A DNA stretch of 64,000 bases from assembly GCA_944392985.1 (NCBI GenBank), contig CALXYL010000006.1, positions 1-64,000 of the forward strand, written 5' to 3'. The notes beneath the pieces were generated by a model. The model was not told where the DNA came from, did no database searches, and saw nothing but the letters and a program-made list of their open reading frames with translations. The DNA comes from an uncultured Spirochaetaceae bacterium. Its GTDB lineage: Bacteria > Spirochaetota > Spirochaetia > Sphaerochaetales > Sphaerochaetaceae. Shown one piece after another: positions 1 through 64,000 of the stretch. A program made the translations under genes and the position numbers. Every line of letters starts with the position of its first letter. Within the stretch, counting starts at the first letter, position 1.

Positions 1-83
1 CAGACATGCGACTTCTGGATGTATGCATATTTGCGGCCGTTGACCTCGTTGATGTAATAGCCGGTTCTCTCGTCCTTCCTCAT
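1..83 (-). CDS. 5-prime end of a possible transposase gene (partial)
   Basis: An open frame runs off the left edge on the minus strand, starting at the ATG at 83-81. The 27 visible residues begin MRKDERTGYYINEVNGRK and continue with a tyrosine- and lysine-rich stretch. This resembles the N-terminal strand of IS1634/IS4-type transposases, which start with a short segment rich in aromatic and basic residues. No terminal inverted repeat can be seen on this side and no clear Shine-Dalgarno site precedes the ATG. Too little is present for a firm call; any small beta-rich protein is possible. Confidence 0.3.
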   Translation of the reverse strand, partial: MRKDERTGYYINEVNGRKYAYIQKSHV

Positions 84-266
84 AGTTATTAATATTACTA
101 TGAAAACAAGAAACACACAAGCCTGTTTTGATAGACAATTTCAAAAAATACATGGAATTAATCTTGAATGGGCATTTGCTGCATAGTTATTATGCCAGAA
201 TTCAGGATCGTATATAGATCTCAGAAATCACACAATTTTCTGAACTGATTCTTTTTTGCTTTTTCT

Positions 267-297
267 AAAAAATAACTCCTTGCACTGCAAGGAGTTA
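267..297 (-). terminator. Rho-independent terminator of tRNA-Phe
   Basis: On the minus strand the stem AACTCCTTGCA pairs with TGCAAGGAGTT almost without a loop and is followed at once by six T residues (267-272 on plus are A). It lies 16 bases past the tRNA 3-prime end, so it most likely ends the tRNA transcript. Confidence 0.8.
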
Positions 298-312
298 AAT
301 TTCTTGGTTTAG

Positions 313-385
313 TGCCGCCTCCAGGAATCGAACCAGGGACACAAGGATTTTCAGTCCTTTGCTCTACCAACTGAGCTAAAGCGGC
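313..385 (-). tRNA. tRNA-Phe (anticodon GAA)
   Basis: A 73-base cloverleaf reads on the minus strand. The acceptor stem GCCGCTT pairs with AGGCGGC (one G-T pair), the D-arm begins TAGCTCAG, the anticodon loop is CTGAAAA giving GAA, and the T-arm is CTGGTTCGATTCCTGG. The discriminator base is A and the terminal CCA is not encoded. A promoter lies just upstream and a strong terminator downstream, so it is a single-gene unit. Confidence 0.95.
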
Positions 386-407
386 GCTGAATTTTCGCAA
401 CAAGGGG

Positions 408-436
408 AGGATAGCAATTTACTGCGATAGATGCAA
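408..436 (-). promoter_or_regulatory. Sigma-70-type promoter of tRNA-Phe
   Basis: On the minus strand TTGCAT (431-436) is followed after 17 bases by TATCCT (408-413), which is preceded by TGC in extended -10 position. The -10 box ends 22 bases before the mature tRNA 5-prime end. Confidence 0.6.
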
Positions 437-456
437 GAGGTAATATACGATTTTCG

Positions 457-2112
457 TTAGATTCTTACGCTTACCCCAACAGAAAGCTGTGCATCCGCCT
501 TTTCCCTGCTCATTGCATATGCGGCGTTGATGAATCCTTCGATATCGAAGATCGATATGCTGAAAGGATATCTCACATCGAGTGATATGCAGAGATTATG
601 ATACGCATCCCCGGTGGGTGTGTTTCCTTTTATATCAGGTGCAGAGTTGTTGTTTCCACTGGAAGAATGCGGGCTCATGATGCTGACCTCGCCATGCAGC
701 AGATAGAGGAGACTGAGCGTGACGCTCAGAGAATCGATTTTCCTGTACCCACACTCTGCGTATAGCGCGATGCTGTCGCCTCCATATGGGAAGCCAAGGT
801 ACGTGAAGATAGGGAACTTGCCATATGGCCTGTTGATCGAATAGCGGTTGAAAACGAGGAAATCGACATGATTGCGCCTGTAGAGGTATGGGCTTGTGTA
901 TGATCCCTCAATGAAGAACGAGATGATCGAGTCATCGATTGCGAAAGCATATTCTGCACCTGCGTTGAATCCGAGCGCCATTGGCTGGGAATCATCTTCA
1001 GTCGGTGCTGTGGCCTGATCAAGTGCGAACTGCGTGTACAGCCTCAGCCCATTCACAGGAATGTACTCAAGCTCAAGATGCGCTATTGCGTTGAGTGTCT
1101 TTGAGTTGTTGAGGTTGTGGAAGATCATGGCAGGATTGAAGTATGCCAGCTCCGCTGCAGTGAATGAGTACATCACGTTCTCAGAGATGGAGAAGGAGAG
1201 GTTATCAAGTATCCTGAAGCTGAGCATATGGGCGAGCATGATCCTCGTCTTTCCATCAAAGTCATTTGAATTGCCGTTGGAGTAGTCGACCTCGGGAAGG
1301 TAGATGATGTAATCGAGGCTGAAACGATCACAATAGAGCTTCAGGAAAAGATAGTCCATGCGGCTCACGTGGTCGTCGAATATGAAGTTCCCGATCTTTG
1401 AACGTCCCCATGAAAGACGGTCACGAAGGTATCCGAATGTGATTGAGTCAAATGAGAAGGTGAACGACGTCCGCCTTGGGATATCAATCTCCAGCATGTC
1501 CACCTGCGGGAAGTTGAACATGAGGTTGGGGGAGTAGACAGCAGAAGAGACAGGGATGCGCAGCGTGTCTTCATCCTTGCCAACAATGGCGCCGATGCCA
1601 TGAAAGCCATCCTCTGCCAGATCGCCTACTTCGGAGAAACCGTCCTTGTTCGTTACCCTGCCATAGCCATACGCAAGTTCAGTATAGGTGTAGAATGGCC
1701 CGATTCCTGCCTCGACGGAGGCGGAGGCGAAAGGCTTTCTGTCGTTGAATCCATATGCCCAGTATTGATCCGTGCAGAAGTCCTCGCTGTTGATATGAGC
1801 ATAGAGTTCAGGTGAGACTTCAAGCGATGGGGTGAGGAAGTATGCTCTGTTCTCAAGATCCTCCTCAATGCTTCTGTAGAGCATCTGGCCTATGCCGTTG
1901 AGGGAGGAGAAGTCGAGACGGTCGAGCATCATCCTTGCTTCTCCCTCGCTCCAGGGCCTGGATGACTGCAGTCCTGATCTTCCGCTGATGAGGTACAGAT
2001 CCTCCATCTTGGTATACAGCGGATCTCCAATGGGGATGATCCTGCCTCCAACAGCCCCCAGCGAGAGGAGGCATGCGGAAAGCAGGAACAAGGCGATTAT
2101 CCTTTTACCCAT
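457..2112 (-). CDS. Outer-membrane beta-barrel protein, Wzi-like capsule assembly family
   Basis: A 551-residue exported protein. The start at 2112 is chosen because this ATG overlaps the stop of the upstream gene as TGATG and gives a clean signal peptide (MGKRIIALFLLSACLLSLG); an upstream in-frame ATG lies inside the previous gene. The mature part alternates hydrophobic and polar residues, is rich in Tyr, Phe and Asp, carries the segment LSWGRSKIGNFIFDDHVSRM, and ends in the basic strand SVGVSVRI. This layout fits an 18-strand-class barrel of the Wzi type. It shares the N-terminal region (MEDLYLISG, then a predicted helix before MMLDRLD) with its upstream neighbour, so the two are tandem paralogues. 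Wzi holds surface polysaccharide in other bacteria; no capsule genes are visible here, so the role is open. Confidence 0.55.
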   Translation of the reverse strand: MGKRIIALFLLSACLLSLGAVGGRIIPIGDPLYTKMEDLYLISGRSGLQSSRPWSEGEARMMLDRLDFSSLNGIGQMLYRSIEEDLENRAYFLTPSLEVSPELYAHINSEDFCTDQYWAYGFNDRKPFASASVEAGIGPFYTYTELAYGYGRVTNKDGFSEVGDLAEDGFHGIGAIVGKDEDTLRIPVSSAVYSPNLMFNFPQVDMLEIDIPRRTSFTFSFDSITFGYLRDRLSWGRSKIGNFIFDDHVSRMDYLFLKLYCDRFSLDYIIYLPEVDYSNGNSNDFDGKTRIMLAHMLSFRILDNLSFSISENVMYSFTAAELAYFNPAMIFHNLNNSKTLNAIAHLELEYIPVNGLRLYTQFALDQATAPTEDDSQPMALGFNAGAEYAFAIDDSIISFFIEGSYTSPYLYRRNHVDFLVFNRYSINRPYGKFPIFTYLGFPYGGDSIALYAECGYRKIDSLSVTLSLLYLLHGEVSIMSPHSSSGNNNSAPDIKGNTPTGDAYHNLCISLDVRYPFSISIFDIEGFINAAYAMSREKADAQLSVGVSVRI

Positions 2113-3890
2113 CACATGCTCCATGCGAATCCGAGCGACCACTGCACATCGAACTGCGTCCCGTTTGCCTTTATGTTCCCTGGGTTGATGACAGTGAGGA
2201 AATGGACATCGGTGTAGACAGAGAATCCATAGGGGAGGTACAGTCCGCCATTGAGACCAACATCAATGACATGTTTTACAGCATCGCGTTCTGAGGCGTT
2301 CGGATCCTTGTTGTTCGCTGTCTGATGATGATCGGTTGGAGTCGTGACATTCTCCACCCCCTCCTTGTTCACCTGCGTCCATGTAGTCCACTGGTCATGT
2401 GTTCCATGTGCCATATAGAAGAATGAGCCGCCGGCAAAGAACTTATCCGGCATCCTGTACGACGCAGAAAGCTGTGCAACGATCGCATCCCCGCCATAGC
2501 GATAGCCAAGGAACTGCTCGTCAAAGAACTGCGTACCGCCGTTGCCGATCATCTCCCTTGTGGGGACAACGAAGTTGATGCCCCAGTCCCCCTGTTTCTG
2601 CTCCCGTCCATTTCCTGCCTCCACCTGCTGGTTTCCATCGCGGAGATAGAGGTATGGATCGGTATAGGCTCCTTCGAGATTGAGCGTGAGGATTCCATCC
2701 CCAAGGCCCATGACATAGGTCGCGCCAAGCATGTATCCCATTGCAGTGGGTTCTGCTGGTCTGTCCCCTTCCTTCCCTGGAACCGGCTCCCCTGGAAGCA
2801 GCATCTCGTCGACGACAAGCTGTGCGTAGAGATTTAGGCCCTTCATCGGTGTATAGTCGAACTCGAATCCAAGGATGGAGTTCGTGAGGCTCCTTGTGTA
2901 TGAGTTGTGGAAGAGGTGGGCGGGGCTGAGGGCGATGAGGTCGATCCTGTTGTCCTTGCTCATGTACATCACTCCCTCTGTAAGAGCAAAGCCGAACCTG
3001 TCCTGGAAGAACCGCCACTCAAGGCGATGGGCGATGAATGCGCTGATTCCATTGAGATAGGCACTCTGTCCGCCGTCTCCAAGCTGATTTAGCCCTCCTT
3101 CCAGATAATAATTCTGAGGATGTATGAAGCTCAGTACGAGGAATGTGTATTTGAAATTGTCATCAAATGCAGTGATCCTTGCTGAGTTGTGGTATTTGAT
3201 ATGATCCCCGAGGATGAAGTTCCCTGTCTGCCCGGGACCCCATGAGTAGCGTTCCCTTCCCACCTGCAGGCTCCAGTTCTTCCCTCCTGCGGCGACAAAA
3301 GCGCGGTACGGGAAGTTGAAGTCGAGATTCTTCATTATGTCGATTGGGATATTCGTATCGAATACTGTGGAACCGAATGGTGATGTAAGCGGATACTTTG
3401 TCTTTGTTGTGCCTATGGAGAAATCGAAGAAACCGTAGAAGCTGCTTCCGACATGCTGTTCAGCGACGAGGCTCAGGGGAGTCTTGTTATCAGCCCAGCT
3501 CTTACCCCCCCCCATCAGCCAATTGTCCCAAGTCTGGAACGCTTCTGATGTATTTGAATGAAGGTATATCTCAGGGGATACGGTGATTCCGCCGGTAAAC
3601 ACCGCAGAGGCAGCGTCAGCGTCCAGCTTGTTCTCAATCCGCGAATAGAGCAGTGCCGCCGTTCCTTCGAGTAAAGCTGGGTCAATGCGTTCAAGCGCCA
3701 TCTTAAGCTCGCTTCCGCTGTATGGGCCAGCGGTGGATGGAAGCGAAAGACCGGACAGGATGTACAGATCCTTCATGTCCTCGACTATTTCATCATAGAT
3801 GGGATATATCTTCTCATAATTCGATCTGTCAGCCGCCGAGACAGACAGCAACGAAGCTGCGATGAGCAGGAATGCGATAAAGCGCCTCAT
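2112..3890 (-). CDS. Outer-membrane beta-barrel protein, Wzi-like capsule assembly family
   Basis: A 592-residue paralogue of the following gene, with AGGAGG six bases before the ATG and the signal peptide MRRFIAFLLIAASLLSVSA. The N-terminal region (MKDLYILSGLSLP, then LKMALERID) and the central RYSWGPGQTGNFILGDH match the neighbour's MEDLYLISG and LSWGRSKIGNFIFDDH. The remainder is a series of amphipathic strands rich in aromatic residues, ending GFAWSM. The two genes are translationally coupled by a TGATG overlap, so the proteins are made together. Family assignment to Wzi-like barrels is from the recurring strand pattern and the conserved W-G-x-x-x-x-G-N-F-I motif. The function in the outer membrane is not known. 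Confidence 0.55.
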   Translation of the reverse strand: MRRFIAFLLIAASLLSVSAADRSNYEKIYPIYDEIVEDMKDLYILSGLSLPSTAGPYSGSELKMALERIDPALLEGTAALLYSRIENKLDADAASAVFTGGITVSPEIYLHSNTSEAFQTWDNWLMGGGKSWADNKTPLSLVAEQHVGSSFYGFFDFSIGTTKTKYPLTSPFGSTVFDTNIPIDIMKNLDFNFPYRAFVAAGGKNWSLQVGRERYSWGPGQTGNFILGDHIKYHNSARITAFDDNFKYTFLVLSFIHPQNYYLEGGLNQLGDGGQSAYLNGISAFIAHRLEWRFFQDRFGFALTEGVMYMSKDNRIDLIALSPAHLFHNSYTRSLTNSILGFEFDYTPMKGLNLYAQLVVDEMLLPGEPVPGKEGDRPAEPTAMGYMLGATYVMGLGDGILTLNLEGAYTDPYLYLRDGNQQVEAGNGREQKQGDWGINFVVPTREMIGNGGTQFFDEQFLGYRYGGDAIVAQLSASYRMPDKFFAGGSFFYMAHGTHDQWTTWTQVNKEGVENVTTPTDHHQTANNKDPNASERDAVKHVIDVGLNGGLYLPYGFSVYTDVHFLTVINPGNIKANGTQFDVQWSLGFAWSM

Positions 3891-3934
3891 AAGTCCTCCT
3901 GCGAAGAGTATAAGGCATTACAGGCGCTCGTGCT

Positions 3935-4336
3935 TTATGTTTTTTCAGCAAGGAGAGGGTAGAGGAGCCTTTCCGCCTGCTGCATGTCAATCCTCACCTG
4001 GTTCCTTACATCCTCCAGGCTCTTCATCTTCCTTGTCGGACGAATGAAGAACATGATCTCCAGCTTCATCATCTCACCGTATATATCGCGGTCAAAGCCC
4101 TGGATGTTCGTCTCGATCGTGAATCTGCTGTCGCTATCGACTGTCGGACGCACCCCGATATTCGTCATGCCTATGAAAATGCCGTACCTGAGATGGACGA
4201 TCGAGGCATAGACGCCCTGAGGAGGCAGTTCGCAACCCCTTTCCGGACTGAGATTCGCTGTCGGCATGCCGACAGTCCTTCCCAGTCCTTTTCCATGGAC
4301 AATCCGTCCTGTGATGATGGCAATCGGCTCAGCCAA
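3935..4336 (-). CDS. Standalone riboflavin kinase
   Basis: At 133 residues this is only the kinase half of the usual bifunctional RibF. It has the flavokinase signature GKGLGRTVGMPTANL near residue 16, then PQGVYASI, IGVRPTV and ETNIQGFDRDIYGE, which hold ATP-Mg and riboflavin in this fold. It should phosphorylate riboflavin to FMN in the cytoplasm. No FAD synthetase (adenylyltransferase) domain is present upstream, so FAD must be made by another protein. The ATG lies 8 bases inside the end of the preceding FMN-binding-type gene, so the two are co-translated. The family call is secure; absence of the second domain is seen directly. Confidence 0.85.
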   Translation of the reverse strand: MAEPIAIITGRIVHGKGLGRTVGMPTANLSPERGCELPPQGVYASIVHLRYGIFIGMTNIGVRPTVDSDSRFTIETNIQGFDRDIYGEMMKLEIMFFIRPTRKMKSLEDVRNQVRIDMQQAERLLYPLLAEKT

Positions 4337-4733
4337 AGGTCACTGTCTCATCGCATTCGGTGAAGGAGGAGAGGACCGCAGTGGCATCAGTGAGGAAGAA
4401 CACCTCCGTGTTCCCATCATCCTCGCTGTACATCCCCCTTAGATCAGGATAAGCGTCCAGCATTCTCTTCCTGGCCTCCCTTCTGTCATCCTCTACCGCT
4501 GTTGCGGCGATGCGCAGCCATTTTCCTCCTGTGAAAGCGCAGATCTCTATCCTTGGATTGCTGTGCATCTGCATCGAAACGGACTTGCGCTTGCCTGTCT
4601 GGATGTAGACACGTCCCTCAAAGAGATTGACTGTCCCGAATGGCCTCACGCGCGGCTGTCCGCCGTCGTCGGTCGCAAGATAATATGTCCCCGCTTCCTT
4701 GAGGAATGCGACAATGTCATCGATTCCTTTCAT
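4329..4733 (-). CDS. Pyridoxamine 5-phosphate oxidase-like, FMN-binding split-barrel protein
   Basis: A 134-residue protein with the pattern of small PNPOx-like flavoproteins: an N-terminal helix, LATDDGGQPRVRPFGTVN, GRVYIQTGKRKSV and the strand NPRIEICAF. These proteins usually bind FMN or F420 as dimers, and many are general stress or nitroreductase-like proteins of unknown substrate. The start at 4733 is set by AGGAGG seven bases upstream; a longer in-frame reading to 4772 has no site. Its last 8 bases overlap the start of the riboflavin kinase gene, so a flavin-binding protein and the enzyme making its cofactor are produced together. Substrate unknown. Confidence 0.75.
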   Translation of the reverse strand: MKGIDDIVAFLKEAGTYYLATDDGGQPRVRPFGTVNLFEGRVYIQTGKRKSVSMQMHSNPRIEICAFTGGKWLRIAATAVEDDRREARKRMLDAYPDLRGMYSEDDGNTEVFFLTDATAVLSSFTECDETVTFG

Positions 4734-4859
4734 TGCTTCCTCCTGTAGTAAGTGTATCACATTCCAGAGCATGGATAATTGCTAAAAGGATACAGATTCT
4801 GTAATCAATGGCTATGATTGCATGGAAAAACAGCTTTTTCCTATGTGATGATGCATGCA

Positions 4860-4900
4860 GTGGCTTCACAAAGTCCTAACCTCTGCTATACTGAAGCCAC
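4860..4900 (+). promoter_or_regulatory. Promoter and flanking inverted repeat before the BMP-type transporter operon
   Basis: TTCACA (4865-4870) and TATACT (4887-4892) are spaced by 16 bases, about 30 bases before the ATG of the binding-protein gene. A perfect 9-base inverted repeat, GTGGCTTCA (4860-4868) and TGAAGCCAC (4892-4900), frames the promoter: one arm covers the -35 box and the other starts on the last base of the -10 box. A dimeric repressor binding here would cover the promoter; a stem-loop reading is less natural because the loop is 23 bases. Confidence 0.5.
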
Positions 4901-4921
4901 ATCAAACATAAGGAGAAACAA

Positions 4922-5953
4922 ATGAAGAACCTTCTCGTGCTCGCTCTTGTTCTCATCCTTCCGTTCTCGGCTTTTGCCGGTGGAAGCGTTGAGTCCGGTG
5001 ATACAGCTGACGATGCTTTCCGCATCGCGCTTATCATAGAGAACACCATCGATGACAAGGGCTGGTGCCAGTCAATGCATGACGGCATTACCCAGGCGAT
5101 TGCAGAGATGCCGGATAGGAACATCGAGTATTCCTATGCGGAGAAGCTGCTTCCCGTCGATGCAGGTTCCATTGCCCGCCAGTATGTCGCTGAGGGCTAT
5201 GACCTGATCATCGCACATGGTGCACAGTACAAGAACCTCGTGATGGAGATCGCTGAAGAGTATCCAGACGTATCGTTCGCATTCGGAACATCCTCCGAGA
5301 TCGGGCCTGAGAATGTCTTTACATACATGCCTGAATCCGAGGAGACGGGATACATCAACGGCCTGATCGCAGGAACTGATACGAAGGTTGGCATTGTCGG
5401 CCTCGTCGGTCCTGTCGACTCCGGTGATTCTGCCCGCTACAACCGTGGCTATGTCCTTGGAGTGCAGGCGGTCAATCCAGATGCGAAGATCCTTGTGGCT
5501 CATACTGGCTCATTCTCCGATTACGTCAAGTCATCTGAGGTTGCCACATCGCAGCTCTCAAGCGGCGCTGATATCCTCACAGGATCATCCCAGCAGGCTA
5601 TCGGAGCTCTCCGCGCTACGGCAGAGTCACCGACAGCGATGTGGGTTGGCCAGGATCTTGCGCAGCTGACGACGGAGGAAGGCAAGCTGAAGTGCATTGC
5701 AGCCTCTGCCTACAATTATGCTGCTGTCGTCAAGGAGCTTGTTGAGAAGATCGAGAGCGGAACCAAGGGTGGAGAATGCATCCCGATGAATTTCGCTAAT
5801 GGCGGATTCGTATTCGACTACAACCCGGATCTCAAGGCTGACTGGGTATCACCGGAGCTTGAGGCCATGATCAATGAGGCAATCGCTTCCTTCAAGGCAG
5901 ATTCCGATGGGACTCTGGCAGATTGGGCAGCCGTGGATTACTCTACGCTGTGA
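4922..5953 (+). CDS. BMP-family substrate-binding protein of an ABC transporter
   Basis: A 343-residue periplasmic binding protein with signal peptide MKNLLVLALVLILPFSAFAGG, no lipobox cysteine, and a strong AAGGAG site. It has the BMP/PnrA family sequence: RIALIIENTIDDKGWCQSM at the start of the mature domain, YDLIIAHGAQY, then GYINGLIAGTDTKVGIVGLVG and YNRGYVLGVQAVNPDAKI. Well-studied members bind purine nucleosides; others bind different small molecules. It is first in a four-gene operon with a double-ABC ATPase and two CUT2-like permeases. A hairpin right after the gene probably limits read-through, leaving more binding protein than membrane components. A nucleoside substrate is inference from family and from the purine salvage genes elsewhere in the window. 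Confidence 0.85.
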   Translation: MKNLLVLALVLILPFSAFAGGSVESGDTADDAFRIALIIENTIDDKGWCQSMHDGITQAIAEMPDRNIEYSYAEKLLPVDAGSIARQYVAEGYDLIIAHGAQYKNLVMEIAEEYPDVSFAFGTSSEIGPENVFTYMPESEETGYINGLIAGTDTKVGIVGLVGPVDSGDSARYNRGYVLGVQAVNPDAKILVAHTGSFSDYVKSSEVATSQLSSGADILTGSSQQAIGALRATAESPTAMWVGQDLAQLTTEEGKLKCIAASAYNYAAVVKELVEKIESGTKGGECIPMNFANGGFVFDYNPDLKADWVSPELEAMINEAIASFKADSDGTLADWAAVDYSTL

Positions 5954-5961
5954 TGACCGAA

Positions 5962-5990
5962 GGCAGGGCTTTCCCGCCCTGCCTGTTTTC
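5962..5990 (+). terminator. Attenuating hairpin between binding protein and ATPase genes
   Basis: GGCAGGGC (5962-5969) pairs perfectly with GCCCTGCC (5976-5983) over a 6-base loop and is followed by TGTTTTCTTTC. It sits 9 bases after the binding-protein stop and ahead of the ATPase start, so it most likely acts as a partial terminator. Confidence 0.65.
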
Positions 5991-6003
5991 TTTCATATCA
6001 GCT

Positions 6004-7524
6004 ATGGACAATAAGATAAGATCACTCAGGATGGAGCATATCACCAAGAGATTCCCTGGTGTGCTTGCATCCGACGATATCTCCATAAGCGTCTCAGAGG
6101 GGGAAGTCCTGGCTCTCGTCGGAGAGAATGGCGCAGGCAAGACGACGCTTATGAATATCCTGATGGGGCTTTATCAGCCGGATGAGGGCAGTATCCTCAT
6201 CAATGATGAGCCAGTCCGTTTCAGAGGCCCGGAGGATGCGTTCCGCGCCGGCCTTGGAATGGTGCATCAGACATACATGCTCGTTCCGAATATGACTGTA
6301 ACGGAGAATATCGCGCTCGGATACAAGAAGGCATGGAAGCACCTTCGCCTCGATATGAAGGAGGTGAGGGACCGCGTAATGGAGGTTTCCAGCCATTATG
6401 GACTGAGCGTCAATCCCGATGCCTATATCTGGCAGCTCTCTGTCGGAGAGCAGCAGAAGGTCGAGCTTGTAAAGACGCTCTGCCTTGGCGCAAGGTTCCT
6501 GATCCTTGATGAGCCGACATCGGCCCTGACGCCACAGGAGGTGGATGAGCTCATAGTCCTTCTGCACAGGATGACAGCGGAGCTTTCGATCATCTTCATC
6601 TCCCACAAGCTGCAGGAGGTCAAGGCACTTTCGAACAAGGTCACGATACTCCGCCATGGAAAGGTCGTGTTCTCCGGCAACACCGATGATTTCTCCTCTA
6701 AGGAGATTGCCGCGAAGATGACGGGCCATGAGATCGTGCTTCCAAGGAATCCAGGCGGACAGGATAGAGGTGAGGCTGTTCTTTCCATCAAGGACCTCAC
6801 TGTCATGTCAGATAGAAAGACAGTGGCGCTTGATCATCTTTCACTTGATGTCAGCGCGGGGGAGATCGTTGGTCTTGCCGGCGTTTCGGGCAATGGTCAG
6901 AGGGAGCTTGCTGAGGCGATCAACGGCCTGAGGAAGGCGGAAAGCGGATCAATCATGTTCTTCGGAGATGATATCGTCAATAAGTCCCCTCATGATGTCA
7001 TAGCAAAGGGAATGGGCTACATTCCAGAGGAAAGGAACACCGAGGGTATCGTTCCCTCTTTCTCAATCAAGGAGAATTTCGTTCTCAAGGATATCTCTTC
7101 CGAGACATTCTCTTCTGGTATCTTCACTAAACAGAAGAAGATAGACGAGAGTGCTGAGCGTCTGGTGAAACGGTTCGACGTTCGTTGTCCTGGTACGGGA
7201 ACGGCAGCTGGATCCCTTTCAGGCGGTAATATACAGAAGGTCATACTTGCCAGGGAGATTGAGAGGAAGCCGCGCTTCCTCGTGGCTGTCTACCCAACAA
7301 GGGGCTTGGATATGGGTGCGGTTGAGTTCATCCATTCAGAGCTTCTGAAGATCAGGGAGAGCGGTATCGGTATCCTCCTTATCTCGGAGGAGCTTGATGA
7401 GATCATGGATCTTTCCGACAGGATCGCTGTCATATACAAGGGGTCGATCCAGCGTGTGCTTCCGAAGGCCGAGGCAACAGCTGAGAGGCTTGGTATTCTC
7501 ATGGCGGGGGTGAAGGAAGAATGA
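6004..7524 (+). CDS. BMP-type ABC transporter ATP-binding protein, two ABC domains
   Basis: About 506 residues holding two fused ABC domains, as in nucleoside and ribose importers. The first has a full Walker A (GENGAGKTT), signature LSVGEQQKVE and Walker B LILDEPTSAL. The second has the usual degenerate P-loop (GVSGNGQRELAEAI), signature LSGGNIQKV, and YPTRGLDMG in place of a standard Walker B, so only one site should be fully catalytic. The start at 6004 is the first ATG after the hairpin but has no clear Shine-Dalgarno site; the ATG at 6031 is an alternative. It overlaps the downstream permease gene by ATGA. It powers import with the two permeases below. Confidence 0.88.
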   Translation: MDNKIRSLRMEHITKRFPGVLASDDISISVSEGEVLALVGENGAGKTTLMNILMGLYQPDEGSILINDEPVRFRGPEDAFRAGLGMVHQTYMLVPNMTVTENIALGYKKAWKHLRLDMKEVRDRVMEVSSHYGLSVNPDAYIWQLSVGEQQKVELVKTLCLGARFLILDEPTSALTPQEVDELIVLLHRMTAELSIIFISHKLQEVKALSNKVTILRHGKVVFSGNTDDFSSKEIAAKMTGHEIVLPRNPGGQDRGEAVLSIKDLTVMSDRKTVALDHLSLDVSAGEIVGLAGVSGNGQRELAEAINGLRKAESGSIMFFGDDIVNKSPHDVIAKGMGYIPEERNTEGIVPSFSIKENFVLKDISSETFSSGIFTKQKKIDESAERLVKRFDVRCPGTGTAAGSLSGGNIQKVILAREIERKPRFLVAVYPTRGLDMGAVEFIHSELLKIRESGIGILLISEELDEIMDLSDRIAVIYKGSIQRVLPKAEATAERLGILMAGVKEE

Positions 7525-8606
7525 CAAGAGGTTTCCGTATCGCATTCAGGGTCGTGATCATGGCGCTTGCCGCCATCTCAGCGATCCTCATGGCTTCCAT
7601 CATCCTCTGGATGATCGGGGCAGATGTCTCAGACACTTTCTATACGATCGTGTTTGAGCCGCTGACCAAGATGCTTCATATCTCGGAAGTGCTTATCAGG
7701 GCGATTCCGCTGTGCATCATCGCTGTCGGAATCTCCGTCGCATACAGATCAGGAATCATCAACATCGGAGCTGAGGGGCAGATGGCGATGGGGCTTCTTG
7801 CCTTCACTGGCGTCGCCCTCGCTTTTCCTGATGTTCCCCGTCCGCTGCTGCTTCCTCTTGCCCTTCTTGCCTCGATGATAGGAGGAGGTATCTGGGGATT
7901 CATCCCTGGTATCCTGAAGGCAAAGCTCAATGTATCGGAGCTCCTTTCGACGGTGATGCTCAACTATATCGCGGCGCAGTTCTATTCGCTCTGCCTCCGC
8001 ACGATCTATCTTGATCCTGCCGAGCAGGTCTATGGAACGGGAACGCCGCAGTCGATGAAGCTGACTGAGAATGTCTGGCTTGGACGCATCACAGGACGCC
8101 TGCACTATGGTATACTCCTGGCTCTGATCCTTGCCGTGCTGATCTTCATCCTGATGTGGAAGACATCCATTGGATTCAGGATGAGGGCCTCTGGTTCCTG
8201 CGCCAGGGCTGCCCGCTATGGCGGTATAAGCGTCGGGTTCTACCTTGCGGTCTCCATGGCAATCTCCGGCGCGTTCGCCGGCCTTGCTGGGGGAGTGGAG
8301 CTTGCCGGTGTGCATCGAAGGGCGATTGAGGGAATCACAAACAACTATGGGTTCTCAGGAGTCGTCGTGGCGCTCTTCGGCGGTCTCCATCCGTTCGGAA
8401 TCATACCTGCCTCATTCCTTTTCGGTCTTCTTATCTATGGCTCGACGCTGGCTCCGACAAAGGTAGGGGTGCCTGCCAATATCGTGCAGGTCATGCAGGG
8501 AATCATCATCATCGTTATCGTCACAGCCCAGATGGTGCTTTCCAATACTTATTTCCAGGACAGGGTCTGGAGGAAGTATCAGGCCCTGAGGAAGAAGGAG
8601 GTGTGA
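7521..8606 (+). CDS. BMP-type ABC transporter permease 1
   Basis: A 361-residue integral membrane protein with about eight to ten hydrophobic segments and the conserved cytoplasmic-loop pattern of the family: YRSGIINIGAEGQMAMG near residue 75 and FRMRASGSCARAARYGGI near residue 220. These match the YufP/BmpC class of nucleoside permeases. The ATG overlaps the ATPase stop (ATGA), so the two are translationally coupled. It pairs with the next permease to form the channel. A minor point: the loop motif reads ASGSCARAARYGG where relatives usually have GxNxxAARYAG. Confidence 0.87.
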   Translation: MTRGFRIAFRVVIMALAAISAILMASIILWMIGADVSDTFYTIVFEPLTKMLHISEVLIRAIPLCIIAVGISVAYRSGIINIGAEGQMAMGLLAFTGVALAFPDVPRPLLLPLALLASMIGGGIWGFIPGILKAKLNVSELLSTVMLNYIAAQFYSLCLRTIYLDPAEQVYGTGTPQSMKLTENVWLGRITGRLHYGILLALILAVLIFILMWKTSIGFRMRASGSCARAARYGGISVGFYLAVSMAISGAFAGLAGGVELAGVHRRAIEGITNNYGFSGVVVALFGGLHPFGIIPASFLFGLLIYGSTLAPTKVGVPANIVQVMQGIIIIVIVTAQMVLSNTYFQDRVWRKYQALRKKEV

Positions 8607-8607
8607 G

Positions 8608-9555
8608 ATGATCGACATCATTACGAATATGCTTGCAATGTGCATCCCATTCTCCGTCGCGCTCCTTCTGGCCTCGATAGGGGAGATGTTCAACCAGAGG
8701 GCAGGCGTGTTCAATCTCGGATGCGAGGGAGTCATGGCGATGGGGGCGTTTGTAGGAATGCTTATCCCGTTCCTCGCAGGTGGCGGTGGCAGCGTCCCCC
8801 AGTGGTACAATGCCCTCGGCTTCCTTGCCGCGGCTCTGCTCGGTGCGTTCTTCGGGCTCTTCTTCGGCCTTGTGACCGTGACGTTCCGCGCTCCGCAGGG
8901 AATAGCGGGTATCGGACTGCAGATGTTCGGCGTTGGAACTGCAGGAACGCTTTTCCGCCATTTTGTCGGAGGCACGCAGTCTATTCCCGGTATCCCCGAT
9001 GTGGATATCCCGCTCCTGTCGAGGATCCCATTCCTGGGAGATATACTCTTCTCGCACAATGTGGCGGCATATCTTGCCTACATTTTCGTTCCTATCGCCT
9101 GGTATATACTCTTCAAGACTCCATGGGGACTGAAGGTGCGCGCTGTCGGGACGAATCCGAGAGCTGCCGACTCGATGGGGATCAATGTGAGCCGCACACG
9201 CTATGAGGCGCTTGTCGTCGGGGGCGCGCTGGCAGGTCTTGCCGGAGCGTATCTTTCGGTTGCCCAGGCGAAGATGTTCTCCGATACACTTATATCGGGG
9301 CGGGGCTTCATTGCAGTCGCACTTGTCTATTTCGGGCATTGGCATCCGCTTCAGATCATGGGAGGTGCCCTTCTGTTCACCCTTGCCCAGACTTTCCAGA
9401 CAATCGTGCAGAGCATGGGGATCTCCTTCCCGTATGAGCTTGCGGTCATGTTGCCATACGTCCTTGTCATAGTCGTGCTTTCATTCACGTCCCGCAATCA
9501 GACGACGGCACCTACAGCGCTTGGCAAGCCGTTCAATAGGGAGATAAGGACGTGA
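8608..9555 (+). CDS. BMP-type ABC transporter permease 2
   Basis: A 315-residue membrane protein of the YufQ/BmpD class. It carries FNQRAGVFNLGCEGVMAMGAF near residue 27 and LKVRAVGTNPRAADSMGINV near residue 180, the two hallmarks of this half of the channel. The ATG follows one base after the upstream stop, with GGAGG six to seven bases before it. It is the last gene of the operon; rpsU follows from its own promoter. Confidence 0.88.
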   Translation: MIDIITNMLAMCIPFSVALLLASIGEMFNQRAGVFNLGCEGVMAMGAFVGMLIPFLAGGGGSVPQWYNALGFLAAALLGAFFGLFFGLVTVTFRAPQGIAGIGLQMFGVGTAGTLFRHFVGGTQSIPGIPDVDIPLLSRIPFLGDILFSHNVAAYLAYIFVPIAWYILFKTPWGLKVRAVGTNPRAADSMGINVSRTRYEALVVGGALAGLAGAYLSVAQAKMFSDTLISGRGFIAVALVYFGHWHPLQIMGGALLFTLAQTFQTIVQSMGISFPYELAVMLPYVLVIVVLSFTSRNQTTAPTALGKPFNREIRT

Positions 9556-9559
9556 TGCA

Positions 9560-9588
9560 TTGACAGCGCGTCAGGAAAATGGTAATTT
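9560..9588 (+). promoter_or_regulatory. Promoter of rpsU
   Basis: A perfect TTGACA (9560-9565) is followed after 17 bases by TAATTT (9583-9588) preceded by TGG, an extended -10. The -10 hexamer itself is weak. It lies 5 bases after the permease stop codon. Confidence 0.5.
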
Positions 9589-9630
9589 CCGGTAGATTCT
9601 GACCCAGATGGGAGAGGAGGTGATATCAAT

Positions 9631-9840
9631 ATGGCGTATGTAAAAGTAGACGAGAACGAACCGCTCGAGAAATCGATCAAGCGTTTTAAGAGAATGGTCG
9701 AGAAGGAAGGCATCATCCGCGAGTGGAAGAAGCGCGAGTACTACGAGAAGCCCTCTACCATCCAGAACCGCAAGAACAAGGCTCTTGCGCGCAAGCAGAT
9801 GAAGAAGGTCAGGAAGATGCATGCTTCCAAGTCGTATTGA
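9631..9840 (+). CDS. rpsU: 30S ribosomal protein S21
   Basis: A 69-residue, very basic protein matching bS21 throughout: [20 protein letters not shown] at the N-terminus, then REYYEKPS, then a lysine- and arginine-rich tail. S21 sits near the anti-Shine-Dalgarno region of the 30S subunit and helps translation initiation. GGAGAGGAGGTG precedes the ATG. It has its own promoter and a strong terminator, so it is a single-gene transcript, unlike the rpsU-dnaG-rpoD arrangement of enterobacteria. Confidence 0.97.
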
Positions 9841-9847
9841 TCACTCT

Positions 9848-9875
9848 GAGCCGCTCGGAAGAGCGGTTCTTTTTT
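9848..9875 (+). terminator. Terminator of rpsU
   Basis: GAGCCGCTC pairs with GAGCGGTTC (one G-T pair) around a GGAA tetraloop and is followed by six T residues. Confidence 0.85.
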
Positions 9876-10145
9876 CGCTTCATCATGTTGGGATCATATA
9901 AATATCGATCTCCTATGGCTTCTGCCACTACTTACCATAACCGCTGATCTCAATACTCTAGCTGAAGCATTGCAGATTGCAGTGATTGAATATGGAAGCA
10001 GGGGCTTATCATGGGTTCATGCCGTACCACGATCTATCAAAGCAAGGCAGTTCATCACCGGACGTGGCATGGAGAATATAATATTCAAGAGGAAGAAGCA
10101 TTATGATCCACTATCCGCTTATTTGCTGACAGCCATGAAAGATGT
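9876..10145 (+). other. Intergenic region with no convincing gene
   Basis: About 270 bases lie between two convergent terminators. A frame on the plus strand stays open from before 9970 into the minus-strand gene beyond, but it lacks a ribosome-binding site, runs through a terminator hairpin, and shows no recognisable motif. It may be a decayed remnant; nothing functional is visible. Confidence 0.4.
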
Positions 10146-10176
10146 GAAAAATGCCGGGCCTTTCCTGGCCCGGCAT
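10146..10176 (-). terminator. Terminator of the LacI-regulated sugar operon
   Basis: On the minus strand ATGCCGGGCC pairs perfectly with GGCCCGGCAT over a 6-base loop and runs into TTTTC. It lies 21 bases past the stop of the last gene of the operon. Confidence 0.85.
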
Positions 10177-10197
10177 CTGCTTCTAAGCAATCATCGA

Positions 10198-11136
10198 TCA
10201 CTTCGGAAGATTGTCCTTTGTGATGACCTCGACGCCCGTGTCGACATAGTACGGATCAAGCGTTGCCTCAGGAGCCATTTCGCTGGAGAGAACTTCAACA
10301 GCGCTCTTGACGCCTTCGTATCCCATTGCATACGGGTTCTGAGCCATGATGCAGAGGAGAGCGCCTCTCTCGACGAGCGAGAGGTTCATATCGGAAGAAT
10401 CGGAACCACAGCCGATGACGCCGGATCCTGCTTCCATGACTGCGTTGCCGACGCCGACTGTCGAGCCTTCGTTAGCACCGTAGACAGCGATACATCCCTG
10501 TGCGATGAAGTTAGCTGCCATATCCTTTGCCTGAGCAGCATCGCCCTGGCAGTACTGTGTCTCGAGGAGAGTGAAATCCGTTCCCTCGAAGGCATCCCTG
10601 AAACCATATTCGCGCTGGTTGCAGGACTCTGTAGCTGCGTTGACGCCGATGATACCGATCATACCCGATGTGATTCCATTGGCAGTGAGTTCCTGGATGA
10701 GTCTTTCGCCGATCTGCTTTCCGCCTGCGCGGTTGTCAGTTGCGAGAAGCCTTCTTCCAGGGAAGTTAGCTGCTGAGTCAACGTAGACGATCTCTACTCC
10801 GGCCTCTGATGCTTCCTTGAGAGCTGCGACACAGGCTTCAGGTCCGTTTGCTGCGAGAAGGATGCAGTCAGCACCTGCTGCGACAGCATTGTTGATACAC
10901 TCGATCTGCTTGGCATCATCCTTGACGTCAGGAGCAAGCCATGTGAGGTCAACGCCGAGCTCTGCGGCGGCATCCTCTGCACCTCTGTTCACATTCACCC
11001 AGTGCTGGTCCATCTGATCCATGGTGATGAGGTACACGCTATAGTTTCCTGAATCCTCAACTGCTCCACTGGCGAACACTGATACTGCTGCCAGAACCAT
11101 GACAAGAGCGGTAAGCAAAACTTTTCTCTTACTCAT
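10198..11136 (-). CDS. Sugar ABC transporter substrate-binding protein (CUT2 type)
   Basis: A 312-residue periplasmic binding protein of the ribose/galactose type. The start at 11136 is preceded by AAAGGAGAAAAGA and gives the signal peptide MSKRKVLLTALVMVLAAVSVFASG. The mature part shows the family landmarks: YLITMDQMDQHWVNVNRGAEDA, GADCILLAANGPEACVAAL, VYVDSAANFPGRRLLATDN, MAANFIAQGCIAVYGANEG and GCGSDSSDMN. It is the last gene of an operon with an AGE epimerase, a double-ABC ATPase and a permease. The sugar is not determined; the neighbouring epimerase suggests a hexose, a disaccharide or an N-acyl sugar. Confidence 0.87.
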   Translation of the reverse strand: MSKRKVLLTALVMVLAAVSVFASGAVEDSGNYSVYLITMDQMDQHWVNVNRGAEDAAAELGVDLTWLAPDVKDDAKQIECINNAVAAGADCILLAANGPEACVAALKEASEAGVEIVYVDSAANFPGRRLLATDNRAGGKQIGERLIQELTANGITSGMIGIIGVNAATESCNQREYGFRDAFEGTDFTLLETQYCQGDAAQAKDMAANFIAQGCIAVYGANEGSTVGVGNAVMEAGSGVIGCGSDSSDMNLSLVERGALLCIMAQNPYAMGYEGVKSAVEVLSSEMAPEATLDPYYVDTGVEVITKDNLPK

Positions 11137-11180
11137 TCTTTTCTCCTTTTTGTGTTTTATATAGACATTGCCAGGCAATG

Positions 11181-12197
11181 CTATTTCGATTTCTTATGCG
11201 TTCCCTTCTTCGGTGCGCGTCCTCTTACGATTATGTCTATAAGAACAGAGATGATGACGATGATTCCGATCGCGATATTCCTGATAGCAACAGGAGCTCC
11301 TGCGAACTGAAGGCCGTTCTGAAGGACAGCCCAGATGGCCGCACCGATGACGGTTCCGAAGAGGATGCCCTGTCCGCCGAGCGTGGAAACGCCGCCGATA
11401 ACAGAAGCTGCGACAGCGTACATCTCATAGGAGTTGCCTGCATCCATGGCACCCATGCCCGCTGAAGCGCACTGCGTGAAGCCTGTGAGGGCTGCACAGA
11501 AAGCGGAGACGACATAGACCTTGATTGTTACAGCCGTGACGCTCACGCCTGAGAGCTTGGCGGCATTGATGTTGCTTCCTACTGCGTAGATATGGCGTCC
11601 TGTCTTCGTCTTGCTCAGGTAGAAGTTGAAGATAAGGAAGATGATGATAGCAATCCAGAATGTATTGTAGATGCCTATCGTCTTTCCATAGTAGAAGAAG
11701 TTCCTGAAGCCTTCAGCTGCTTCGCCGATGCTGTTCGTGTTGTAGTTGCCATTGGCTATCTGAGCGATGCCTCTTGCGATCGTCATCGTTCCGAGCGTTG
11801 CGATGAACGGAGGAATGCTGAATCCCGCTACGAGGTATCCATTGAGGACACCGACGGCAAGACATGCGATGAGCGTGATGAATACCGCCGCCCAGGGATT
11901 CACTCCCTTCGTCATCATCGTGGCGCTGAGCATCGTCGACATACCGATCACCGATCCGATTGAAAGATCAATATTGCCGGTGATGAGTACATAGGACTGG
12001 CCGATACCGATAAGGATGAACGGCGCTATCTGTCTCAGGAGGTTTCCGAGATTCCTCGTGGAGAAGAATGTCGGATTTATTATCCCGAATACTATGCACA
12101 GAACGATCAGACCTGCGCTGACGGTCAGGACCTGACCCATTCCGTTTATCGAAAGAATCCTCTTCTTGAGGCTTGCCTTTGTCTCAGTTCTCTCCAT
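11181..12197 (-). CDS. Sugar ABC transporter permease (RbsC-like)
   Basis: A 338-residue permease of the ribose/xylose class with about nine hydrophobic segments. It has the family block SYVLITGNIDLSIGSVIGMS and the loop KTGRHIYAVGSNINAAKLSGV. The start at 12197 follows GGGGAAGAAG and overlaps the end of the ATPase gene by 14 bases; a longer reading from 12272 would lie within that gene. It probably acts as a homodimer, since no second permease is present in the operon. Confidence 0.87.
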   Translation of the reverse strand: MERTETKASLKKRILSINGMGQVLTVSAGLIVLCIVFGIINPTFFSTRNLGNLLRQIAPFILIGIGQSYVLITGNIDLSIGSVIGMSTMLSATMMTKGVNPWAAVFITLIACLAVGVLNGYLVAGFSIPPFIATLGTMTIARGIAQIANGNYNTNSIGEAAEGFRNFFYYGKTIGIYNTFWIAIIIFLIFNFYLSKTKTGRHIYAVGSNINAAKLSGVSVTAVTIKVYVVSAFCAALTGFTQCASAGMGAMDAGNSYEMYAVAASVIGGVSTLGGQGILFGTVIGAAIWAVLQNGLQFAGAPVAIRNIAIGIIVIISVLIDIIVRGRAPKKGTHKKSK

Positions 12198-13713
12198 CTT
12201 CTTCCCCTTTTTCCTCGATTTTGTTCTCGAAATGCGTTGCAAGTGTAAGGATCTTCTCCTGCGTAGCCTCACCCCTCATCAGTTCACCTGTTATGCGTCC
12301 ATCGCACATGACGACCACACGGTCGGACACGCCGATGATCTCAGGCATTTCGGATGAGACGAAGAGAACGCCGATTCCTTCCTCCTTGAGCTGGTTCATC
12401 AGGTTGTAGATCTCAACTTTCGCTGCAACGTCGATTCCTCTCGTAGGTTCATCGAATATGACGATCCTGGATTTCCTGGAAAGCCACTTCGCGACAACGA
12501 CCTTCTGCTGGTTTCCTCCGGAAAGGTTCGCAACCGCGACCTCTGGGGAAGCGACCTTGATACTGAAGTTGCTGATCGCATCGGATGTCATCTTATCTTC
12601 CTTGCCCCTGCTTACCTTGCCGATCTTATCTGAAAGCAGGTCCAGGTTCGGAAGCGAGATATTGTGCTTCACAGGCAGCTTCGTGCAGAGACCGTCCTTC
12701 TTTCTGTCCTCTGGTGCAAGGACGATGCCGTGCTTTATTGCATCGATGGGCTTGTTTATCGTCACTTCCTTGCCATCGACGAAAATCTGTCCGCTCTCCT
12801 TCGGGTCAATGCCGAAGATTGCTCTCGTCGTCTCCGTGCGCCCGGCGCCCATGAGACCTGCGATTCCGACAATCTCTCCCTCACGGACAGAAAGGCTTAT
12901 GTCACGGACCATACGGCCAGCATTGAGGTGTCTGACCTCGAAGATGGTCTTGCCTGGCTTGCAGTCAACATGGGGGAACTTCTCCTTGATCTCGCGCCCG
13001 ACCATATCAGCGATGATCGAGTCCATCGTGTAGTCGGAGAAATTTCCTTTGCTGATGAAGTGCCCATCACGCATGATAGTGACGCGGTCTACGATGTGGC
13101 TAAGTTCCTCGAGACGATGCGAGATGTAGACGATTCCGCACCCGGCAGCCCTGAGATCCCTTATGATCACGAAAAGATCATCGATCTCCTTGCTTGAGAG
13201 AGCACTGGTAGGTTCATCCATGATAAGCACGCGGGCATTGACCGAAAGCGCCTTTGCGATCTCTACCATCTGCTGCTTCGAGACAGGCAGGTTGCCGACA
13301 AGCGTCTTCGGTGAGATATCCACATGGAGGCTTGAAAGCACCTTCTCGGCCTCTTCGTTCATCTTACCCTTGTCAATGAGGAAGCCTTTGCCTATCTCAC
13401 GCCCGAGGAACATGTTCTCGGCTACAGTGAGGTGCTGGCACATGTTGAGCTCCTGATGGATGATTGCAATACCGTTCTCCTTCGCGGCTTTTGAAGTAAG
13501 CACGTCGATTCTGTTCCCATAGAGATAGATGTCGCCGGCATCACGGGTATAGATGCCGCTGAGTATCTTCATGAGCGTCGATTTGCCTGCTCCGTTCTCG
13601 CCGAGGAGAGCCATGACTTCTCCGGCCCTCAGCTCGAATGAGACGTCATCAAGCGCTTTGACGCCTGGGAAAGACTTGGAGATATGCTCCATGCGTACAA
13701 TGCTGTCTGCCAC
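12184..13713 (-). CDS. Sugar ABC transporter ATP-binding protein (RbsA/MglA-like)
   Basis: A 509-residue double ABC protein. Domain 1 has Walker A GENGAGKST and Walker B VLIMDEPTSALS; domain 2 has a degenerate P-loop (GLMGAGRTETTRAIFG), signature NLSGGNQQKVV and FDEPTRGIDVAAK. The start codon is GTG, immediately after the TGA of the epimerase gene, with GGAGGG four bases before it. It energises sugar import with the downstream permease and binding protein. Confidence 0.9.
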   Translation of the reverse strand: MADSIVRMEHISKSFPGVKALDDVSFELRAGEVMALLGENGAGKSTLMKILSGIYTRDAGDIYLYGNRIDVLTSKAAKENGIAIIHQELNMCQHLTVAENMFLGREIGKGFLIDKGKMNEEAEKVLSSLHVDISPKTLVGNLPVSKQQMVEIAKALSVNARVLIMDEPTSALSSKEIDDLFVIIRDLRAAGCGIVYISHRLEELSHIVDRVTIMRDGHFISKGNFSDYTMDSIIADMVGREIKEKFPHVDCKPGKTIFEVRHLNAGRMVRDISLSVREGEIVGIAGLMGAGRTETTRAIFGIDPKESGQIFVDGKEVTINKPIDAIKHGIVLAPEDRKKDGLCTKLPVKHNISLPNLDLLSDKIGKVSRGKEDKMTSDAISNFSIKVASPEVAVANLSGGNQQKVVVAKWLSRKSRIVIFDEPTRGIDVAAKVEIYNLMNQLKEEGIGVLFVSSEMPEIIGVSDRVVVMCDGRITGELMRGEATQEKILTLATHFENKIEEKGEEDGEN

Positions 13714-14982
13714 TCATCCCTCCTTCGCAATGCACTCGTCGAGCCTGTCGATGCACTCTGCGAATGCTCTGCCCGTGTGGTAGATTCCCTTCCACGGATT
13801 CCCGATATTCGCGACAAGAGGTGAGCCATCCTCTCTGAGGAGCTGTCTGCTCTCACCGACTTTATGGTTCATGAAATACCTGTTGTCGAAATCCCATGTG
13901 CGGCTGAAAACATCGTAGTACTTCTCATCGCCAGTCATCATGTAGCCATTGAGGAAGCCGGTCATGGACTCGAAGTTCTGCCACCATTCCTTGTCCCTTA
14001 CGAGAGCCGGACCTGTGCCGACTCCATCACGGAATACGCCGCCATGTTCCCAGTCATAGCCATGGGCAAGCGCATGATCGAGAAGTTTTATGAGAAGTTC
14101 CTGATCCTCTTCTGTACGTGATCCAAGAACTTTGAGCGCAAGATCGGCAAGCCAGCTGAGCTCTACGTTGTGTCCATAGCTTGTCGTATCGGTAGGTGTA
14201 TCGATCTTCTCATTGCTTTCGCGCTCAGCGTTCCAGGTACGCGGGATGTTCACGGCTGGAACCTTATTGAAATCGAGATCGAACTGGTTGTAGCCATAGC
14301 CTTCCGCTGCATTGATCATGTGGCGCACTATGAGCTCATAGACCTCACGGAGTCTTCTTCCATGGATTTCCTTTCCTGTTGCCTCATAGAGCGTCGTATA
14401 TGCTTCGAGAAGATGCATGTGGATATCCAGGGACTTGCGATCACCTGCGGCCTTGCCGGCAGGGGAGAGTGTCCAGTCGCGTTCCACGTTCTCGAAATAA
14501 CCGCCGCGGAGTGTATCAGCACTGTATTTGAGAAGATAATCGAAGCCTTTTTCCGCGTACTCAAGCGCTTCCTTGTCCCCATATGTCAGATAGCACTGCG
14601 CAAGCGCATAGACAGCGAAGCCTTCACCATAGGTGAGCTTTGAATCATCATGCACTGAGCCATCCCGGTTGAGAAGCCAGTAGTATCCACCGAATTCCTT
14701 ATCCCAGAATCTGTCGATGAGGAAGCGCTTGCCATGCTCGGCAGCTTCCTTCATCCGAGGCTTATCCTCCTCTGCTGCATAGGGCATGAGTCTTGAGAAG
14801 CCCCAGACCATCCTCGCTTGGGTAACGATGTTCTTTATTCCGTTACCATCGAAATGGCCATCCTCATCGAAAGATGTGATATATCCGCCATATTCCTTGT
14901 CGATCGAATTGTTGAGCCAGAACGGTATTATCTCTTTCTGCAGAGTATCGAACAGCTCCTTGCGAACTGTCTTGAAATCCAT
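13714..14982 (-). CDS. AGE-family sugar epimerase/isomerase
   Basis: A 422-residue (alpha/alpha)6-barrel protein of the N-acylglucosamine 2-epimerase family. Landmarks include QARMVWGFSRL, YGEGFAVYALAQCYLTY, SLDIHMHLLEAYTTLYEAT, TSYGHNVELSWL and NPWKGIYHTGRAF. The His residues in the GHNVE and YHTGR segments correspond to the acid/base pair used for C2 epimerisation or aldose-ketose isomerisation. Members include cellobiose 2-epimerase, mannose isomerase and GlcNAc 2-epimerase; the sequence alone does not decide. AAGGAGG lies just before the ATG. It is the first gene of a sugar-uptake operon, which suggests that it converts the imported sugar or its breakdown product. A LacI-type operator overlaps its 5-prime leader. 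Confidence 0.82.
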   Translation of the reverse strand: MDFKTVRKELFDTLQKEIIPFWLNNSIDKEYGGYITSFDEDGHFDGNGIKNIVTQARMVWGFSRLMPYAAEEDKPRMKEAAEHGKRFLIDRFWDKEFGGYYWLLNRDGSVHDDSKLTYGEGFAVYALAQCYLTYGDKEALEYAEKGFDYLLKYSADTLRGGYFENVERDWTLSPAGKAAGDRKSLDIHMHLLEAYTTLYEATGKEIHGRRLREVYELIVRHMINAAEGYGYNQFDLDFNKVPAVNIPRTWNAERESNEKIDTPTDTTSYGHNVELSWLADLALKVLGSRTEEDQELLIKLLDHALAHGYDWEHGGVFRDGVGTGPALVRDKEWWQNFESMTGFLNGYMMTGDEKYYDVFSRTWDFDNRYFMNHKVGESRQLLREDGSPLVANIGNPWKGIYHTGRAFAECIDRLDECIAKEG

Positions 14983-14995
14983 AGCTACCTCCTTT

Positions 14996-15009
14996 TTGAA
15001 TCAGTTCAA
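14996..15009 (-). promoter_or_regulatory. LacI-type operator before the epimerase gene
   Basis: TTGAATCAGTTCAA has the 5-base palindromic arms TTGAA and TTCAA, the same arms and spacing as the operator in front of the adjacent lacI-type gene. It lies directly upstream of the AAGGAGG of the epimerase gene, so a bound repressor would block transcription into or initiation at this operon. Confidence 0.6.
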
Positions 15010-15094
15010 TCATCGAGAGCCTCCGCTTCTCCTGATGATTCAGCCGATTCATGATTCCAGCTAAAGGGGACCTCTGAACCTTGTCGGAGATCAT

Positions 15095-16108
15095 TCAGCC
15101 AGTCTTAGCAGACCTCCTGTGCTTCACCGATACCGGAAGCCTCACGACTCCGTCGGCAATAATCCTCCCTTCTATGAGAGAGAAGAGCATATCCACAGCT
15201 TCCGAACACATCAGGGCTATCGGCTGCTCGACTGTCGTAAGCGGCGTCTCCTGTATTGAGGAGATTGAGATGTCGTCATAGCCGGCAACAGATACATCCT
15301 CCGGCACCCTTATTCCCTTGGATCTCAGACGGCCGATGACACCCATTGCCATCACATCGTTTATCGCGATGATCCCATCGGGCCTTATCTCATCGTATAC
15401 TTTGTCGATAGCGGCATATCCGCCTTCATAGCTCATGCCATCGGAGATAATCACCTTGTTCTCATCGAATGCAACACCGCATTCATCCAATGCTCTCCTG
15501 AAACCCTCGATCCTTTCCCGGAATGGCGTCAGAGAGGGATTCCCTGCAATTATAATGATGTTCCTGAGCCCAGCATTGATCATTCCCTTCGCCAGCTCAT
15601 ATGAGCCATCAGCAAGATCTGCCATGACCGTATGGAAGGGTATCTCAGGATAATAACCGGTAAGGAATACAAGCGGGAAATCATGATTAAGAAGATTCCT
15701 GATATGTGACAGATCGGGATTGCTGTCCTCTGAAGGAATGATGATCAGGCCATCGATACCCCTGTCCAGGAACTGGTCGACCAGCTTCGCCTCCTGCTTT
15801 GTGCTGTCATTCGTGATGCCGAACATCAGGCTGTTGTTCTTCTCCTCAACCGCAAACTGCAGCGCTTCGGCAACCTCTCCGAAGAACGGATTGCGGAATC
15901 CCGGAGCCAGAAAGCCTATCGATCTCGAAGAAGAGAGGCTGAGAGACCTTGCATAAGGATCACGGCGGTATCCGAGCTTCTGGACAACTGCCATCACATT
16001 CTTCTTCGTCTTTGTGGAGACCTTCGGAGAATCATTGAGTGCCATTGAAACGGTTCCCACGGAGACACCAGCAAGAGCTGCAACATCCTTTATGGTTATC
16101 TTCCCCAT
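15095..16108 (-). CDS. LacI-family transcriptional regulator
   Basis: A 337-residue repressor. The N-terminal helix-turn-helix is typical (TIKDVAALAGVSVGTVSMALN), followed by the hinge helix region and a periplasmic-binding-protein-like sensor domain with RSIGFLAPGFRNPFFGEVAEA, GLIIIPSEDSNPD, AINDVMAMGVIGRL and VAGYDDISISSI. The start at 16108 is set by AAAAGGAGGACTGCC. It sits at the head of the epimerase/ABC operon on the same strand and has a matching operator in its own promoter, so it should repress both itself and the sugar operon until the sugar effector binds. Confidence 0.9.
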   Translation of the reverse strand: MGKITIKDVAALAGVSVGTVSMALNDSPKVSTKTKKNVMAVVQKLGYRRDPYARSLSLSSSRSIGFLAPGFRNPFFGEVAEALQFAVEEKNNSLMFGITNDSTKQEAKLVDQFLDRGIDGLIIIPSEDSNPDLSHIRNLLNHDFPLVFLTGYYPEIPFHTVMADLADGSYELAKGMINAGLRNIIIIAGNPSLTPFRERIEGFRRALDECGVAFDENKVIISDGMSYEGGYAAIDKVYDEIRPDGIIAINDVMAMGVIGRLRSKGIRVPEDVSVAGYDDISISSIQETPLTTVEQPIALMCSEAVDMLFSLIEGRIIADGVVRLPVSVKHRRSAKTG

Positions 16109-16121
16109 GGCAGTCCTCCTT

Positions 16122-16168
16122 TTGAACCGTTTCAATCAAAATTCTAAACTGCCTTTTCCATCTGTCAA
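16122..16168 (-). promoter_or_regulatory. Promoter and auto-operator of the LacI-family gene
   Basis: On the minus strand TTGACA (16163-16168), 16 bases, then TAGAAT (16141-16146). Five bases past the -10 box lies the palindrome TTGAAACGGTTCAA (16122-16135), centred on CG as in most LacI-family operators. Its position over the transcription start predicts autorepression. Confidence 0.7.
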
Positions 16169-16414
16169 GCAAAAATTTCTTTGGATGAAGCGGATGACCA
16201 GCGGACTGTAGAATAACCCGGATAAGGGGGAAGAGCGGCAGTTCGGTTTATGGTCGTCTGAAAATATCCGCAAAGAAATACAAGTTCGGTCGCTTTTCCG
16301 TCTATCCTGTTCAGTCAGGATCTTCTTCATACTCAACTAGGGAGTGAATGTTATTTCTACGTCGTTTTCTCGCTTCGTCCCTTTGATTTTCCTACACACT
16401 GTCGTTGATTCGGA

Positions 16415-16420
16415 TATAAT
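16415..16420 (+). promoter_or_regulatory. -10 box for the barrel-protein array
   Basis: A perfect TATAAT stands 50 bases before the first barrel gene. No good -35 box lies at 16-18 bases upstream, so the promoter may need an activator or an alternative contact. Confidence 0.4.
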
Positions 16421-16470
16421 CAGGTAAGAATATCTGGTTTTTTGTTTTCCAGAGAAAAGGGGAGGTCATC

Positions 16471-17037
16471 ATGAAGAGAGCATTGATTGCGGTTCTCATT
16501 ATCGTCATAGCATCTTCATCCGCATTCGCAGCCAAAGGAGAGATCGGCGGAACTCTGTATCCCGATGCGATGATATCAACATCTGATGGAACGACAGTGC
16601 TGGGAGTCATCCTGATGGCGGAAGGTGCGAACTACTTCGGTGCTGATGGTGGCTTCGGAATAGAGTATGGCCTCGGCGGATGGTTCCCTCTTGCCAATAT
16701 CTCCTCAGAAGGAGCTGAATTCAGCTTCGGAGGTGCTCTTTTCGCAGGAAAAGCCGGTTTGGCATATGACCTTCCGCTCGGTGAGGCCTTTGATCTTGTT
16801 TTCAGTCTTGGCCTTAAGCTGCGAACGCTTGTAATCGTCAACATATTCGACCTTTATGGTACTGTCACTGCATCGTTCGATCTCAATGAAACACTGGCGA
16901 TCAAGACAGGACTTACTGCAGGATGCACGCTCTTCGGCGGACTGATGGGAAGCGGAGATGTATCACTGTTCCCCGCCGAGGACGGAGTGCCTATTATCAC
17001 GGCATCACCCTTTGTCGGACTGTCATTTGTCTATTAG
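16471..17037 (+). CDS. Small exported beta-barrel-like protein, array copy 1
   Basis: A 188-residue protein of no family I can name. It has a signal peptide (MKRALIAVLIIVIASSSAFAA), a Gly/aromatic-rich body made of short alternating strands, and a C-terminus FVGLSFVY that looks like the terminal strand of an outer-membrane barrel. The core EGANYFGADGGFGIEYGLGGWFP recurs in the next three genes, so this is the first member of a tandem family of four. AGAAAAGGGGAGG precedes the ATG. Size suggests an eight-strand barrel. Function unknown; surface location is inference. Confidence 0.6.
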   Translation: MKRALIAVLIIVIASSSAFAAKGEIGGTLYPDAMISTSDGTTVLGVILMAEGANYFGADGGFGIEYGLGGWFPLANISSEGAEFSFGGALFAGKAGLAYDLPLGEAFDLVFSLGLKLRTLVIVNIFDLYGTVTASFDLNETLAIKTGLTAGCTLFGGLMGSGDVSLFPAEDGVPIITASPFVGLSFVY

Positions 17038-17045
17038 GAGGGTTC

Positions 17046-17627
17046 ATGAGGAAAGCCGTAGCAATAGTCCTTATCCTTGCAGTTGCCATTTCATCGGTGT
17101 CCGCTGCCGGTGGCCGTGTCAGTATCAATGCCTATCCTGATTTCATGTTCCTCGTCAGCAGCGGCGGCTTCGGTGTCGGAGCAATGGCGGAAGGCGCGAA
17201 TTTCCTTGATGAGGAAGGACGCTATGGCATAGAGTATGGCGCTGGCGCTTATTTTCCCGTTGCGGATATTTCAGGGAACAGTGAATCATAAGACACGGTT
17301 CCCTTCCTTCTGTACAAACTCGGCATGGCTTATAGGCGTCCTTTCTCTGAGAAGGTCGCGCTGACAGTCGGATGCGGCATCCAGGGAAGGACGAGCTTCA
17401 TTTCCCTGGATGAAGCATCTCTTGGGATGTCGATTCTGGATATCTATGTAAGCGTAGGTACGGACATCCGCTTCACACCGCACTTCGGGCTCAACGCAGG
17501 AGCTCATGTAGGTGCCCTTACATTCCTGATGGCGACATCGAATGATCCCGCGAATCCAGCTTTCGGCATTGCTTATTACCCCGGTATCATAGTCGCACCA
17601 TATGTTGGCGCATCATTCTTCTATTAA
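17046..17627 (+). pseudogene. Small exported beta-barrel-like protein, array copy 2, interrupted by an in-frame TAA
   Basis: The gene starts at an ATG with GGAGG overlapping the stop of copy 1 and encodes the signal peptide MRKAVAIVLILAVAISSVSA followed by the family core AEGANFLDEEGRYGIEYGAG. At codon 82 (17289-17291) there is a TAA; reading in the same frame then continues without shift to 17627, ending in the family C-terminus YVGASFFY. Joined, it would be 193 codons, matching its paralogues. A single nonsense change explains this fully. It may be a young pseudogene, an on/off state, or a sequencing error; the remainder of the frame shows no other damage. Confidence 0.75.
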
Positions 17628-17660
17628 AATGCGTTGCTTCAGCCTCAACAGGAGACCATT

Positions 17661-18212
17661 ATGAAAAGATCGATTCTTATCTTCCTTGTCCTTCTCCTTG
17701 CCATCAGCTTTGCATCCGCCTCAGACAATGCCATAGGCGTGGGTTTCATGCCTCATAGGACGTGGTATTCAGTGCCGGGCGCTGAAGAGTCATTCCTGGG
17801 AGTGCTTGCGGCAGGATCCAATTATTTCGGCGAGAACAGAGGTGGCTTCGGAATAGAGTATGGTGCAGGGCTTGGCATATCCACGGGTGAAACCGATACT
17901 GAGGCTGCATTGGTCGGCAATGTCGGATTTGGCTATAAGCACCCTCTCAAAGAGAAGATGGGATTTGTCGCTGGCATTGGTATCCTTGGTATTTTATCAG
18001 AGCCGCAAGGGACAGATCTGTTGATCCTTACGTTGGATCTCTATGCACGTCTCGGCATCACATACGATGTCTCCGATTCATTTGGAGTCAATGCAGGGGT
18101 GCTTTCCGGTGGGAACCTGCTCACTTCCAGGATCGAAGATGGAGGATCTCTCAATTACTCATTCAATTCATACTTCGTCGCCCTGTATGCAGGAGCTTCG
18201 TTCCTCTACTAG
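17661..18212 (+). CDS. Small exported beta-barrel-like protein, array copy 3
   Basis: A 183-residue relative of the two preceding genes and especially close to the next one: both begin with a nearly identical signal peptide (here MKRSILIFLVLLLAISFASA) followed by SDNAIGV, and both carry GGFGIEYG or GGFGVEYG, the block FGYKHPLKEK (GYKHLFSKT in copy 4) and the end AGASFLY. The start at 17661 follows AGGAGACCATT; a longer frame from 17634 has no site. Probable outer-membrane barrel. Function unknown. Confidence 0.6.
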   Translation: MKRSILIFLVLLLAISFASASDNAIGVGFMPHRTWYSVPGAEESFLGVLAAGSNYFGENRGGFGIEYGAGLGISTGETDTEAALVGNVGFGYKHPLKEKMGFVAGIGILGILSEPQGTDLLILTLDLYARLGITYDVSDSFGVNAGVLSGGNLLTSRIEDGGSLNYSFNSYFVALYAGASFLY

Positions 18213-18275
18213 GCTTTCCCTTTAGTCCACTTTTCTGCTTCTGTCTATTTACAGCTATGGTTTTCGTAGATGAGG

Positions 18276-18281
18276 TATAAT
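18276..18281 (+). promoter_or_regulatory. -10 box before array copy 4
   Basis: TATAAT lies 30 bases before the ATG of copy 4. A TTTACA at 18248-18253 is 22 bases upstream, too far for a standard promoter, so only the -10 is supported. Confidence 0.35.
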
Positions 18282-18311
18282 AATGAAAAGGAATTGCAAA
18301 AGGAGGTTCCT

Positions 18312-18872
18312 ATGAGGAAATCGATTCTTATCGCATTGGTGCTTCTTCTTTCCATCAGCTTCGCATTCGCTTCTGACAACGCAGTAGGCGTGATGGTATT
18401 CCCACGGTGGGATTGGCCGCTTGAAGGCAATGGAAGCAGCAGCTTCAGCCTTGGAATCCTTGCAGAAGGCTCCAACTACCTCGGAAAGAAGGGTGGTGGC
18501 TTCGGTGTTGAGTATGGCCTTGGCGCCACTATCCCTACTGAGGATTATGAGGATGCCCGCTTCCTGTTCAATGGCGGTCTTGGCTATAAGCACCTCTTCA
18601 GCAAGACATTCGCCCTTGTCGGTGGCCTCGGTGTATTCGGTGACTACTGGATTCAGGATTCTCTCTCAGTATTTTGTCTTGACCTCTATGGCCGTCTCGG
18701 AATCACGCTTGATGTCGCTGATTCATTCGGTATCAATGCTGGCGTACTGGCAGGTGGCAATGTGATGACCAAGGGTACTTTCAAAGTGAACGATTGGATT
18801 GGAGGAAGTGGCTCAGGAAAGAGCGATACCTTCTTCCTCGCCCCATATGTAGGAGCTTCGTTTCTTTACTAG
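18312..18872 (+). CDS. Small exported beta-barrel-like protein, array copy 4
   Basis: A 186-residue protein with AGGAGG five bases before the ATG and the signal peptide MRKSILIALVLLLSISFAFA. It shares with copy 3 the SDNAVGV start of the mature chain, EGSNYLGKKGGGFGVEYGLG, LGYKHLFSKT, DLYGRLGITLDVADSFGINAG and the C-terminal YVGASFLY. Strand-like alternation and a final aromatic residue fit a small outer-membrane barrel. Copies 3 and 4 are probably the product of the latest duplication. Function unknown. Confidence 0.6.
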   Translation: MRKSILIALVLLLSISFAFASDNAVGVMVFPRWDWPLEGNGSSSFSLGILAEGSNYLGKKGGGFGVEYGLGATIPTEDYEDARFLFNGGLGYKHLFSKTFALVGGLGVFGDYWIQDSLSVFCLDLYGRLGITLDVADSFGINAGVLAGGNVMTKGTFKVNDWIGGSGSGKSDTFFLAPYVGASFLY

Positions 18873-18904
18873 GGGTTGCTCTTAACTTGCTTTCCCATCC
18901 CTGC

Positions 18905-18910
18905 TAGTAT
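18905..18910 (+). promoter_or_regulatory. Extended -10 promoter of the YwaF-like gene
   Basis: TAGTAT is preceded by TGC and has TTAACT (18882-18887) 17 bases upstream. The box ends 6 bases before the possible GTG start at 18917, so transcription may begin at or next to the start codon. Confidence 0.4.
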
Positions 18911-18916
18911 CGAGAT

Positions 18917-19645
18917 GTGGGAGATTTCTGGAAGTCTAGATTCACAATCGATGCAGGGAAGGGGATGGGAAGCTATTCCCTGGGGCATCTTGCCTGGCTT
19001 ATCCTTCTCTTCGCCCTTATATTCTCTGTTGGTTATCTTTACAGGAAGTCTGATGACAGTAGGCGGAAAGCGATCAGATGGACTGTAGCTGTCCTCATCC
19101 TCATTGACGAAGCTGTGAAGGATATCGTCATGCCTTTCACAGGGCAGTGGGACTGGAGCTTCCTGCCCCTTCATCTCTGCTCGATATCTGTATTCATCGT
19201 GTTATTCCATGCCCTGACAGGGAAAGCGCTGCTTGCGGAGTATCTCTATGCCATCACGCTTCCGACAGCGGCTATGGCGATGGTGTTTCCTGACTGGACA
19301 GGAAGGCTGCCTGTTCTGAACCTCATGTGCATCCATTCCTTCTCCATCCATCTCCTTCTTGTGCTCTATCCCTGCCTTCTCCTGTATGGTGGCTTCCGCC
19401 CTTCATCGAAGCTGCTTCTGATGATAATCCCCATCGTCATCGTCCTTGCTTTCATCATGCATTTCGTCAACAGGGCGCTCGGCACGGATTTCTTCTTCGT
19501 CAATGGCGGTGGCGATGGTGTCAATCCGCTTTCGATGCTGGAATCCATCGTGGGATGGTGGTATCTTCTGGCTATGCCGGCCATCGCGCTTATATGCTGG
19601 CTCCCCATGTATCTCATACCACTCAAATGTGGAAAAGGTGATTGA
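18917..19645 (+). CDS. Integral membrane protein, YwaF/TIGR02206-like
   Basis: Up to 242 residues with about six to seven membrane segments. The family features are LPLHLCSISVFIVLFHALTG, the conserved TLPTAAMAMVFPDW region, IHSFSIHLLLVLYP and the polar loop FFFVNGGGDGVNP. Members of this family are uncharacterised membrane proteins in many Firmicutes and spirochaetes. Two starts are possible: GTG at 18917, right behind the -10 box (leaderless), or ATG at 18965 with GGGAAGGGG before it (226 residues). The second keeps the whole membrane domain, so the N-terminus is uncertain. Function unknown. Confidence 0.7.
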   Translation: MGDFWKSRFTIDAGKGMGSYSLGHLAWLILLFALIFSVGYLYRKSDDSRRKAIRWTVAVLILIDEAVKDIVMPFTGQWDWSFLPLHLCSISVFIVLFHALTGKALLAEYLYAITLPTAAMAMVFPDWTGRLPVLNLMCIHSFSIHLLLVLYPCLLLYGGFRPSSKLLLMIIPIVIVLAFIMHFVNRALGTDFFFVNGGGDGVNPLSMLESIVGWWYLLAMPAIALICWLPMYLIPLKCGKGD

Positions 19646-19673
19646 GCGTTTACATCAGAAACTCCTATTTGGT

Positions 19674-19702
19674 TTGACAGCTACCGCAACCCATGTGATA
19701 CT
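19674..19702 (+). promoter_or_regulatory. Promoter of the serA-serC-lrp operon
   Basis: TTGACA (19674-19679), 17 bases, GATACT (19697-19702) preceded by TGT. This is one of the best sigma-70-type promoters in the window and lies 31 bases before the ATG. Confidence 0.75.
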
Positions 19703-19733
19703 GAATGCGTAAAACATCAAAAAAGGAGTGTCT

Positions 19734-20615
19734 ATGCTGATTCTTATCTCCGATGCATTCGACAAGAGCCTTCCTGGAAAGCTCTCTGTCTACGGGGAAG
19801 TGACTGAGGATAAATCCCGGCTTCCTGAGGCTGATGTCGTCCTGATCCGCTCCAAGACCAAGGCTACGAAGGAGTATATCGACTCTGCTCCGAATCTTCG
19901 CCTGATCATACGCGGTGGTGTCGGCATGGATAATATCGACAGGGAATACTGCAAGGAGAAGGGGATCATTGCCCTGAATACTCCACGCTCCTCAGCGATA
20001 GCAGTCGCCGAGCTGGCGTTTGCCCTGATGATCTCCGTCCCCTGCCATATACCTTTCTATGACAGCACGATGAAGAAGGGGGAGTGGCAGAAGAGCGTCA
20101 AGCGTACAGAGCTCTATGGCAAGACACTCTGCCTTCTCGGTATGGGCAACATTGCAAGGAAGGTCGCAGAAAGAGCCAGGGCATTCGGAATGAGAGTCGT
20201 CGCATATGACAAGTATGTCGAGTCCTCGGATCTGGCAGAGATGATGGATCTGGAAGCTGCAGTAAGCTCCGCCGATTACATCTCCATGCATCTGCCATAT
20301 ACTCCGGAGACCGACAGGATGGTCAATGCTTCCCTTATAGGGAAGATGGAGCATCATCCGGTGATCATCAACACAGGCAGAGGCAAGTGCGTTGATGAGG
20401 CAGCGGTCGCTGAGGCGCTTAAGAGCGGCGCTCTCTCATGGTTCTGCACTGATGTGTATTCATCAGAGCCTCCTGCTGCGGATAATCCTCTTCTCGGCTG
20501 CGAGAATGTGACATTCACGCCGCATGTAGGTGCGAATACGACGGAGAATCTCCTGAGGATCGGAGAGGAGGTCTTTGAGACGATAGGCAAGCTCAAGGAG
20601 GAAGGAAGGATATGA
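19734..20615 (+). CDS. serA: D-3-phosphoglycerate dehydrogenase-like 2-hydroxyacid dehydrogenase
   Basis: A 293-residue NAD-dependent dehydrogenase, the short form without ACT or ASB regulatory domains. It has LIIRGGVGMDNID in the substrate domain, the dinucleotide-binding turn LLGMGNIARKVAERARAFGM, the catalytic Arg in NTGRGKCVDE and the catalytic His in FTPHVGANT. The start at 19734 follows AAGGAG; the GTG two codons upstream lies inside that site. The direct overlap with serC supports the serine pathway (3-phosphoglycerate to 3-phosphohydroxypyruvate). Lack of an ACT domain means no direct serine feedback on the enzyme; the Lrp-type gene in the operon may supply control instead. Confidence 0.85.
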   Translation: MLILISDAFDKSLPGKLSVYGEVTEDKSRLPEADVVLIRSKTKATKEYIDSAPNLRLIIRGGVGMDNIDREYCKEKGIIALNTPRSSAIAVAELAFALMISVPCHIPFYDSTMKKGEWQKSVKRTELYGKTLCLLGMGNIARKVAERARAFGMRVVAYDKYVESSDLAEMMDLEAAVSSADYISMHLPYTPETDRMVNASLIGKMEHHPVIINTGRGKCVDEAAVAEALKSGALSWFCTDVYSSEPPAADNPLLGCENVTFTPHVGANTTENLLRIGEEVFETIGKLKEEGRI

Positions 20616-21691
20616 GGAAGATGAATTTCGCGGCAGGTCCGTCGGTCATGCCGCTTGAGGTGCTGGAGGAGCTGCAGAGGAATCTCGTTGATTACCACGG
20701 CAAGGGTCTTTCGATGGTCGAGGCTTCCCATAGGGGCGGCATGTTCGAGGAGATGTATGATGAATGCCTTTCGGACTTCCGCTCGATCCTGGGTGTGCCT
20801 GATGACTATGATGTCTATTTCCTTGGCGGCGGCGCGACGCTGCAGTTCACTATGATCCCGATGAACTTCCTGCTTTCCGGCAGGCATGCCGATTACACGA
20901 GAACAGGTTCATGGTCGAACAAGGCTGCCGATGATGCTGCGAAGCTGGGCAATGTCAATGTTATATTCGATGGCAAGGATGGGAATTACACATCGCTTCC
21001 TGATCCTGCTGAAGTGAAGCCTTCTGAGGGTTCGTGCTATCTCTATCTCTGCTCGAATGAGACGATCGGAGGCATTGAGTGGCAGTCTTTCCCCGATACG
21101 GGATCGGTACCGCTGATCGCTGACATGTCCTCTGATTTCCTCTCACGTCCTGTCGATGTAAGCCGATTCGCCATGATCTATGGCGGAGTGCAGAAGAATC
21201 TCGGGCCGGCGGGAGCTGTGTTCATCATCATGCGCCACGATATGCTTGAGCATCGCAATCCTGGCCTCACTGCTTATATGGATTACGCGAAGCATGCGAA
21301 GGACAAGGGACTGTATAACACGCCTCCTGTATTCTCCATCTGGGCTGTCGGCCTCGTCCTGAAATGGATCAAGGAGAATGGCGGAGCTGAGGGAATGGAG
21401 AGGAATGCGATAATGAAATCTGGATACATCTATGATGTCATCGATGGTTCCGGTTTCTATCGCTCTCCGGTCGATCCCAGGTATCGCTCCAGGATGAATG
21501 TCGTGTTCCGGTGCCCGACTGAGGAGCTTGAGGCGAAGTTTGTACAGGAGGCACAGAAGGAAGGAATGATCGGGCTTAAAGGCCATCGTTCCGTCGGAGG
21601 GCTCCGTGCCAGCCTCTACAATGCGCTTCCGATGGAGGATGCGGCCTCCCTCGCGATGTTCATGAAGGAATTCGAGAGGCGTAATGGCTAG
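20612..21691 (+). CDS. serC: Phosphoserine aminotransferase
   Basis: A 359-residue class-V PLP aminotransferase. It begins MNFAAGPSVMPLEVLEELQ as SerC does, and has the block VEASHRGGMFEEMYDE, FLGGGATLQF, the PLP lysine in IYGGVQKNLGPAG and the C-terminal phosphate-binding segment GLKGHRSVGGLRASLYNA. It transfers an amino group from glutamate to phosphohydroxypyruvate in serine synthesis. The ATG overlaps the serA stop (ATGA). No separate serB is visible in the window. Confidence 0.95.
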   Translation: MRKMNFAAGPSVMPLEVLEELQRNLVDYHGKGLSMVEASHRGGMFEEMYDECLSDFRSILGVPDDYDVYFLGGGATLQFTMIPMNFLLSGRHADYTRTGSWSNKAADDAAKLGNVNVIFDGKDGNYTSLPDPAEVKPSEGSCYLYLCSNETIGGIEWQSFPDTGSVPLIADMSSDFLSRPVDVSRFAMIYGGVQKNLGPAGAVFIIMRHDMLEHRNPGLTAYMDYAKHAKDKGLYNTPPVFSIWAVGLVLKWIKENGGAEGMERNAIMKSGYIYDVIDGSGFYRSPVDPRYRSRMNVVFRCPTEELEAKFVQEAQKEGMIGLKGHRSVGGLRASLYNALPMEDAASLAMFMKEFERRNG

Positions 21692-22139
21692 GAAGATCGA
21701 TGCGACGAACAAGGCCATCATAAAGGCTCTCTCTGATGGCCGCCGTCCGTATTCCGCCGTTGCCGAGGAGCTGGGCATCACAGAGAACACGGTCAGGGCA
21801 CGTGTCAACAGGATGATCGAGGATGGGGTGATGAGGATCACCGCCCTTGTCGATCCTTCCCTGATGCCGGGTGTGCAGGTCGTTGTGATGGGGGTCAAGC
21901 TGAAGACGATGGAGCTGGAGAGGAAGGCCCGCGAGTTTTCTTCGCTCAGAGGCGTATTCTCCGCTTCCGTCGTCACGGGGCGTTATGATCTCATAGTCCA
22001 GCTCCAGCTTGCAGAGGAGGAGGGGATCACCCTTCTTGATTTCTTCAAGAGCGAGCTTGTGAAGATCTCTGAGGTGCAGGAGGTCGAGACATTCGTTGTT
22101 TACCAGTCACATCAGCTCTGGATTCCATACTGCATCTGA
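21684..22139 (+). CDS. Lrp/AsnC-family transcriptional regulator
   Basis: A 151-residue protein with an N-terminal helix-turn-helix (AVAEELGITENTVRARVNRM) and a C-terminal RAM-type ligand domain with VFSASVVTGRYDLIVQLQLA. Lrp/AsnC proteins sense amino acids as octamers. The gene overlaps the end of serC by 8 bases, so it is co-translated with the serine enzymes; control of this operon in response to an amino acid is the natural inference. A small hairpin follows the stop. Confidence 0.88.
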   Translation: MARKIDATNKAIIKALSDGRRPYSAVAEELGITENTVRARVNRMIEDGVMRITALVDPSLMPGVQVVVMGVKLKTMELERKAREFSSLRGVFSASVVTGRYDLIVQLQLAEEEGITLLDFFKSELVKISEVQEVETFVVYQSHQLWIPYCI

Positions 22140-22142
22140 TGA

Positions 22143-22165
22143 AGGCCCCGCACGGGGCTTTCATC
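22143..22165 (+). terminator. Probable terminator after the serA-serC-lrp operon
   Basis: AGGCCCCG and CGGGGCTT form a short G/C-rich stem with a CA loop, followed by TTTCATCT. The T-tract is poor, so strength is uncertain. Confidence 0.5.
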
Positions 22166-22183
22166 TATTATGTGTTTTCATGA

Positions 22184-22189
22184 TATAAT
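22184..22189 (+). promoter_or_regulatory. Extended -10 promoter of the DHOD-like operon
   Basis: A perfect TATAAT preceded by TGA lies 26 bases before the ATG. A weak TCATCT or TTCATC stands 17-18 bases upstream. Confidence 0.5.
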
Positions 22190-22215
22190 CAAATGGATAG
22201 AAGGAGATTTTCCTG

Positions 22216-23190
22216 ATGATTTCAACAGAATATATGGGACTTAAGCTGTCATCCCCCGTCATAGTGGCTTCTGGGCCGCTTACGCAGAATATCCTGTCGC
22301 TGAAGAAGGCAGAGGAGGCGGGTGCTGGAGCAGTTGTCCTCAAGTCGATATTCGAGGAGCAGATAGAATCCGATGTCAGCCGTGAAATGGAAGAGAGCGT
22401 TGAATACCTTACGCACTCATCTGCCGAGGATTTCTATGCCTCCTCATCCCGTGATCGCTACATCGACAGGTATATGAAGCTGCTTGCAGAGGCCAAGAAG
22501 ACGCTTTCCATTCCTGTCATCGCATCGGTTTCTGCAAAGACCATGGATAGCTGGATCGATTATGCCGAGCGTTTTGTGAAGTGCGGTGCAGATGGAATCG
22601 AGCTCAATTACTATCCGATCTCATCCGATGCTTCAGTTTCTGGAGCGGATGTCGACAAGCGCTTCCTTTCCTTTGCCCAGAAGGCGAGGGATGCCATTGA
22701 TGCACCTCTTTCGATCAAGATGGGATACAAGTATTCGTCGCTTGCATACCTGATCTCCCAGCTTGACAGGATCGGGATCGATGGGCTTGTGCTCTTCAAC
22801 CGCTTCTTCCGCCCTGATATCGATATCGAGAAGATCGAGATCGCGGCAGGGTCCCCTGTCTCCCAGAGTGATGAGTATGGGGAGGCACTGAGGTGGATAG
22901 GACTGATGAGCGGTGAGATCAAGGCGGATCTCTGCGGCAATACCGGAATCCATGATGGAGCATCCGCAGTGAAGATGCTGCTTTCCGGTGCGAAGGCGGT
23001 CGAGGTATGCACTGCGGTAATACAGCATGGTTTCTCTGCTATCACATCAATCAACCGTTTCATTTCAGAGTGGATGGAGAAGCACGGCTACAATGATACT
23101 GCTTCGTTTATCGGCTTGCTTTCACAGGAGCATATCGACGATGGCTGGAAGTGGGAGAGAACCCAGTTCCTGAAGACTATAGGTCAGTGA
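22216..23190 (+). CDS. Dihydroorotate dehydrogenase-like flavoprotein
   Basis: A 324-residue TIM-barrel protein of the DHOD family. It has the opening MGLKLSSPVIVASGPLTQN, GADGIELNYYPISSD at the middle strand, SIKMGYKYSS, and the phosphate-binding end LCGNTGIHDGASAVKMLLSGAKAVEVCTA cut by a variable loop. The canonical catalytic loop of true PyrD enzymes is not obvious, and in many genomes such proteins coexist with a real PyrD, so a non-pyrimidine substrate is likely. AGAAGGAG lies before the ATG. It heads an operon with an acyltransferase and a lipoprotein. Confidence 0.75.
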   Translation: MISTEYMGLKLSSPVIVASGPLTQNILSLKKAEEAGAGAVVLKSIFEEQIESDVSREMEESVEYLTHSSAEDFYASSSRDRYIDRYMKLLAEAKKTLSIPVIASVSAKTMDSWIDYAERFVKCGADGIELNYYPISSDASVSGADVDKRFLSFAQKARDAIDAPLSIKMGYKYSSLAYLISQLDRIGIDGLVLFNRFFRPDIDIEKIEIAAGSPVSQSDEYGEALRWIGLMSGEIKADLCGNTGIHDGASAVKMLLSGAKAVEVCTAVIQHGFSAITSINRFISEWMEKHGYNDTASFIGLLSQEHIDDGWKWERTQFLKTIGQ

Positions 23191-23191
23191 T

Positions 23192-24325
23192 ATGGATTTC
23201 TCAGCGTACAACAACATAGCGCCCTATCGTGGCAAGGATTTCGAGGAGGCGATCCAGCGCGTCCTTGACAAGAGGGAGTATCTGGGGGCATTTGTCTCCA
23301 TTCTGGTTGGCAATAATGATTTCAATGCCATCTACAAGTATCTTGGGATAATCCTCGATAACATCAGCTCAGTCCATTCGTATCCGGAGTTCCAGAAGAG
23401 GATCACTGCAGGGATATTCGTTCCTACGATCATTGGACGCACGATGCAAGCATTCTCCGATTCAGGCGCGGACGTCCTTGAAGAGGACAAGGGGTATCTC
23501 TTCCTCTCCAACCACAGGGACATCATCCTGGATTGCGCTCTCCTGGATTATACTCTTCTGAATAACTCCAAGCCCCTTTGCGAGATGGCATTCGGTGACA
23601 ATCTCATATCCAACCAGTTCGTCGAGGATCTGTTCCGCCTGAATGGCGGCATCATCGTCCGCCGTGCTCTTGGAATGAGGGAGAAGTACCTCTCGACAAT
23701 AGAGCTCTCATCATATTTCGTTGATGTGATCACAGAGGAGAAAACCTCCGTCTGGCTTGCCCAGCGCTCCGGAAGGGCAAAGGATGGCATCGACCTGACG
23801 CAGCCGTCGATCATCAAGATGCTTTATCTCTCGCAGAAGGGCAAGGGGATCACATTCTCTGAGCTCATCAACAGGATGAACATCGTTCCGATCTCGATCA
23901 GCTACGAATATGATCCGAATGATATCAACAAGGGCCGAGAGGAAGTGCTCAGGGAGCACCATAATGGAGAGTATGAGAAGAAGAAGTATGAGGATCTGAT
24001 TTCCATGACGAAGGGCATGAAGGACTGGAAGGGACGTGTTCATCTTGCTGTCGGAAAGCCCATACAGGGAGAGTTCTCCACTCCAGAGGAGGTTGCCCGC
24101 GAAGTCGATAGGCAGATACACCTCAATTACAGGCTCTGGGACACGAACATGTTCGCATATGACTACATGGAGAAGAGCGATCGCTTCGCAGATGAGCTTT
24201 CGGATTTCGATGGTGAGGCATTCCTTTCACGCCTTAGCCATCTTTCGCCGGATGTCCGCGATTTCGTCCTCAACAGCTACGCGAATCCTGTACGTTCCCG
24301 CCTTATGGAAGAAGGGGAGGCATGA
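23192..24325 (+). CDS. Glycerophosphate-type acyltransferase
   Basis: A 377-residue cytoplasmic or membrane-associated acyltransferase. The block LFLSNHRDIILDCALLDY near residue 105 matches the acyltransferase motif I region, but with five rather than four residues between His and Asp. Further landmarks are LNGGIIVRRALG, WLAQRSGRAKDGID (motif III-like) and NIVPISISYEYDP (motif IV-like). Proteins of this pattern in Bacteroidetes and spirochaetes are annotated as 1-acylglycerol-3-phosphate acyltransferases, so phospholipid synthesis is likely. It starts one base after the DHOD-like gene ends. The missing spacing makes the substrate less sure. Confidence 0.7.
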   Translation: MDFSAYNNIAPYRGKDFEEAIQRVLDKREYLGAFVSILVGNNDFNAIYKYLGIILDNISSVHSYPEFQKRITAGIFVPTIIGRTMQAFSDSGADVLEEDKGYLFLSNHRDIILDCALLDYTLLNNSKPLCEMAFGDNLISNQFVEDLFRLNGGIIVRRALGMREKYLSTIELSSYFVDVITEEKTSVWLAQRSGRAKDGIDLTQPSIIKMLYLSQKGKGITFSELINRMNIVPISISYEYDPNDINKGREEVLREHHNGEYEKKKYEDLISMTKGMKDWKGRVHLAVGKPIQGEFSTPEEVAREVDRQIHLNYRLWDTNMFAYDYMEKSDRFADELSDFDGEAFLSRLSHLSPDVRDFVLNSYANPVRSRLMEEGEA

Positions 24326-24918
24326 GGCGCCTCTTACCTCTCCTTATTTTGCTGCTCCTCTTCTCATGTGCGGAGGAGCAGTTCTCTCTTTCCTCGGTTT
24401 CCCTTTCGCTCTCCAGATCCGTATCTGTAGCATCTGATTCAGAGATGATCAGCGATAGTCTTTATCTGTCGTGCTCTGTATCAATCCCTGATTCTGTCTA
24501 TACATTCCGTGTCACTTCCCCTGATGGCGATCTGGTCTGGGAAGGTGCGATGACAGGGGAGGGCGGAGAGAAGCGCTCTGAGCCGCTCCTGCTTACTCCT
24601 GGCGCCTCCTTCCCTGAGGGGACGTATTCCATCCTCATCTATTCGGATAACGGTACGGAGATGAGCACTGAAGCTGTTCTCCAGTATGATGATGCAATCC
24701 GTTTGTTCCTGAAGGGACATCTCTCCTCTGATGCTGTGGTGACTGAGTACGCAGATGATGGCACAGAGCTCAGGAGCGGGAGCAGAAGCGGAGGGTATAT
24801 CCTTCCTGACGATGCATTCAGCGCGCTGGTTGAATACGAGGACAGGTATGGAAATGCTGTTTCCGTCAGCCAGTCCTTCCAACCATCGCCCTCAGATCCT
24901 TCTCCGTCAGCTTTATAA
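24322..24918 (+). CDS. Exported lipoprotein of unknown function
   Basis: A 198-residue protein with the lipoprotein signal MRRLLPLLILLLLFSC, the cysteine at residue 16 being the lipidation site. The rest is Ser/Thr-rich and reads like one or two small beta-sandwich domains (VYTFRVTSPDGDLVWEG, YSILIYSDNGTEMS). The ATG overlaps the acyltransferase stop by 4 bases. The last 53 bases overlap the 3-prime end of the convergent mutL. I recognise no family. Confidence 0.6.
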   Translation: MRRLLPLLILLLLFSCAEEQFSLSSVSLSLSRSVSVASDSEMISDSLYLSCSVSIPDSVYTFRVTSPDGDLVWEGAMTGEGGEKRSEPLLLTPGASFPEGTYSILIYSDNGTEMSTEAVLQYDDAIRLFLKGHLSSDAVVTEYADDGTELRSGSRSGGYILPDDAFSALVEYEDRYGNAVSVSQSFQPSPSDPSPSAL

Positions 24919-26665
24919 GGAATGTCCGTCCATGAGGACAGGCAGGCTCTGGGAGGGCAAAGACCTTTTCCAGCAGGGCTTCTGCACTCCACCTGTCTAT
25001 CCCATCCCCTGCTTTTATCGCGGCTCTGCATGCAATGATGGCGAACAGCTTCGATTCAAGCTCCTTCTCATCAAGGCGGGATGAGGTGATGAAATCGATG
25101 ATCTCGCTTTCGATGGGACGGCAGGAAGATGGAAGCGCTGATACCTCCCATACACCATCGTCAGAACGCGAAAGCATGATTCCGAGCTTTGAGTAGACCT
25201 CTGAATGGGACTGCAGGAATCTGTCACCTTCCTCGTCAAGTTCCAGCTTGATGGGTATGAGAAGGTTCTGTACTGTCCGTTGGGACAGAAGCTCATCGTA
25301 GAGGATCCTTTCATGCGCAGCGTGCTGATCCACCAGATAGAGCTCATCGCCGCGCTCTGCTATCAGGAAGAGGCTGAATGCCTGTCCGATGTATCTGATA
25401 GGCACACGCTCCGCTTCGGTGGAGGGGGTTTCCTCTTCCGTTTCAGCCTTCATCCTGCTTCTTGCATCCTGCAGCGCCTTTGCCTTCTCCAGCCATTTCG
25501 GATCAGGAGGGCTGTAGCTGCTCTTCCTTTCCTCGAAGTGGTGAACAGCCTTCTCCTCTCCAGCTGTGTAGACATTCCTTCCATGTCTGTCGGAGGAGGG
25601 GATGAAGGGCGCTTCAGTCCTTTTCGTTCCTTCAAGGTAGAATTCCTTCTGGATAGGCGTGATCTGTGGGATCTTCCGCTTTATTCCACCCTGTAGCAGC
25701 GAAGTGACGGCGTGGTGTATCTCCGCTTTGTTGCGAAGCCTTACCTCTCGTTTTGCAGGATGTATATTGAAATCAACAAGTTCAGGACTGTCCGTGATGA
25801 ATACAGCAGCATAAGGGAATGATCCTCCAGGCAGGAGTTCTCCATAGCCATACGTCACCGCCTGTACTAGCGGATACTCGTCAACAGGACGGTTGTTGAC
25901 GTATATCCTTATCTCCTTGCGGTCTGATCTCCTGATGCCGGAGTTGCCGGCAATGATGTCAATGGAGAAGTTCTCACCATCAGCATGAAGCGCCTCTACA
26001 TCAGCACTGGCGATGCCGTTTTCCCTGTAGAGGAACATGACGCGTTCCTTGAGTGAGCTACACTTCGGCCAGTCCAGGCGTATCGCTCCGTCGACAACGA
26101 ATGTGAAACGCACAGAAGGGAAGGCGAGTGCCTTTGATACAAGAAGGCTGCGGCAGAGAAGCGCTTCCGTTGATGGCCTTTTCAGAAATCCCCTGCGTGC
26201 CGGGATTTCCGAGAAGAGATTCTCAGAAGTGACTATCGTGCCTTTATCCGGAGATGCTGATGTGATGTCCTCACGTCGTCCATTGTCTATGACAAGAGTG
26301 GATCCCTTGCCTGTTTCACTGGAGAAGGATGAGATCGTCAGCCGTGATACAGCACCTATCGAATAGAGTGCCTCTCCCCTGAACCCCAGTGTCCTGATGT
26401 CGTAAAGATCATCCTGTGTATGTATCTTGCTTGTCGCATGGCGCGATCCGATGAGATCAAGATCCTCTCTAGCGATACCTGAACCGTTATCAGCGACGGA
26501 GAGGCGGTCTATGCCGCCTCCCTCTATTGCTACCCTGATCTCATCTGCTCCAGCATCCAGCGCGTTATCGAGAAGTTCCCGAAGCACTGATTGCGGCCTC
26601 TCGATCACCTCTCCCGCGGCAATGCGCGAGGAGAGGAGTGGATCGAGTAGATTGATCCTTGCCAT
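24866..26665 (-). CDS. mutL: DNA mismatch repair protein MutL (endonuclease type)
   Basis: A 599-residue MutL. The GHKL ATPase domain is complete: IAAGEVIERPQSVLRELLDN, the DNGSGI turn and GFRGEALYSIGAVSRL. The C-terminal domain carries VDQHAAHERILYDE, ACRAAIKAGD and CPHGRT, matching the three metal-binding motifs of latent endonuclease MutL proteins; the last Glu of the first motif is Asp here, followed directly by Glu. It nicks DNA after MutS finds a mismatch, which fits genomes without MutH. The ATG overlaps the stop of the upstream giant gene (TGATG). Confidence 0.95.
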   Translation of the reverse strand: MARINLLDPLLSSRIAAGEVIERPQSVLRELLDNALDAGADEIRVAIEGGGIDRLSVADNGSGIAREDLDLIGSRHATSKIHTQDDLYDIRTLGFRGEALYSIGAVSRLTISSFSSETGKGSTLVIDNGRREDITSASPDKGTIVTSENLFSEIPARRGFLKRPSTEALLCRSLLVSKALAFPSVRFTFVVDGAIRLDWPKCSSLKERVMFLYRENGIASADVEALHADGENFSIDIIAGNSGIRRSDRKEIRIYVNNRPVDEYPLVQAVTYGYGELLPGGSFPYAAVFITDSPELVDFNIHPAKREVRLRNKAEIHHAVTSLLQGGIKRKIPQITPIQKEFYLEGTKRTEAPFIPSSDRHGRNVYTAGEEKAVHHFEERKSSYSPPDPKWLEKAKALQDARSRMKAETEEETPSTEAERVPIRYIGQAFSLFLIAERGDELYLVDQHAAHERILYDELLSQRTVQNLLIPIKLELDEEGDRFLQSHSEVYSKLGIMLSRSDDGVWEVSALPSSCRPIESEIIDFITSSRLDEKELESKLFAIIACRAAIKAGDGIDRWSAEALLEKVFALPEPACPHGRTFLIKLTEKDLRAMVGRTG

Positions 26666-29600
26666 CAGAATACCAGCCTGGATTTCACTGTGAAGGAAAC
26701 TGTCGGATCCTCTGTGCAGCTTGGAACGTTGAGATACTGTCCTTCGCTTTCAGGGAAGAGTGTCTTGAGCTCTGCCGTGAAGCCAACATGGCCGAAGGAG
26801 AAGTCAGCACCAACAGTGAAGAGGGCATCCTCTGTGATGTAGTCGAGGAACTCGCTCTTGCTGGTCAGTGATGAGTAGAAATCATCCTTGGCAAATGATG
26901 CGTAGAGCGTGACACTGTCAGCGATCGTTGCCTTGATCGAAGCCGCGAGGTAGTCGCCAGCATTTCCATCTGGGTAGGCAAGAAGATCGGAAGCGGAGTA
27001 GGAGAGATCGACATCAAGGAATCCCAGGCTGAGCGACATGGATGCCTTCGCGAAGAAGTCCATTGAGGCATCTGCCGTAGCTGTCGTATCAGCAACAGTG
27101 TTCATCGCTGCCGTAAGGCTGTTGAACATGTCAGGAGCAGGATGTCCATTGCGGATACCGCCTTCGACTGTCATCGCGAAAACGTCGAGATCAATCGCGG
27201 CCGAAGCGCCTGCGATGTAATCAGTCATGAGCTTGTTCTCGAAGTCATAGATGATCTTCGACTGCGTCATTGATCCGCCTTCATATGATGTGGAGACTTC
27301 TCCCATCGCATAGATGCTGAGCTCGAATGCCTTGTCAGCAAACGGGAGCGAGAAACGGATTCCAGGATAGAAGATAAGAGTATAGTTATCCATATCCGTG
27401 AAGAGCACCTCTCCTGGCATCCTCAGGCTGAAAGAAGGACCGCTGAACGAGCCTGGGTAGAATGTCAGGCCGGCTTCAGTGATGTGAGGAGCTTCCGCGT
27501 TGTCAACATAGACAGAAAGCGAGAGGTTGGGGAAGTTGAATCCCGCCCTGACAGAGAGCGCATCATCGGTTCCGAAATCGGTGAATACCGCGCCCTGCTT
27601 TCTGTAGCCGCGCTCAGCAAGGAGGTATGCGATGCTCTCGTCCTCATTCCCGAGGTTGATCGAATCGATGATGGCAAGTGAGTCGACGACCGCCTTGTAG
27701 ATACGCTTGATGTCATCTGTCTCCCCGATTCCGAAATCCCACTTCTCATGTCCATTGAAGCCTGCAAGCATCATCCATCCGTTATTGTCGAAGTCAAGCC
27801 TGAACGGAGCACGGAAGGATGCGCTGGTCTCTTCATTTCCGAATGTGACACGCGGTGTTATTGTGAACAGAGGCATGCCGCCATTCATGATGTCATACTC
27901 AAATCCAGTCTCAATGTCGGTGCTGATCGGGAAATCAGAGTCATAATCCGATTCCGCCCTGCGGTTTCCGAGAAGCGAGACAGAGGAGGAGAGCGAGAGG
28001 GCAAAGCCCCTTTCCTTCGAATAATCCATCATCATCACGGATTCAAGCGGTCCAAGATCGGTGCTGAGACCTGCATAGTACCCCATTTCCTCTTTGATAT
28101 TCCCGAAGTATGTCCTGAATCCTCCGAAGAGCCTAATACCCCAGAGATCAGCATAAAGGGATGCATCGACAGCGCTGTTTCCAGCGTTGATCTTCATCGT
28201 GTCCGTGTTGATATCCATCCAGCCGGAAGCAAGGAAGCCGAAGCGATCGTGGGCATACTCGGCGCGAGCGATGACTGAGAGGAAGGAACCCTGTGTGAAG
28301 CTGTGCCCATCAAGCATCCCGATATGCATTGCCTTTGTCGACCATGCAGCGCCTGCTTCAAACGTGAATCCGCTGATTGAGAACGGCAACGTTGCAGAAA
28401 GAAGCATTCCATTCTCCTCGAATGGGTTGGAGGAGAAGTTCTGCATCATCGTCGCTGCTGAGAACCTTATTCCGAATGCCGTGTCGCTGTAGATGAACGG
28501 GAGGTAAAGGGATGCTTCCGGATAAAGCACTGTATCCTCGATTGAGGAAATCCTGATAGAAGCTGCGGCACCAAGTGTCAGTGCGGCAGGATAGGCATCG
28601 CCTGTGCTGAATGAGAACTCAAGGCCGCTCAGAAGCGTTCCTGGTGTCCTCCTGATGGAGAGATCATCAGCCCAGAGCCTGTGGCCATAGAACTCCGTGC
28701 TTACACTGTGATCAAGCGAAAGAGCCCTTTCGGTTCCATCATAGGCATGGTTGAGGCCGCTGAATAGCATGGCTGTGTCGCCTTTCAGGTAGCTTCTCCT
28801 GTCAATTGCGAGACGGAGGTTCTCTGAAGAGTAGCTGATCTCCTCAATGAAATCAGTGGCGAAGCCAATCCACTCCTCGACGGTCGTGGACTTGAGACCA
28901 TCAATTATCGCATATGGATCAAGATTGAGGCCAAGGGTGAATCCACCGAGGGAGAAGTATGGGCGGAGAGCTACGGAGAAAGCACTGTTTCTTTCCGTAT
29001 CACCATATGCCCTTGCGGCGAACCTGAGGTCGAATGGCATTCCATGGTCCTCAGTTTCTTCAGCAGTTTCCACCACCGCTTCTTCTTCCTCTGCTGCTGA
29101 TACCGGCTGCACTTCCTCTGCTGTTGCTTCTGTCTCCTCGACTGCGGCCACAGCTTCGGTATCATTCTCTTCTGCAGAGATCTCCACGCTTACAACAGGT
29201 TCGGAAGGTGTCTCTGCTGTGACTGCTACCGTATTTATCACAGGCTCATCAGGAGCCACTGCCACGACTCTGCTCATGACAGATGGGGCAGATGGTATAG
29301 GCGTGATCGATGGCTCTGAGACAGCCGGAGCGGAAGGTATCCTGATGAGATCCACAGAAGGAGTGAGCATCGTCGGGGCATCAGGAACAGCTGGCGCTGT
29401 GATGTATGCGATGAGATCCTCAACTAGCGCGTCGAGATGTGCAACGACATCCTCCCTTGTGATTGACCCAGGGTAGGTGAACACAGCCTTGCCGCTCTTC
29501 TCGATTGTGTATGCAACTCCCATGCTGCTGAAGTCGTACCTGCTGTCCTCGATAGCAATGAACGCATGGACATCGCTGTCGCTTGCCACTGCAGGATACT

Positions 29601-30321
29601 CAATCACTGTCATGCCATCATCCACAGTAGCGGTGAGGGTGTATCCCGCGTATGTGTATGTCCTGACAAGAGGAGGAATCACCTCAGCTGTGGGGATTTC
29701 CTCTGTTTCCTCTTCCTCTGCTTCCTCGATGGAGAGCGGAGTAAGCGTGCCAAGCACTGATGTCGCATAGTATTCTTCCGGTGTCGCGGCAACGACGGAG
29801 CGTGGCCATTCAAGGTAGTTGATGACCTCCATCGGCTCTATGGTTTCCCTTATGCCTCTGATTCCGTCATATGCGAGGATGGTGTTGTTGGAGTAGTTGC
29901 GGAAGATTTCCGCATCGTCGGTGGATATGAATGAGTATTCGCCTTCCCCTGCAAGGATCGCGATGCTGGCTGGAGTGAAGATCGTCATAGCCAGATCAGA
30001 CTTCATCACGACGCTCATCTCACCATAGACAAGGTAGAGGGAGGGCTCTTCGATGCTGAAGCCGGTGACCGCAAGGAGCGAATCCTCCTCAAGGTGGATA
30101 TCACCATAATCGGAGACGAATACTGCAGGATTCCCTGTGGTCTGTATGACCATTCCGCTTTCATTGATTTCGGCAAGGGAGTCGACGGCGGAACCATCCG
30201 GTGCGTACAGAGTGAGTCCGTCCATATTTCCATCATACAGCGAGAGAACAGGTGCTGCAGATGCAGCGGAAAGCACTGAAAGCACGACCAGGATCAGAGT
30301 TAGGATCTTCTTCATAAGCAT
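26665..30321 (-). CDS. Giant exported protein with FecR-like N-terminus, acidic linker and beta-barrel C-terminus
   Basis: A protein of about 1,218 residues. After the signal peptide (KKILTLILVVLSVLSAASA) comes a FecR-like region with phrases such as LYLVYGEMSVVMKSDLAM and TPASIAILAGEGEYSFI. Residues roughly 220-450 are a low-complexity linker rich in Pro, Ala, Val and Glu (for example SAEEEEAVVETAEETED). The remaining 750 or so residues are a long run of amphipathic strands rich in Gly, Tyr and Phe, ending VKSRLVF, consistent with a large outer-membrane barrel. Start at 30321 is favoured by GGAGGG five bases upstream; ATG at 30315 is an alternative. Function unknown; a periplasm-anchored barrel is inference. 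Confidence 0.6.
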   Translation of the reverse strand: MLMKKILTLILVVLSVLSAASAAPVLSLYDGNMDGLTLYAPDGSAVDSLAEINESGMVIQTTGNPAVFVSDYGDIHLEEDSLLAVTGFSIEEPSLYLVYGEMSVVMKSDLAMTIFTPASIAILAGEGEYSFISTDDAEIFRNYSNNTILAYDGIRGIRETIEPMEVINYLEWPRSVVAATPEEYYATSVLGTLTPLSIEEAEEEETEEIPTAEVIPPLVRTYTYAGYTLTATVDDGMTVIEYPAVASDSDVHAFIAIEDSRYDFSSMGVAYTIEKSGKAVFTYPGSITREDVVAHLDALVEDLIAYITAPAVPDAPTMLTPSVDLIRIPSAPAVSEPSITPIPSAPSVMSRVVAVAPDEPVINTVAVTAETPSEPVVSVEISAEENDTEAVAAVEETEATAEEVQPVSAAEEEEAVVETAEETEDHGMPFDLRFAARAYGDTERNSAFSVALRPYFSLGGFTLGLNLDPYAIIDGLKSTTVEEWIGFATDFIEEISYSSENLRLAIDRRSYLKGDTAMLFSGLNHAYDGTERALSLDHSVSTEFYGHRLWADDLSIRRTPGTLLSGLEFSFSTGDAYPAALTLGAAASIRISSIEDTVLYPEASLYLPFIYSDTAFGIRFSAATMMQNFSSNPFEENGMLLSATLPFSISGFTFEAGAAWSTKAMHIGMLDGHSFTQGSFLSVIARAEYAHDRFGFLASGWMDINTDTMKINAGNSAVDASLYADLWGIRLFGGFRTYFGNIKEEMGYYAGLSTDLGPLESVMMMDYSKERGFALSLSSSVSLLGNRRAESDYDSDFPISTDIETGFEYDIMNGGMPLFTITPRVTFGNEETSASFRAPFRLDFDNNGWMMLAGFNGHEKWDFGIGETDDIKRIYKAVVDSLAIIDSINLGNEDESIAYLLAERGYRKQGAVFTDFGTDDALSVRAGFNFPNLSLSVYVDNAEAPHITEAGLTFYPGSFSGPSFSLRMPGEVLFTDMDNYTLIFYPGIRFSLPFADKAFELSIYAMGEVSTSYEGGSMTQSKIIYDFENKLMTDYIAGASAAIDLDVFAMTVEGGIRNGHPAPDMFNSLTAAMNTVADTTATADASMDFFAKASMSLSLGFLDVDLSYSASDLLAYPDGNAGDYLAASIKATIADSVTLYASFAKDDFYSSLTSKSEFLDYITEDALFTVGADFSFGHVGFTAELKTLFPESEGQYLNVPSCTEDPTVSFTVKSRLVF

Positions 30322-30355
30322 TACACCCTCCAGGCACATTTGCCTGACTAGAGAC

Positions 30356-30364
30356 ATTTTAGCA
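30356..30364 (-). promoter_or_regulatory. Extended -10 box for the giant barrel gene
   Basis: TGCTAAAAT on the minus strand, 35 bases before the start. A near copy, TTGCTAAAATAG, lies about 30 bases further upstream; no good -35 is seen. Confidence 0.35.
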
Positions 30365-30406
30365 CATGAGAGTGAAATAAGACCACTATTTTAGCAATCT
30401 TAGGTG

Positions 30407-31192
30407 TCAGACGCTTCCATCGGTGCTGAAACGTTCTTCCATAAGGCACTCGGAGAAGTCGTGGGCTGCATAGATGTGCTCCCTCGTCAGCTTGTCTATG
30501 TGGCTCAGGCTCTGGATGATGGGCTTGAGCCTGGCGCGCACGTTCGTCTGGTCATACGGGCAGACTGGCTTGATGACAGGCAGGTCATAGCACTCCTCAA
30601 GCCGTTTCGTGATGCTTTCCCTTGTCTCGATCAGAGGCCTTATGATGTGCATCTTCCCGTTGAAGAATTCCTGCACAGGAAGCATCGTGGAGAAACTGGC
30701 TCTGAAGCAGAGATTCATCATCGTTGTCTCTGCAAGATCATCCAGATGGTGGCCCATCGCAATGAGCCTGGTTCCTGTCTCCTCGGCATAGCTGAAGAGT
30801 ATCCTCCGCCTGTTCCTTGCGCAGAGGTAGCAGTTGAAATCATCCTTGAAGGAGGAGGGGAACTGGAGCTCATCCTTGATGGTGAAGCTGATGTCCAGCG
30901 CGTCGAAATACTCGGCGAGCCTTTCTCGGTATTCCTCGGGGATCGGATGCTCGATCCAGTTTATCATCAGGGCGCGGAGGCTGTAGTCAACTGGAAGCCA
31001 CTTCCTCCTGACAGAAAGCGCGAGGGCGAGGGCGAGGGAATCCTTTCCTCCTGATGCGGCGATAAGGATGTCATCACCGCCCTGTATCATCCTGTAGCGG
31101 TTGATCGCCTTGCCTGCGCCTTTGATGAACCTCATCACCCATGGTGGCATCGTGCCGCTGATGATTTCCCTGTATGAGCTTCTCTCATCCAC
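30407..31192 (-). CDS. ttcA: TtcA-type tRNA 2-thiolation protein
   Basis: About 261 residues of the PP-loop ATPase superfamily. The P-loop is SGGKDS, followed by the CYLC pair and a later cysteine in VCPYDQTN, the three cysteines that hold the Fe-S cluster in TtcA. GHHLDDLAETTMMNL is the second signature. It makes 2-thiocytidine at position 32 of certain tRNAs. I place the start at the GTG at 31192, which has GGGAGG six bases upstream and overlaps the HD-hydrolase stop by 8 bases; the longer ATG reading from 31237 would overlap by 53 bases without a binding site. Confidence 0.8.
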   Translation of the reverse strand: MDERSSYREIISGTMPPWVMRFIKGAGKAINRYRMIQGGDDILIAASGGKDSLALALALSVRRKWLPVDYSLRALMINWIEHPIPEEYRERLAEYFDALDISFTIKDELQFPSSFKDDFNCYLCARNRRRILFSYAEETGTRLIAMGHHLDDLAETTMMNLCFRASFSTMLPVQEFFNGKMHIIRPLIETRESITKRLEECYDLPVIKPVCPYDQTNVRARLKPIIQSLSHIDKLTREHIYAAHDFSECLMEERFSTDGSV

Positions 31193-32450
31193 GCGAAGCC
31201 TCCCTGAATGCACCTTGGGCATCCTCTGTTCTGACATACTGCGGCAGATAGAGCGCTGCTTTCCTCAGCTTCCGTGAGAAGAGCGCGCCAGCTTCCGGGA
31301 ACAGCGTGTCCTCAGCACCATCGCAGATGCTTCCGTCCTCCATCAGCAGTCCGATCCTCGTCTCGAAGCTGATCGGCTCCGGGATGTCTATGATGACTTC
31401 GTGCTCCTCCAGCTCAGGATAAAGAGGGGAGAGAGCGGAGAATATATCCTTCTCCAGCTTCCATCTCTGCCTTATGTCGCCGGCTCTCTGCTCTATGATC
31501 CCTTTCCCGTCATAGGCTTTCCAGGCCTTCCTTTCCTCTATCCTTCCATGCTCCACGCGCCATATCAGATCGAATGGGGCATAGCCATCATGCTGCCGTA
31601 TCAGGTCAAGGAAGCTGCTGTCATCTGTCATGTAGAGATCCTCTATCCTGATGACATCATCCTGCAGTGCGGAAAGCACAGCTCTCTTGATCATTGCTGT
31701 CGCACCCCTCACTCCCTTATGCCAGTAGAGATTGCGGTACATCATGTATTTCGAGAACAGTACCTGCTCGACGAGGGACAGCGCATCCTCCTGAAGCACC
31801 AGGCGACCTGATGCGAATGAAAGGGATGCGATTATATAGCTTGTGTCCTGGCTTCCATATGGGATGCCGGCGAAGAACGCATCGCGGGAAAGATAATCCA
31901 GCTTGTCAGGATCCAGCGTTCCTGAAAGCACGCTCCTGTAGAAATCCGTCTCGGGTGAGGAGGATGGAATGGATGTGTCGATGATGAGGCCCGTCATCTC
32001 CGGGTCGGCTCCGGCCCTCCTTATGGCGGCGTTGAGCTCATCCTGTCCATTGATCAGTGACCGGGCGATCTCCTCATGCTCCCGTACCGAAAGCTCCTTC
32101 AGTGAATGCGCATAAGGGAAATGTCCGATGTCATGCAGCAGGCATGCGACAAGGAAGCTCATCAGGCCACGCTGTGTAAACGGAAGAGCCGTATCATTCT
32201 GTGCAATCGCCATCATCATGGCGCGCCCGATATAGTACACTCCCAGCGAGTGGCTGAGCCGTGTATGGACAGCCCCTGGATAGATATGGCAGGCGGGCCC
32301 GTTCTGCTTGATGCGCGAGAGCTTCTCGACTTCCTCAGCTGAGAGGATGTCCCTTATCTCCTTCGTCATGGGGATGTTCCCCCACAGAGGATCCTTTACA
32401 GTGTGCGTGAATCCACGCATCAGGATGGATAATGCTTCGTTTCCAGTCAC
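31185..32450 (-). CDS. HD-superfamily phosphohydrolase (COG1078 type)
   Basis: A 421-residue metal-dependent phosphohydrolase. The HD signature is clear: HTRLSHSLGVYYIGRAM, LLHDIGHFPYAH, then the later Asp in DPDKLDYLSRDAFFAG. Relatives hydrolyse dNTPs or (p)ppGpp-like or other phosphomonoesters; the substrate here is not determined. The start is a GTG at 32450 with no Shine-Dalgarno site, so the N-terminus is uncertain; ATG at 32420 would remove ten residues. It is coupled to ttcA by an 8-base overlap. Confidence 0.8.
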   Translation of the reverse strand: MTGNEALSILMRGFTHTVKDPLWGNIPMTKEIRDILSAEEVEKLSRIKQNGPACHIYPGAVHTRLSHSLGVYYIGRAMMMAIAQNDTALPFTQRGLMSFLVACLLHDIGHFPYAHSLKELSVREHEEIARSLINGQDELNAAIRRAGADPEMTGLIIDTSIPSSSPETDFYRSVLSGTLDPDKLDYLSRDAFFAGIPYGSQDTSYIIASLSFASGRLVLQEDALSLVEQVLFSKYMMYRNLYWHKGVRGATAMIKRAVLSALQDDVIRIEDLYMTDDSSFLDLIRQHDGYAPFDLIWRVEHGRIEERKAWKAYDGKGIIEQRAGDIRQRWKLEKDIFSALSPLYPELEEHEVIIDIPEPISFETRIGLLMEDGSICDGAEDTLFPEAGALFSRKLRKAALYLPQYVRTEDAQGAFREASRG

Positions 32451-32536
32451 AGAAGAAGAGTAGCATGAATCCGGGGTTTTCCATAATCCCCGGTTCCGAT
32501 GTTTACAAAGATGGCAGAATGATGGGACAATCGGCT

Positions 32537-32890
32537 ATGATCAGATTCATTCTCATCCTGCTGCTCTCTTCCTCACTCTATGCCAGCAGTCCCGTTTCAG
32601 GGACGATCGGCCCTGTACAGACATCCGTTGAGGAGGGATCAATCACCGGGATAGCGCTCAAGGCCGCATCGGAGGAGTACACCGAAGCCTGGCTTGACCA
32701 GTACGCAGTTGACAAGGTCTCCTTCGGAGAGGCTTATTCCTCCCTCCTTTCCGATACGCTTCCGCTTTCTGATCTGATTGCTTCCGCGGAAAGGAACGGC
32801 GCTGTATCCGTGATGAGCCTTGAAAGCGGCACCGTCCTCTCCTTCATCTTCACCGATGGGCGCATCAGCGCTGTCAGTCTATCTCCCTGA
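32537..32890 (+). CDS. Small exported protein of unknown function
   Basis: About 117 residues beginning with a signal peptide (MIRFILILLLSSSLYASS) and then a Ser/Glu-rich chain with no motif I recognise; AWLDQYAVDKVSFGEAYSSLL may be an amphipathic helix. No ribosome-binding site precedes 32537, and in-frame ATGs at 32519 and 32522 are possible. The gene is divergent from the HD hydrolase and its last 17 bases overlap the end of pepF on the other strand. Coding is supported mainly by the signal sequence and codon pattern. Confidence 0.5.
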   Translation: MIRFILILLLSSSLYASSPVSGTIGPVQTSVEEGSITGIALKAASEEYTEAWLDQYAVDKVSFGEAYSSLLSDTLPLSDLIASAERNGAVSVMSLESGTVLSFIFTDGRISAVSLSP

Positions 32891-34655
32891 GCTCCTTGAA
32901 GCGGTCAAGCAGCGTACTGAAATGCCTCGTCGCCGCCCTGACCGGTTCCGGTGTGCTCATGTCCACTCCAGCCATCTTCAGTGATTCAATCGGGTAGCGC
33001 GATCCTCCGGACGAGAGGAAGGATATATAGTCATCCCTTTCCCTGTCTCCTCCTGAAAGGACCCTTTCAGAAAGCGCGATCGATGCGGATATCCCGGTTG
33101 CGTACTTATAGCAGTAGAACGCCCTGTAGAAATGGGGGACACGGAGCCCCTCGAGATCGCTCTCTTCCTCGAACTCCATCATGGGGCCGAAATATGCCTC
33201 AAGCAGCTTCCTGTATTCAGTCCTGAGCGTTTCAAGCGTGACAGGCTGACCCTTCTCAGCCAGGCGGTGTATATTCAGCTCGAATTCCGCGAACATCGTC
33301 TGCCTGAAGAGGGTTGCAACCTCATCATCGAGGTTCTTTCCGATGATGTATGCTTCCTCATCCCTGGAGGATGCATGCTCAACCAGATAGCGGGAGAGCA
33401 GGTTCTCGTTGAATGTCGATGCAGTTTCTGCCTCGAAGATCGAGTAGTCATAGCACATATACGGATTGTTCTTTACGGAATACCATGTATGCATCGAATG
33501 CCCGCCTTCATGGATGAGGGTGAACACAGAGTCCAGCACATCCTCCTCGAAATTGGTGAGGATATAAGGCTCTCCTGTATAGCCACCAGCGGAGAATGCG
33601 CCACTGCGCTTGCCTTTGTTCTCATATCTATCTACCCAGCGCCTCTCTGTCAGCCCTGAAAGCAGCGTGTTCCTGTATTCATCGCCAAGCGGTCTGATGG
33701 CTTCCCCTATGAGGGCTACAGCCTCATCATAGCTGTGGTGCTGCCTGAATCCTTCGACCATCGGCATGTAGCAGTCCCAGTGGTGGAGCTTCTCCTTTCC
33801 CAGCACCTTTGCCTTGACACGGTAGTATTCATGAAGCACGGGGAAGGCATCATGCACTGCATCTATGAGGGACGTGTAGACCGAAGTGGGGATCCTGTCT
33901 GGGAAAAGCGCCGCCTCCAGGGAGCTGCGGAAACCCCGTGCACGGCTGAGGAAGATATCCTCCTGCACTGAAGCGGAATAGAGATCGGCGAGTGTGTGCC
34001 TGTGATCGCTGTAGCCTTTGTAATACTGTCTGTAGGCCTTTTCCCTGATGCTTTCATCGCTGTTTCTTATGAAGATGGAGTATGTGCTGTGTGTGAGCTT
34101 CTCCCCATTGATCGAGCCGAAGTCGAGATCAGCGTTGTTCAGGTCCATGAATGCCTTTTCCGATGATCCCGAGAGGGGCGAGAAGAGGCTTAGGAGATGT
34201 TCTTCCTTTTCTGACAGCACATGGTCCTTTTCCCTCAGGGTCTTTCTCATCCAGATCCTGTACTCTGCGAACCGCGGTTCCCTGAGCCATGTGCGGAGCA
34301 GCTTGGTGTCTATTGAAAGGAGCTCTGGAGTGAAGTAGGAGAAGCGCTCTGAGAACTCTGCCGCGGCCGCCTGATATGTGCCGAGCCGCCTCATGTTGCA
34401 GCTGTCCGTGCTGTCAGTCTCATACATCAGGAATGCCCAGTTGCCGATCCTTTCCGCCTCCATTGAGACTGTTCTGTAGTAATCAAGGGCATTGTAAAGC
34501 AGATCGGGTCCATCCCCGAGATGACCTTTGAATGAGGATGCCTTCCTGAAGAGCCTTGCGAGCTTCTTCATGCTCCTGTCCCATTCATCCCCGTTCCTGA
34601 CAAGCCCGGAGAGATCCCATGTATCCTCTGTCCGCTGATCCTTTCTGTCCATCAT
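32874..34655 (-). CDS. pepF: Oligoendopeptidase F (M3 metallopeptidase)
   Basis: A 593-residue zinc peptidase. The HEGGH motif at about residues 382-386 (in TLIHEGGHSMHTWYS) supplies two zinc ligands and the catalytic Glu, and IFEAETASTFNENLL supplies the third. The preceding GGYTGEPYILTNF and the C-terminal FYCYKYATGISASIALS are typical for PepF. It degrades short peptides in the cytoplasm. The start overlaps the rdgB stop (ATGATG), so the two are co-expressed. Confidence 0.93.
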   Translation of the reverse strand: MMDRKDQRTEDTWDLSGLVRNGDEWDRSMKKLARLFRKASSFKGHLGDGPDLLYNALDYYRTVSMEAERIGNWAFLMYETDSTDSCNMRRLGTYQAAAAEFSERFSYFTPELLSIDTKLLRTWLREPRFAEYRIWMRKTLREKDHVLSEKEEHLLSLFSPLSGSSEKAFMDLNNADLDFGSINGEKLTHSTYSIFIRNSDESIREKAYRQYYKGYSDHRHTLADLYSASVQEDIFLSRARGFRSSLEAALFPDRIPTSVYTSLIDAVHDAFPVLHEYYRVKAKVLGKEKLHHWDCYMPMVEGFRQHHSYDEAVALIGEAIRPLGDEYRNTLLSGLTERRWVDRYENKGKRSGAFSAGGYTGEPYILTNFEEDVLDSVFTLIHEGGHSMHTWYSVKNNPYMCYDYSIFEAETASTFNENLLSRYLVEHASSRDEEAYIIGKNLDDEVATLFRQTMFAEFELNIHRLAEKGQPVTLETLRTEYRKLLEAYFGPMMEFEEESDLEGLRVPHFYRAFYCYKYATGISASIALSERVLSGGDRERDDYISFLSSGGSRYPIESLKMAGVDMSTPEPVRAATRHFSTLLDRFKELREID

Positions 34656-35248
34656 CTTCCTGCCTCCTTCTCGATAAGCATCCTCATAAGGCGCGCGGCC
34701 TTGCCCCTGTGGGAGTATCTGTCCTTCTCTCCTTCGGGAAGCTCTGCGGCTATCATTCCCGCCTCATCCATGTAGAATACAGGATCATAGCCGAATCCTG
34801 CCGTTCCTGAGGGGGCAAGGGCAATCGAACCGCTGCAGCTTTCCTGGATTATGTACCGTCTTTCTGGAGAAAGGATAAGGCACAGGGCTGTGACAAACAT
34901 GGCGCTCCTGTCCTCGACGCCCTCCATATTCTCAAGCAGGAGCATGTATTTCTCCTCTGCAGAGAGCTTCCTGCCTTTCTCTTCCTCACCATAGCGCGCC
35001 GTATGGATTCCCGGCTTGCCTCCAAGTGCTTTCACCATCAGCCCTGAATCATCAGCGATGACAGGCGCATGGACGATGGAGTAGAGCGCTTCTGCCTTTA
35101 TCGTTGCGTTCTCTATGAAATCCCTGCCAGTCTCCTCGGGGTCGAATTCGATCCCTTCTTCCTTTGGCAGCACGAGTTCCCATCCTCCAAGGAGGCGGGA
35201 CATCTCCTTCTTCTTATGGGGATTGCCGGATGCGAAGTAGAGTTTCAT
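34652..35248 (-). CDS. rdgB: dITP/XTP pyrophosphatase (HAM1 family)
   Basis: A 198-residue protein with the family signatures: FASGNPHKKKEM at the N-terminus, ETGRDFIENATIKA, VIADDSGLMVKALGGKPGIHTARYG, GTAGFGYDPVFY and YSHRGKAARLM at the end. It removes inosine and xanthosine triphosphates from the nucleotide pool. It precedes pepF with overlapping stop and start codons. A 33-base gap separates it from the upstream HTH gene on the same strand. Confidence 0.95.
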   Translation of the reverse strand: MKLYFASGNPHKKKEMSRLLGGWELVLPKEEGIEFDPEETGRDFIENATIKAEALYSIVHAPVIADDSGLMVKALGGKPGIHTARYGEEEKGRKLSAEEKYMLLLENMEGVEDRSAMFVTALCLILSPERRYIIQESCSGSIALAPSGTAGFGYDPVFYMDEAGMIAAELPEGEKDRYSHRGKAARLMRMLIEKEAGR

Positions 35249-35281
35249 GGAATGAATATAGATCCATTGGCCCTCCGATGG

Positions 35282-36265
35282 CTATAGTCCGCCAGCTACA
35301 GCTTCGATCATGAGCCGCATCCGCTTTATGCCATAGCTTACGGCGGAGCGGGAGACCCCGAATATCAAAGCGATCTCCTTGTGTGACATGCCGGCTCTGG
35401 CCTTTCCAAGCTCGATCCGCCGTCTGCTGTAGATCCCCGATAGCTTCCTGTACTTCTCCGTGAGCACCTTCCTTGCATTCCCGTCTGTTTCGCTCCATAT
35501 TGCCTGTCTCAGCTGCATCATCACCTTCCAATGCCTTCCTGATACATCCTCAAGTGTTCTTATCGTTTTGCCGCTTCTCATTTCGAGGAATTCATGGCGA
35601 AGCGTGTACAGGTGGGATACCGCCACGATATCCGTGCGGAGCAGCCTGGAAATGCCTGCGATGAATCCTGGGGACTCCGTCTGAGGCAAGGCGAGGATGT
35701 ATGAGATGAACTGGCGCCTCTGCTGTGGTTTGACAAGCATATCGGAGAGTTGCTTTTCCTTATTGGAGAGAGCCATTGATGATCTTCCTCTGTCCCGTAC
35801 TATGTATGAGGCGGTTTCCTTCATATCCATCCGCATAATACGGCTTCCGTCCGCATCTGCGGAGTAGGGGACGCAATGCTCGCTGACTGCGGGTTCAAAG
35901 ATCGTGGGATCCGAGAACAGCATGGCATTCTCCATCCTTTCATTTCTGGATTTCGTCCTCTGGAAGCGCATTACACGGAAGCGGCAGAGCTGTGTCAGAT
36001 ACGCGTTGTATGAAGCACCAGTCGGCCTGAATGAGCTGATGATCCATCCTATGTCCTTCTGCATATCCAGCAGGAATGCGCTTGCATCCTCTTCCTTCAC
36101 CGCGAGGCTTCGCATTGGGATCAGATAGAGCAGCAGGGCCGTGCGGTCCCTTATCCCTTTCTCCATCATTGCCCTGCGTTCATCCGTGCAGTTCTCATCG
36201 TTGTATTCAAGGACAGAGGCGGTGAAGGCCCTGTCTTCCTCGGCAGTGAAATATCGGCAAATCAT
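35282..36265 (-). CDS. Uncharacterised protein with C-terminal helix-turn-helix
   Basis: A 327-residue, mostly helical and basic protein. The start at 36265 follows AGGAGG four bases upstream. The last 40 residues hold a clear helix-turn-helix resembling sigma region 4 or MarR/LuxR-type folds (MSHKEIALIFGVSRSAVSYG). The middle contains FRPTGASYNAYLTQLCRFRVMRFQR, a basic helix pair that could contact nucleic acid or RNA polymerase, and the rest matches no family I know. It looks like a spirochaete-specific regulator, possibly a divergent sigma-like protein. It may share a transcript with rdgB-pepF. Confidence 0.5.
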   Translation of the reverse strand: MICRYFTAEEDRAFTASVLEYNDENCTDERRAMMEKGIRDRTALLLYLIPMRSLAVKEEDASAFLLDMQKDIGWIISSFRPTGASYNAYLTQLCRFRVMRFQRTKSRNERMENAMLFSDPTIFEPAVSEHCVPYSADADGSRIMRMDMKETASYIVRDRGRSSMALSNKEKQLSDMLVKPQQRRQFISYILALPQTESPGFIAGISRLLRTDIVAVSHLYTLRHEFLEMRSGKTIRTLEDVSGRHWKVMMQLRQAIWSETDGNARKVLTEKYRKLSGIYSRRRIELGKARAGMSHKEIALIFGVSRSAVSYGIKRMRLMIEAVAGGL

Positions 36266-36384
36266 ATGACCTCCTGGCATGTGTCATATGCATTTGCCGT
36301 ACCAGAATCCGCAGGGCATGCGGATAATCAATCCAATGCTATAGGATATAAGGAGATATCAGATTCCAGTGAAGGTGACACGTG

Positions 36385-37374
36385 TCACTCTGCAGCCATT
36401 GCCTCTTCCATCATGGCTATCAGCATCGCCTTCACCTGATCTATTTTCATGTCCTTCACAGAGGCTCCCGCGGCTTTGCTGTGTCCGCCTCCGCCGAGCC
36501 GGGCTGCAATGGCCCCGACATCAAGGCCTGATCTGTTCTTCGAACGGAACCCGATCTCCATCGCATCCCCCTTGTCCTTTATGAGGATAACTGCCTTCAC
36601 GCCTTCCGTCTCCAGTAGCGATGCGTATACTCCATCGGATAGCCGGCCGTCCTTCATCTCGATGCCCTGGACTGCGATGATGAGCCGCCCATCGAGCACA
36701 GCTTCCGCCTCTGCGATTATCCTTGCAGTATCCTTTATATCGGAGAGCTTCCGGCCATCATGCATCTCGTCGTAGATCTCATAAGGGGAGATGCCGCATT
36801 CGGTGAAGGCTGCGGCACGCCTGAGGCATTCCGGTGCGGCTTCTGATGAAAGGAAGTGGTAGAAACCTGTATCTGTCACGAATCCCCTGTAGAGGTAATC
36901 AGCTGTCGTCCTGTCGAGTGCGACGCCAAGGCTCTCCCTGACAACATCGACGAGCATCGTCGTGGAAGGGGAGGCGGGAACGATGTAGCTCATCCCGCTT
37001 TCTGTGAACGGAACTCCCGATGAATGATGGTCTATCACAACCCGTGGAAGATCCATCAACGCCTCGAAAGGAATTCCCGGCCGATCCGGCGTGGAGCAGT
37101 CAAGCACGATGACAAGCGGCTTTCTGGCAATGAACCCGCTTTCCACTTCCTTGGAGAAAAGAGGTTCCAGCGCCTTGATGTCATCACGCAGGAATGGCCC
37201 TTCGTTGACCAGGCAGACGCTCTTTCCCATCTGGGTGAGTATCCTTGCCATAGCCAGCGAGGAATAAAGAGCGTCGCCATCGGGATTGCGGTGTGCAATG
37301 ACGATGGCGGCTTCTGACTGTTCAATGGATCTGATCAGCTTTCCGCTGCATTCAGGGAATATACTTCTCTCCAT
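36385..37374 (-). CDS. nrnA: DHH-family nanoRNase/pAp phosphatase
   Basis: A 329-residue DHH/DHHA1 phosphoesterase. The metal-binding motifs are [39 protein letters not shown] and the DHHA1 end [13 protein letters not shown]. NrnA-type enzymes degrade oligonucleotides of 2-5 bases and often dephosphorylate pAp. The start at 37374 has AAGGA upstream and overlaps the clpX end by 23 bases; an ATG at 37410 would extend further into clpX without a site. It is the last gene after tig-clpP-clpX. Confidence 0.87.
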
Positions 37375-38599
37375 GCTTGATGATCCTTGGCTCCGTTCTC
37401 TTCTCGACATTCTCCCTGTCGACGACGACTTCCTCCACCCCTGTCATGGATGGGATCTCATAGCTGATGCCGAGCATGAGGTTCTCGACTATCGACCTGA
37501 GGCCACGGGCGCCCGTCTTTTCCTTGTATGCTTTCTCAGCAATGGCGGTGATCGCCTCATCGGTGAATGTCAGCTTGATGCCATCGAGACCGAACGATGT
37601 CTCATACTGGCGGAGTATTGAATTCCTGGGCTCTGTGATGATACGTCTGAGATCCTCCATCCTGAGGTTATTCAGCGTAACATGCACAGGCAGACGTCCG
37701 ATGAACTCCGGTATGAGCCCGAACTTGATCAGGTCGTCTGGATGCAGCTCCTTATAAAGTGATTCAAGGTTCTTCTCCTCGCTTGAGCGGATCTCCGCGC
37801 CGAATCCCATCGCGGATACTGCAACCCTTTTCTCGATTATCCTGTCCAGCCCAACGAATGCACCACCGCAGATGAAGAGTATGTTCGATGTGTCGATCTT
37901 CAGCATCTCCTGGTTCGGATGCTTGCGTCCTCCCTGTGGCGGAACGGAAGCAACAGTGCCCTCAATGATCTTCAGCAGTGCCTGCTGCACACCTTCTCCT
38001 GAGACGTCGCGCGTAATCGAGACATTCTCTCCCTTCTTGGAGATCTTGTCGATCTCATCGATGAAGATGATGCCATGCTGTGCCCGCTGGATGTTGAAAT
38101 CCGCGGCTTCTATGAGCTTGAGAAGGATGTTCTCCACATCCTCTCCGACATATCCAGCCTCTGTCAGCGTTGTCGCGTCTGCAATGGCGAATGGAACATC
38201 GAGCTTCTTTGCCAGTGTTCTTGCCAGAAGCGTCTTTCCTGTTCCAGTCGGTCCGATCATCAGGATGTTGGACTTGTCAATCTCAACGCCTGATTCCTCG
38301 ATCTCCTTTGCGTACTTGACCCTCTTGTAGTGGTTGTAGACAGCGACGGAAAGAACCCTCTTTGCCTCGTCCTGCCCGATCACATATGCGTCGAGATACG
38401 CCTTGAGCTCCTCAGGGGTAGGAATTTCCTTGATATCATCAACGGCATCTCCGCCGCTTCCGCCATCACCTTTCCTGAGGATATCGTTGCATGTCCTGAG
38501 GCATTCCTCGCAGATAGCGACACCTGGGCCGTTGATGGCCCTGACGGTACCATCGAGCGGACGGCCGCAGAAGGAGCAGTATTTCGCGTTCCTTGCCAT
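37352..38599 (-). CDS. clpX: ATP-dependent Clp protease unfoldase ClpX
   Basis: A 415-residue AAA+ unfoldase. The zinc-binding domain has Cys 8, 11, 30 and 33. Walker A is GPTGTGKT at 116-123, Walker B is [10 protein letters not shown], sensor and pore loops are in place ([11 protein letters not shown]), and [15 protein letters not shown] follows as usual. It unfolds tagged proteins and feeds ClpP. The gene begins 1 base after the clpP stop. Confidence 0.97.
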
Positions 38600-38600
38600 A

Positions 38601-39191
38601 TTATCTGATCACCTTATCTACGATTCCGTAGTCCTTGGCTGCATCTGCATCCATGTAGAAATCCCTCAGCGCATCCTTCCTGATATCCTCTTCCTTCCTT
38701 CCTGTGTGAACAGCAAGCAGGCGGGTTGTGACATCATATATGCGCTGCAGCTCCTTGGAGGAGACGATTATGTCCGAAGCCTGTCCTTCTGCACCACCTG
38801 AAGGCTGATGGATCATCACCCTTGCGTTCGGCAGGATCGAGCGTCTGCCTTCCTCTCCGGCTGCAAGCAGGATCGCAGCCATTGAGCATGCCTGCCCCAT
38901 GCAGATTGTCTGCACTGGGCACTTCACATACTGCATCGTGTCATAGATCGCCAGCCCGGCAGTTACGCTTCCGCCAGGGCTGTTGATGTAAAGGCTGATT
39001 TCCTTCTCCGGGTTCTCGCTTTCCAGGAAAATAAGCTCTGCCACGACAAGATCTGCAGTGGCATCCGTAATCTCCCCGTCAACGAAGATGATTCTGTCCT
39101 TCAGCAGACGGGAGAAGATATCATACTGTCTTTCGCCTGTTCCCGACTGCTCTACGACATAGGGAACAAGCGTATTCATCCTTTCTTTCAA
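38601..39191 (-). CDS. clpP: ATP-dependent Clp protease proteolytic subunit
   Basis: A 196-residue serine peptidase. Ser 103 in [12 protein letters not shown] and His 128 in [11 protein letters not shown] are the catalytic pair, with the Asp of the triad in the C-terminal part; [20 protein letters not shown] is the oxyanion-loop region. It forms the barrel chamber of the ClpXP protease. It follows trigger factor at 10 bases and precedes clpX at 1 base, the common bacterial order. Confidence 0.97.
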
Positions 39192-39201
39192 GCTAATCCT
39201 C

Positions 39202-40536
39202 TCAGAGACCCATGTAGTCGCCGTAGCTCTTCTTCTCGCCTTCCTTGAATGTGTTGTTCTCGATAAGGTAGGGGAGGACCTTTGCGAACTGCATCTCGTC
39301 CTTGATCATATCCTTGTATGAGTCCTTCTCTGAATCCGGAACATTCTTGAGCTGCTTCTCGCACTCGGCGTTGAGCTCTTCCTCCGGTATCTCGAAGTCC
39401 TCCTTCTCGCGGATCCTGTCCATGATCAGCTGCGTCTTGATCGTTTTCTCGGCATCTTCCTTCCACTCGTTCTGGATGGCTTCCTTTGTCGATCCCTGCA
39501 TCTGCATGAACTTCTCAAGCTGCTCCTCCGTTACACCCATCTGGCGGACAAAGCCTCTCCAGCGGTTGTCAAGTTCAGCCTGGAGCATTGAGGCCGGAAT
39601 CGCGATGCTGACTTCGGAAGCGAGCTTTGCCATGATGGCATCCTCCTTCTCCCTCTTTGCGGCATCGTCTGCATTCTTCTGCAGCCTTTCCCTGATACCT
39701 GCCTTGAGGTCAGCAACAGTCTTATACTCTTCCTTCACATCCTGTGCAAAGTCGTCATCGACTGCAGGAAGCTCCCTCTCCTTGAGTGTGGTGAGCTTGA
39801 TGCGGAGCGTGATGGTCTTTCCATCATAGCCAGGGATGTTATCCTCCTCTGTATATGACTTCGTGACCGTCTTCTCGTCTCCTGCCTTCATGCCCTCGAT
39901 ATCCTTGTCGAGCTTGTAGAAGTTGTATCCCGAGCCGAGGGTGAAGGTGAATCCGTCCCTCTTCGTGTGCTCAACTTCGTTACCTTCCGCATCGAGCTCA
40001 ACATAGTCGATAGTCGCAATGTCGCCGCTCTTTGCCTCTCCGTCCTTTGTGCGCACGATCGCGTTCTGCTCGCGGTACTTCTCGATCTCCTTCTCGATAT
40101 CGGCATCGGTGACCTCGATCGACGGAACCTCTACCTCAAGACCTGTGTACGATGGCAGATCGAAGCGCGGCATGACATCATAGACAACGGTGAATGTGAG
40201 ATCACTGTCCTTCTTGAAGGGGAGCAGCTTCTCCTCATCCTGCAGGACAGGCGTTGAGAAGACAAGCGGCATGTCCTTCTTGTCAAGGGACGCATACGCT
40301 TCCTTAAGGGCCTCTTCCATGGCGTCGAATGTGCTCTCCTCGCGGATCTGGTCGCCGAACTTCCTTTCAATGACCGATGAGGGTGCCCTTCCCTTCCTGA
40401 AGCCGGGGATTGTAAGGTCCTTGGCATATTTCTGTAGCCTCTTGCTGTATGCTTCCTCAATGGAGGCCGCATCCAATGTCAGCGTAAGCGCTGCCTGGGA
40501 GTTTTCAAGCTCCTTTACGCTCTTCTCGGTAATCAT
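39202..40536 (-). CDS. tig: Trigger factor, ribosome-bound chaperone
   Basis: A 444-residue three-domain chaperone. The ribosome-binding signature GFRKGRAP is at about residue 46-53 of the N-terminal domain. An FKBP-like prolyl isomerase domain follows ([15 protein letters not shown], ending [14 protein letters not shown]), then the long helical C-terminal domain. It meets nascent chains at the exit tunnel and can accelerate proline isomerisation. TAAGGATGG stands before the ATG. It heads the tig-clpP-clpX-nrnA operon. Confidence 0.96.
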
Positions 40537-40665
40537 CGCTATCCATCCTTATATATGCTGTATTTCAGAATGCATGTCTGCAACTTATGTAATATAACCA
40601 TTTTGGCGGGTTAAGTCACTACCTTGATGAACTCCATGCATGGAAAGGAATTAGGCATATTCATG

Positions 40666-40690
40666 GAAAAAGGGGCCCGAAGGCCCCTCA
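40666..40690 (-). terminator. Terminator of the DUF3798 transporter operon
   Basis: On the minus strand AGGGGCC pairs perfectly with GGCCCCT around a TTCG tetraloop and is followed by five T residues. It lies 18 bases past the last gene of the operon. Confidence 0.88.
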
Positions 40691-40707
40691 ATCGGTGGAT
40701 TGCACAG

Positions 40708-41226
40708 TTAGAAATCCATCGTGATATCACCGAACATCTCTTCCTCGGTTATCTGCTCCTCTGCGCTGCTCTCCTGTCCTGTGGAGAGTCCGAGAAGCTG
40801 TGCCATAGGAATGAACTCGGTGATGAACTTGTCCTCGCCAAGACCTGCGACGAAAGCAGGGAGGCTGAGAACGACCCGTGTCTCGTTAAGAGGTATCGAG
40901 AACTCACCCTCGACCTCGAACTGGTTGAAGTCCTCATCCTCGTAGATGACATGGATCGTATGCTTCTGCCTCATGACAGTTGCCTCACGTCTTGTGCGCG
41001 GTGAATACTCCGCGGCATCCATGCCATCGATCGAGACCTCCGCCCAGTCGAGCGCGCGGTAGGATACGCCATCGATCTCCGTTGTCCTGTTGTCGATATA
41101 GACAGTATGCTGCTTGCCGAAGCAGTAGAGGAACACGGCAAGGAGGATTACGACTACGATGACGCCGAGGCGTACATAGAAGGACAGATTGAAGATGTCC
41201 TTGATGCTCTTCTTGTTGTCACTCAT
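40708..41226 (-). CDS. One-helix membrane protein of the DUF3798 ABC cassette
   Basis: A 172-residue protein of no family I can name. It has a short basic cytoplasmic N-terminus, one strong membrane helix (about residues 20-36, GVIVVVILLAVFLYCFG), and then an extracytoplasmic domain with strand-like segments (TVYIDNRTTEIDG, HTIHVIYEDEDFNQFEVEG) and an acidic tail. The ATG overlaps the stop of permease 2 (ATGA), and a terminator follows, so it belongs to the five-gene transport operon. A role as an accessory subunit that contacts the binding protein or permease is inference from this tight coupling. Confidence 0.6.
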   Translation of the reverse strand: MSDNKKSIKDIFNLSFYVRLGVIVVVILLAVFLYCFGKQHTVYIDNRTTEIDGVSYRALDWAEVSIDGMDAAEYSPRTRREATVMRQKHTIHVIYEDEDFNQFEVEGEFSIPLNETRVVLSLPAFVAGLGEDKFITEFIPMAQLLGLSTGQESSAEEQITEEEMFGDITMDF

Positions 41227-42341
41227 GCCTTTGCTCCCTCCTTCTGAAGCCCTGCAAGCTGCTTTGCTGATTCAGCCTTCTCCCTTCTTGTCCTGATCTC
41301 ATAGAGAACGAGGGCGAGGGTGATGACGCCGTAGGAGACGAAAACGCGGAAATACTCTCCGATCTGTGCCTGTCCCATGAGCTTCATGCCCGCCTGTGGA
41401 GTCAGGATGAACATCAGGTGGAAGAGGATGATTCCGAGGAACACGTTCTTGATCGACGCCTTCGATACCGAAGCACCTCCGACAAGGAGAGCGGCGATGG
41501 AGAACATTCCGATCTGCGAATGGGAGTTGTATGTATTGAGTGTTCCCATATTCGACAGGTAGATGATCATACCGTAGGCCGCAAAGACCGTTGAGATCAC
41601 GATTGCAAGGATCCTCGTCCTCTCGACCTTGATTCCAGCCTCGCGTGCAACTTCCATATCCTGACCGACAGCCCTCATGTCCTGTCCGAGCTTCGTCTTG
41701 CGGAACCAGATGATCACAACGCAGAGAAGCGCGATGAAGATTATGGTGAGAATAGGGATGTTTATTCCGCCTATCGAGATCTGCCAGAAAGTGTCGATCG
41801 ACTGCCTGACATTGATCAGGTCTATCGTATTCCTCACGCCGTAGCCACGGGGGAGTATGACCTGATCCGATTCAATCGGGATTACAGGGCCCATTCCATA
41901 GAGCACCACAAGCTGGTAGACGCCGTTCATGAAGAACGAGATCATGTAGCTAGTGATCATCTCACGGCCCTTCGCCATGTTGAGCATCTTGCCGCAGAAC
42001 CAGCCGAGAAGCACAGCAATCGGTGTCGCGATGATCGCTGCAAGCAGCAGGCCGGGGATTCCAACGACATTCCATGCGGTGATGAAGATGATTCCGATCT
42101 GTCCTGCCATTGCTCCGAGCGTCATGCCGAAGTTCAGTCCCATTCCCGCCATGATAGGGATCAGAAGTGAAAGGACGAGGAAGCTGTTGCGCATGATCCT
42201 CGTGATGATCTGGCTGACAAGATACTGCCCAGAGTACCCGGCAAGTGGGATGCAGATGATGCAGAGCACGATGAAGATGATGGGCACGATGTTGTTGATG
42301 GCAAATTCCCTGATGTTGAATTCCTTTATATTCCTTCTCAT
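41223..42341 (-). CDS. ABC transporter permease 2 of the DUF3798 cassette
   Basis: A 372-residue membrane protein with about nine hydrophobic segments. It has the CUT2/BMP-like block MAGMGLNFGMTLGAMAGQIG near residue 65 and the cytoplasmic loop KTKLGQDMRAVGQDMEVAREAGI near residue 220. The other permease has the same two elements, so they form a heterodimeric channel. ATGA overlaps link it to both neighbours. The C-terminus is a basic, lysine-rich tail. Confidence 0.82.
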   Translation of the reverse strand: MRRNIKEFNIREFAINNIVPIIFIVLCIICIPLAGYSGQYLVSQIITRIMRNSFLVLSLLIPIMAGMGLNFGMTLGAMAGQIGIIFITAWNVVGIPGLLLAAIIATPIAVLLGWFCGKMLNMAKGREMITSYMISFFMNGVYQLVVLYGMGPVIPIESDQVILPRGYGVRNTIDLINVRQSIDTFWQISIGGINIPILTIIFIALLCVVIIWFRKTKLGQDMRAVGQDMEVAREAGIKVERTRILAIVISTVFAAYGMIIYLSNMGTLNTYNSHSQIGMFSIAALLVGGASVSKASIKNVFLGIILFHLMFILTPQAGMKLMGQAQIGEYFRVFVSYGVITLALVLYEIRTRREKAESAKQLAGLQKEGAKA

Positions 42342-43381
42342 CTTGATGCCCCCGTTTTCCTTGTCAGAGCGTAGAGGATCATACCGTTGGAGACGATGAT
42401 CCTGAGAACCTCGGACATATCAGTATGGATCAGGTTGTTCATGACAGAGGGTGTCATGGTTACGATGCCCTGATAAAGAATCGTTCCGATGATGACGTTC
42501 GCAATCGAGGCCTTGTTCACTGAAGCTCCTCCGATGAGGATCGCGGATACAGCCGGCATAGCCATATACATCGGTCCCTGATAGAGCTGTATGAAGCCGT
42601 ATCCCTGCTGGTAGCAGAGGATGCCGAGCGCCCCAAGCCATGTGGACATCATGACAGAGAGTGTCCTCTGCTTGTTGACATTGATGCCGGATGCCCTTGC
42701 GAAGATAGGATTGGAACCTACAGCTGTCATCGCTGTGCCTGTCTTTGTGTGGAGGAAAGCCCAGATGATGAAGGCGAAGATAGCGAAGAAGAGAATCTCT
42801 CCGAAGGATATCGAGAGAGTTCCGATGTTGATCTGGAGGAAATCCTTGAGCACATGGGAGTAGAATCCATCGGTTGAGATCGTCGTCCTCAGGCCGCTTC
42901 CCGAATAGCCCCAGACCATCGTCGGAGAGCTGTAGGGGAGGATAAGCCACATGATCGACATGAACGCGACGGATGAGAATCCCACATAGGTCGCGATCAT
43001 CATCTCACTTCCCTTTACTCTGTTCAGAAGCTGTCCATAGCCCCAGCCGAGGATCAGCGCGAACGGAGTGGAGTAGAGGATAGCGAGAATGAAAGAGAGA
43101 GGCCCTGTGACTCCTGTCTCAATGGAGAGCGTCGCTCCAAGAAGCCCTGAGATGATGCCAAGCGGAAGTCCGAAGTTGAGACCACAGCCTGAGTGGATCA
43201 TCGGAACCATCGCGAGAACCATGATTGAGTTCATTCCGAAGCGTGCAAGCGTATCGCTCAGCGATGCCCCGACATTGATCTCAACAAATGGTGCCACGAT
43301 GAAGAGAAGCAGGAGGAATCCCGCAATGATAAGCCTTGGCAGGCCGAATGATCTTAGAAGTTCCTTGACCTTTTCCATCAC
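42338..43381 (-). CDS. ABC transporter permease 1 of the DUF3798 cassette
   Basis: A 347-residue membrane protein with about nine hydrophobic segments. MIHSGCGLNFGLPLGIISG near residue 60 and HTKTGTAMTAVGSNPIFARASGINV near residue 208 mark it as a CUT2-like permease homologous to permease 2. GGCAAAG upstream is weak, but the ATG overlaps the ATPase stop (ATGA), so translation is probably coupled. Confidence 0.82.
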   Translation of the reverse strand: MMEKVKELLRSFGLPRLIIAGFLLLLFIVAPFVEINVGASLSDTLARFGMNSIMVLAMVPMIHSGCGLNFGLPLGIISGLLGATLSIETGVTGPLSFILAILYSTPFALILGWGYGQLLNRVKGSEMMIATYVGFSSVAFMSIMWLILPYSSPTMVWGYSGSGLRTTISTDGFYSHVLKDFLQINIGTLSISFGEILFFAIFAFIIWAFLHTKTGTAMTAVGSNPIFARASGINVNKQRTLSVMMSTWLGALGILCYQQGYGFIQLYQGPMYMAMPAVSAILIGGASVNKASIANVIIGTILYQGIVTMTPSVMNNLIHTDMSEVLRIIVSNGMILYALTRKTGASR

Positions 43382-44985
43382 TTTGCCTCCTTTCCTGTCT
43401 TGCCGACCATGAGGATTCCGAAATCCTCGCTCGGTGTGGATGCCGGCAGGATGCCGGAGATAGCGCCGTCCGTGACGATGGCGATGCGGTCACAGCACTG
43501 CCTGAGTTCCTCAAGCTCGGAGGAGATCATGACGATCGTAACGCCGTTTTCCCTGTTGTATCTCTTCAGTGCCTGCAGAACGAGTGCTTTCGCCCCGATA
43601 TCGATTCCCCTTGTGGGCTCGGAGACGAAGAGCAGCTTGGGCTGGAGTGCGAATGCCTTGGCAAGGCAGATCTTCTGCTGGTTTCCACCTGAAAGCTCCT
43701 TTGCCCTCTGCTTGGAGGATGTACACTTGATCTGGAGCTCGTTGATGTACTGATCGGTGATCTCCTTGATCGCTTCCTGATCCCTCCACTTTATAAGACC
43801 GCCGAGATACTGCTTGAGGAACCTGTTCTGTGTCTGCATCGCAGTGAATGCGACATTCCACTCAAGCGATTCATCAAGGAGAAGTCCTACGCCCCTCCTG
43901 TCCTCGGAGACGAATGCAAGCGAGGCATCGAGGCATGCACGGGGATTGTTCAGCTGTATTTCCTGTCCATTGAGCTTCACGCTGCCGCCAGCAGGGTAGA
44001 GCCCCATGATTCCGTTCGGGATACCGATCTTGCCCTGTCCTGCAAGTCCTCCGATTCCAAGGAACTCGCCCTGATGGACCTCAAGGTTGACATCCTTCAC
44101 TGTCTCGCCGGGCATATCGACCCAGAGATTCTTGATGGAAAGGACGATCTTGTCGGAAAGAGGACGCTCCTCTGCCTTTTCCTTCGCCCTTCCTGCGCTG
44201 ACCTCGCGGCCGACCATAAGCCTTGCCATCTCCTGGATGGAAGTTGAGGCGGCATCAAGCTCGTTGATGATGCGGCCATCGCGCATGACGATGACTTTAT
44301 TGCAGACATCGAGGATCTCCTGCAGACGGTGCGTGATGAAGATCACGGAAATGCCCTGTGCTGAGAGGTTCCTGATTGCCTTCAGCAGCATCTCCGCTTC
44401 CTTCTCGGAAAGGACGGCTGTCGGCTCGTCGAGCACAAGAAGCCTGATCGAACTCTTGGAGATCTCCCTGGAAATCTCCGTGAACTGCTTGTGTCCAACA
44501 GGCATTTCAGATACGAGCATGTCAGGATCAAGGGTGACGCCGAGCTTTGTGATGGCATCGATTGCCTTCTTCTGAAGCTCCTTCCTGTCTATTGTATTCG
44601 TCCTGGGCCCAAAGACGAGCGAGAGGACATTCTTGTTTTCAGGTTCTCTATTGAGGAGTATGTTCTCTGCCGCGGTGAAACCTGGGAGCAGGGAAAACTC
44701 CTGATGTACCATGCCGATTCCGGCCTTCAGCGCATCCAGGGGGGATGCGAATTTCACTTCCTTTCCGTCTATGAGGACCTTTCCCCCATAGCCTCCCGTC
44801 TGATGAATGACGTCCATTCCGAAGAGGATGTTCATCAGGGTGCTCTTTCCTGCTCCATTCTCACCAACGAGACCAAGCACCTCACCCTGCTTCAGCTTGA
44901 AGCTGACGTCCTTCAGTACGGGGTTTCCATTGTACTCCTTGCTCACATTCTGCATTTCGAGCAAAGGCATAGTCATTTCACTCAT
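43378..44985 (-). CDS. ABC transporter ATP-binding protein of the DUF3798 cassette, two ABC domains
   Basis: A 535-residue double ABC protein. Domain 1 has Walker A GENGAGKST and Walker B LLVLDEPTAVLSEKEA. Domain 2 has a modified P-loop (GLAGQGKIGIPNGIMG), signature ELSGGNQQKICLAKA and EPTRGIDIGAK. It is somewhat longer than RbsA-type proteins. In domain 1 the segment before Walker B reads EMPVGHKQFTEISREI in place of LSxGxxQ, which is usual for the weak signature of the first domain. AAGGGG stands before the ATG. A hairpin separates it from the binding-protein gene upstream. Confidence 0.87.
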   Translation of the reverse strand: MSEMTMPLLEMQNVSKEYNGNPVLKDVSFKLKQGEVLGLVGENGAGKSTLMNILFGMDVIHQTGGYGGKVLIDGKEVKFASPLDALKAGIGMVHQEFSLLPGFTAAENILLNREPENKNVLSLVFGPRTNTIDRKELQKKAIDAITKLGVTLDPDMLVSEMPVGHKQFTEISREISKSSIRLLVLDEPTAVLSEKEAEMLLKAIRNLSAQGISVIFITHRLQEILDVCNKVIVMRDGRIINELDAASTSIQEMARLMVGREVSAGRAKEKAEERPLSDKIVLSIKNLWVDMPGETVKDVNLEVHQGEFLGIGGLAGQGKIGIPNGIMGLYPAGGSVKLNGQEIQLNNPRACLDASLAFVSEDRRGVGLLLDESLEWNVAFTAMQTQNRFLKQYLGGLIKWRDQEAIKEITDQYINELQIKCTSSKQRAKELSGGNQQKICLAKAFALQPKLLFVSEPTRGIDIGAKALVLQALKRYNRENGVTIVMISSELEELRQCCDRIAIVTDGAISGILPASTPSEDFGILMVGKTGKEAK

Positions 44986-45010
44986 TCTTACCCCTTATAT
45001 TCACAGAAGA

Positions 45011-45032
45011 AAGGGGAGGAGACCCTCCCCTT
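45011..45032 (-). terminator. Attenuating hairpin between binding protein and ATPase genes
   Basis: AAGGGGAGG and CCTCCCCTT pair perfectly over a 4-base loop, followed on the minus strand by TCTTCTGT. The stem is strong but the T-tract is poor, which fits partial termination or protection of the upstream message. Confidence 0.6.
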
Positions 45033-45051
45033 ATCCTTTGAGGATCGAAGA

Positions 45052-46269
45052 TCAGTTGAACTCCTTTCCTGTCATGTAGAAGCACCACTCAGGAACTTCG
45101 ACATCAGTGTTGCCCATGTAGTATCCCGGATTGCCCATGATGTAGGTATCCTGGTAAACAAGGACGAAGTTGTCGGAGGAGACGCCGGATGTAGCGTCGA
45201 CATAGTATGATCCGTTCCAGTCAGCACCAGGAGTATAGTGCGAGAATGCCTTTCTGATGTTGCGGATGGATGTATAGTCATAATCCTCACCATTCATCTC
45301 AGCTGTGACAGCCTCGATAGCAAGGCGGCCAAGGCCAGCGGATGTTGTGTAGCCGTAGCTGTATGCCCAGGTTCCGAAGCGACCAGCGCCACCCTGCTCA
45401 TTGACAGCGGCCTCGACCTTGGCAAGGATTGCCGGGAAGTCGCCAGCCTCTGCGGAGAGGTCGATTCCAAGAGCTCCAGGATAACCCATGAGCGGTGACG
45501 GGAGGTCAGCCTCAACAAAGTATCCACCATAGTTCATCAGCTGCCTGAGAAGAGGCTCTGTATGAGCATCGTTGGTGCAGAAGAATGCTGAGTTCTCGCC
45601 ATACTGCTTGATCCACTCGGGAGTTCTCTCGAGGATGTACTGCTGTGCACCTGCGATTCCGACATCGGATGTCGGGTCAGGAGCGGAGACATCGACGAAA
45701 TCCATGCCAAGCTCGTTGCAGGTCTGGATCATGATTGCCCTTCTTCTCTGCATCTTCTCCATTGCGAGGTGGCGCGGGAAGGAGATGTGGACGAATGTCT
45801 GGCAGCCGAGCTCGTGAGCAGCATTGATCATCAGGTAGCCACGGGCAACGAAGTCATTGGATGTGGCGAGATCAGCAGCGCCGGAGATGAGGTAGGGCTC
45901 CTCATGGGACTCGCCAGCGAAGCAGAGGATGTCCGGGCGGACAGCCTTGATCTGGCGGAAAGCCTCAGCTGTTCCAGGAACAGCCTGGTTGACGATGACA
46001 GCCTTCATGAGAGGATCGTCAGCGAGGCCGGCGATGACGGAGATCGTTGTCTCCTGCTCTTCCATGAAGTTATCAGGATAGGTCATGTGCTGGATGTATC
46101 CGCCGTCTGCGACTGTACCATACTCTGCGATGAGAGCCTCAGCACCGCGCAGGTCATCCTCCGACTGGGATACTGTACCTGTTACGATACCGATATGGAA
46201 CGGTGCATCTGCAAAAACAGCAGAGGACAGCACTACGAGAACCATAAGAGCTGTAAAGAGTTTCTTCAT
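45052..46269 (-). CDS. Periplasmic binding protein, DUF3798 type
   Basis: A 405-residue exported protein. The start at 46269 follows GGGAG and gives the signal peptide MKKLFTALMVLVVLSSAVFA, without lipobox. The mature chain begins FHIGIVTGTVSQSEDDLRGA and continues with MKAVIVNQAVPGTAEAFRQI, DILCFAGESHEEPYLI, HELGCQTFVHISFPRHLA and the WCFYMTGKEF end, which I recognise as the uncharacterised DUF3798 family found in Clostridia, fusobacteria and spirochaetes. The fold is that of a type I periplasmic binding protein. It leads a five-gene operon. The ligand is not known; nothing in the neighbourhood names it. Confidence 0.78.
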   Translation of the reverse strand: MKKLFTALMVLVVLSSAVFADAPFHIGIVTGTVSQSEDDLRGAEALIAEYGTVADGGYIQHMTYPDNFMEEQETTISVIAGLADDPLMKAVIVNQAVPGTAEAFRQIKAVRPDILCFAGESHEEPYLISGAADLATSNDFVARGYLMINAAHELGCQTFVHISFPRHLAMEKMQRRRAIMIQTCNELGMDFVDVSAPDPTSDVGIAGAQQYILERTPEWIKQYGENSAFFCTNDAHTEPLLRQLMNYGGYFVEADLPSPLMGYPGALGIDLSAEAGDFPAILAKVEAAVNEQGGAGRFGTWAYSYGYTTSAGLGRLAIEAVTAEMNGEDYDYTSIRNIRKAFSHYTPGADWNGSYYVDATSGVSSDNFVLVYQDTYIMGNPGYYMGNTDVEVPEWCFYMTGKEFN

Positions 46270-46300
46270 TGTGCACTCCCTTTGATTAGTATGGTCTGAC

Positions 46301-46328
46301 TTTATCATTTCAAAGAGGATGTATGCAA
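46301..46328 (-). promoter_or_regulatory. Possible promoter of the DUF3798 cassette
   Basis: On the minus strand TTGCAT (46323-46328), 16 bases, GATAAA (46301-46306), about 32 bases before the ATG. Both boxes deviate from consensus. Confidence 0.35.
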
Positions 46329-46397
46329 GATGATGTATTGATTTTCATGATTTATGCAGAAAAAATAATCCGGTTTTCAGCATCACAAGGACGTCAT

Positions 46398-47192
46398 ATG
46401 TCGTGGTTATTCTTTTATATAGAATGCATGAACGAATACAAGGACACATCTGATTCGCTGAGAATGCTCTTCGCGGAAGCTGTGAAAGGGGACAGGAAGG
46501 CTGAGGAAGCACTGCTGGAAGCCTTTACGCCGATGCTCAGGTCCGTTGCCGCCGAGTATCTTGATGCCGCTGAGGGCAGGGAGGAGATGGATGACCTCAT
46601 GCAGATCGCTTCGATGGGATTCATCCTAGCGCTCCGCCGCTTCGATCCTGATATATCCCCGGCATTCATCCCGTATGTGCGATACGGGGCGAGGATGGCG
46701 ATCCGCGATCACCTGTGCTCGTCGATGCGCCTTATAAGGTTGCCCAAGGGCATGGTGGAACGCGTGTCGAAGCTATCCCACGCATACAGAACGCTTGAAG
46801 AGGAAGGCAATGAACATCCTGCTGAGGAGGATCTCATGGCAAGGACCGGCTTCTCCCGTACCGTGCTTGCCCGCACTGAGAGGGCACGACGGATGCAGCT
46901 TCCGATGAGCCTTGACCATGAATACGGGGATGGAAGTAGCGCTTCATCCTTCATACCGTCAGCAGAATGCGTGGAGGAGGAAGCGGAGGCTGTCCTGATG
47001 GAGGATCGCCTTAGGGGGATAGTTGCCCGTCTTTCCCGCATTGACCGCTTTGTCATCAGTGCATACTATGGCGCGTTTGGTTCCAGGAAGCTGGGATCTG
47101 GGGAGATCGCCAGGAAGCTGAGCGTGAGCGGGGAGGCTGTGCGGAAGAGGACGAAGCGGATCGAGGAGAGGCTATGCAGGATGATTTCATGA
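46398..47192 (+). CDS. Sigma-70-family RNA polymerase sigma factor
   Basis: About 264 residues. Region 2 is seen in LMQIASMGFILALRRFDPD followed by FIPYVRYGARMAIRDHL; region 3 in RLPKGMVERVSKLSHAY and DLMARTGFSRTVLARTERA; region 4 in SGEIARKLSVSGEAVRKRTKRIEERL. The size and the absence of region 1 make it a group 3 alternative sigma factor. The start at 46398 is preceded by AAGGACGTCAT; the ATG at 46428 (254 residues) would give a more typical N-terminus but lacks a site. It is divergent from the DUF3798 cassette. Regulon unknown; no anti-sigma gene is adjacent. Confidence 0.8.
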   Translation: MSWLFFYIECMNEYKDTSDSLRMLFAEAVKGDRKAEEALLEAFTPMLRSVAAEYLDAAEGREEMDDLMQIASMGFILALRRFDPDISPAFIPYVRYGARMAIRDHLCSSMRLIRLPKGMVERVSKLSHAYRTLEEEGNEHPAEEDLMARTGFSRTVLARTERARRMQLPMSLDHEYGDGSSASSFIPSAECVEEEAEAVLMEDRLRGIVARLSRIDRFVISAYYGAFGSRKLGSGEIARKLSVSGEAVRKRTKRIEERLCRMIS

Positions 47193-47210
47193 TGCTACGC
47201 TTTCTATGAG

Positions 47211-47696
47211 ATGGTCAGGAAGGCAGATGAATGTGATCTGGAGGAAATCCTCCTTATATATGATAAAGCACGCGCGTATATGAGGCAGATGGGCAACCCC
47301 TGCCAGTGGCAGGGAAGCTACCCGGGAAGGGCTGTCCTGGAGTATGACATCGATCAGGAGCAGCTATATGTGCTTTATGATGACTTCGGCATTTATGGTG
47401 TGTTCATGATGCGCATCGGGGATGATCCCACATATGCTTCCATACGAACCGGTTCCTGGCTTGATGATTCTCCATATGCGGTCATACATAGGATCGCATC
47501 GTCAGGAAGGCGCAAAGGTGTCCTCCATGAAGCCCTGCTGTACACATCCCGGTTCACTCATCACATCAGGATCGATACGCATGAGCTTAACCGCCCGATG
47601 CAGTCGGCTCTTGCAAGGGAGGGCTTTGTGCGGACAGGGATCATAATCTGCTCCGATGGTACCGACCGGGTCGCATTCGAGCTTGTGGGAGATTGA
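47211..47696 (+). CDS. GNAT-family N-acetyltransferase
   Basis: A 161-residue protein with the GNAT layout: RKADECDLEEILLIYDKARAYM at the N-terminus, a central strand pair (YVLYDDFGIYGVFMMRIG), and the C-terminal DTHELNRPMQSALAREGFVRTG, which is the usual end of the fold. The acetyl-CoA loop reads RIASSGRRKGVLHEAL, a looser version of the R/Q-x-x-G-x-G/A motif. Substrate unknown. It follows the sigma gene by 18 bases and overlaps the frame upstream of the next kinase gene. Confidence 0.75.
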   Translation: MVRKADECDLEEILLIYDKARAYMRQMGNPCQWQGSYPGRAVLEYDIDQEQLYVLYDDFGIYGVFMMRIGDDPTYASIRTGSWLDDSPYAVIHRIASSGRRKGVLHEALLYTSRFTHHIRIDTHELNRPMQSALAREGFVRTGIIICSDGTDRVAFELVGD

Positions 47697-47749
47697 GCTA
47701 CCGCTCATATTGGGCTAATCTCCTTCCCTGTAAAGGGAGAATATCTGAA

Positions 47750-48835
47750 ATGGCTGTAATCGTTTCATTCGGTGAGATCATGGCAAGGATCACGACTGAG
47801 GGGTATTTCACGTTCCGCCAGGCGTTGCCGGGACGTGTATCGCTCTGCTTTGCAGGAGCTGAGGCGAATGTCGCCGCTTCGGTTTCGCTGCTTGGTGGGA
47901 ATGCGCGCTATATCACGGCTCTGCCTGATAATGATATCTCAGCCGCGTGCATCGGGAATCTGAGGAATCTCGGTGTCGATACATCCGGTATCATCAGGAA
48001 GGATGGGGGAAGGCTTGGGATCTACTTCGTGGAGACAGGTGCTGACCAGAGACCAAGCAAGGTGATCTATGACAGGGATGGATCGACATTCTCGACCGTT
48101 TCTGGCTCGGAATATGATTGGGATACGGCTTTCAGGGATGCTTCCATTCTCCATGTATCGGGTATCACGCCAGCTGTCTCGAGGACTGCGGCGGAAGCAC
48201 AGCTGATGTGCATGAAGAAGGCGAAGGAACACGGCCTGACGATCTCCTTTGACTGCAACTTCCGCTCGAAGCTGTGGAACTGGGAGCCGGGGACACCGAA
48301 GGAGGTACTGGCCGGACGTGTGATGAGGGAGATGATGGAGTATGTCGATATCCTCTTTGCGGCTCGTATCGATGCGCAGGCCCTTCTCGGTGTGGAGGTC
48401 GGATGTCCCTCGTCGTATTCGCGCATCGATGAGCAGCCATATGTCGCGGAGGCTGTCAGCCGCCGCTTCCCAAGCGTGAGGATGCTGCTGACGACAATGA
48501 GGCAGTCCTTGAGCGCCACACATAACAGGTGGGGTGCCGCGCTTTATGATCTCTCAAATGGGCTTCAGTATGTATCTCCATGTGTGGATGGAAGATATGT
48601 TCCATATGATATAACTGCGATCGTCGATAGGATAGGAGCGGGTGACAGCTTTGCTGCAGGAATCCTCTATGCACTTGGAGATGAGGAGCTGAATAAGGAT
48701 CTACAGACAGTTGTGGATTTCGCGACTGCTTCGTCATGCCTCTGCCATACGATCGAGCAGGACATCAACTATGTTTCGAAGGATGATGTGCTTGCCCTTA
48801 TGAGGAGCGGAGGACATGGAACGGTATCGCGTTAG
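47750..48835 (+). CDS. kdgK: 2-dehydro-3-deoxygluconokinase-type PfkB kinase
   Basis: A 361-residue ribokinase-family protein. The N-terminus SFGEIMARITTEGYFTFRQA and FAGAEANVAASVSLLGG match KDG kinases, and the PfkB signature DRIGAGDSFAAGILYALG near the C-terminus holds the anion hole and catalytic Asp. It should phosphorylate 2-keto-3-deoxygluconate in uronate breakdown; other sugar acids are possible. The start at 47750 follows GGGAGA. No uronate genes are visible beside it. Confidence 0.8.
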   Translation: MAVIVSFGEIMARITTEGYFTFRQALPGRVSLCFAGAEANVAASVSLLGGNARYITALPDNDISAACIGNLRNLGVDTSGIIRKDGGRLGIYFVETGADQRPSKVIYDRDGSTFSTVSGSEYDWDTAFRDASILHVSGITPAVSRTAAEAQLMCMKKAKEHGLTISFDCNFRSKLWNWEPGTPKEVLAGRVMREMMEYVDILFAARIDAQALLGVEVGCPSSYSRIDEQPYVAEAVSRRFPSVRMLLTTMRQSLSATHNRWGAALYDLSNGLQYVSPCVDGRYVPYDITAIVDRIGAGDSFAAGILYALGDEELNKDLQTVVDFATASSCLCHTIEQDINYVSKDDVLALMRSGGHGTVSR

Positions 48836-48886
48836 TGTTGTCGATTCATCATTGCTTTGCTAACCTATTGCCAAGGAGATGATACT

Positions 48887-49261
48887 ATGGGACTTTCATT
48901 TTACAGGTGCCCCGAATGCGGGGAGATCGTGATGATGGTAAAGAAGGGCGGCTGCACTCCTTCGTGCTGCGGGAAGCCTATGGCTGAGCTGAAGGCCAAC
49001 ACTACAGATGCCGCCACGGAGAAGCATGTTCCGGTTGCTGCTGTGAAGGATAGGGAGATCGATGTGAAGGTCGGTTCCGTTCCCCATCCGATGACAGAGG
49101 AGCATCTGATCGAGTGGATTGCCGTTGAGACGAAGCAGGGAGTGAAGATCAAGTACCTGGAATCTGGTGATAGGCCGGAAGAGGTATTCTGCAATAACGG
49201 GGATGCTGTAGCTGTCTATGCGTACTGCAACCTCCATGGGCTGTGGAAGGCTGATCTCTGA
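48887..49261 (+). CDS. dfx: Desulfoferrodoxin (superoxide reductase)
   Basis: A 124-residue two-iron superoxide reductase. The desulforedoxin-like centre uses Cys 8, 11, 27 and 28 (YRCPECGE and TPSCCGKP). The active-site iron is bound by His 47, 67, 73, 117 and Cys 114 (KHVPV, PHPMTEEHLIEW, YCNLHGLW). It reduces superoxide to peroxide without making oxygen, a defence typical of anaerobes. AAGGAG stands eight bases before the ATG. A terminator follows. Confidence 0.96.
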   Translation: MGLSFYRCPECGEIVMMVKKGGCTPSCCGKPMAELKANTTDAATEKHVPVAAVKDREIDVKVGSVPHPMTEEHLIEWIAVETKQGVKIKYLESGDRPEEVFCNNGDAVAVYAYCNLHGLWKADL

Positions 49262-49280
49262 TCCATCGTCATGCAAAGGG

Positions 49281-49320
49281 AAGCACCCAGTCGAGGGATC
49301 TCCTCAATCTGGGTGCTTTT
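49281..49320 (+). terminator. Terminator after desulfoferrodoxin
   Basis: AAGCACCCAG (49281-49290) pairs perfectly with CTGGGTGCTT (49309-49318), an 18-base loop and two further T residues. It may also help stop the convergent dehydrogenase transcript. Confidence 0.7.
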
Positions 49321-49334
49321 CCATTAGGATGGGA

Positions 49335-50315
49335 TCACCTGACCTGGTTCGTCAGCACCTTTCCTTCCTCTGCTTCCCTGATGTTCCCAAGCGTTGTCTG
49401 GCTTATCGCCATGAGCGCTTCCTTCGTAAGGTAGCCCTGATGGGATGTGATGATGACATTCGGCATGCTGATAAGGCGTGCAAGGGTATCATCCGCGATT
49501 CCCTCATCGCTCTGGTCGGTATAGAAGATGCCAGCCTCCTCCTCGTAGACATCAAGGGCGGCTCCGCCTATCCTGCGTGCCTTGAGCGCCTCCAGAAGGG
49601 CTTCGGAGTCGATGAGCCCACCGCGGGAAGTGTTGATGATATACGCAGTATCCTTCATATCCTCAAGGGTCCTTTCGTTTATCAGATGCCTGTTCTCATT
49701 GGTGAGTGGGCAGTAGAGGCTGACAACGTCCGATTCCTTCAGGAGCGTATCCAGATCGGTGTACTCAACTCCCTCGATCTCTGCAGGATAGGGATCATAG
49801 GCGAGTACCTTCATACCGAAACCTTTGGCTATGTCGATAGCGGCGCGTCCGATCTTTCCCGTTCCGACGATACCCATCGTTTTTCCATGAAGGTCGATCC
49901 CTACAAGGCCGGAAAGAGAGAAGTTGAACTCCCTTGTCCTGACGTATGCGTGCGTCAGCTTTCTCACAAGCGCAAGAAGAAGCGCGAATGAATGCTCTGC
50001 GACAGCATGGGGGCTGTATGCCGGAACCCTCACAACCGGTATCCCTTTCTTGAGGGCGTACTGGTAATCAGTGTTGTTGAAGCCTGCTGAGCGAAGCGCG
50101 ATGAGCTTAACGCCTTCAGATGCGAGGATATCTATGACATCCCTGTCCACGGTGCAGTTGACGAACGGGCAAACGACATCACAGCCGCGTGCCAGTATTG
50201 CGGTATGGTGGTTGAGCGCAGCATCGAGGTAGAGTATATCGTAGCCATATTCCTTATTCGCCTCATCAAAGAAATGCTTATCATAAGACTTTGTATCAAA
50301 AAGAGCTATTTTCAT
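49335..50315 (-). CDS. ldhA: D-lactate dehydrogenase
   Basis: A 326-residue D-2-hydroxyacid dehydrogenase closest in pattern to LdhA: RSAGFNNTDYQYA, VPAYSPHAVAEHSFALLLAL, the NAD turn GIVGTGKIGRAAIDIAKGFGM, the catalytic Arg in NTSRGGLIDS, Glu in DVYEEEAG and His in ITSHQGYLTKEA. It reduces pyruvate to D-lactate in fermentation. AGGAG precedes the ATG and a good promoter lies upstream. Confidence 0.93.
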   Translation of the reverse strand: MKIALFDTKSYDKHFFDEANKEYGYDILYLDAALNHHTAILARGCDVVCPFVNCTVDRDVIDILASEGVKLIALRSAGFNNTDYQYALKKGIPVVRVPAYSPHAVAEHSFALLLALVRKLTHAYVRTREFNFSLSGLVGIDLHGKTMGIVGTGKIGRAAIDIAKGFGMKVLAYDPYPAEIEGVEYTDLDTLLKESDVVSLYCPLTNENRHLINERTLEDMKDTAYIINTSRGGLIDSEALLEALKARRIGGAALDVYEEEAGIFYTDQSDEGIADDTLARLISMPNVIITSHQGYLTKEALMAISQTTLGNIREAEEGKVLTNQVR

Positions 50316-50332
50316 ATCTGTCTCCTATGGAC

Positions 50333-50361
50333 AATGTAATGCCAGTCCTCTGCATCGGCAA
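50333..50361 (-). promoter_or_regulatory. Promoter of ldhA
   Basis: On the minus strand TTGCCG (50356-50361), 17 bases, TACATT (50333-50338). The -10 box ends 17 bases before the ATG. Just to its right lies the divergent promoter of the lipoprotein gene. Confidence 0.5.
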
Positions 50362-50366
50362 GCATA

Positions 50367-50395
50367 TTGATTGCAGGGGCGGCGGAGTGTAGAAT
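50367..50395 (+). promoter_or_regulatory. Promoter of the lipoprotein-rarA pair, predicted leaderless
   Basis: TTGATT (50367-50372), 17 bases, TAGAAT (50390-50395). The -10 box ends only 8 bases before the ATG at 50404, so the transcript should start at or next to the start codon. No Shine-Dalgarno site is present. Confidence 0.55.
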
Positions 50396-50403
50396 CCAGA
50401 GCT

Positions 50404-51096
50404 ATGGGAAAGTTCATTGCGATCCTTCTTCTTCCGCTCCTCGCAGCATCGTGCGTGACAGAGCAGGGGGTACATCACTACACTTCTCAGGAACGGATGG
50501 AAGCGATCATCGTCCTTGGCGATGATATGATTGAGAGTGCAGCCTCCGAGGGGGATATCGATGCGGCTGCTTTCATGGCGGCGCTTCCCGCTGAATTCAC
50601 TGCCTATGATGGATACTCCCCGATCTATGATTCGCTTGCATCATCCTACACTGCATCGCTTTCCCGCATTGTCTCGCCATATCTTGATATCTGCTACTCG
50701 ATGGTCTCCGGGTATATCGAGGAGATTGCATCTGAGGCATCCGATGATGCCGTAATCAATCCAGAAGGGGTCACTGATGCCGTGCAGGCGGCTTCAGCCA
50801 GGCCCGTTTATGATGCGCTTCTTGCGGTGCTTGAGGAGGAAGAGGGGAATCTGGATGCCGCTTTCCGTGAGGCGAGGGCCATCTTCTCGTCGGTACGGGA
50901 TTCCTATCTGAATCTCTCCATCGTCGGCGCGGAGGAGACTCTTCCCGATCCCCGTCCGATTCCTCTCCCGATGATTGCGTTCGCAGCCGAGGATGAGCTT
51001 TTCCGCCGCCTCGGGGATGCCGAACGCAGACTGAAAAGCATTGTTCCCGAGACGGAGGATTCGCCTTATGCTGTTTTCTGGGAGGGTACGATTTGA
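50404..51096 (+). CDS. Exported lipoprotein of unknown function
   Basis: A 230-residue protein. The signal MGKFIAILLLPLLAASC ends in a lipobox cysteine at residue 17. The mature part is mostly helical and acidic, with repeated Ala/Ser/Glu-rich segments and no motif I recognise. The ATG at 50404 is chosen because it begins the lipoprotein signal; it lies 8 bases from the -10 box. The stop overlaps the TTG start of rarA. A tetratricopeptide-like fold is possible but not supported. Confidence 0.6.
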   Translation: MGKFIAILLLPLLAASCVTEQGVHHYTSQERMEAIIVLGDDMIESAASEGDIDAAAFMAALPAEFTAYDGYSPIYDSLASSYTASLSRIVSPYLDICYSMVSGYIEEIASEASDDAVINPEGVTDAVQAASARPVYDALLAVLEEEEGNLDAAFREARAIFSSVRDSYLNLSIVGAEETLPDPRPIPLPMIAFAAEDELFRRLGDAERRLKSIVPETEDSPYAVFWEGTI

Positions 51097-53297
51097 ATCT
51101 GTTCGAGGCTGCTGACAGAACCGAGGAGCCGCTTGCCGCGCGGATGAGGCCACGTACACTCGATGAGTACATCGGGCAGGAGCATATACTTGGCAAGGGG
51201 CGGCTTCTTAGGAGGGCGATCCAGGCTGATCAGCTCTCATCAGTCATATTCTACGGGCCTCCCGGGACGGGAAAGACCACGCTTGCGCGTGTGATCGCGA
51301 ATACGACGAAAAGCCATTTCTCAACACTCAATGCCGTACTCTCCGGTGTGAAGGAGCTTCGCACGGAGATTGAGGATGCAAAGATGAGGCGCGAGATGTA
51401 CGGCATGCGCACGATCCTCTTCGTCGATGAGGTGCACCGCTGGAACAAAAGCCAGCAGGATGCCCTTCTTCCATGGGTTGAGAATGGAACATTCATACTG
51501 ATCGGAGCGACGACGGAGAATCCGTATTTTGAAGTCAATGCCGCCCTTGTCTCACGCTCCCGTATCTTCCAGCTGAAGAAGCTGGGGGATGATGATCTGC
51601 ATGAAATAGCGATGCAGGCAATCAATGATAGGGAAAGGGGATACGGACGCTTCAAGGTGGAGTTCGAGCCGGGCGCGCTGGAGCATCTGATCGCAGTCGC
51701 ATCCGGGGACGCCCGGTCACTTCTCAATGCCCTTGAGCTTGCGGTGGAGACCACGCCTGATTCCTATCCACCGCCTGATGGGACAAGGATATACATCTCC
51801 AAGGAGACCGCTGAGGAATCCATCCAGCGCAAGGCTGTCCTCTATGACAAGGAAGGTGATTACCACTTTGATGTGATATCAGCATTCATCAAGTCGATGC
51901 GCGGCTCTGATCCCGATGCGGCGCTGTACTGGCTTGCGCGCATGGTCGCTGCCGGAGAGGATCCGAGGTTCATATTCCGACGTATGGAGATACTGGCGGC
52001 TGAGGATGTCGGGATGGCTGATCCCTACGCAGTCGCAGTTGTTGAGGCGGATGCCTCTGCCTTTGACAGGATCGGGCTGCCGGAAGGTCGCTTCCATCTT
52101 GCCCATAGCGCAATATACCTGTCGACAGCGCCGAAGAGCAACAGTGCTCTGGGGTTCTTCGATGCCCTCTCCGATGTCGAGAAGGAGAAGGCAGAGGAGG
52201 TTCCGAACCATCTCCGCGATGCTAGCCGCGACAGCAAGGGTTTCGGACATGGGGAAGGGTACATGTATCCCCACTCATATAAGGACCACTGGGTTGCTCA
52301 GCAGTATCTTCCCACAGGACTTCAGGGAAAGATCTACTACAAGCCCGGGGATATAGGGTATGAAGCCAGGATCAAGGATGAGGTGATGCTCCGCCGTGAG
52401 GCTCAGCTGGAGGCAGTCACGGAGGATCTATATAAGGAGAATCTCACTTATTCGCCAGGCGATAAGGGACGTGGCAAATGGGTGGAGAGAGCGCTGTCAG
52501 GACGTTCTGAGAGCCTTCTGAAGCTGATGAGGCGGCTTTACAGCGGCCTGGATATACTGCGCTATGAGAATGTCCTCGTTCTCAATGCCTCCCATGGCCT
52601 CCTCCTCTGGCCGCTGATGAAGCGTAATCCCGAAGGGCTTTCCGTTGCATCTGTACGTACCGAGGAGCAGAAGGAAATCATCGGGCATTTCTCCGCTGAG
52701 CTTGACAAGCTGCTCCGACCACAGATTATCGTTTCCGATCCCGCCGGTGTGTTCTCCCGCCTCGAGGATGGCCTCATGTTCTCCGTCATTGCAGGACGGA
52801 ATGTGCTTTCGCGTCTTTCTCATGACAGCTGTATCCTCAATCTGATCAGGTCAAGGCTTGAGGAGGATGGCAAGCTCGCGCTCCTTGAATCCATACCAGT
52901 CCTTTCCTCGAGGCTCTCTGACTTCGCCTCCCCTGAGACTGCGGCAGCTATCAGGGAGGCAGAGCGCACCATCTACTCTGAATCCAATCCTCTGACATCC
53001 TGGGGAAAGGATGAGCTGGAGAAGGCTGTCAGGGATGTTTTCCCCTCAGCTTCGTTTGAGTATGTCCGTGAGACGGAAGATCGTCTGCTTTCCGATGAGG
53101 CGCTTCAGCACTTCTACCGCGAGAGCTATTCCGGATGCGGCCTTTCCCTTGAATCCTTCCTTTCATCCTTCCCTGTCCGAAGCGTGAGATGGTCCAACAC
53201 GATTGCTGTGATCCGCTCCGGCTATCAGATGCCAGGCGATAATCCATCCACATCCCAGGACTGGGAGGAGGTTGTGAGAAAGACCGGGGCGAAGTAG
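51093..53297 (+). CDS. rarA: RarA/MgsA-type AAA+ ATPase fused to a methyltransferase-like domain
   Basis: A 734-residue protein that starts at TTG (51093) with GGGAGGG six bases upstream, overlapping the previous stop. Residues 1 to about 430 are a complete RarA: ARMRPRTLDEYIGQEHILG, Walker A GPPGTGKT at 55-62, Walker B LFVDEVHRW, sensor GATTENPYF, then the tetramerisation and C-terminal parts (AEDVGMADPYA, YMYPHSYKDHW). RarA acts at stalled replication forks. The last 300 residues resemble a class I SAM methyltransferase with a worn glycine loop: VLVLNASHGLLLWPLMKR, then IIVSDPAGVF, then GRNVLSRLSHDSCILNLI and DGKLALLESIP. Whether this half still methylates anything is unknown. Confidence 0.85.
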   Translation: MNLFEAADRTEEPLAARMRPRTLDEYIGQEHILGKGRLLRRAIQADQLSSVIFYGPPGTGKTTLARVIANTTKSHFSTLNAVLSGVKELRTEIEDAKMRREMYGMRTILFVDEVHRWNKSQQDALLPWVENGTFILIGATTENPYFEVNAALVSRSRIFQLKKLGDDDLHEIAMQAINDRERGYGRFKVEFEPGALEHLIAVASGDARSLLNALELAVETTPDSYPPPDGTRIYISKETAEESIQRKAVLYDKEGDYHFDVISAFIKSMRGSDPDAALYWLARMVAAGEDPRFIFRRMEILAAEDVGMADPYAVAVVEADASAFDRIGLPEGRFHLAHSAIYLSTAPKSNSALGFFDALSDVEKEKAEEVPNHLRDASRDSKGFGHGEGYMYPHSYKDHWVAQQYLPTGLQGKIYYKPGDIGYEARIKDEVMLRREAQLEAVTEDLYKENLTYSPGDKGRGKWVERALSGRSESLLKLMRRLYSGLDILRYENVLVLNASHGLLLWPLMKRNPEGLSVASVRTEEQKEIIGHFSAELDKLLRPQIIVSDPAGVFSRLEDGLMFSVIAGRNVLSRLSHDSCILNLIRSRLEEDGKLALLESIPVLSSRLSDFASPETAAAIREAERTIYSESNPLTSWGKDELEKAVRDVFPSASFEYVRETEDRLLSDEALQHFYRESYSGCGLSLESFLSSFPVRSVRWSNTIAVIRSGYQMPGDNPSTSQDWEEVVRKTGAK

Positions 53298-53299
53298 GG

Positions 53300-54748
53300 C
53301 TACAGGCTCTCTCCGAAATCCTTCCTGAATGCGCTGATCAGCTTCTCTGGCCACGGACTGACCGGTTTCAGGCGTCCGAAGAAGAAGCGCAGGGAGGATG
53401 GCTCCTCTATGAATTCCAATCCTCCTATGAGGTCCCTGTGGTCATAGAGCCAGCTTATCCTGTCGATGGCATACCTGACCTGAGAAAGCGTGAATACACG
53501 CCGCGGCATCGCAAGCCTGAGAAGCTCGACTGCTGCAAGGTGCTCCGAGCCATCCTCTTCCCTCTGCTCTGAGATCGTTCCGCGTTCCATGCCCCTGATG
53601 CCTCCTGCTATATAAACTGCGGCGGCAAGCGCTCCTGCAGGGTATTCCTCCTGTCTCACATGTGGTATGAAACGTGTTGCGTCGAGGTGGCAGCCAAGGC
53701 CTCCAGCTGGGGTCACGACAGGGATCCCGAGCTTGACAAGCTCATCGGTCATGTACTTGATGAAGAGCGGCCCCTGGGAGATGACATCCATATCCATTGT
53801 CTCGTCAAGCCCGACAGCCATCGCTTCCATTTCCCTGACGCTCATTCCGCCGTATGTAAGGAATCCCTCGAACATGGGCACGAGTTCCCTCATCCTCTCA
53901 TACAGCGCCCTGTCATGCACTGCGATACCGCCACCGCGTGCAAATCCGAGCTTCCTGGCGGAGAAATAGATTATATCCATCCTGTCCGCTATCCGGCGCG
54001 TGATCTCCCTGATCGAGAGATCCTTTGCGCTTTCCTCCCTTGTCTTTATGAAATAGAGGTTGTCCTGGAGAAGGCTTGCATCCATCACGACGGGCTTTCC
54101 GTATCTGTGCGTTATATCGGCAACGGCCTCTATGTTCCCAAGCGACAGGGGCTGCCCACCGATCAGGTTCGTGCCTGTCTCGATGCGTACGAAAGGTATC
54201 CTGTCGCCTTTTTCCTTCAGCAGCTTCTCCAACCGTTCAAGATCGAAATTCCCCTTGAATGGATGATTGCTTGTGATCCGTATGCCTTCATCAATGACAA
54301 GCTCCTCGACAACACCCCCAAGCCTTGTGATATGGGCCTTTGTCGTCGTGAAGTGGTAATTCATCGGTATGATGGAGCCTTTCTGCACGAATGTCATCGC
54401 GATTATGTTCTCAGCAGCTCTTCCCTGATGCGATGGAAGGAAGTATTCCGTACCGAATATCTCCGTCAGCTTGTCTGTAAGCCGGGTGAAAGTAGCGCTT
54501 CCCGCATAGCTATCATCCGCTACCATCATCGCGGCAAGCTGTCTGTCGCTCATTGCGTTTACGCCGCTGTCCGTGAGCATGTCCAGGAAGATATCCCTGT
54601 TCTTCAGAAGGAATGTGTTGAAGCCTGCTTCCGCCATCGCTTCCACACGCCTCTCGATCGGCACAAGATCCAGCTTCTGTACGATGCGGACCTTGTGAAG
54701 TTCAAGCGGGATGCTTTCCCCGCTGTAAAATTGGATTCCAGCCATCAT
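53300..54748 (-). CDS. Tryptophanase / tyrosine phenol-lyase family beta-eliminating lyase
   Basis: A 482-residue PLP enzyme aligning along its length with tryptophanase: FNTFLLKNRDIFLDMLTDSG, SYAGSATFTRL, PSHQGRAAENI, HPFKGNFDLERLEKLL, GGQPLSLGNIEAV and FEGFLTYGGMSVREMEAMAVGL. The PLP lysine lies in YFSARKLGFARGGG. It splits an aromatic or thiol-containing amino acid to pyruvate and ammonia. Two points differ from E. coli TnaA: the Arg after the PLP-binding Asp (DSARF) is Leu here (DASLL), and SAKKD is SARKL. Substrate may therefore not be tryptophan. AAGGGG precedes the ATG. No tnaC leader peptide is visible. Confidence 0.8.
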   Translation of the reverse strand: MMAGIQFYSGESIPLELHKVRIVQKLDLVPIERRVEAMAEAGFNTFLLKNRDIFLDMLTDSGVNAMSDRQLAAMMVADDSYAGSATFTRLTDKLTEIFGTEYFLPSHQGRAAENIIAMTFVQKGSIIPMNYHFTTTKAHITRLGGVVEELVIDEGIRITSNHPFKGNFDLERLEKLLKEKGDRIPFVRIETGTNLIGGQPLSLGNIEAVADITHRYGKPVVMDASLLQDNLYFIKTREESAKDLSIREITRRIADRMDIIYFSARKLGFARGGGIAVHDRALYERMRELVPMFEGFLTYGGMSVREMEAMAVGLDETMDMDVISQGPLFIKYMTDELVKLGIPVVTPAGGLGCHLDATRFIPHVRQEEYPAGALAAAVYIAGGIRGMERGTISEQREEDGSEHLAAVELLRLAMPRRVFTLSQVRYAIDRISWLYDHRDLIGGLEFIEEPSSLRFFFGRLKPVSPWPEKLISAFRKDFGESL

Positions 54749-54763
54749 TGACCCCTTTTCCTT

Positions 54764-54792
54764 ATCTTTTGCGTTAAAGGACTAGGTGTCAA
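54764..54792 (-). promoter_or_regulatory. Promoter of the tryptophanase-like gene
   Basis: On the minus strand a perfect TTGACA (54787-54792), 17 bases, AAAGAT (54764-54769). The -10 is weak. Confidence 0.4.
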
Positions 54793-54838
54793 ACAAAATA
54801 TGCATAAAAGTGAATGTTTTTTCTTTATTTATTCAGAG

Positions 54839-55393
54839 CTATTTAGGGAAGGCTGTTTCCACGTCGAGTCCGACGGAACGGAAGGTAAGCTCAACGACAA
54901 GGCGTGTAATCCTCTCGACGCTCCATTCGAATCCGCTTGATATCCATTCCCTGACGATGCCGACTACGCCATTCACGCAGTATATGAAGCTCATTCTCTT
55001 CTCGTCCTTGTCAGCAACTGTCGCTATCTCATTGTATTTTGCCATGGCAGCTGAGATGATCTGCTCTCCAAAGGATGTGTCAGCAGAGGAGGAAAGCAGG
55101 ATGCGGAATGTTGTGGCATTGTCCTTCAGGTACTGCATGAAGGGAAGTATCGATTCATAGAAGGGCTTTCCTCCGACGTAATCCGGCAGCTTGGAGAGTA
55201 TGTCCGCCTCAATCTCCTCTATGAGATCACGTGGACAGGAATAATAGACATAGAATGTGCTTCTGTTGACTGCCGCTTTCTGGCAGAGTGCCTTTATCGT
55301 GATGTTCTCGAACGGAACAGTCCTCAGGAGCTCTATCATCGCTTCCTTGAGGTATCCTTTTGTCCTTGCCACCCGTGGATTCTCTGCTTTCAT
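54839..55393 (-). CDS. TetR-family transcriptional regulator
   Basis: A 184-residue protein with the TetR helix-turn-helix at the N-terminus (FENITIKALCQKAAVNRSTFYVYY) and a helical C-terminal domain of the TetR_C type with GVVGIVREWISSGFEWSVERI. It is divergent from the guanine deaminase gene and upstream of the tryptophanase-like gene on the same strand. It may control either. There is no Shine-Dalgarno site before the ATG, and a -10-like box ends 8 bases upstream, so its message may be leaderless. Confidence 0.85.
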   Translation of the reverse strand: MKAENPRVARTKGYLKEAMIELLRTVPFENITIKALCQKAAVNRSTFYVYYSCPRDLIEEIEADILSKLPDYVGGKPFYESILPFMQYLKDNATTFRILLSSSADTSFGEQIISAAMAKYNEIATVADKDEKRMSFIYCVNGVVGIVREWISSGFEWSVERITRLVVELTFRSVGLDVETAFPK

Positions 55394-55401
55394 AGATGGA
55401 T

Positions 55402-55429
55402 GCTATCTGCAGCTTCCACCACCTGTCAA
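55402..55429 (-). promoter_or_regulatory. Promoter of the TetR gene, predicted leaderless
   Basis: On the minus strand TTGACA (55424-55429), 16 bases, GATAGC (55402-55407), then 8 bases to the ATG at 55393. Confidence 0.45.
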
Positions 55430-55471
55430 TCAATGCTTCTTCCTTCAGTATGTGTTTTGCGTGTGGTTTGA

Positions 55472-55500
55472 TGCACAGGCAGGAAAAACCGTGTTATGAT
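55472..55500 (+). promoter_or_regulatory. Promoter of the guanine riboswitch-guaD unit
   Basis: TGCACA (55472-55477), 17 bases, TATGAT (55495-55500). Transcription would begin at about 55507, exactly at the start of the aptamer's P1 stem. Confidence 0.45.
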
Positions 55501-55507
55501 GATGCTG

Positions 55508-55572
55508 TGCTGTATAAGCCCCTGATAAGGAGGGGCGTATCTACAGGCTGCCGTAAAAAGCCCGCTACAGCA
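55508..55572 (+). ncRNA. Guanine riboswitch aptamer before guanine deaminase
   Basis: All conserved parts of a purine aptamer are present. P1 is TGCTG (55508-55512) with CAGCA (55568-55572); J1/2 is TATAA; P2 is GCCCCT with AGGGGC closing the loop GATAAGG; J2/3 is GTATCTAC; P3 is AGGCTG with AAGCCC closing the loop CCGTAAA; J3/1 is GCTA. The C in GCTA is the specificity base that pairs with guanine. The ribosome-binding site GAGGAGGG begins one base past P1, so the switch probably works on translation. The downstream gene degrades guanine. Confidence 0.88.
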
Positions 55573-55584
55573 GAGGAGGGATAT

Positions 55585-56841
55585 ATGGCAGCATTCGCGA
55601 TTCATGGTGATATCATATGGGCGGAACGCCTTGGGAAGCTGGAATACATTGAGAATGGGTATATCGTTGTCGATGGTAGCGTGATTGCCTCGGTTTCCAG
55701 TGAGAAGCCGCAGGGCATCAAGGTCATCGATGAGTCGCATCACCTTGTGATACCCGGACTTTCAGATCTCCATCTCCATGCGCCTCAGTATCCTTTCATG
55801 GGTATGTATATGGATGAGGAGCTGCTGACGTGGCTTGAGAAGCACACGTTTCCTGAGGAGGCGAAGTATTCCGATGCCGCCTACGCAGAGAGGGCATACA
55901 CGCAGTTTGCTGATGATCTTAAGCGTAGTGCCACAGTCAATGTATCCGTGTTCGGCACGATACATACGGATGCGACCCTGATGCTGATGGACAAGCTCGA
56001 AGAGGCCGGGATCGCGGGGTATGCAGGGAAGGTGTCGATGGACAGGAATTCCCCTCCAAGCCTGACAGAGGAGACTGATAGGGCTGTCGAGGAGGTGAGG
56101 CGCTTCATTGAAGAGGGGGCCTCTCATGATCTTATGAAGCCGATCATAACTCCTCGCTTCATTCCGTCCTGCAGTGACGCCCTTCTTGAAGCGCTGGGAC
56201 GCATTGCTGCGGATAGGGGCCTTCCTGTGCAGTCGCATCTGGATGAGAATCCATCGGAAGTCGAATGGGTGAAGGAACTCTGCCCATGGGCAGGAAGCTA
56301 CGCCGAGGCGTATGATCATTTCTCCCTTCTCGGACAGCGTTCGATCATGGCCCATTGCGTCTGGATGCAGGAGAGCGAAATCGATCTCCTTTCCAGGCGT
56401 GGAAGCTATGTCGCGCACTCACCATCATCGAACCTGAATCTCTCCTCAGGCATCGCGCCGATCAGGAGATGCATAGACAAGGACGTCAACATAGGGCTCG
56501 CGACTGATGTGGCAGGAGGGTCGACCCTGTCAATCATGCGCGTCGTGCAGGATGCTGTCACTTCAAGCAAGATGCGGTGGAGGTATATCTCGAAGGATGA
56601 GAAACCGCTTTCCTTCCCAGAGGCGTTCTATCTAGCAACAAAGGGTGGCGGTTCATTCTTCGGCAGGACGGGATCCTTCGAGCCTGGCTATGATGCTGAT
56701 ATAGCCGTGCTTTCAGAGAAGCGCTGCAGCACAGTGATCAGCAGTGGTCTATCGCCCGCAGAGCGCCTTGAACTCTATGCATACCGCTCCCCGGATGAGG
56801 ATGTGGTGGCAAAGTTCGTGAAAGGAAAACGGATCATATGA
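55585..56841 (+). CDS. guaD: Guanine deaminase
   Basis: A 418-residue amidohydrolase. Metal and substrate residues are seen in LSDLHLHAPQYPFMG (His 63 and 65), PVQSHLDEN, SIMAHCVWM and LATDVAGGSTLSIM. The HAPQYPF block is specific to guanine deaminase. It converts guanine to xanthine and ammonia. The start at 55585 follows GGAGGG; the longer reading from 55396 would run through the riboswitch and is rejected. The guanine aptamer directly upstream supports the substrate independently. Confidence 0.93.
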   Translation: MAAFAIHGDIIWAERLGKLEYIENGYIVVDGSVIASVSSEKPQGIKVIDESHHLVIPGLSDLHLHAPQYPFMGMYMDEELLTWLEKHTFPEEAKYSDAAYAERAYTQFADDLKRSATVNVSVFGTIHTDATLMLMDKLEEAGIAGYAGKVSMDRNSPPSLTEETDRAVEEVRRFIEEGASHDLMKPIITPRFIPSCSDALLEALGRIAADRGLPVQSHLDENPSEVEWVKELCPWAGSYAEAYDHFSLLGQRSIMAHCVWMQESEIDLLSRRGSYVAHSPSSNLNLSSGIAPIRRCIDKDVNIGLATDVAGGSTLSIMRVVQDAVTSSKMRWRYISKDEKPLSFPEAFYLATKGGGSFFGRTGSFEPGYDADIAVLSEKRCSTVISSGLSPAERLELYAYRSPDEDVVAKFVKGKRII

Positions 56842-56868
56842 TCGCTTCTCCAAGTATCCTTATGCTGG

Positions 56869-56874
56869 TATGAT
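56869..56874 (+). promoter_or_regulatory. Extended -10 promoter of the TM1266-like gene, predicted leaderless
   Basis: TATGAT preceded by TGG, with TTCTCC (56846-56851) 17 bases upstream. The ATG at 56881 follows after 6 bases and has no Shine-Dalgarno site. Confidence 0.45.
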
Positions 56875-56880
56875 GTGAGC

Positions 56881-57141
56881 ATGGAAAACGAAGTACAGGA
56901 AAACCGCATTGCGGTCATTGGCATCATTGTCGAGGATAAGGAGATGGCGGAGAGCGTCAACACGCTCCTCCATCAGTATAGCGGGTATATCATCGGGCGG
57001 ATGGGTCTGCCGTACCAGAAGAGGGGCATGAACATCATCAGCGTTGTTGTTGATGCCCCTTCTGATGCGATATCAGCGCTCTCAGGAAAGCTGGGCAGGC
57101 TGAATGGAGTGTCAAGCCAGGTGCTTTATACAAAGGCCTGA
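56881..57141 (+). CDS. TM1266-like regulator (iron-only hydrogenase system type)
   Basis: An 86-residue ferredoxin-fold protein of the NikR C-terminal/ACT-like class named after Thermotoga TM1266. It reads RIAVIGIIVEDKEMAESVN, then YSGYIIGRMGLPYQKRGMNI and ISVVVDAPSDAISALSGKLG. In other genomes it occurs beside [FeFe]-hydrogenase maturation genes (hydEFG); none are visible here. A GTG two codons upstream touches the -10 box, so the ATG is preferred. Role unknown. Confidence 0.8.
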   Translation: MENEVQENRIAVIGIIVEDKEMAESVNTLLHQYSGYIIGRMGLPYQKRGMNIISVVVDAPSDAISALSGKLGRLNGVSSQVLYTKA

Positions 57142-57451
57142 CCGTTTTCTCTTTCTGTAGGCTGTATGGGATTCCATGCAGTTTTTTATATCTCCAATAT
57201 TATTCAAAACTAGATCACTCAAAATCCATATTAAAATTATTTTTGAATTATATCAAAATATCAGTTTTACGTAGTATAAATAAGAGTGTTTTGTATAGAA
57301 ACTATTCTTTCAATAGGGGATGGTCATGAAAAATCCTTTGCTCTCTTATATGATTATATCTTGTATTATAGTCCGATTTCGGTATTTATATCCATGTGTT
57401 ATGCTATATTTCATACAGCATCCTGACCTTATCCAGGATGCCGCATGAAGG
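57142..57451. other. AT-rich intergenic island
   Basis: This 310-base stretch is clearly poorer in G and C than everything around it, with runs such as AATATTATTCAAAACTAG and TAAAATTATTTTTGAATTAT. It holds a possible 40-residue frame at 57326-57448 and a perfect 8-base inverted repeat, GCATCCTG and CAGGATGC (57419-57442), just past the convergent NYN gene. Its composition suggests acquired or promoter-rich DNA. Confidence 0.6.
57326..57448 (+). CDS. Possible small membrane protein (40 residues)
   Basis: An open frame begins at an ATG with AGGGG about six bases upstream and runs to TGA at 57446-57448. The product starts MKNPLLSYMIISCIIVRFR and would have one hydrophobic helix flanked by basic residues. 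AT-rich codon use differs from all neighbours. The frame overlaps the inverted repeat at its end. No family is recognised and chance cannot be excluded. Confidence 0.25.
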   Translation: MKNPLLSYMIISCIIVRFRYLYPCVMLYFIQHPDLIQDAA

Positions 57452-58255
57452 TCACCTGCAGCGGTAGACAATGATTGATGAGCTTCCAGATGAGTAGCGC
57501 TTGACCTCGTAGAGGTCGGGAAATGATCTTATGAGATCGGAGAGCTTTGAATAGCCATATGTTTTCGTGTTGAACTCAGGCTTGACGCGCTTGATATAGT
57601 TCCCTGCAGAAGTAAGGGGAGTGAAGCCATCATCATCCTGGAACTTCTCACAGGCAATTCGCAGCAGGTTGTGTATATCCGCGATGTCAGGATCAACGAA
57701 ACCGATGCGCAGTGTCATGCTTTCATCATCGTTTCCCTTTCCCTTCTTCCTGCTGCTTTCCTTCCGTGCTTTCACGTTCTGAGGCTGTGCTTCCTTCTTC
57801 TCTTCCCCACCTTCAAGGTACTCAAGGTAGATGAAGTTGTCGCAGGCGGAGCAGAATGCCTCCGGTGTCTTCTTCTCTCCGACGCCGATCACGTATATCC
57901 CTGATTCCTTGAGGCGTACCGCCAGAGGGGTGAAGTCGCTGTCTGACGAGACAAGGACGAACGCGTCATACATGCCGGTATGAAGCAGATCCATTGCATC
58001 GATGACTATCGCGATATCCGTCGTATTCTTTCCGGCCACGTAATCGAACTGCTGTTCAGCCTTGATGGCCAGACGCTTTATCTGATCCTCCCACTTTGCG
58101 AGAAGACGTTTCTTCCAGTTGCCATAGGCCTTCTTCACGACGATGCGGCCGAATGCTGATACTTCGTGCAGCACTTCCTCCAGCTTAGTCAGCTGGGTGT
58201 TGTCGGCATCAATGAGAACGACCATCCTCTGGAATTCCATAGAGTCACCATTCAT
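57452..58255 (-). CDS. NYN-domain protein with C-terminal OST-HTH/LOTUS domain
   Basis: About 267 residues. The NYN (PIN-like nuclease) domain has VVLIDADNTQ, KNTTDIAIVIDAMDLLHTG and VLVSSDSDFTPLAVRL, giving the acidic residues that bind metal. After a Lys/Glu-rich linker the C-terminus ends in an OST-HTH/LOTUS domain (YIKRVKPEFNTKTYGYSKLSDLI). Such proteins are thought to act on RNA. The start at 58255 lies 6 bases after an extended -10 box; ATG at 58240 with GGTGA upstream is an alternative. Substrate unknown. It is divergent from sbcDC. Confidence 0.83.
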   Translation of the reverse strand: MNGDSMEFQRMVVLIDADNTQLTKLEEVLHEVSAFGRIVVKKAYGNWKKRLLAKWEDQIKRLAIKAEQQFDYVAGKNTTDIAIVIDAMDLLHTGMYDAFVLVSSDSDFTPLAVRLKESGIYVIGVGEKKTPEAFCSACDNFIYLEYLEGGEEKKEAQPQNVKARKESSRKKGKGNDDESMTLRIGFVDPDIADIHNLLRIACEKFQDDDGFTPLTSAGNYIKRVKPEFNTKTYGYSKLSDLIRSFPDLYEVKRYSSGSSSIIVYRCR

Positions 58256-58261
58256 ACGCTG

Positions 58262-58314
58262 AATATAGCATGGCTCAGCTGTTTTGTCCTTCAACGCGCT
58301 GATGCGGATATAAT
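58262..58314. promoter_or_regulatory. Divergent promoters of the NYN gene and sbcD, sharing the -35 region
   Basis: Minus strand: AGGACA (58285-58290), 17 bases, TATATT (58262-58267) preceded by TGC; the ATG at 58255 follows after 6 bases. Plus strand: TTGTCC (58284-58289), 19 bases, TATAAT (58309-58314); the ATG at 58322 follows after 7 bases. The two -35 boxes overlap, so the promoters should compete. Both messages are predicted leaderless. Confidence 0.5.
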
Positions 58315-58321
58315 GCAAGGT

Positions 58322-59452
58322 ATGAAGCTGCTCTTTACCTCAGACCTGCACCTTGGAAGGAAGCTCGGAAGATATGATCTGATTCCTGACCAGAGGCATA
58401 TGGTTGATGCTATAGCTGACTTGCTTGATGATGCTGATGGAATCATCATCGCTGGGGACGTTTATGACCGTTCACAGCCTCCTGCGGAGGCCGTTGCTCT
58501 TTTTGACAGGCTTCTCGCTGCTGTTTCCAGAAAAGGAAAGGAGGCTTACATAGTCGCTGGCAACCATGATAGCGCAGAGCGCCTCGGAGTGGGCAGAATA
58601 CCACTTGGTAAGTCGGGCATACATATTGCCGCTCCTCCATCATCTGACCCGTTTTGCTATACAAAATACATCACATATGATGAATATGGTCCATTTACAG
58701 TATTCCTTATGCCGTACATAAGGCCACAGGATCTATGGAATAATCCAGAGTATCCTGATATGCATCCTTCGGCTCATGCCGAGGCTGTGGAAGCCGTGAT
58801 CAGCAGGATGGGGGATGCAGAAGGGCGCAGCATCCTTGTCTCACATCAGTTCGTCATGGGAGCGGAGCGAACGGAAAGCGAGGATGCAGCCGTTGGTACC
58901 CTGGACAGCATCCCCTCATCGCTTTTCAGGCGATTCACATTCACCGCTCTGGGGCATCTGCATCGCGCACAGTCTGTCCAGAGCCCTTCGATACGCTATT
59001 CCGGATCACCGCTTGCATATTCCTTCGGGGAGAAGGATGACAGGAAGTCCGTACTGCTTCTGACATTCGATGGCAATGGACTTGCTTCTGCAGAGGCTAT
59101 TCCGATTGAGCCGCTTCACCGCATGGAGGTGCGCAAGGGCAGCTTTGAGGAGATTGTCTCATCTTCCCCGTCCGATTCATTCATGAGCGTGGTGCTCACA
59201 GATGGATGCGATGTCGGGGAGAGGGTTGCCGAGCTCTATCGGATCTTCAGCCATCTTGTCTCGATCTCATATGAGAACGCAAGGACACGGCTGACTGATG
59301 AGGATATGGAGCTGCTGACGAGGCTTGATGGGACAACGCCTCTGATGCAGGTAGAATCCTTTTTCGAGAAGCAGAATGGAAGGGGCATGTCAGAAGAGGA
59401 GAGGGAGTATATCCGCCTTCTTCTCGACGAAGTCGAAGGAGGTGCTTCATGA
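58322..59452 (+). CDS. sbcD: Exonuclease SbcCD subunit D (Mre11-type nuclease)
   Basis: A 376-residue metallophosphoesterase. The five motifs are FTSDLHLGRKL, IIAGDVYDR, VAGNHDSAERL, LVSHQFVMG and ALGHLHRAQ. With SbcC it opens hairpins and protein-blocked DNA ends. The start at 58322 begins the conserved KLLFTSDLHLG strand; a longer reading from 58166 covers the divergent gene and is rejected. The stop overlaps the sbcC start (ATGA). Confidence 0.95.
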   Translation: MKLLFTSDLHLGRKLGRYDLIPDQRHMVDAIADLLDDADGIIIAGDVYDRSQPPAEAVALFDRLLAAVSRKGKEAYIVAGNHDSAERLGVGRIPLGKSGIHIAAPPSSDPFCYTKYITYDEYGPFTVFLMPYIRPQDLWNNPEYPDMHPSAHAEAVEAVISRMGDAEGRSILVSHQFVMGAERTESEDAAVGTLDSIPSSLFRRFTFTALGHLHRAQSVQSPSIRYSGSPLAYSFGEKDDRKSVLLLTFDGNGLASAEAIPIEPLHRMEVRKGSFEEIVSSSPSDSFMSVVLTDGCDVGERVAELYRIFSHLVSISYENARTRLTDEDMELLTRLDGTTPLMQVESFFEKQNGRGMSEEEREYIRLLLDEVEGGAS

Positions 59453-62160
59453 GGCCGCTTAAACTCAGGATGCGTTCATTCGGTCCCTATGATGATGAAG
59501 TGATTGATTTCTCCAGCTTTGGTTCCTCCGGGCTGTTCCTCATCTCCGGCCCCACGGGAGCAGGGAAGACAACGATATTCGATTCCATTGCCTATGCGCT
59601 TTATGGCGTACCATCAGGGGATCTGAGGAAGGAGAGTATGCTCCGCTCCGCCTCTGCTCCTCCCGGGGTCCCGGGGCTTTCCGATCTTGTCTTTGAATCA
59701 GGGGGAAGGGAGTACAGGATCGTGAGGGAGACTCCGTACAGACGTCCGAAGCAGAGGGGAGAGGGCTTTGTGGATGTTCCTGCAAAGGTGGAGCTGCATC
59801 TGCCTGATGGGAGGGTTGTCACACGGCAGGATGAGGCAAGGGAGCGCATTGAGCAGCTGCTTTCGCTTACGTCGGATCAGTTCCGTCAGGTCGTCATGAT
59901 CGCGCAAGGGGAGTTCAGGGCATTCCTGGAGGCGAATACAAATGAGAAAACCGCTATACTTCGCAGGCTGTTCATGACTGAGCGATACACAGCGCTGCAG
60001 GATAAAGTGGCGGATGATTCCAGGAAAGCCGCAGAAGAAGCCAGGCGGGCATCGGAGGCGGTCGAGGCATTGATCAGGAGCGCAGTGCTTCCGCCTGACA
60101 CCCCGCCCACTGCAGAGGAAGTGCTGAAGGCGCTGGAAAGATGCTGCTCTGAGGATGATATAGCCCTTCAGACCCTGCAGGACTCCCTGACGGCAATAAG
60201 GGAATCGATGGAGGCCCTGAATTCTGAGAAAGGGCGTACTGATGCCGTCCTTTCGGCATGGGCGGAGAAGGCTGAGGCAGAGAGGGATCTGAAGGTGCTT
60301 GAGGAGGAGAAGGAAGGAACGGAACAGCGCTTCAGGGAGATACCGGGGATTGAGAAGCGTATCGAGGAGCTTTCGGCTTCGGTCACAGCCATCAGGGGGC
60401 TTCTTCCTTCATATGATGAGCTGCTGTCCAGGAAGGACCGGCTCAGGAAAGCATCTCTCAGGTGCAGTGATCTGGCAAGGGAAAGGGAGGATCTCAGCCG
60501 GAGGAAGGCAGCGCTGCAGGAAAGGAGACAGAAGGATGCAGAGGAGATCAAGGCGATAGGGAATCCTGAAGCGGATGAGGCTGCGTGCAGAGAGGCAATA
60601 GGTCAGCTTCGGAGGAAGATGGAGGAGGCAGACCGTGTCATTTCCATCGTCGGTGAATACAGGCTGAAGGTGCGCAATCTGGCTGAGTCAAGAGCAAGGC
60701 TTGAGGAAGCGTTGACGCTTTCGGAGCGTCTGAGCCTGCGCTTCCACACCCTGCAGCGGCATTTCCTCAGTGAGCAGGCAGGGATCCTTGCTTCCTCTCT
60801 TGAGGATGGGATGCCCTGTCCTGTATGCGGCTCCACTTCTCATCCTTCATTGGCTGTGCTATCGCACGACGCGCCAACGGAAGCAGAGGCTGACGAGGCG
60901 AGGGCGGAGGCAGAAGCTGCTGATAGGAATGCAAGGGAGATTGCAGAGCAGGCAGGAGCTATCTCAGGAGAGGTTTCCATCCTTCAGTCATCCATCCATG
61001 GGCTTTCCGGTGGAAAGGATGCAGAAGAGGCTGCAACTGATGCTGATGCATTGCGGAAGGCTCTTGAGAAGAGGATCGCTGAGAAGGAGGCCCATGTGGC
61101 AGCTTCCCAGCGCGTCGCCGCGAGGAAGAAGGAGCTTGAGGCACGGATGGAAGATGCCGGCATGACACTTTCCGGAATCGAGGAGTCCCTTTCCCTGATA
61201 ACGGAGAAGGAAGGAGAGGAAAGACGGGATATCGCAGCGCTTGAGAGCGGCATCAACGATATCCTTCGCTCCCTGCCTTATGGAACACGGGAGGAGGCTC
61301 TTTCATCCATCGCATCTCTGACAGGGGATCAGGAGAGGCTACGCAATGAGGTAAAAGCGAGACGGGAGAGGCATGACGCGCTCCTTCTTGGTATCTCCAA
61401 AGCGGAAGCGAGGATCGCATCAGCTTCAAGCATCGCCAGACCTGACAGTCTCCGTCCCATCCCCGATATCCTTTCCGATCTCGATCACAAGAGGGAAGAG
61501 GAAGCCAAGGTTCAGGAAATGGTGAGGAGCATCTCCATCCGCCGGATGCAGAACAGGAAGCTGATCCCGCTGCTTGGGAAGGCAATCGCGGAAAGGAAGA
61601 AGGCTGCAGCAAGGGATTCGTGGCTGCATAACCTATCGATGACGCTTTCAGGAACGCTTCCCGGGAGCGTGCGGATGACGCTTGAGACGTATATACAGCA
61701 GTCATACTTCGCAAGGGTCCTGAATCTGGCGAACAGGAGGCTCATGCGCATGTCATCAGACCGCTATGAACTTGTGACGTCATCCTTGCAGAGAGGAAAT
61801 GCCAGAAGCGGACTGGATCTCGATGTCATCGATCATTTCACAGGAAGGAGAAGGCCGACAAAAGGGCTTTCTGGAGGGGAGGCGTTCCTTGCATCACTTG
61901 CGCTGGCGCTTGGCCTTTCCGATGATATCCAGATGTCCAGTGGTGGAGCCAGGCTTGATGCGATGTTCATCGATGAGGGATTCGGCGCGCTGGATGATGA
62001 CACGCTGCGCATGGTGATGGCAGTTCTATCGGATCTGGGAAGCGGAGACCGTCTGATCGGGATCATCAGCCATGTTGATGCCCTCAAGGACGGTATTCTG
62101 AGAGGTATAGAGGTCATTCCCGACGGAAGCGGAAGAAGCAGGGTGAGGATGAAGGCATGA
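59449..62160 (+). CDS. sbcC: Exonuclease SbcCD subunit C (Rad50-type SMC ATPase)
   Basis: A 903-residue SMC-like ATPase. Walker A is GPTGAGKTT at residues 34-42; long coiled coils on both sides meet at the zinc hook CPVCG near residue 455; the C-terminal lobe has the signature GLSGGEAFLASLALALGL and Walker B in DAMFIDEGFGALDD. It dimerises through the hook and drives SbcD. Length is within the usual range. No partner other than sbcD is in the operon. Confidence 0.95.
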   Translation: MRPLKLRMRSFGPYDDEVIDFSSFGSSGLFLISGPTGAGKTTIFDSIAYALYGVPSGDLRKESMLRSASAPPGVPGLSDLVFESGGREYRIVRETPYRRPKQRGEGFVDVPAKVELHLPDGRVVTRQDEARERIEQLLSLTSDQFRQVVMIAQGEFRAFLEANTNEKTAILRRLFMTERYTALQDKVADDSRKAAEEARRASEAVEALIRSAVLPPDTPPTAEEVLKALERCCSEDDIALQTLQDSLTAIRESMEALNSEKGRTDAVLSAWAEKAEAERDLKVLEEEKEGTEQRFREIPGIEKRIEELSASVTAIRGLLPSYDELLSRKDRLRKASLRCSDLAREREDLSRRKAALQERRQKDAEEIKAIGNPEADEAACREAIGQLRRKMEEADRVISIVGEYRLKVRNLAESRARLEEALTLSERLSLRFHTLQRHFLSEQAGILASSLEDGMPCPVCGSTSHPSLAVLSHDAPTEAEADEARAEAEAADRNAREIAEQAGAISGEVSILQSSIHGLSGGKDAEEAATDADALRKALEKRIAEKEAHVAASQRVAARKKELEARMEDAGMTLSGIEESLSLITEKEGEERRDIAALESGINDILRSLPYGTREEALSSIASLTGDQERLRNEVKARRERHDALLLGISKAEARIASASSIARPDSLRPIPDILSDLDHKREEEAKVQEMVRSISIRRMQNRKLIPLLGKAIAERKKAAARDSWLHNLSMTLSGTLPGSVRMTLETYIQQSYFARVLNLANRRLMRMSSDRYELVTSSLQRGNARSGLDLDVIDHFTGRRRPTKGLSGGEAFLASLALALGLSDDIQMSSGGARLDAMFIDEGFGALDDDTLRMVMAVLSDLGSGDRLIGIISHVDALKDGILRGIEVIPDGSGRSRVRMKA

Positions 62161-62166
62161 AAGAAG

Positions 62167-62182
62167 GGAGCCGAAGCTCCCA
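62167..62182. terminator. Hairpin between convergent sbcC and pfp
   Basis: GGGAGC and GCTCCC pair perfectly around CGAA (TTCG on the minus strand). On the minus strand it is followed by TTCTTTC, a modest terminator for pfp; for sbcC the tail CATCCTT is poor. Confidence 0.55.
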
Positions 62183-62189
62183 TCCTTCA

Positions 62190-63851
62190 TCAGTTCTCTG
62201 ATTTCTCCAGCATCAGCGTGATCGTGGTGCTGTCTGCGATCTCAGCAGGGCCGAAATACTGCACGGCTCCTGGATTGAGATAGCACGTCTCCCGTGACCA
62301 CTTCTCCCTGTGCTTCTCGAAGTATTTGAATGGCTTGCCGTTGAGATCGACAAGTGCCTTCCTGATCACAGGCTTGTCCTGGCCTCCGCGTCTCTCGATA
62401 TCCATCATCTTCGTGATCGGCATGCCCCCTGCCTTCCATTCGTCGACGCCCTTGTCCAGGGCCCTGATCGAAGATAGGTAGCCTGTGTATCCATAGCTGA
62501 TGAGAAGGAATGCCGTATAGCCGAGCGAATAGCAGTAGTCGGCATCGAAGTTCGATGGGAACGCGGCTCTTCCCTCGTATCCGAAGAAATGATGCATTGG
62601 GGAGAATGTGCCGCTGTACTTTCCTTCTTGCTTGCGCTGGCTGAGCCTGTTGCGGACAATCGTGGAGAGCAGCTTCTCCGTCTCGATCCTGGAGACCTGC
62701 ACGTTTCCATGGGGATCCCTGTCCATCAGGAGCTGCTCCTGGATATCCATCGGAAGAAGGTTGAATACCTTCATCGATTCAACGGAGAGAGCGGCAGTGA
62801 GGAAGCCGAGCTTTTCATCCCATGTCGGCAGCTTCGTGAAGCGCTCACCATGCTTTGCAAGGGTCTCGTTGATCTCCGCAATGAGCTTCTTGACCTCGGG
62901 AACGAACTCGATGAGGCCCTCCGGGACTATGACGATTCCGAAGTTGTATCCCAAAGCGGCTCTTGCTACGACGCTGTCGGCGATATAGTCCGCGATGGCA
63001 TTCAATCCCATGCTCTTCTGCTCGACCTCCTCTGAGATCAGGCAGATGTTCGGATGTGTCTGGAGCGCGCATTCAAGCGCGATGTGCGATGCCGAACGTC
63101 CCATCAGCTTGATGAAATGCCAGTATTTCTTCGCACTGTTCGCATCACGCGCGACATTGCCGATGAGCTCTGAATATGTCTTGGTTGCCGTATCGAAGCC
63201 GAAGGATATCTCTATGTCCTCATTCTTGAGATCACCATCAATGGTCTTCGGGCAGCCTATGACCTGCACAGGAACGCTGTTTGCCTTGAAATACTCCGCA
63301 AGGACAGCTGCATTCGTGTTCGAGTCATCTCCACCGATTATAACGATGGCATCCATGTCATGCTTTCTCGCGACCTCGGCGACAACGCGGAACTGCTCCT
63401 CCTTCTCCAGCTTGGTGCGCCCTGATCCGATCATATCGAAGCCGCCTGTGTTGCGGTATTTGTTAATGGTCTCAGCGTTGAGCGTGATGTAATTATCCTC
63501 AACAAGCCCTGATGGGCCGCCTTTGAAGCCGAGGAGCACATTCTCCTCGCTGTCCTCCTTCAGTGCGTCGTACAGACCTGCGATGACATTGTGCCCTCCT
63601 GGTGCCTGTCCTCCTGAAAGTATCACTCCGACAACATGCTTCTTCCTCTCGGCAGTGCTATCCCCGTCCTTGAAGTAGACTTCCTTCATTCCATATGTGT
63701 TGGGGAAGAGGGCGGCGATCTTCTCCTTGTCGGAGGCTGCCTCCGTCCTGTCCCCCTCCGTGACAGCGATGCCCCTGACGCCGACGCGCAGCATCTTCGG
63801 CAGCTTCGGACTGTATCCATAACGTGCTTTCTGAAGCGGTGAGATATCCAT
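62190..63851 (-). CDS. pfp: Diphosphate-dependent phosphofructokinase, long form
   Basis: A 553-residue PPi-PFK of the beta/long type found in spirochaetes and plants. [19 protein letters not shown] begins the catalytic domain, [16 protein letters not shown] carries the Asp that selects PPi over [15 protein letters not shown] carries the catalytic base, and [18 protein letters not shown] follows. It interconverts fructose 6-phosphate and fructose 1,6-bisphosphate using PPi, saving ATP in glycolysis. The start at 63851 follows GGAGGTTTCT; the ATG at 63863 is part of that site. Confidence 0.95.
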
Positions 63852-63913
63852 AGAAACCTCCATAGGTTGTATTGTATGGCAAAGAAAGGCGAAATTCCAT
63901 ATTCTTGATGCCT

Positions 63914-64000
63914 ATGATAAGACTGTATATCGATTCCGATTCCCTTCCTGTCAGGCATCGCACGATCGTCCTGCGCCGCCTGATCGCATCCGGCATGGAG
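63914..64000 (+). CDS. UPF0178 (YaiI/YqxD-type) protein, partial
   Basis: The first 29 codons of a gene running off the right edge. The start MIRLYIDSDSLPVRHRTIVL matches the UPF0178 opening, where an Asp-x-Asp strand is followed by a Pro-Val pair. The family is thought to be PIN-like and of unknown function. No Shine-Dalgarno site precedes the ATG; a weak TATTCT ends 8 bases upstream. It is divergent from pfp. Confidence 0.6.
   Translation, partial: MIRLYIDSDSLPVRHRTIVLRRLIASGME

Follow-up and report, generated by a model that had tools for sequence, protein, structure and literature searches.

A guanine-type riboswitch predicted to activate guanine deaminase translation through its P3/L3 element in uncultured Spirochaetales

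Guanine-I riboswitches are the textbook OFF switch. Members of this class (RF00167, e.g., B. subtilis xpt-pbuX) share with the guanine deaminase (guaD) leader described here a three-way junction, the L2/L3 contact bases, C74, and the length of J2/3. They differ in that those described are OFF switches that act mostly by transcription termination on genes for synthesis, salvage, or uptake, whereas the guaD leader is predicted to be a translational ON switch for a degradation gene, and in that the guaD-leader aptamer carries G73 and a mismatch at the base of P3. The Vibrio vulnificus add adenine riboswitch (PMC5847336) shares the scaffold, translational ON control in which the Shine-Dalgarno sequence and AUG are hidden without ligand, and a purine deaminase target, this behavior being predicted on the guaD side. 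In contrast with the guaD leader, which is of the guanine type, lacks a separate expression platform, and would use P3/L3 as the switching strand, add recognizes adenine, has U74, and carries a separate expression platform, in which P4A uses P1 nucleotides 76-81 as the switching region (PMC5847336). The P1 3' strand is likewise the switching strand in the other purine riboswitches that we checked, and according to a 2024 review, the first helix is where switching sequences are found most often (PMC10907184).

Guanine-II riboswitches (PMC9295807) share with the guaD leader a guanine ligand and an ON direction, predicted in both, but are found in Paenibacillus and other Firmicutes, have insertions in J2/3 and J3/1, and precede phosphoribosyltransferase genes; guanine is bound by the guanine-II 92 PRT example at 8 nM or better (PMC9295807). 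The original prediction for the locus had described an ON-type guanine switch as unusual; this needs qualifying, because the predicted ON direction of guanine-II in Paenibacillus (PMC9295807) provides some precedent. Xanthine-II riboswitches also share the predicted ON direction and differ by U51G and by insertions in J2/3 and J3/1 (PMC9295807), while the genes associated with xanthine-I (NMT1) include a guanine/8-hydroxyguanine deaminase-like amidohydrolase, although its fold is unrelated (PMC7373994); the ligand of these two classes is xanthine or uric acid, unlike the guanine type of the guaD leader. No report pairing a guanine riboswitch with guanine deaminase was found in the non-subscription literature searched. 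Based on the modeling presented below, the predicted translational mechanism, the predicted P3/L3 switching strand, and guanine deaminase as the target of a guanine ON switch would be new.

The window, i.e., the whole stretch of DNA analyzed, comprises 64,000 nt from an uncultured gut Spirochaetaceae bacterium (GCA_944392985.1, contig CALXYL010000006.1, positions 1-64,000, forward strand). A cmscan search of the window matched the RF00167 Purine model at 55490-55587 (+) with 50.6 bits (E 1.3e-5), placing the element in this family by the curated gathering score of 37, and a whole-genome scan recovered the guaD-leader aptamer as the single purine aptamer (E 9.4e-8). The features of the locus are as follows.

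55492-55500, + strand: extended -10 element TGTTATGAT, from a consensus scan; predicted transcript start at about 55506-55508, i.e., at P1
55508-55514 and 55566-55572, + strand: P1, 7 Watson-Crick pairs
55508-55514, + strand: P1 5' strand UGCUGUA, from the covariance model and folding
55566-55572, + strand: P1 3' strand UACAGCA, from prefix ensembles
55518-55536, + strand: P2/L2 hairpin GCCCCU-GAUAAGG-AGGGGC, with P2 strands at 55518-55523 and 55531-55536 (6 pairs)
55537-55544, + strand: J2/3 GUAUCUAC, with U47 and U51 retained and A at nucleotide 48
55545-55563, + strand: P3/L3 AGGCUG-CCGUAAA-AAGCCC, the proposed switching element, from the unconstrained minimum free-energy fold and prefix ensembles
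55564-55565, + strand: J3/1, with G73 and C74; C74 (55565) is the guanine-specificity base
55574-55579, + strand: Shine-Dalgarno sequence AGGAGG, followed by the 5-nt spacer GATAT and then ATG at 55585
55584-55592, + strand: UAUGGCAGC, start codon and codons 2-3, predicted partner of P3-5'/L3 in the ligand-free fold (pairing 0.99)
55585-56841, + strand: guanine deaminase gene guaD, 418 aa, from TIGR02967, Amidohydro_1, and PDB relatives

The P1/P2/P3 junction is formed by 7, 6, and 4 pairs, respectively. U22 (in the J1/2 sequence UAA), U47, U51, and C74 are all present, and the GG of L2 (GAUAAGG) and the CC of L3 (CCGUAAA) needed for the loop-loop contact are both there at the level of sequence. 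The J2/3 is uninterrupted and, at 8 nt, of guanine-I length, so that the one-nucleotide J2/3 insertion of guanine-II is absent, as is its J3/1 insertion. Position 73, usually an A, is a G in the window and in most guaD-linked relatives; since this position is reportedly variable in nature, G73 was not taken as class-defining. P3 is short and has an A54.C72 mismatch at its base. Judging from the covariance-model score, the aptamer is real and, by C74, of the guanine type. The original prediction of a complete guanine aptamer at 55508-55584 agrees exactly with an element running from the 5' end of P1 to the base before the ATG, and the specificity base it named is confirmed by C74 and by the covariance-model score; the aptamer is complete with respect to the pocket and P1, but G73 and the P3-base mismatch had gone unmentioned.

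An extended -10 element (TGnTATAAT-like) is located 5-15 nt upstream of P1 in most guaD loci, and its position in the window predicts transcription from about the first base of P1. The Shine-Dalgarno sequence begins about 1-2 nt past the end of P1 (55572), and because promoter, P1, Shine-Dalgarno sequence, and ATG are so closely spaced, the leader appears to consist of the aptamer and the ribosome-binding site alone. No terminator was found between the aptamer and guaD, nor is there room for one, which, with the Shine-Dalgarno sequence about 2 nt past P1, argues for control at translation, as originally proposed. The original assignment of the target as guanine deaminase was also upheld: the protein scores 361 bits against TIGR02967 (E 5.8e-108), slightly below the cut-off of 375.4, matches Amidohydro_1, and has 2i9u and human guanine deaminase (2uz9) as its best PDB relatives. 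The guaD frame is also open upstream across the entire riboswitch (55396-56841, giving 481 codons if counted from the ATG at 55396), an extension that is probably due to chance and could mislead gene callers. Directly 3' of guaD, at 56878-57138 (+), is a gene for a small protein of the TM1266 family, which comprises putative regulators of the iron-only hydrogenase system.

To describe the two predicted states, the leader was folded with Turner-2004 parameters, which, as in all folding reported here, count neither tertiary contacts nor ligand. When the aptamer was forced, the 100-nt leader folded at -28.6 kcal/mol and left most of the AUG region free; unconstrained, it folded at -37.0 kcal/mol, P3 having opened to pair with the start site instead. 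In this predicted ligand-free fold, P3-5'/L3 covers the start codon in a 9-bp helix (helix A, 55547-55555:55584-55592), the CCC of the P3 3' strand pairs with the Shine-Dalgarno/spacer region in a helix of 3 bp in the window (helix B, 55561-55563:55578-55580), and the P1-5' bases CUGUA (55510-55514) re-pair with UACAG (55542-55546), which reaches J2/3. P3/L3 is the AUG partner at 1.00, while the share of P1-3' in Shine-Dalgarno pairing is 0.15. Thus, as in add, the ligand-free fold hides the Shine-Dalgarno sequence and AUG and the aptamer fold frees both in silico, but the P1 3' strand is not the switching sequence in the window. When 60 nt of coding region is included, the predicted gain for the window falls from 4.8-6.0 to 1.5 kcal/mol. 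A different alternative fold, in which TATA and CCC of the J1/2-P2 segment pair with the ribosome-binding site, had been put forward originally; forced, it reaches -24.5 kcal/mol and so falls short of the aptamer fold by 4 kcal/mol and of the best fold by 12.5 kcal/mol, and P2 stays formed with a probability of 1.00 in every ensemble computed, so this fold was discarded.

Prefix ensembles place the refolding at the point where codon 2 has been transcribed. For a transcript ending at 55572 the aptamer is formed (P1 0.90, P3 0.97), and it is the most stable fold for ends from 55572 to 55587 (P1 0.87-0.95, P3 0.88-0.97). From 55590 on, P1 and P3 are at 0.00, helix A at 0.72-0.99, and helix B at 0.97, and the AUG, unpaired with a probability of 0.98 before, is unpaired at 0.00 once the transcript reaches 55590. 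On the basis of these models, we consider it probable that, in the presence of guanine, this RF00167 guanine-type riboswitch turns on guanine deaminase translation, with P3/L3 as the switching element. Transcription would start at about P1, and the aptamer would form first. As expected from knowledge of the family, guanine paired to C74 would lock P1, P3, and the L2-L3 contact, and with P1 and P3 of the nascent aptamer kept closed, the ribosome-binding site and AUG would be free and ribosomes could therefore load. In the computed ligand-free path, P3 would open once codon 2 has emerged, its 5' strand and L3 pairing with the start-codon region, its 3' strand with the Shine-Dalgarno sequence, and P1-5' with J2/3, leaving the gene off. 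Since the OFF fold is about 8-9 kcal/mol better, even allowing for the uncounted tertiary contacts, the choice probably falls while the RNA is being transcribed and not at equilibrium. As a point against activation, the ligand might be unable to undo so stable an alternative fold.

Because a single nucleotide separates P1 from the Shine-Dalgarno sequence, a ligand-stabilized P1 might itself hinder the ribosome. A rival reading is classical repression, with guanine stabilizing P1 and the three-way junction blocking 30S loading. We regard such an OFF switch as unlikely, though it has in its favor that the gap between P1 and the Shine-Dalgarno sequence is 1-2 nt in most compact loci and that the guanine-I riboswitches described all turn genes off (PMC11477304, PMC9295807). 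Against it, repression of a guanine-degrading enzyme by guanine would be metabolically backwards, the Shine-Dalgarno sequence itself lies outside P1, 11-44 nt separate the two in other relatives, and an OFF switch of this kind would not need the unusual complementarity between native start sites and aptamers described next.

As to activation, comparison of aptamer-forced and free ensembles gave an ON response in Shine-Dalgarno accessibility at 29 of 30 loci, a result that proves little because forcing any aptamer always frees downstream sequence; swaps, start sites from the same genome, and aptamer removal were therefore added as controls. Aptamers and start sites were recombined among 21 compact loci with 5000 permutations, the values from which take no account of phylogeny and should not be read as strict probabilities. 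Native combinations had a higher opening cost for the Shine-Dalgarno sequence (6.18 vs 4.66 swapped, with 0 of 5000 permutations as good) and for the AUG (4.29 vs 3.28, permutation 0.001), as well as a stronger duplex between P3/L3 and the start site (permutation 0.008). When the window aptamer was placed before 297 start sites from a 400-kb sample of its own genome, only 1% matched the native AUG and Shine-Dalgarno opening costs jointly, and P1 averaged 0.67 compared to 0.00 in the native leader. Ranked among these 297 genes, the guaD start site is in the top 2% for AUG opening cost and the top 10% for that of the Shine-Dalgarno sequence, its translation initiation region as a whole being only in the top 14%. 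Averaged over 31 loci, opening the AUG cost 4.0 kcal/mol with the aptamer in place and 1.1 kcal/mol after its removal, the corresponding values for the Shine-Dalgarno sequence being 5.8 and 2.4 kcal/mol. The ON sign suggested in the original prediction is thus also what folding and the comparative controls predict.

Helix B, between the P3-3' strand and the Shine-Dalgarno sequence plus spacer, was stronger in native than in permuted combinations (-6.33 vs -5.02, 13 loci, p 0.0006), and its covariation persisted in 11 lineages after two close relatives were dropped (p 0.0017). Matched changes include AACCC/GGGUU (L016), CACCU/AGGUG (L020), ACUCCU/AGGAGU (L029), and AGAACC/GGUUCU (L030). No covariation was found for helix A (permutation 0.087), which lacks such support because the start-codon helix is nearly invariant, and synonymous recoding of codons 2-7 revealed no preference for helix A pairing. 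With neither signal, helix A could be a by-product of Met-Ala-Ala codons meeting an invariant L3, in which case activation might instead proceed through the P1 strands, as in add, or through some other mixture. The start site indeed pairs mainly with P1-3', P1-5', J2/3, or a tail hairpin in L007, L010-L013, L026, and L032-L035 (with P1-3' in L026 and L032, and with P1-5' in L010, L012, and L033), and in L013, L018, L021, and L027 it pairs with a hairpin that apparently takes the last bases of P1-3'. We nevertheless give this possibility little credence, given that P3/L3 partners the AUG at a summed pairing of at least 0.96 in the window and 11 other loci and that helix B covaries. Despite the different partner strands (P1-3', P1-5', J2/3), modeling predicts the ON sign throughout the guaD-linked loci.

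A purine aptamer was detected in 34 of 139 genomes of the family. It is upstream of guaD in 31 Spirochaetales genomes, 25 of the window's genus and 6 of a second genus, and the close relatives for which a name is available are uncultured Spirochaetales/Spirochaetaceae, Candidatus Ornithospirochaeta stercoripullorum among them. One second-genus genome (G007) has a second copy before purE in addition to the guaD-linked aptamer (L002 is the same-family purE locus), and in a third genus of the family the aptamer is upstream of guaB (L004, L005, and L014). This division of targets between guanine degradation and purine synthesis also favors the ON reading for guaD. Terminators, seen as a hairpin with a U-rich tract, are present in L004 and L005, weak in L002, and unclear near the L014 aptamer; because they are only partly visible, the OFF sign of the purE/guaB copies rests mainly on gene identity, such genes being usual targets of repression by guanine.

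Position 73 also separates these groups, being G in most guaD-linked aptamers and A in all four purE/guaB-linked ones, and G73 may tune affinity or kinetics for an ON design. Combined with the P3-base mismatch, it could alternatively indicate that the ligand is another purine, such as xanthine, 8-oxoguanine, or a nucleoside, given that known variants with altered junctions changed specificity (PMC9295807). The chance of this appears slim: U22, U47, U51, and C74 are kept, J2/3 is of normal length, the U51G and the J2/3 and J3/1 insertions of xanthine-II and the J2/3 insertion of guanine-II are all absent, and guanine is the substrate of the encoded enzyme. That the aptamer is decayed or non-functional and a divergent TetR gene controls guaD instead is very improbable, since the pocket and the seven pairs of P1 are preserved and 31 loci with 55-65% protein identity retain the aptamer, even though the window score is moderate and several relatives keep guaD, some with an upstream TetR gene, while having no detectable aptamer. 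A TetR-type regulator does adjoin guaD divergently in the window (54839-55393, -), where it is a possible second control layer, and TetR-like sequence is seemingly also upstream of the aptamer-less guaD genes L120-L124.

Beyond the single locus, we would put at about even the chances that these leaders constitute a conserved class of guanine-activated translational riboswitches without a separate platform, in which L3 and the P3 strands double as anti-start-codon and anti-Shine-Dalgarno sequences and a helix of the binding pocket competes with the ribosome. If the proposed activation is true, guanine would switch on its own disposal in a feed-forward detoxification loop, and the family, in one case a single genome, would contain the guaD switch and the purE/guaB OFF copies as a matched pair. 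Switching through P3/L3 would depart from the first-helix rule within a very compact leader of about 80 nt, which is easily tested and usable as a guanine-inducible part, and with 31 natural variants that share one predicted sign but differ in platform, the evolution of expression platforms would become open to direct tests.

Elsewhere in the phylum, the genes that follow the aptamer are purE and what appear to be further purine synthesis and transport genes, with the exception of one genus. In this genus, g92 of another order, which is probably Brachyspira, the aptamer is located before 8-oxoguanine deaminase (L063, L064-L072, and L074; PRK08203, 591 bits vs a cut-off of 532), about 35 nt upstream of the Shine-Dalgarno sequence, and the ribosome-binding site is paired in the free-state folds of L063 and L070. 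This is possibly an independent ON-type deaminase switch. Four second-genus guaD leaders (L141, L144, L146, and L148) have purine-aptamer-like junctions (GUCUCUAC, GCUACC) with degenerate L2/L3 loops; only L148 surfaces in a permissive Rfam scan, at 33.4 bits, and by sequence all four are candidates for purine aptamers without the loops, which the model would have missed. In the guaD aptamers of L034 and L035, J3/1 ends in UUCC, L3 is longer, and the P1-3' strand, extended by CA (AUCAUUCA), could pair by complementarity with UGAAUGAU, which spans the start codon. Both loci also have a glycine riboswitch a few kilobases downstream.
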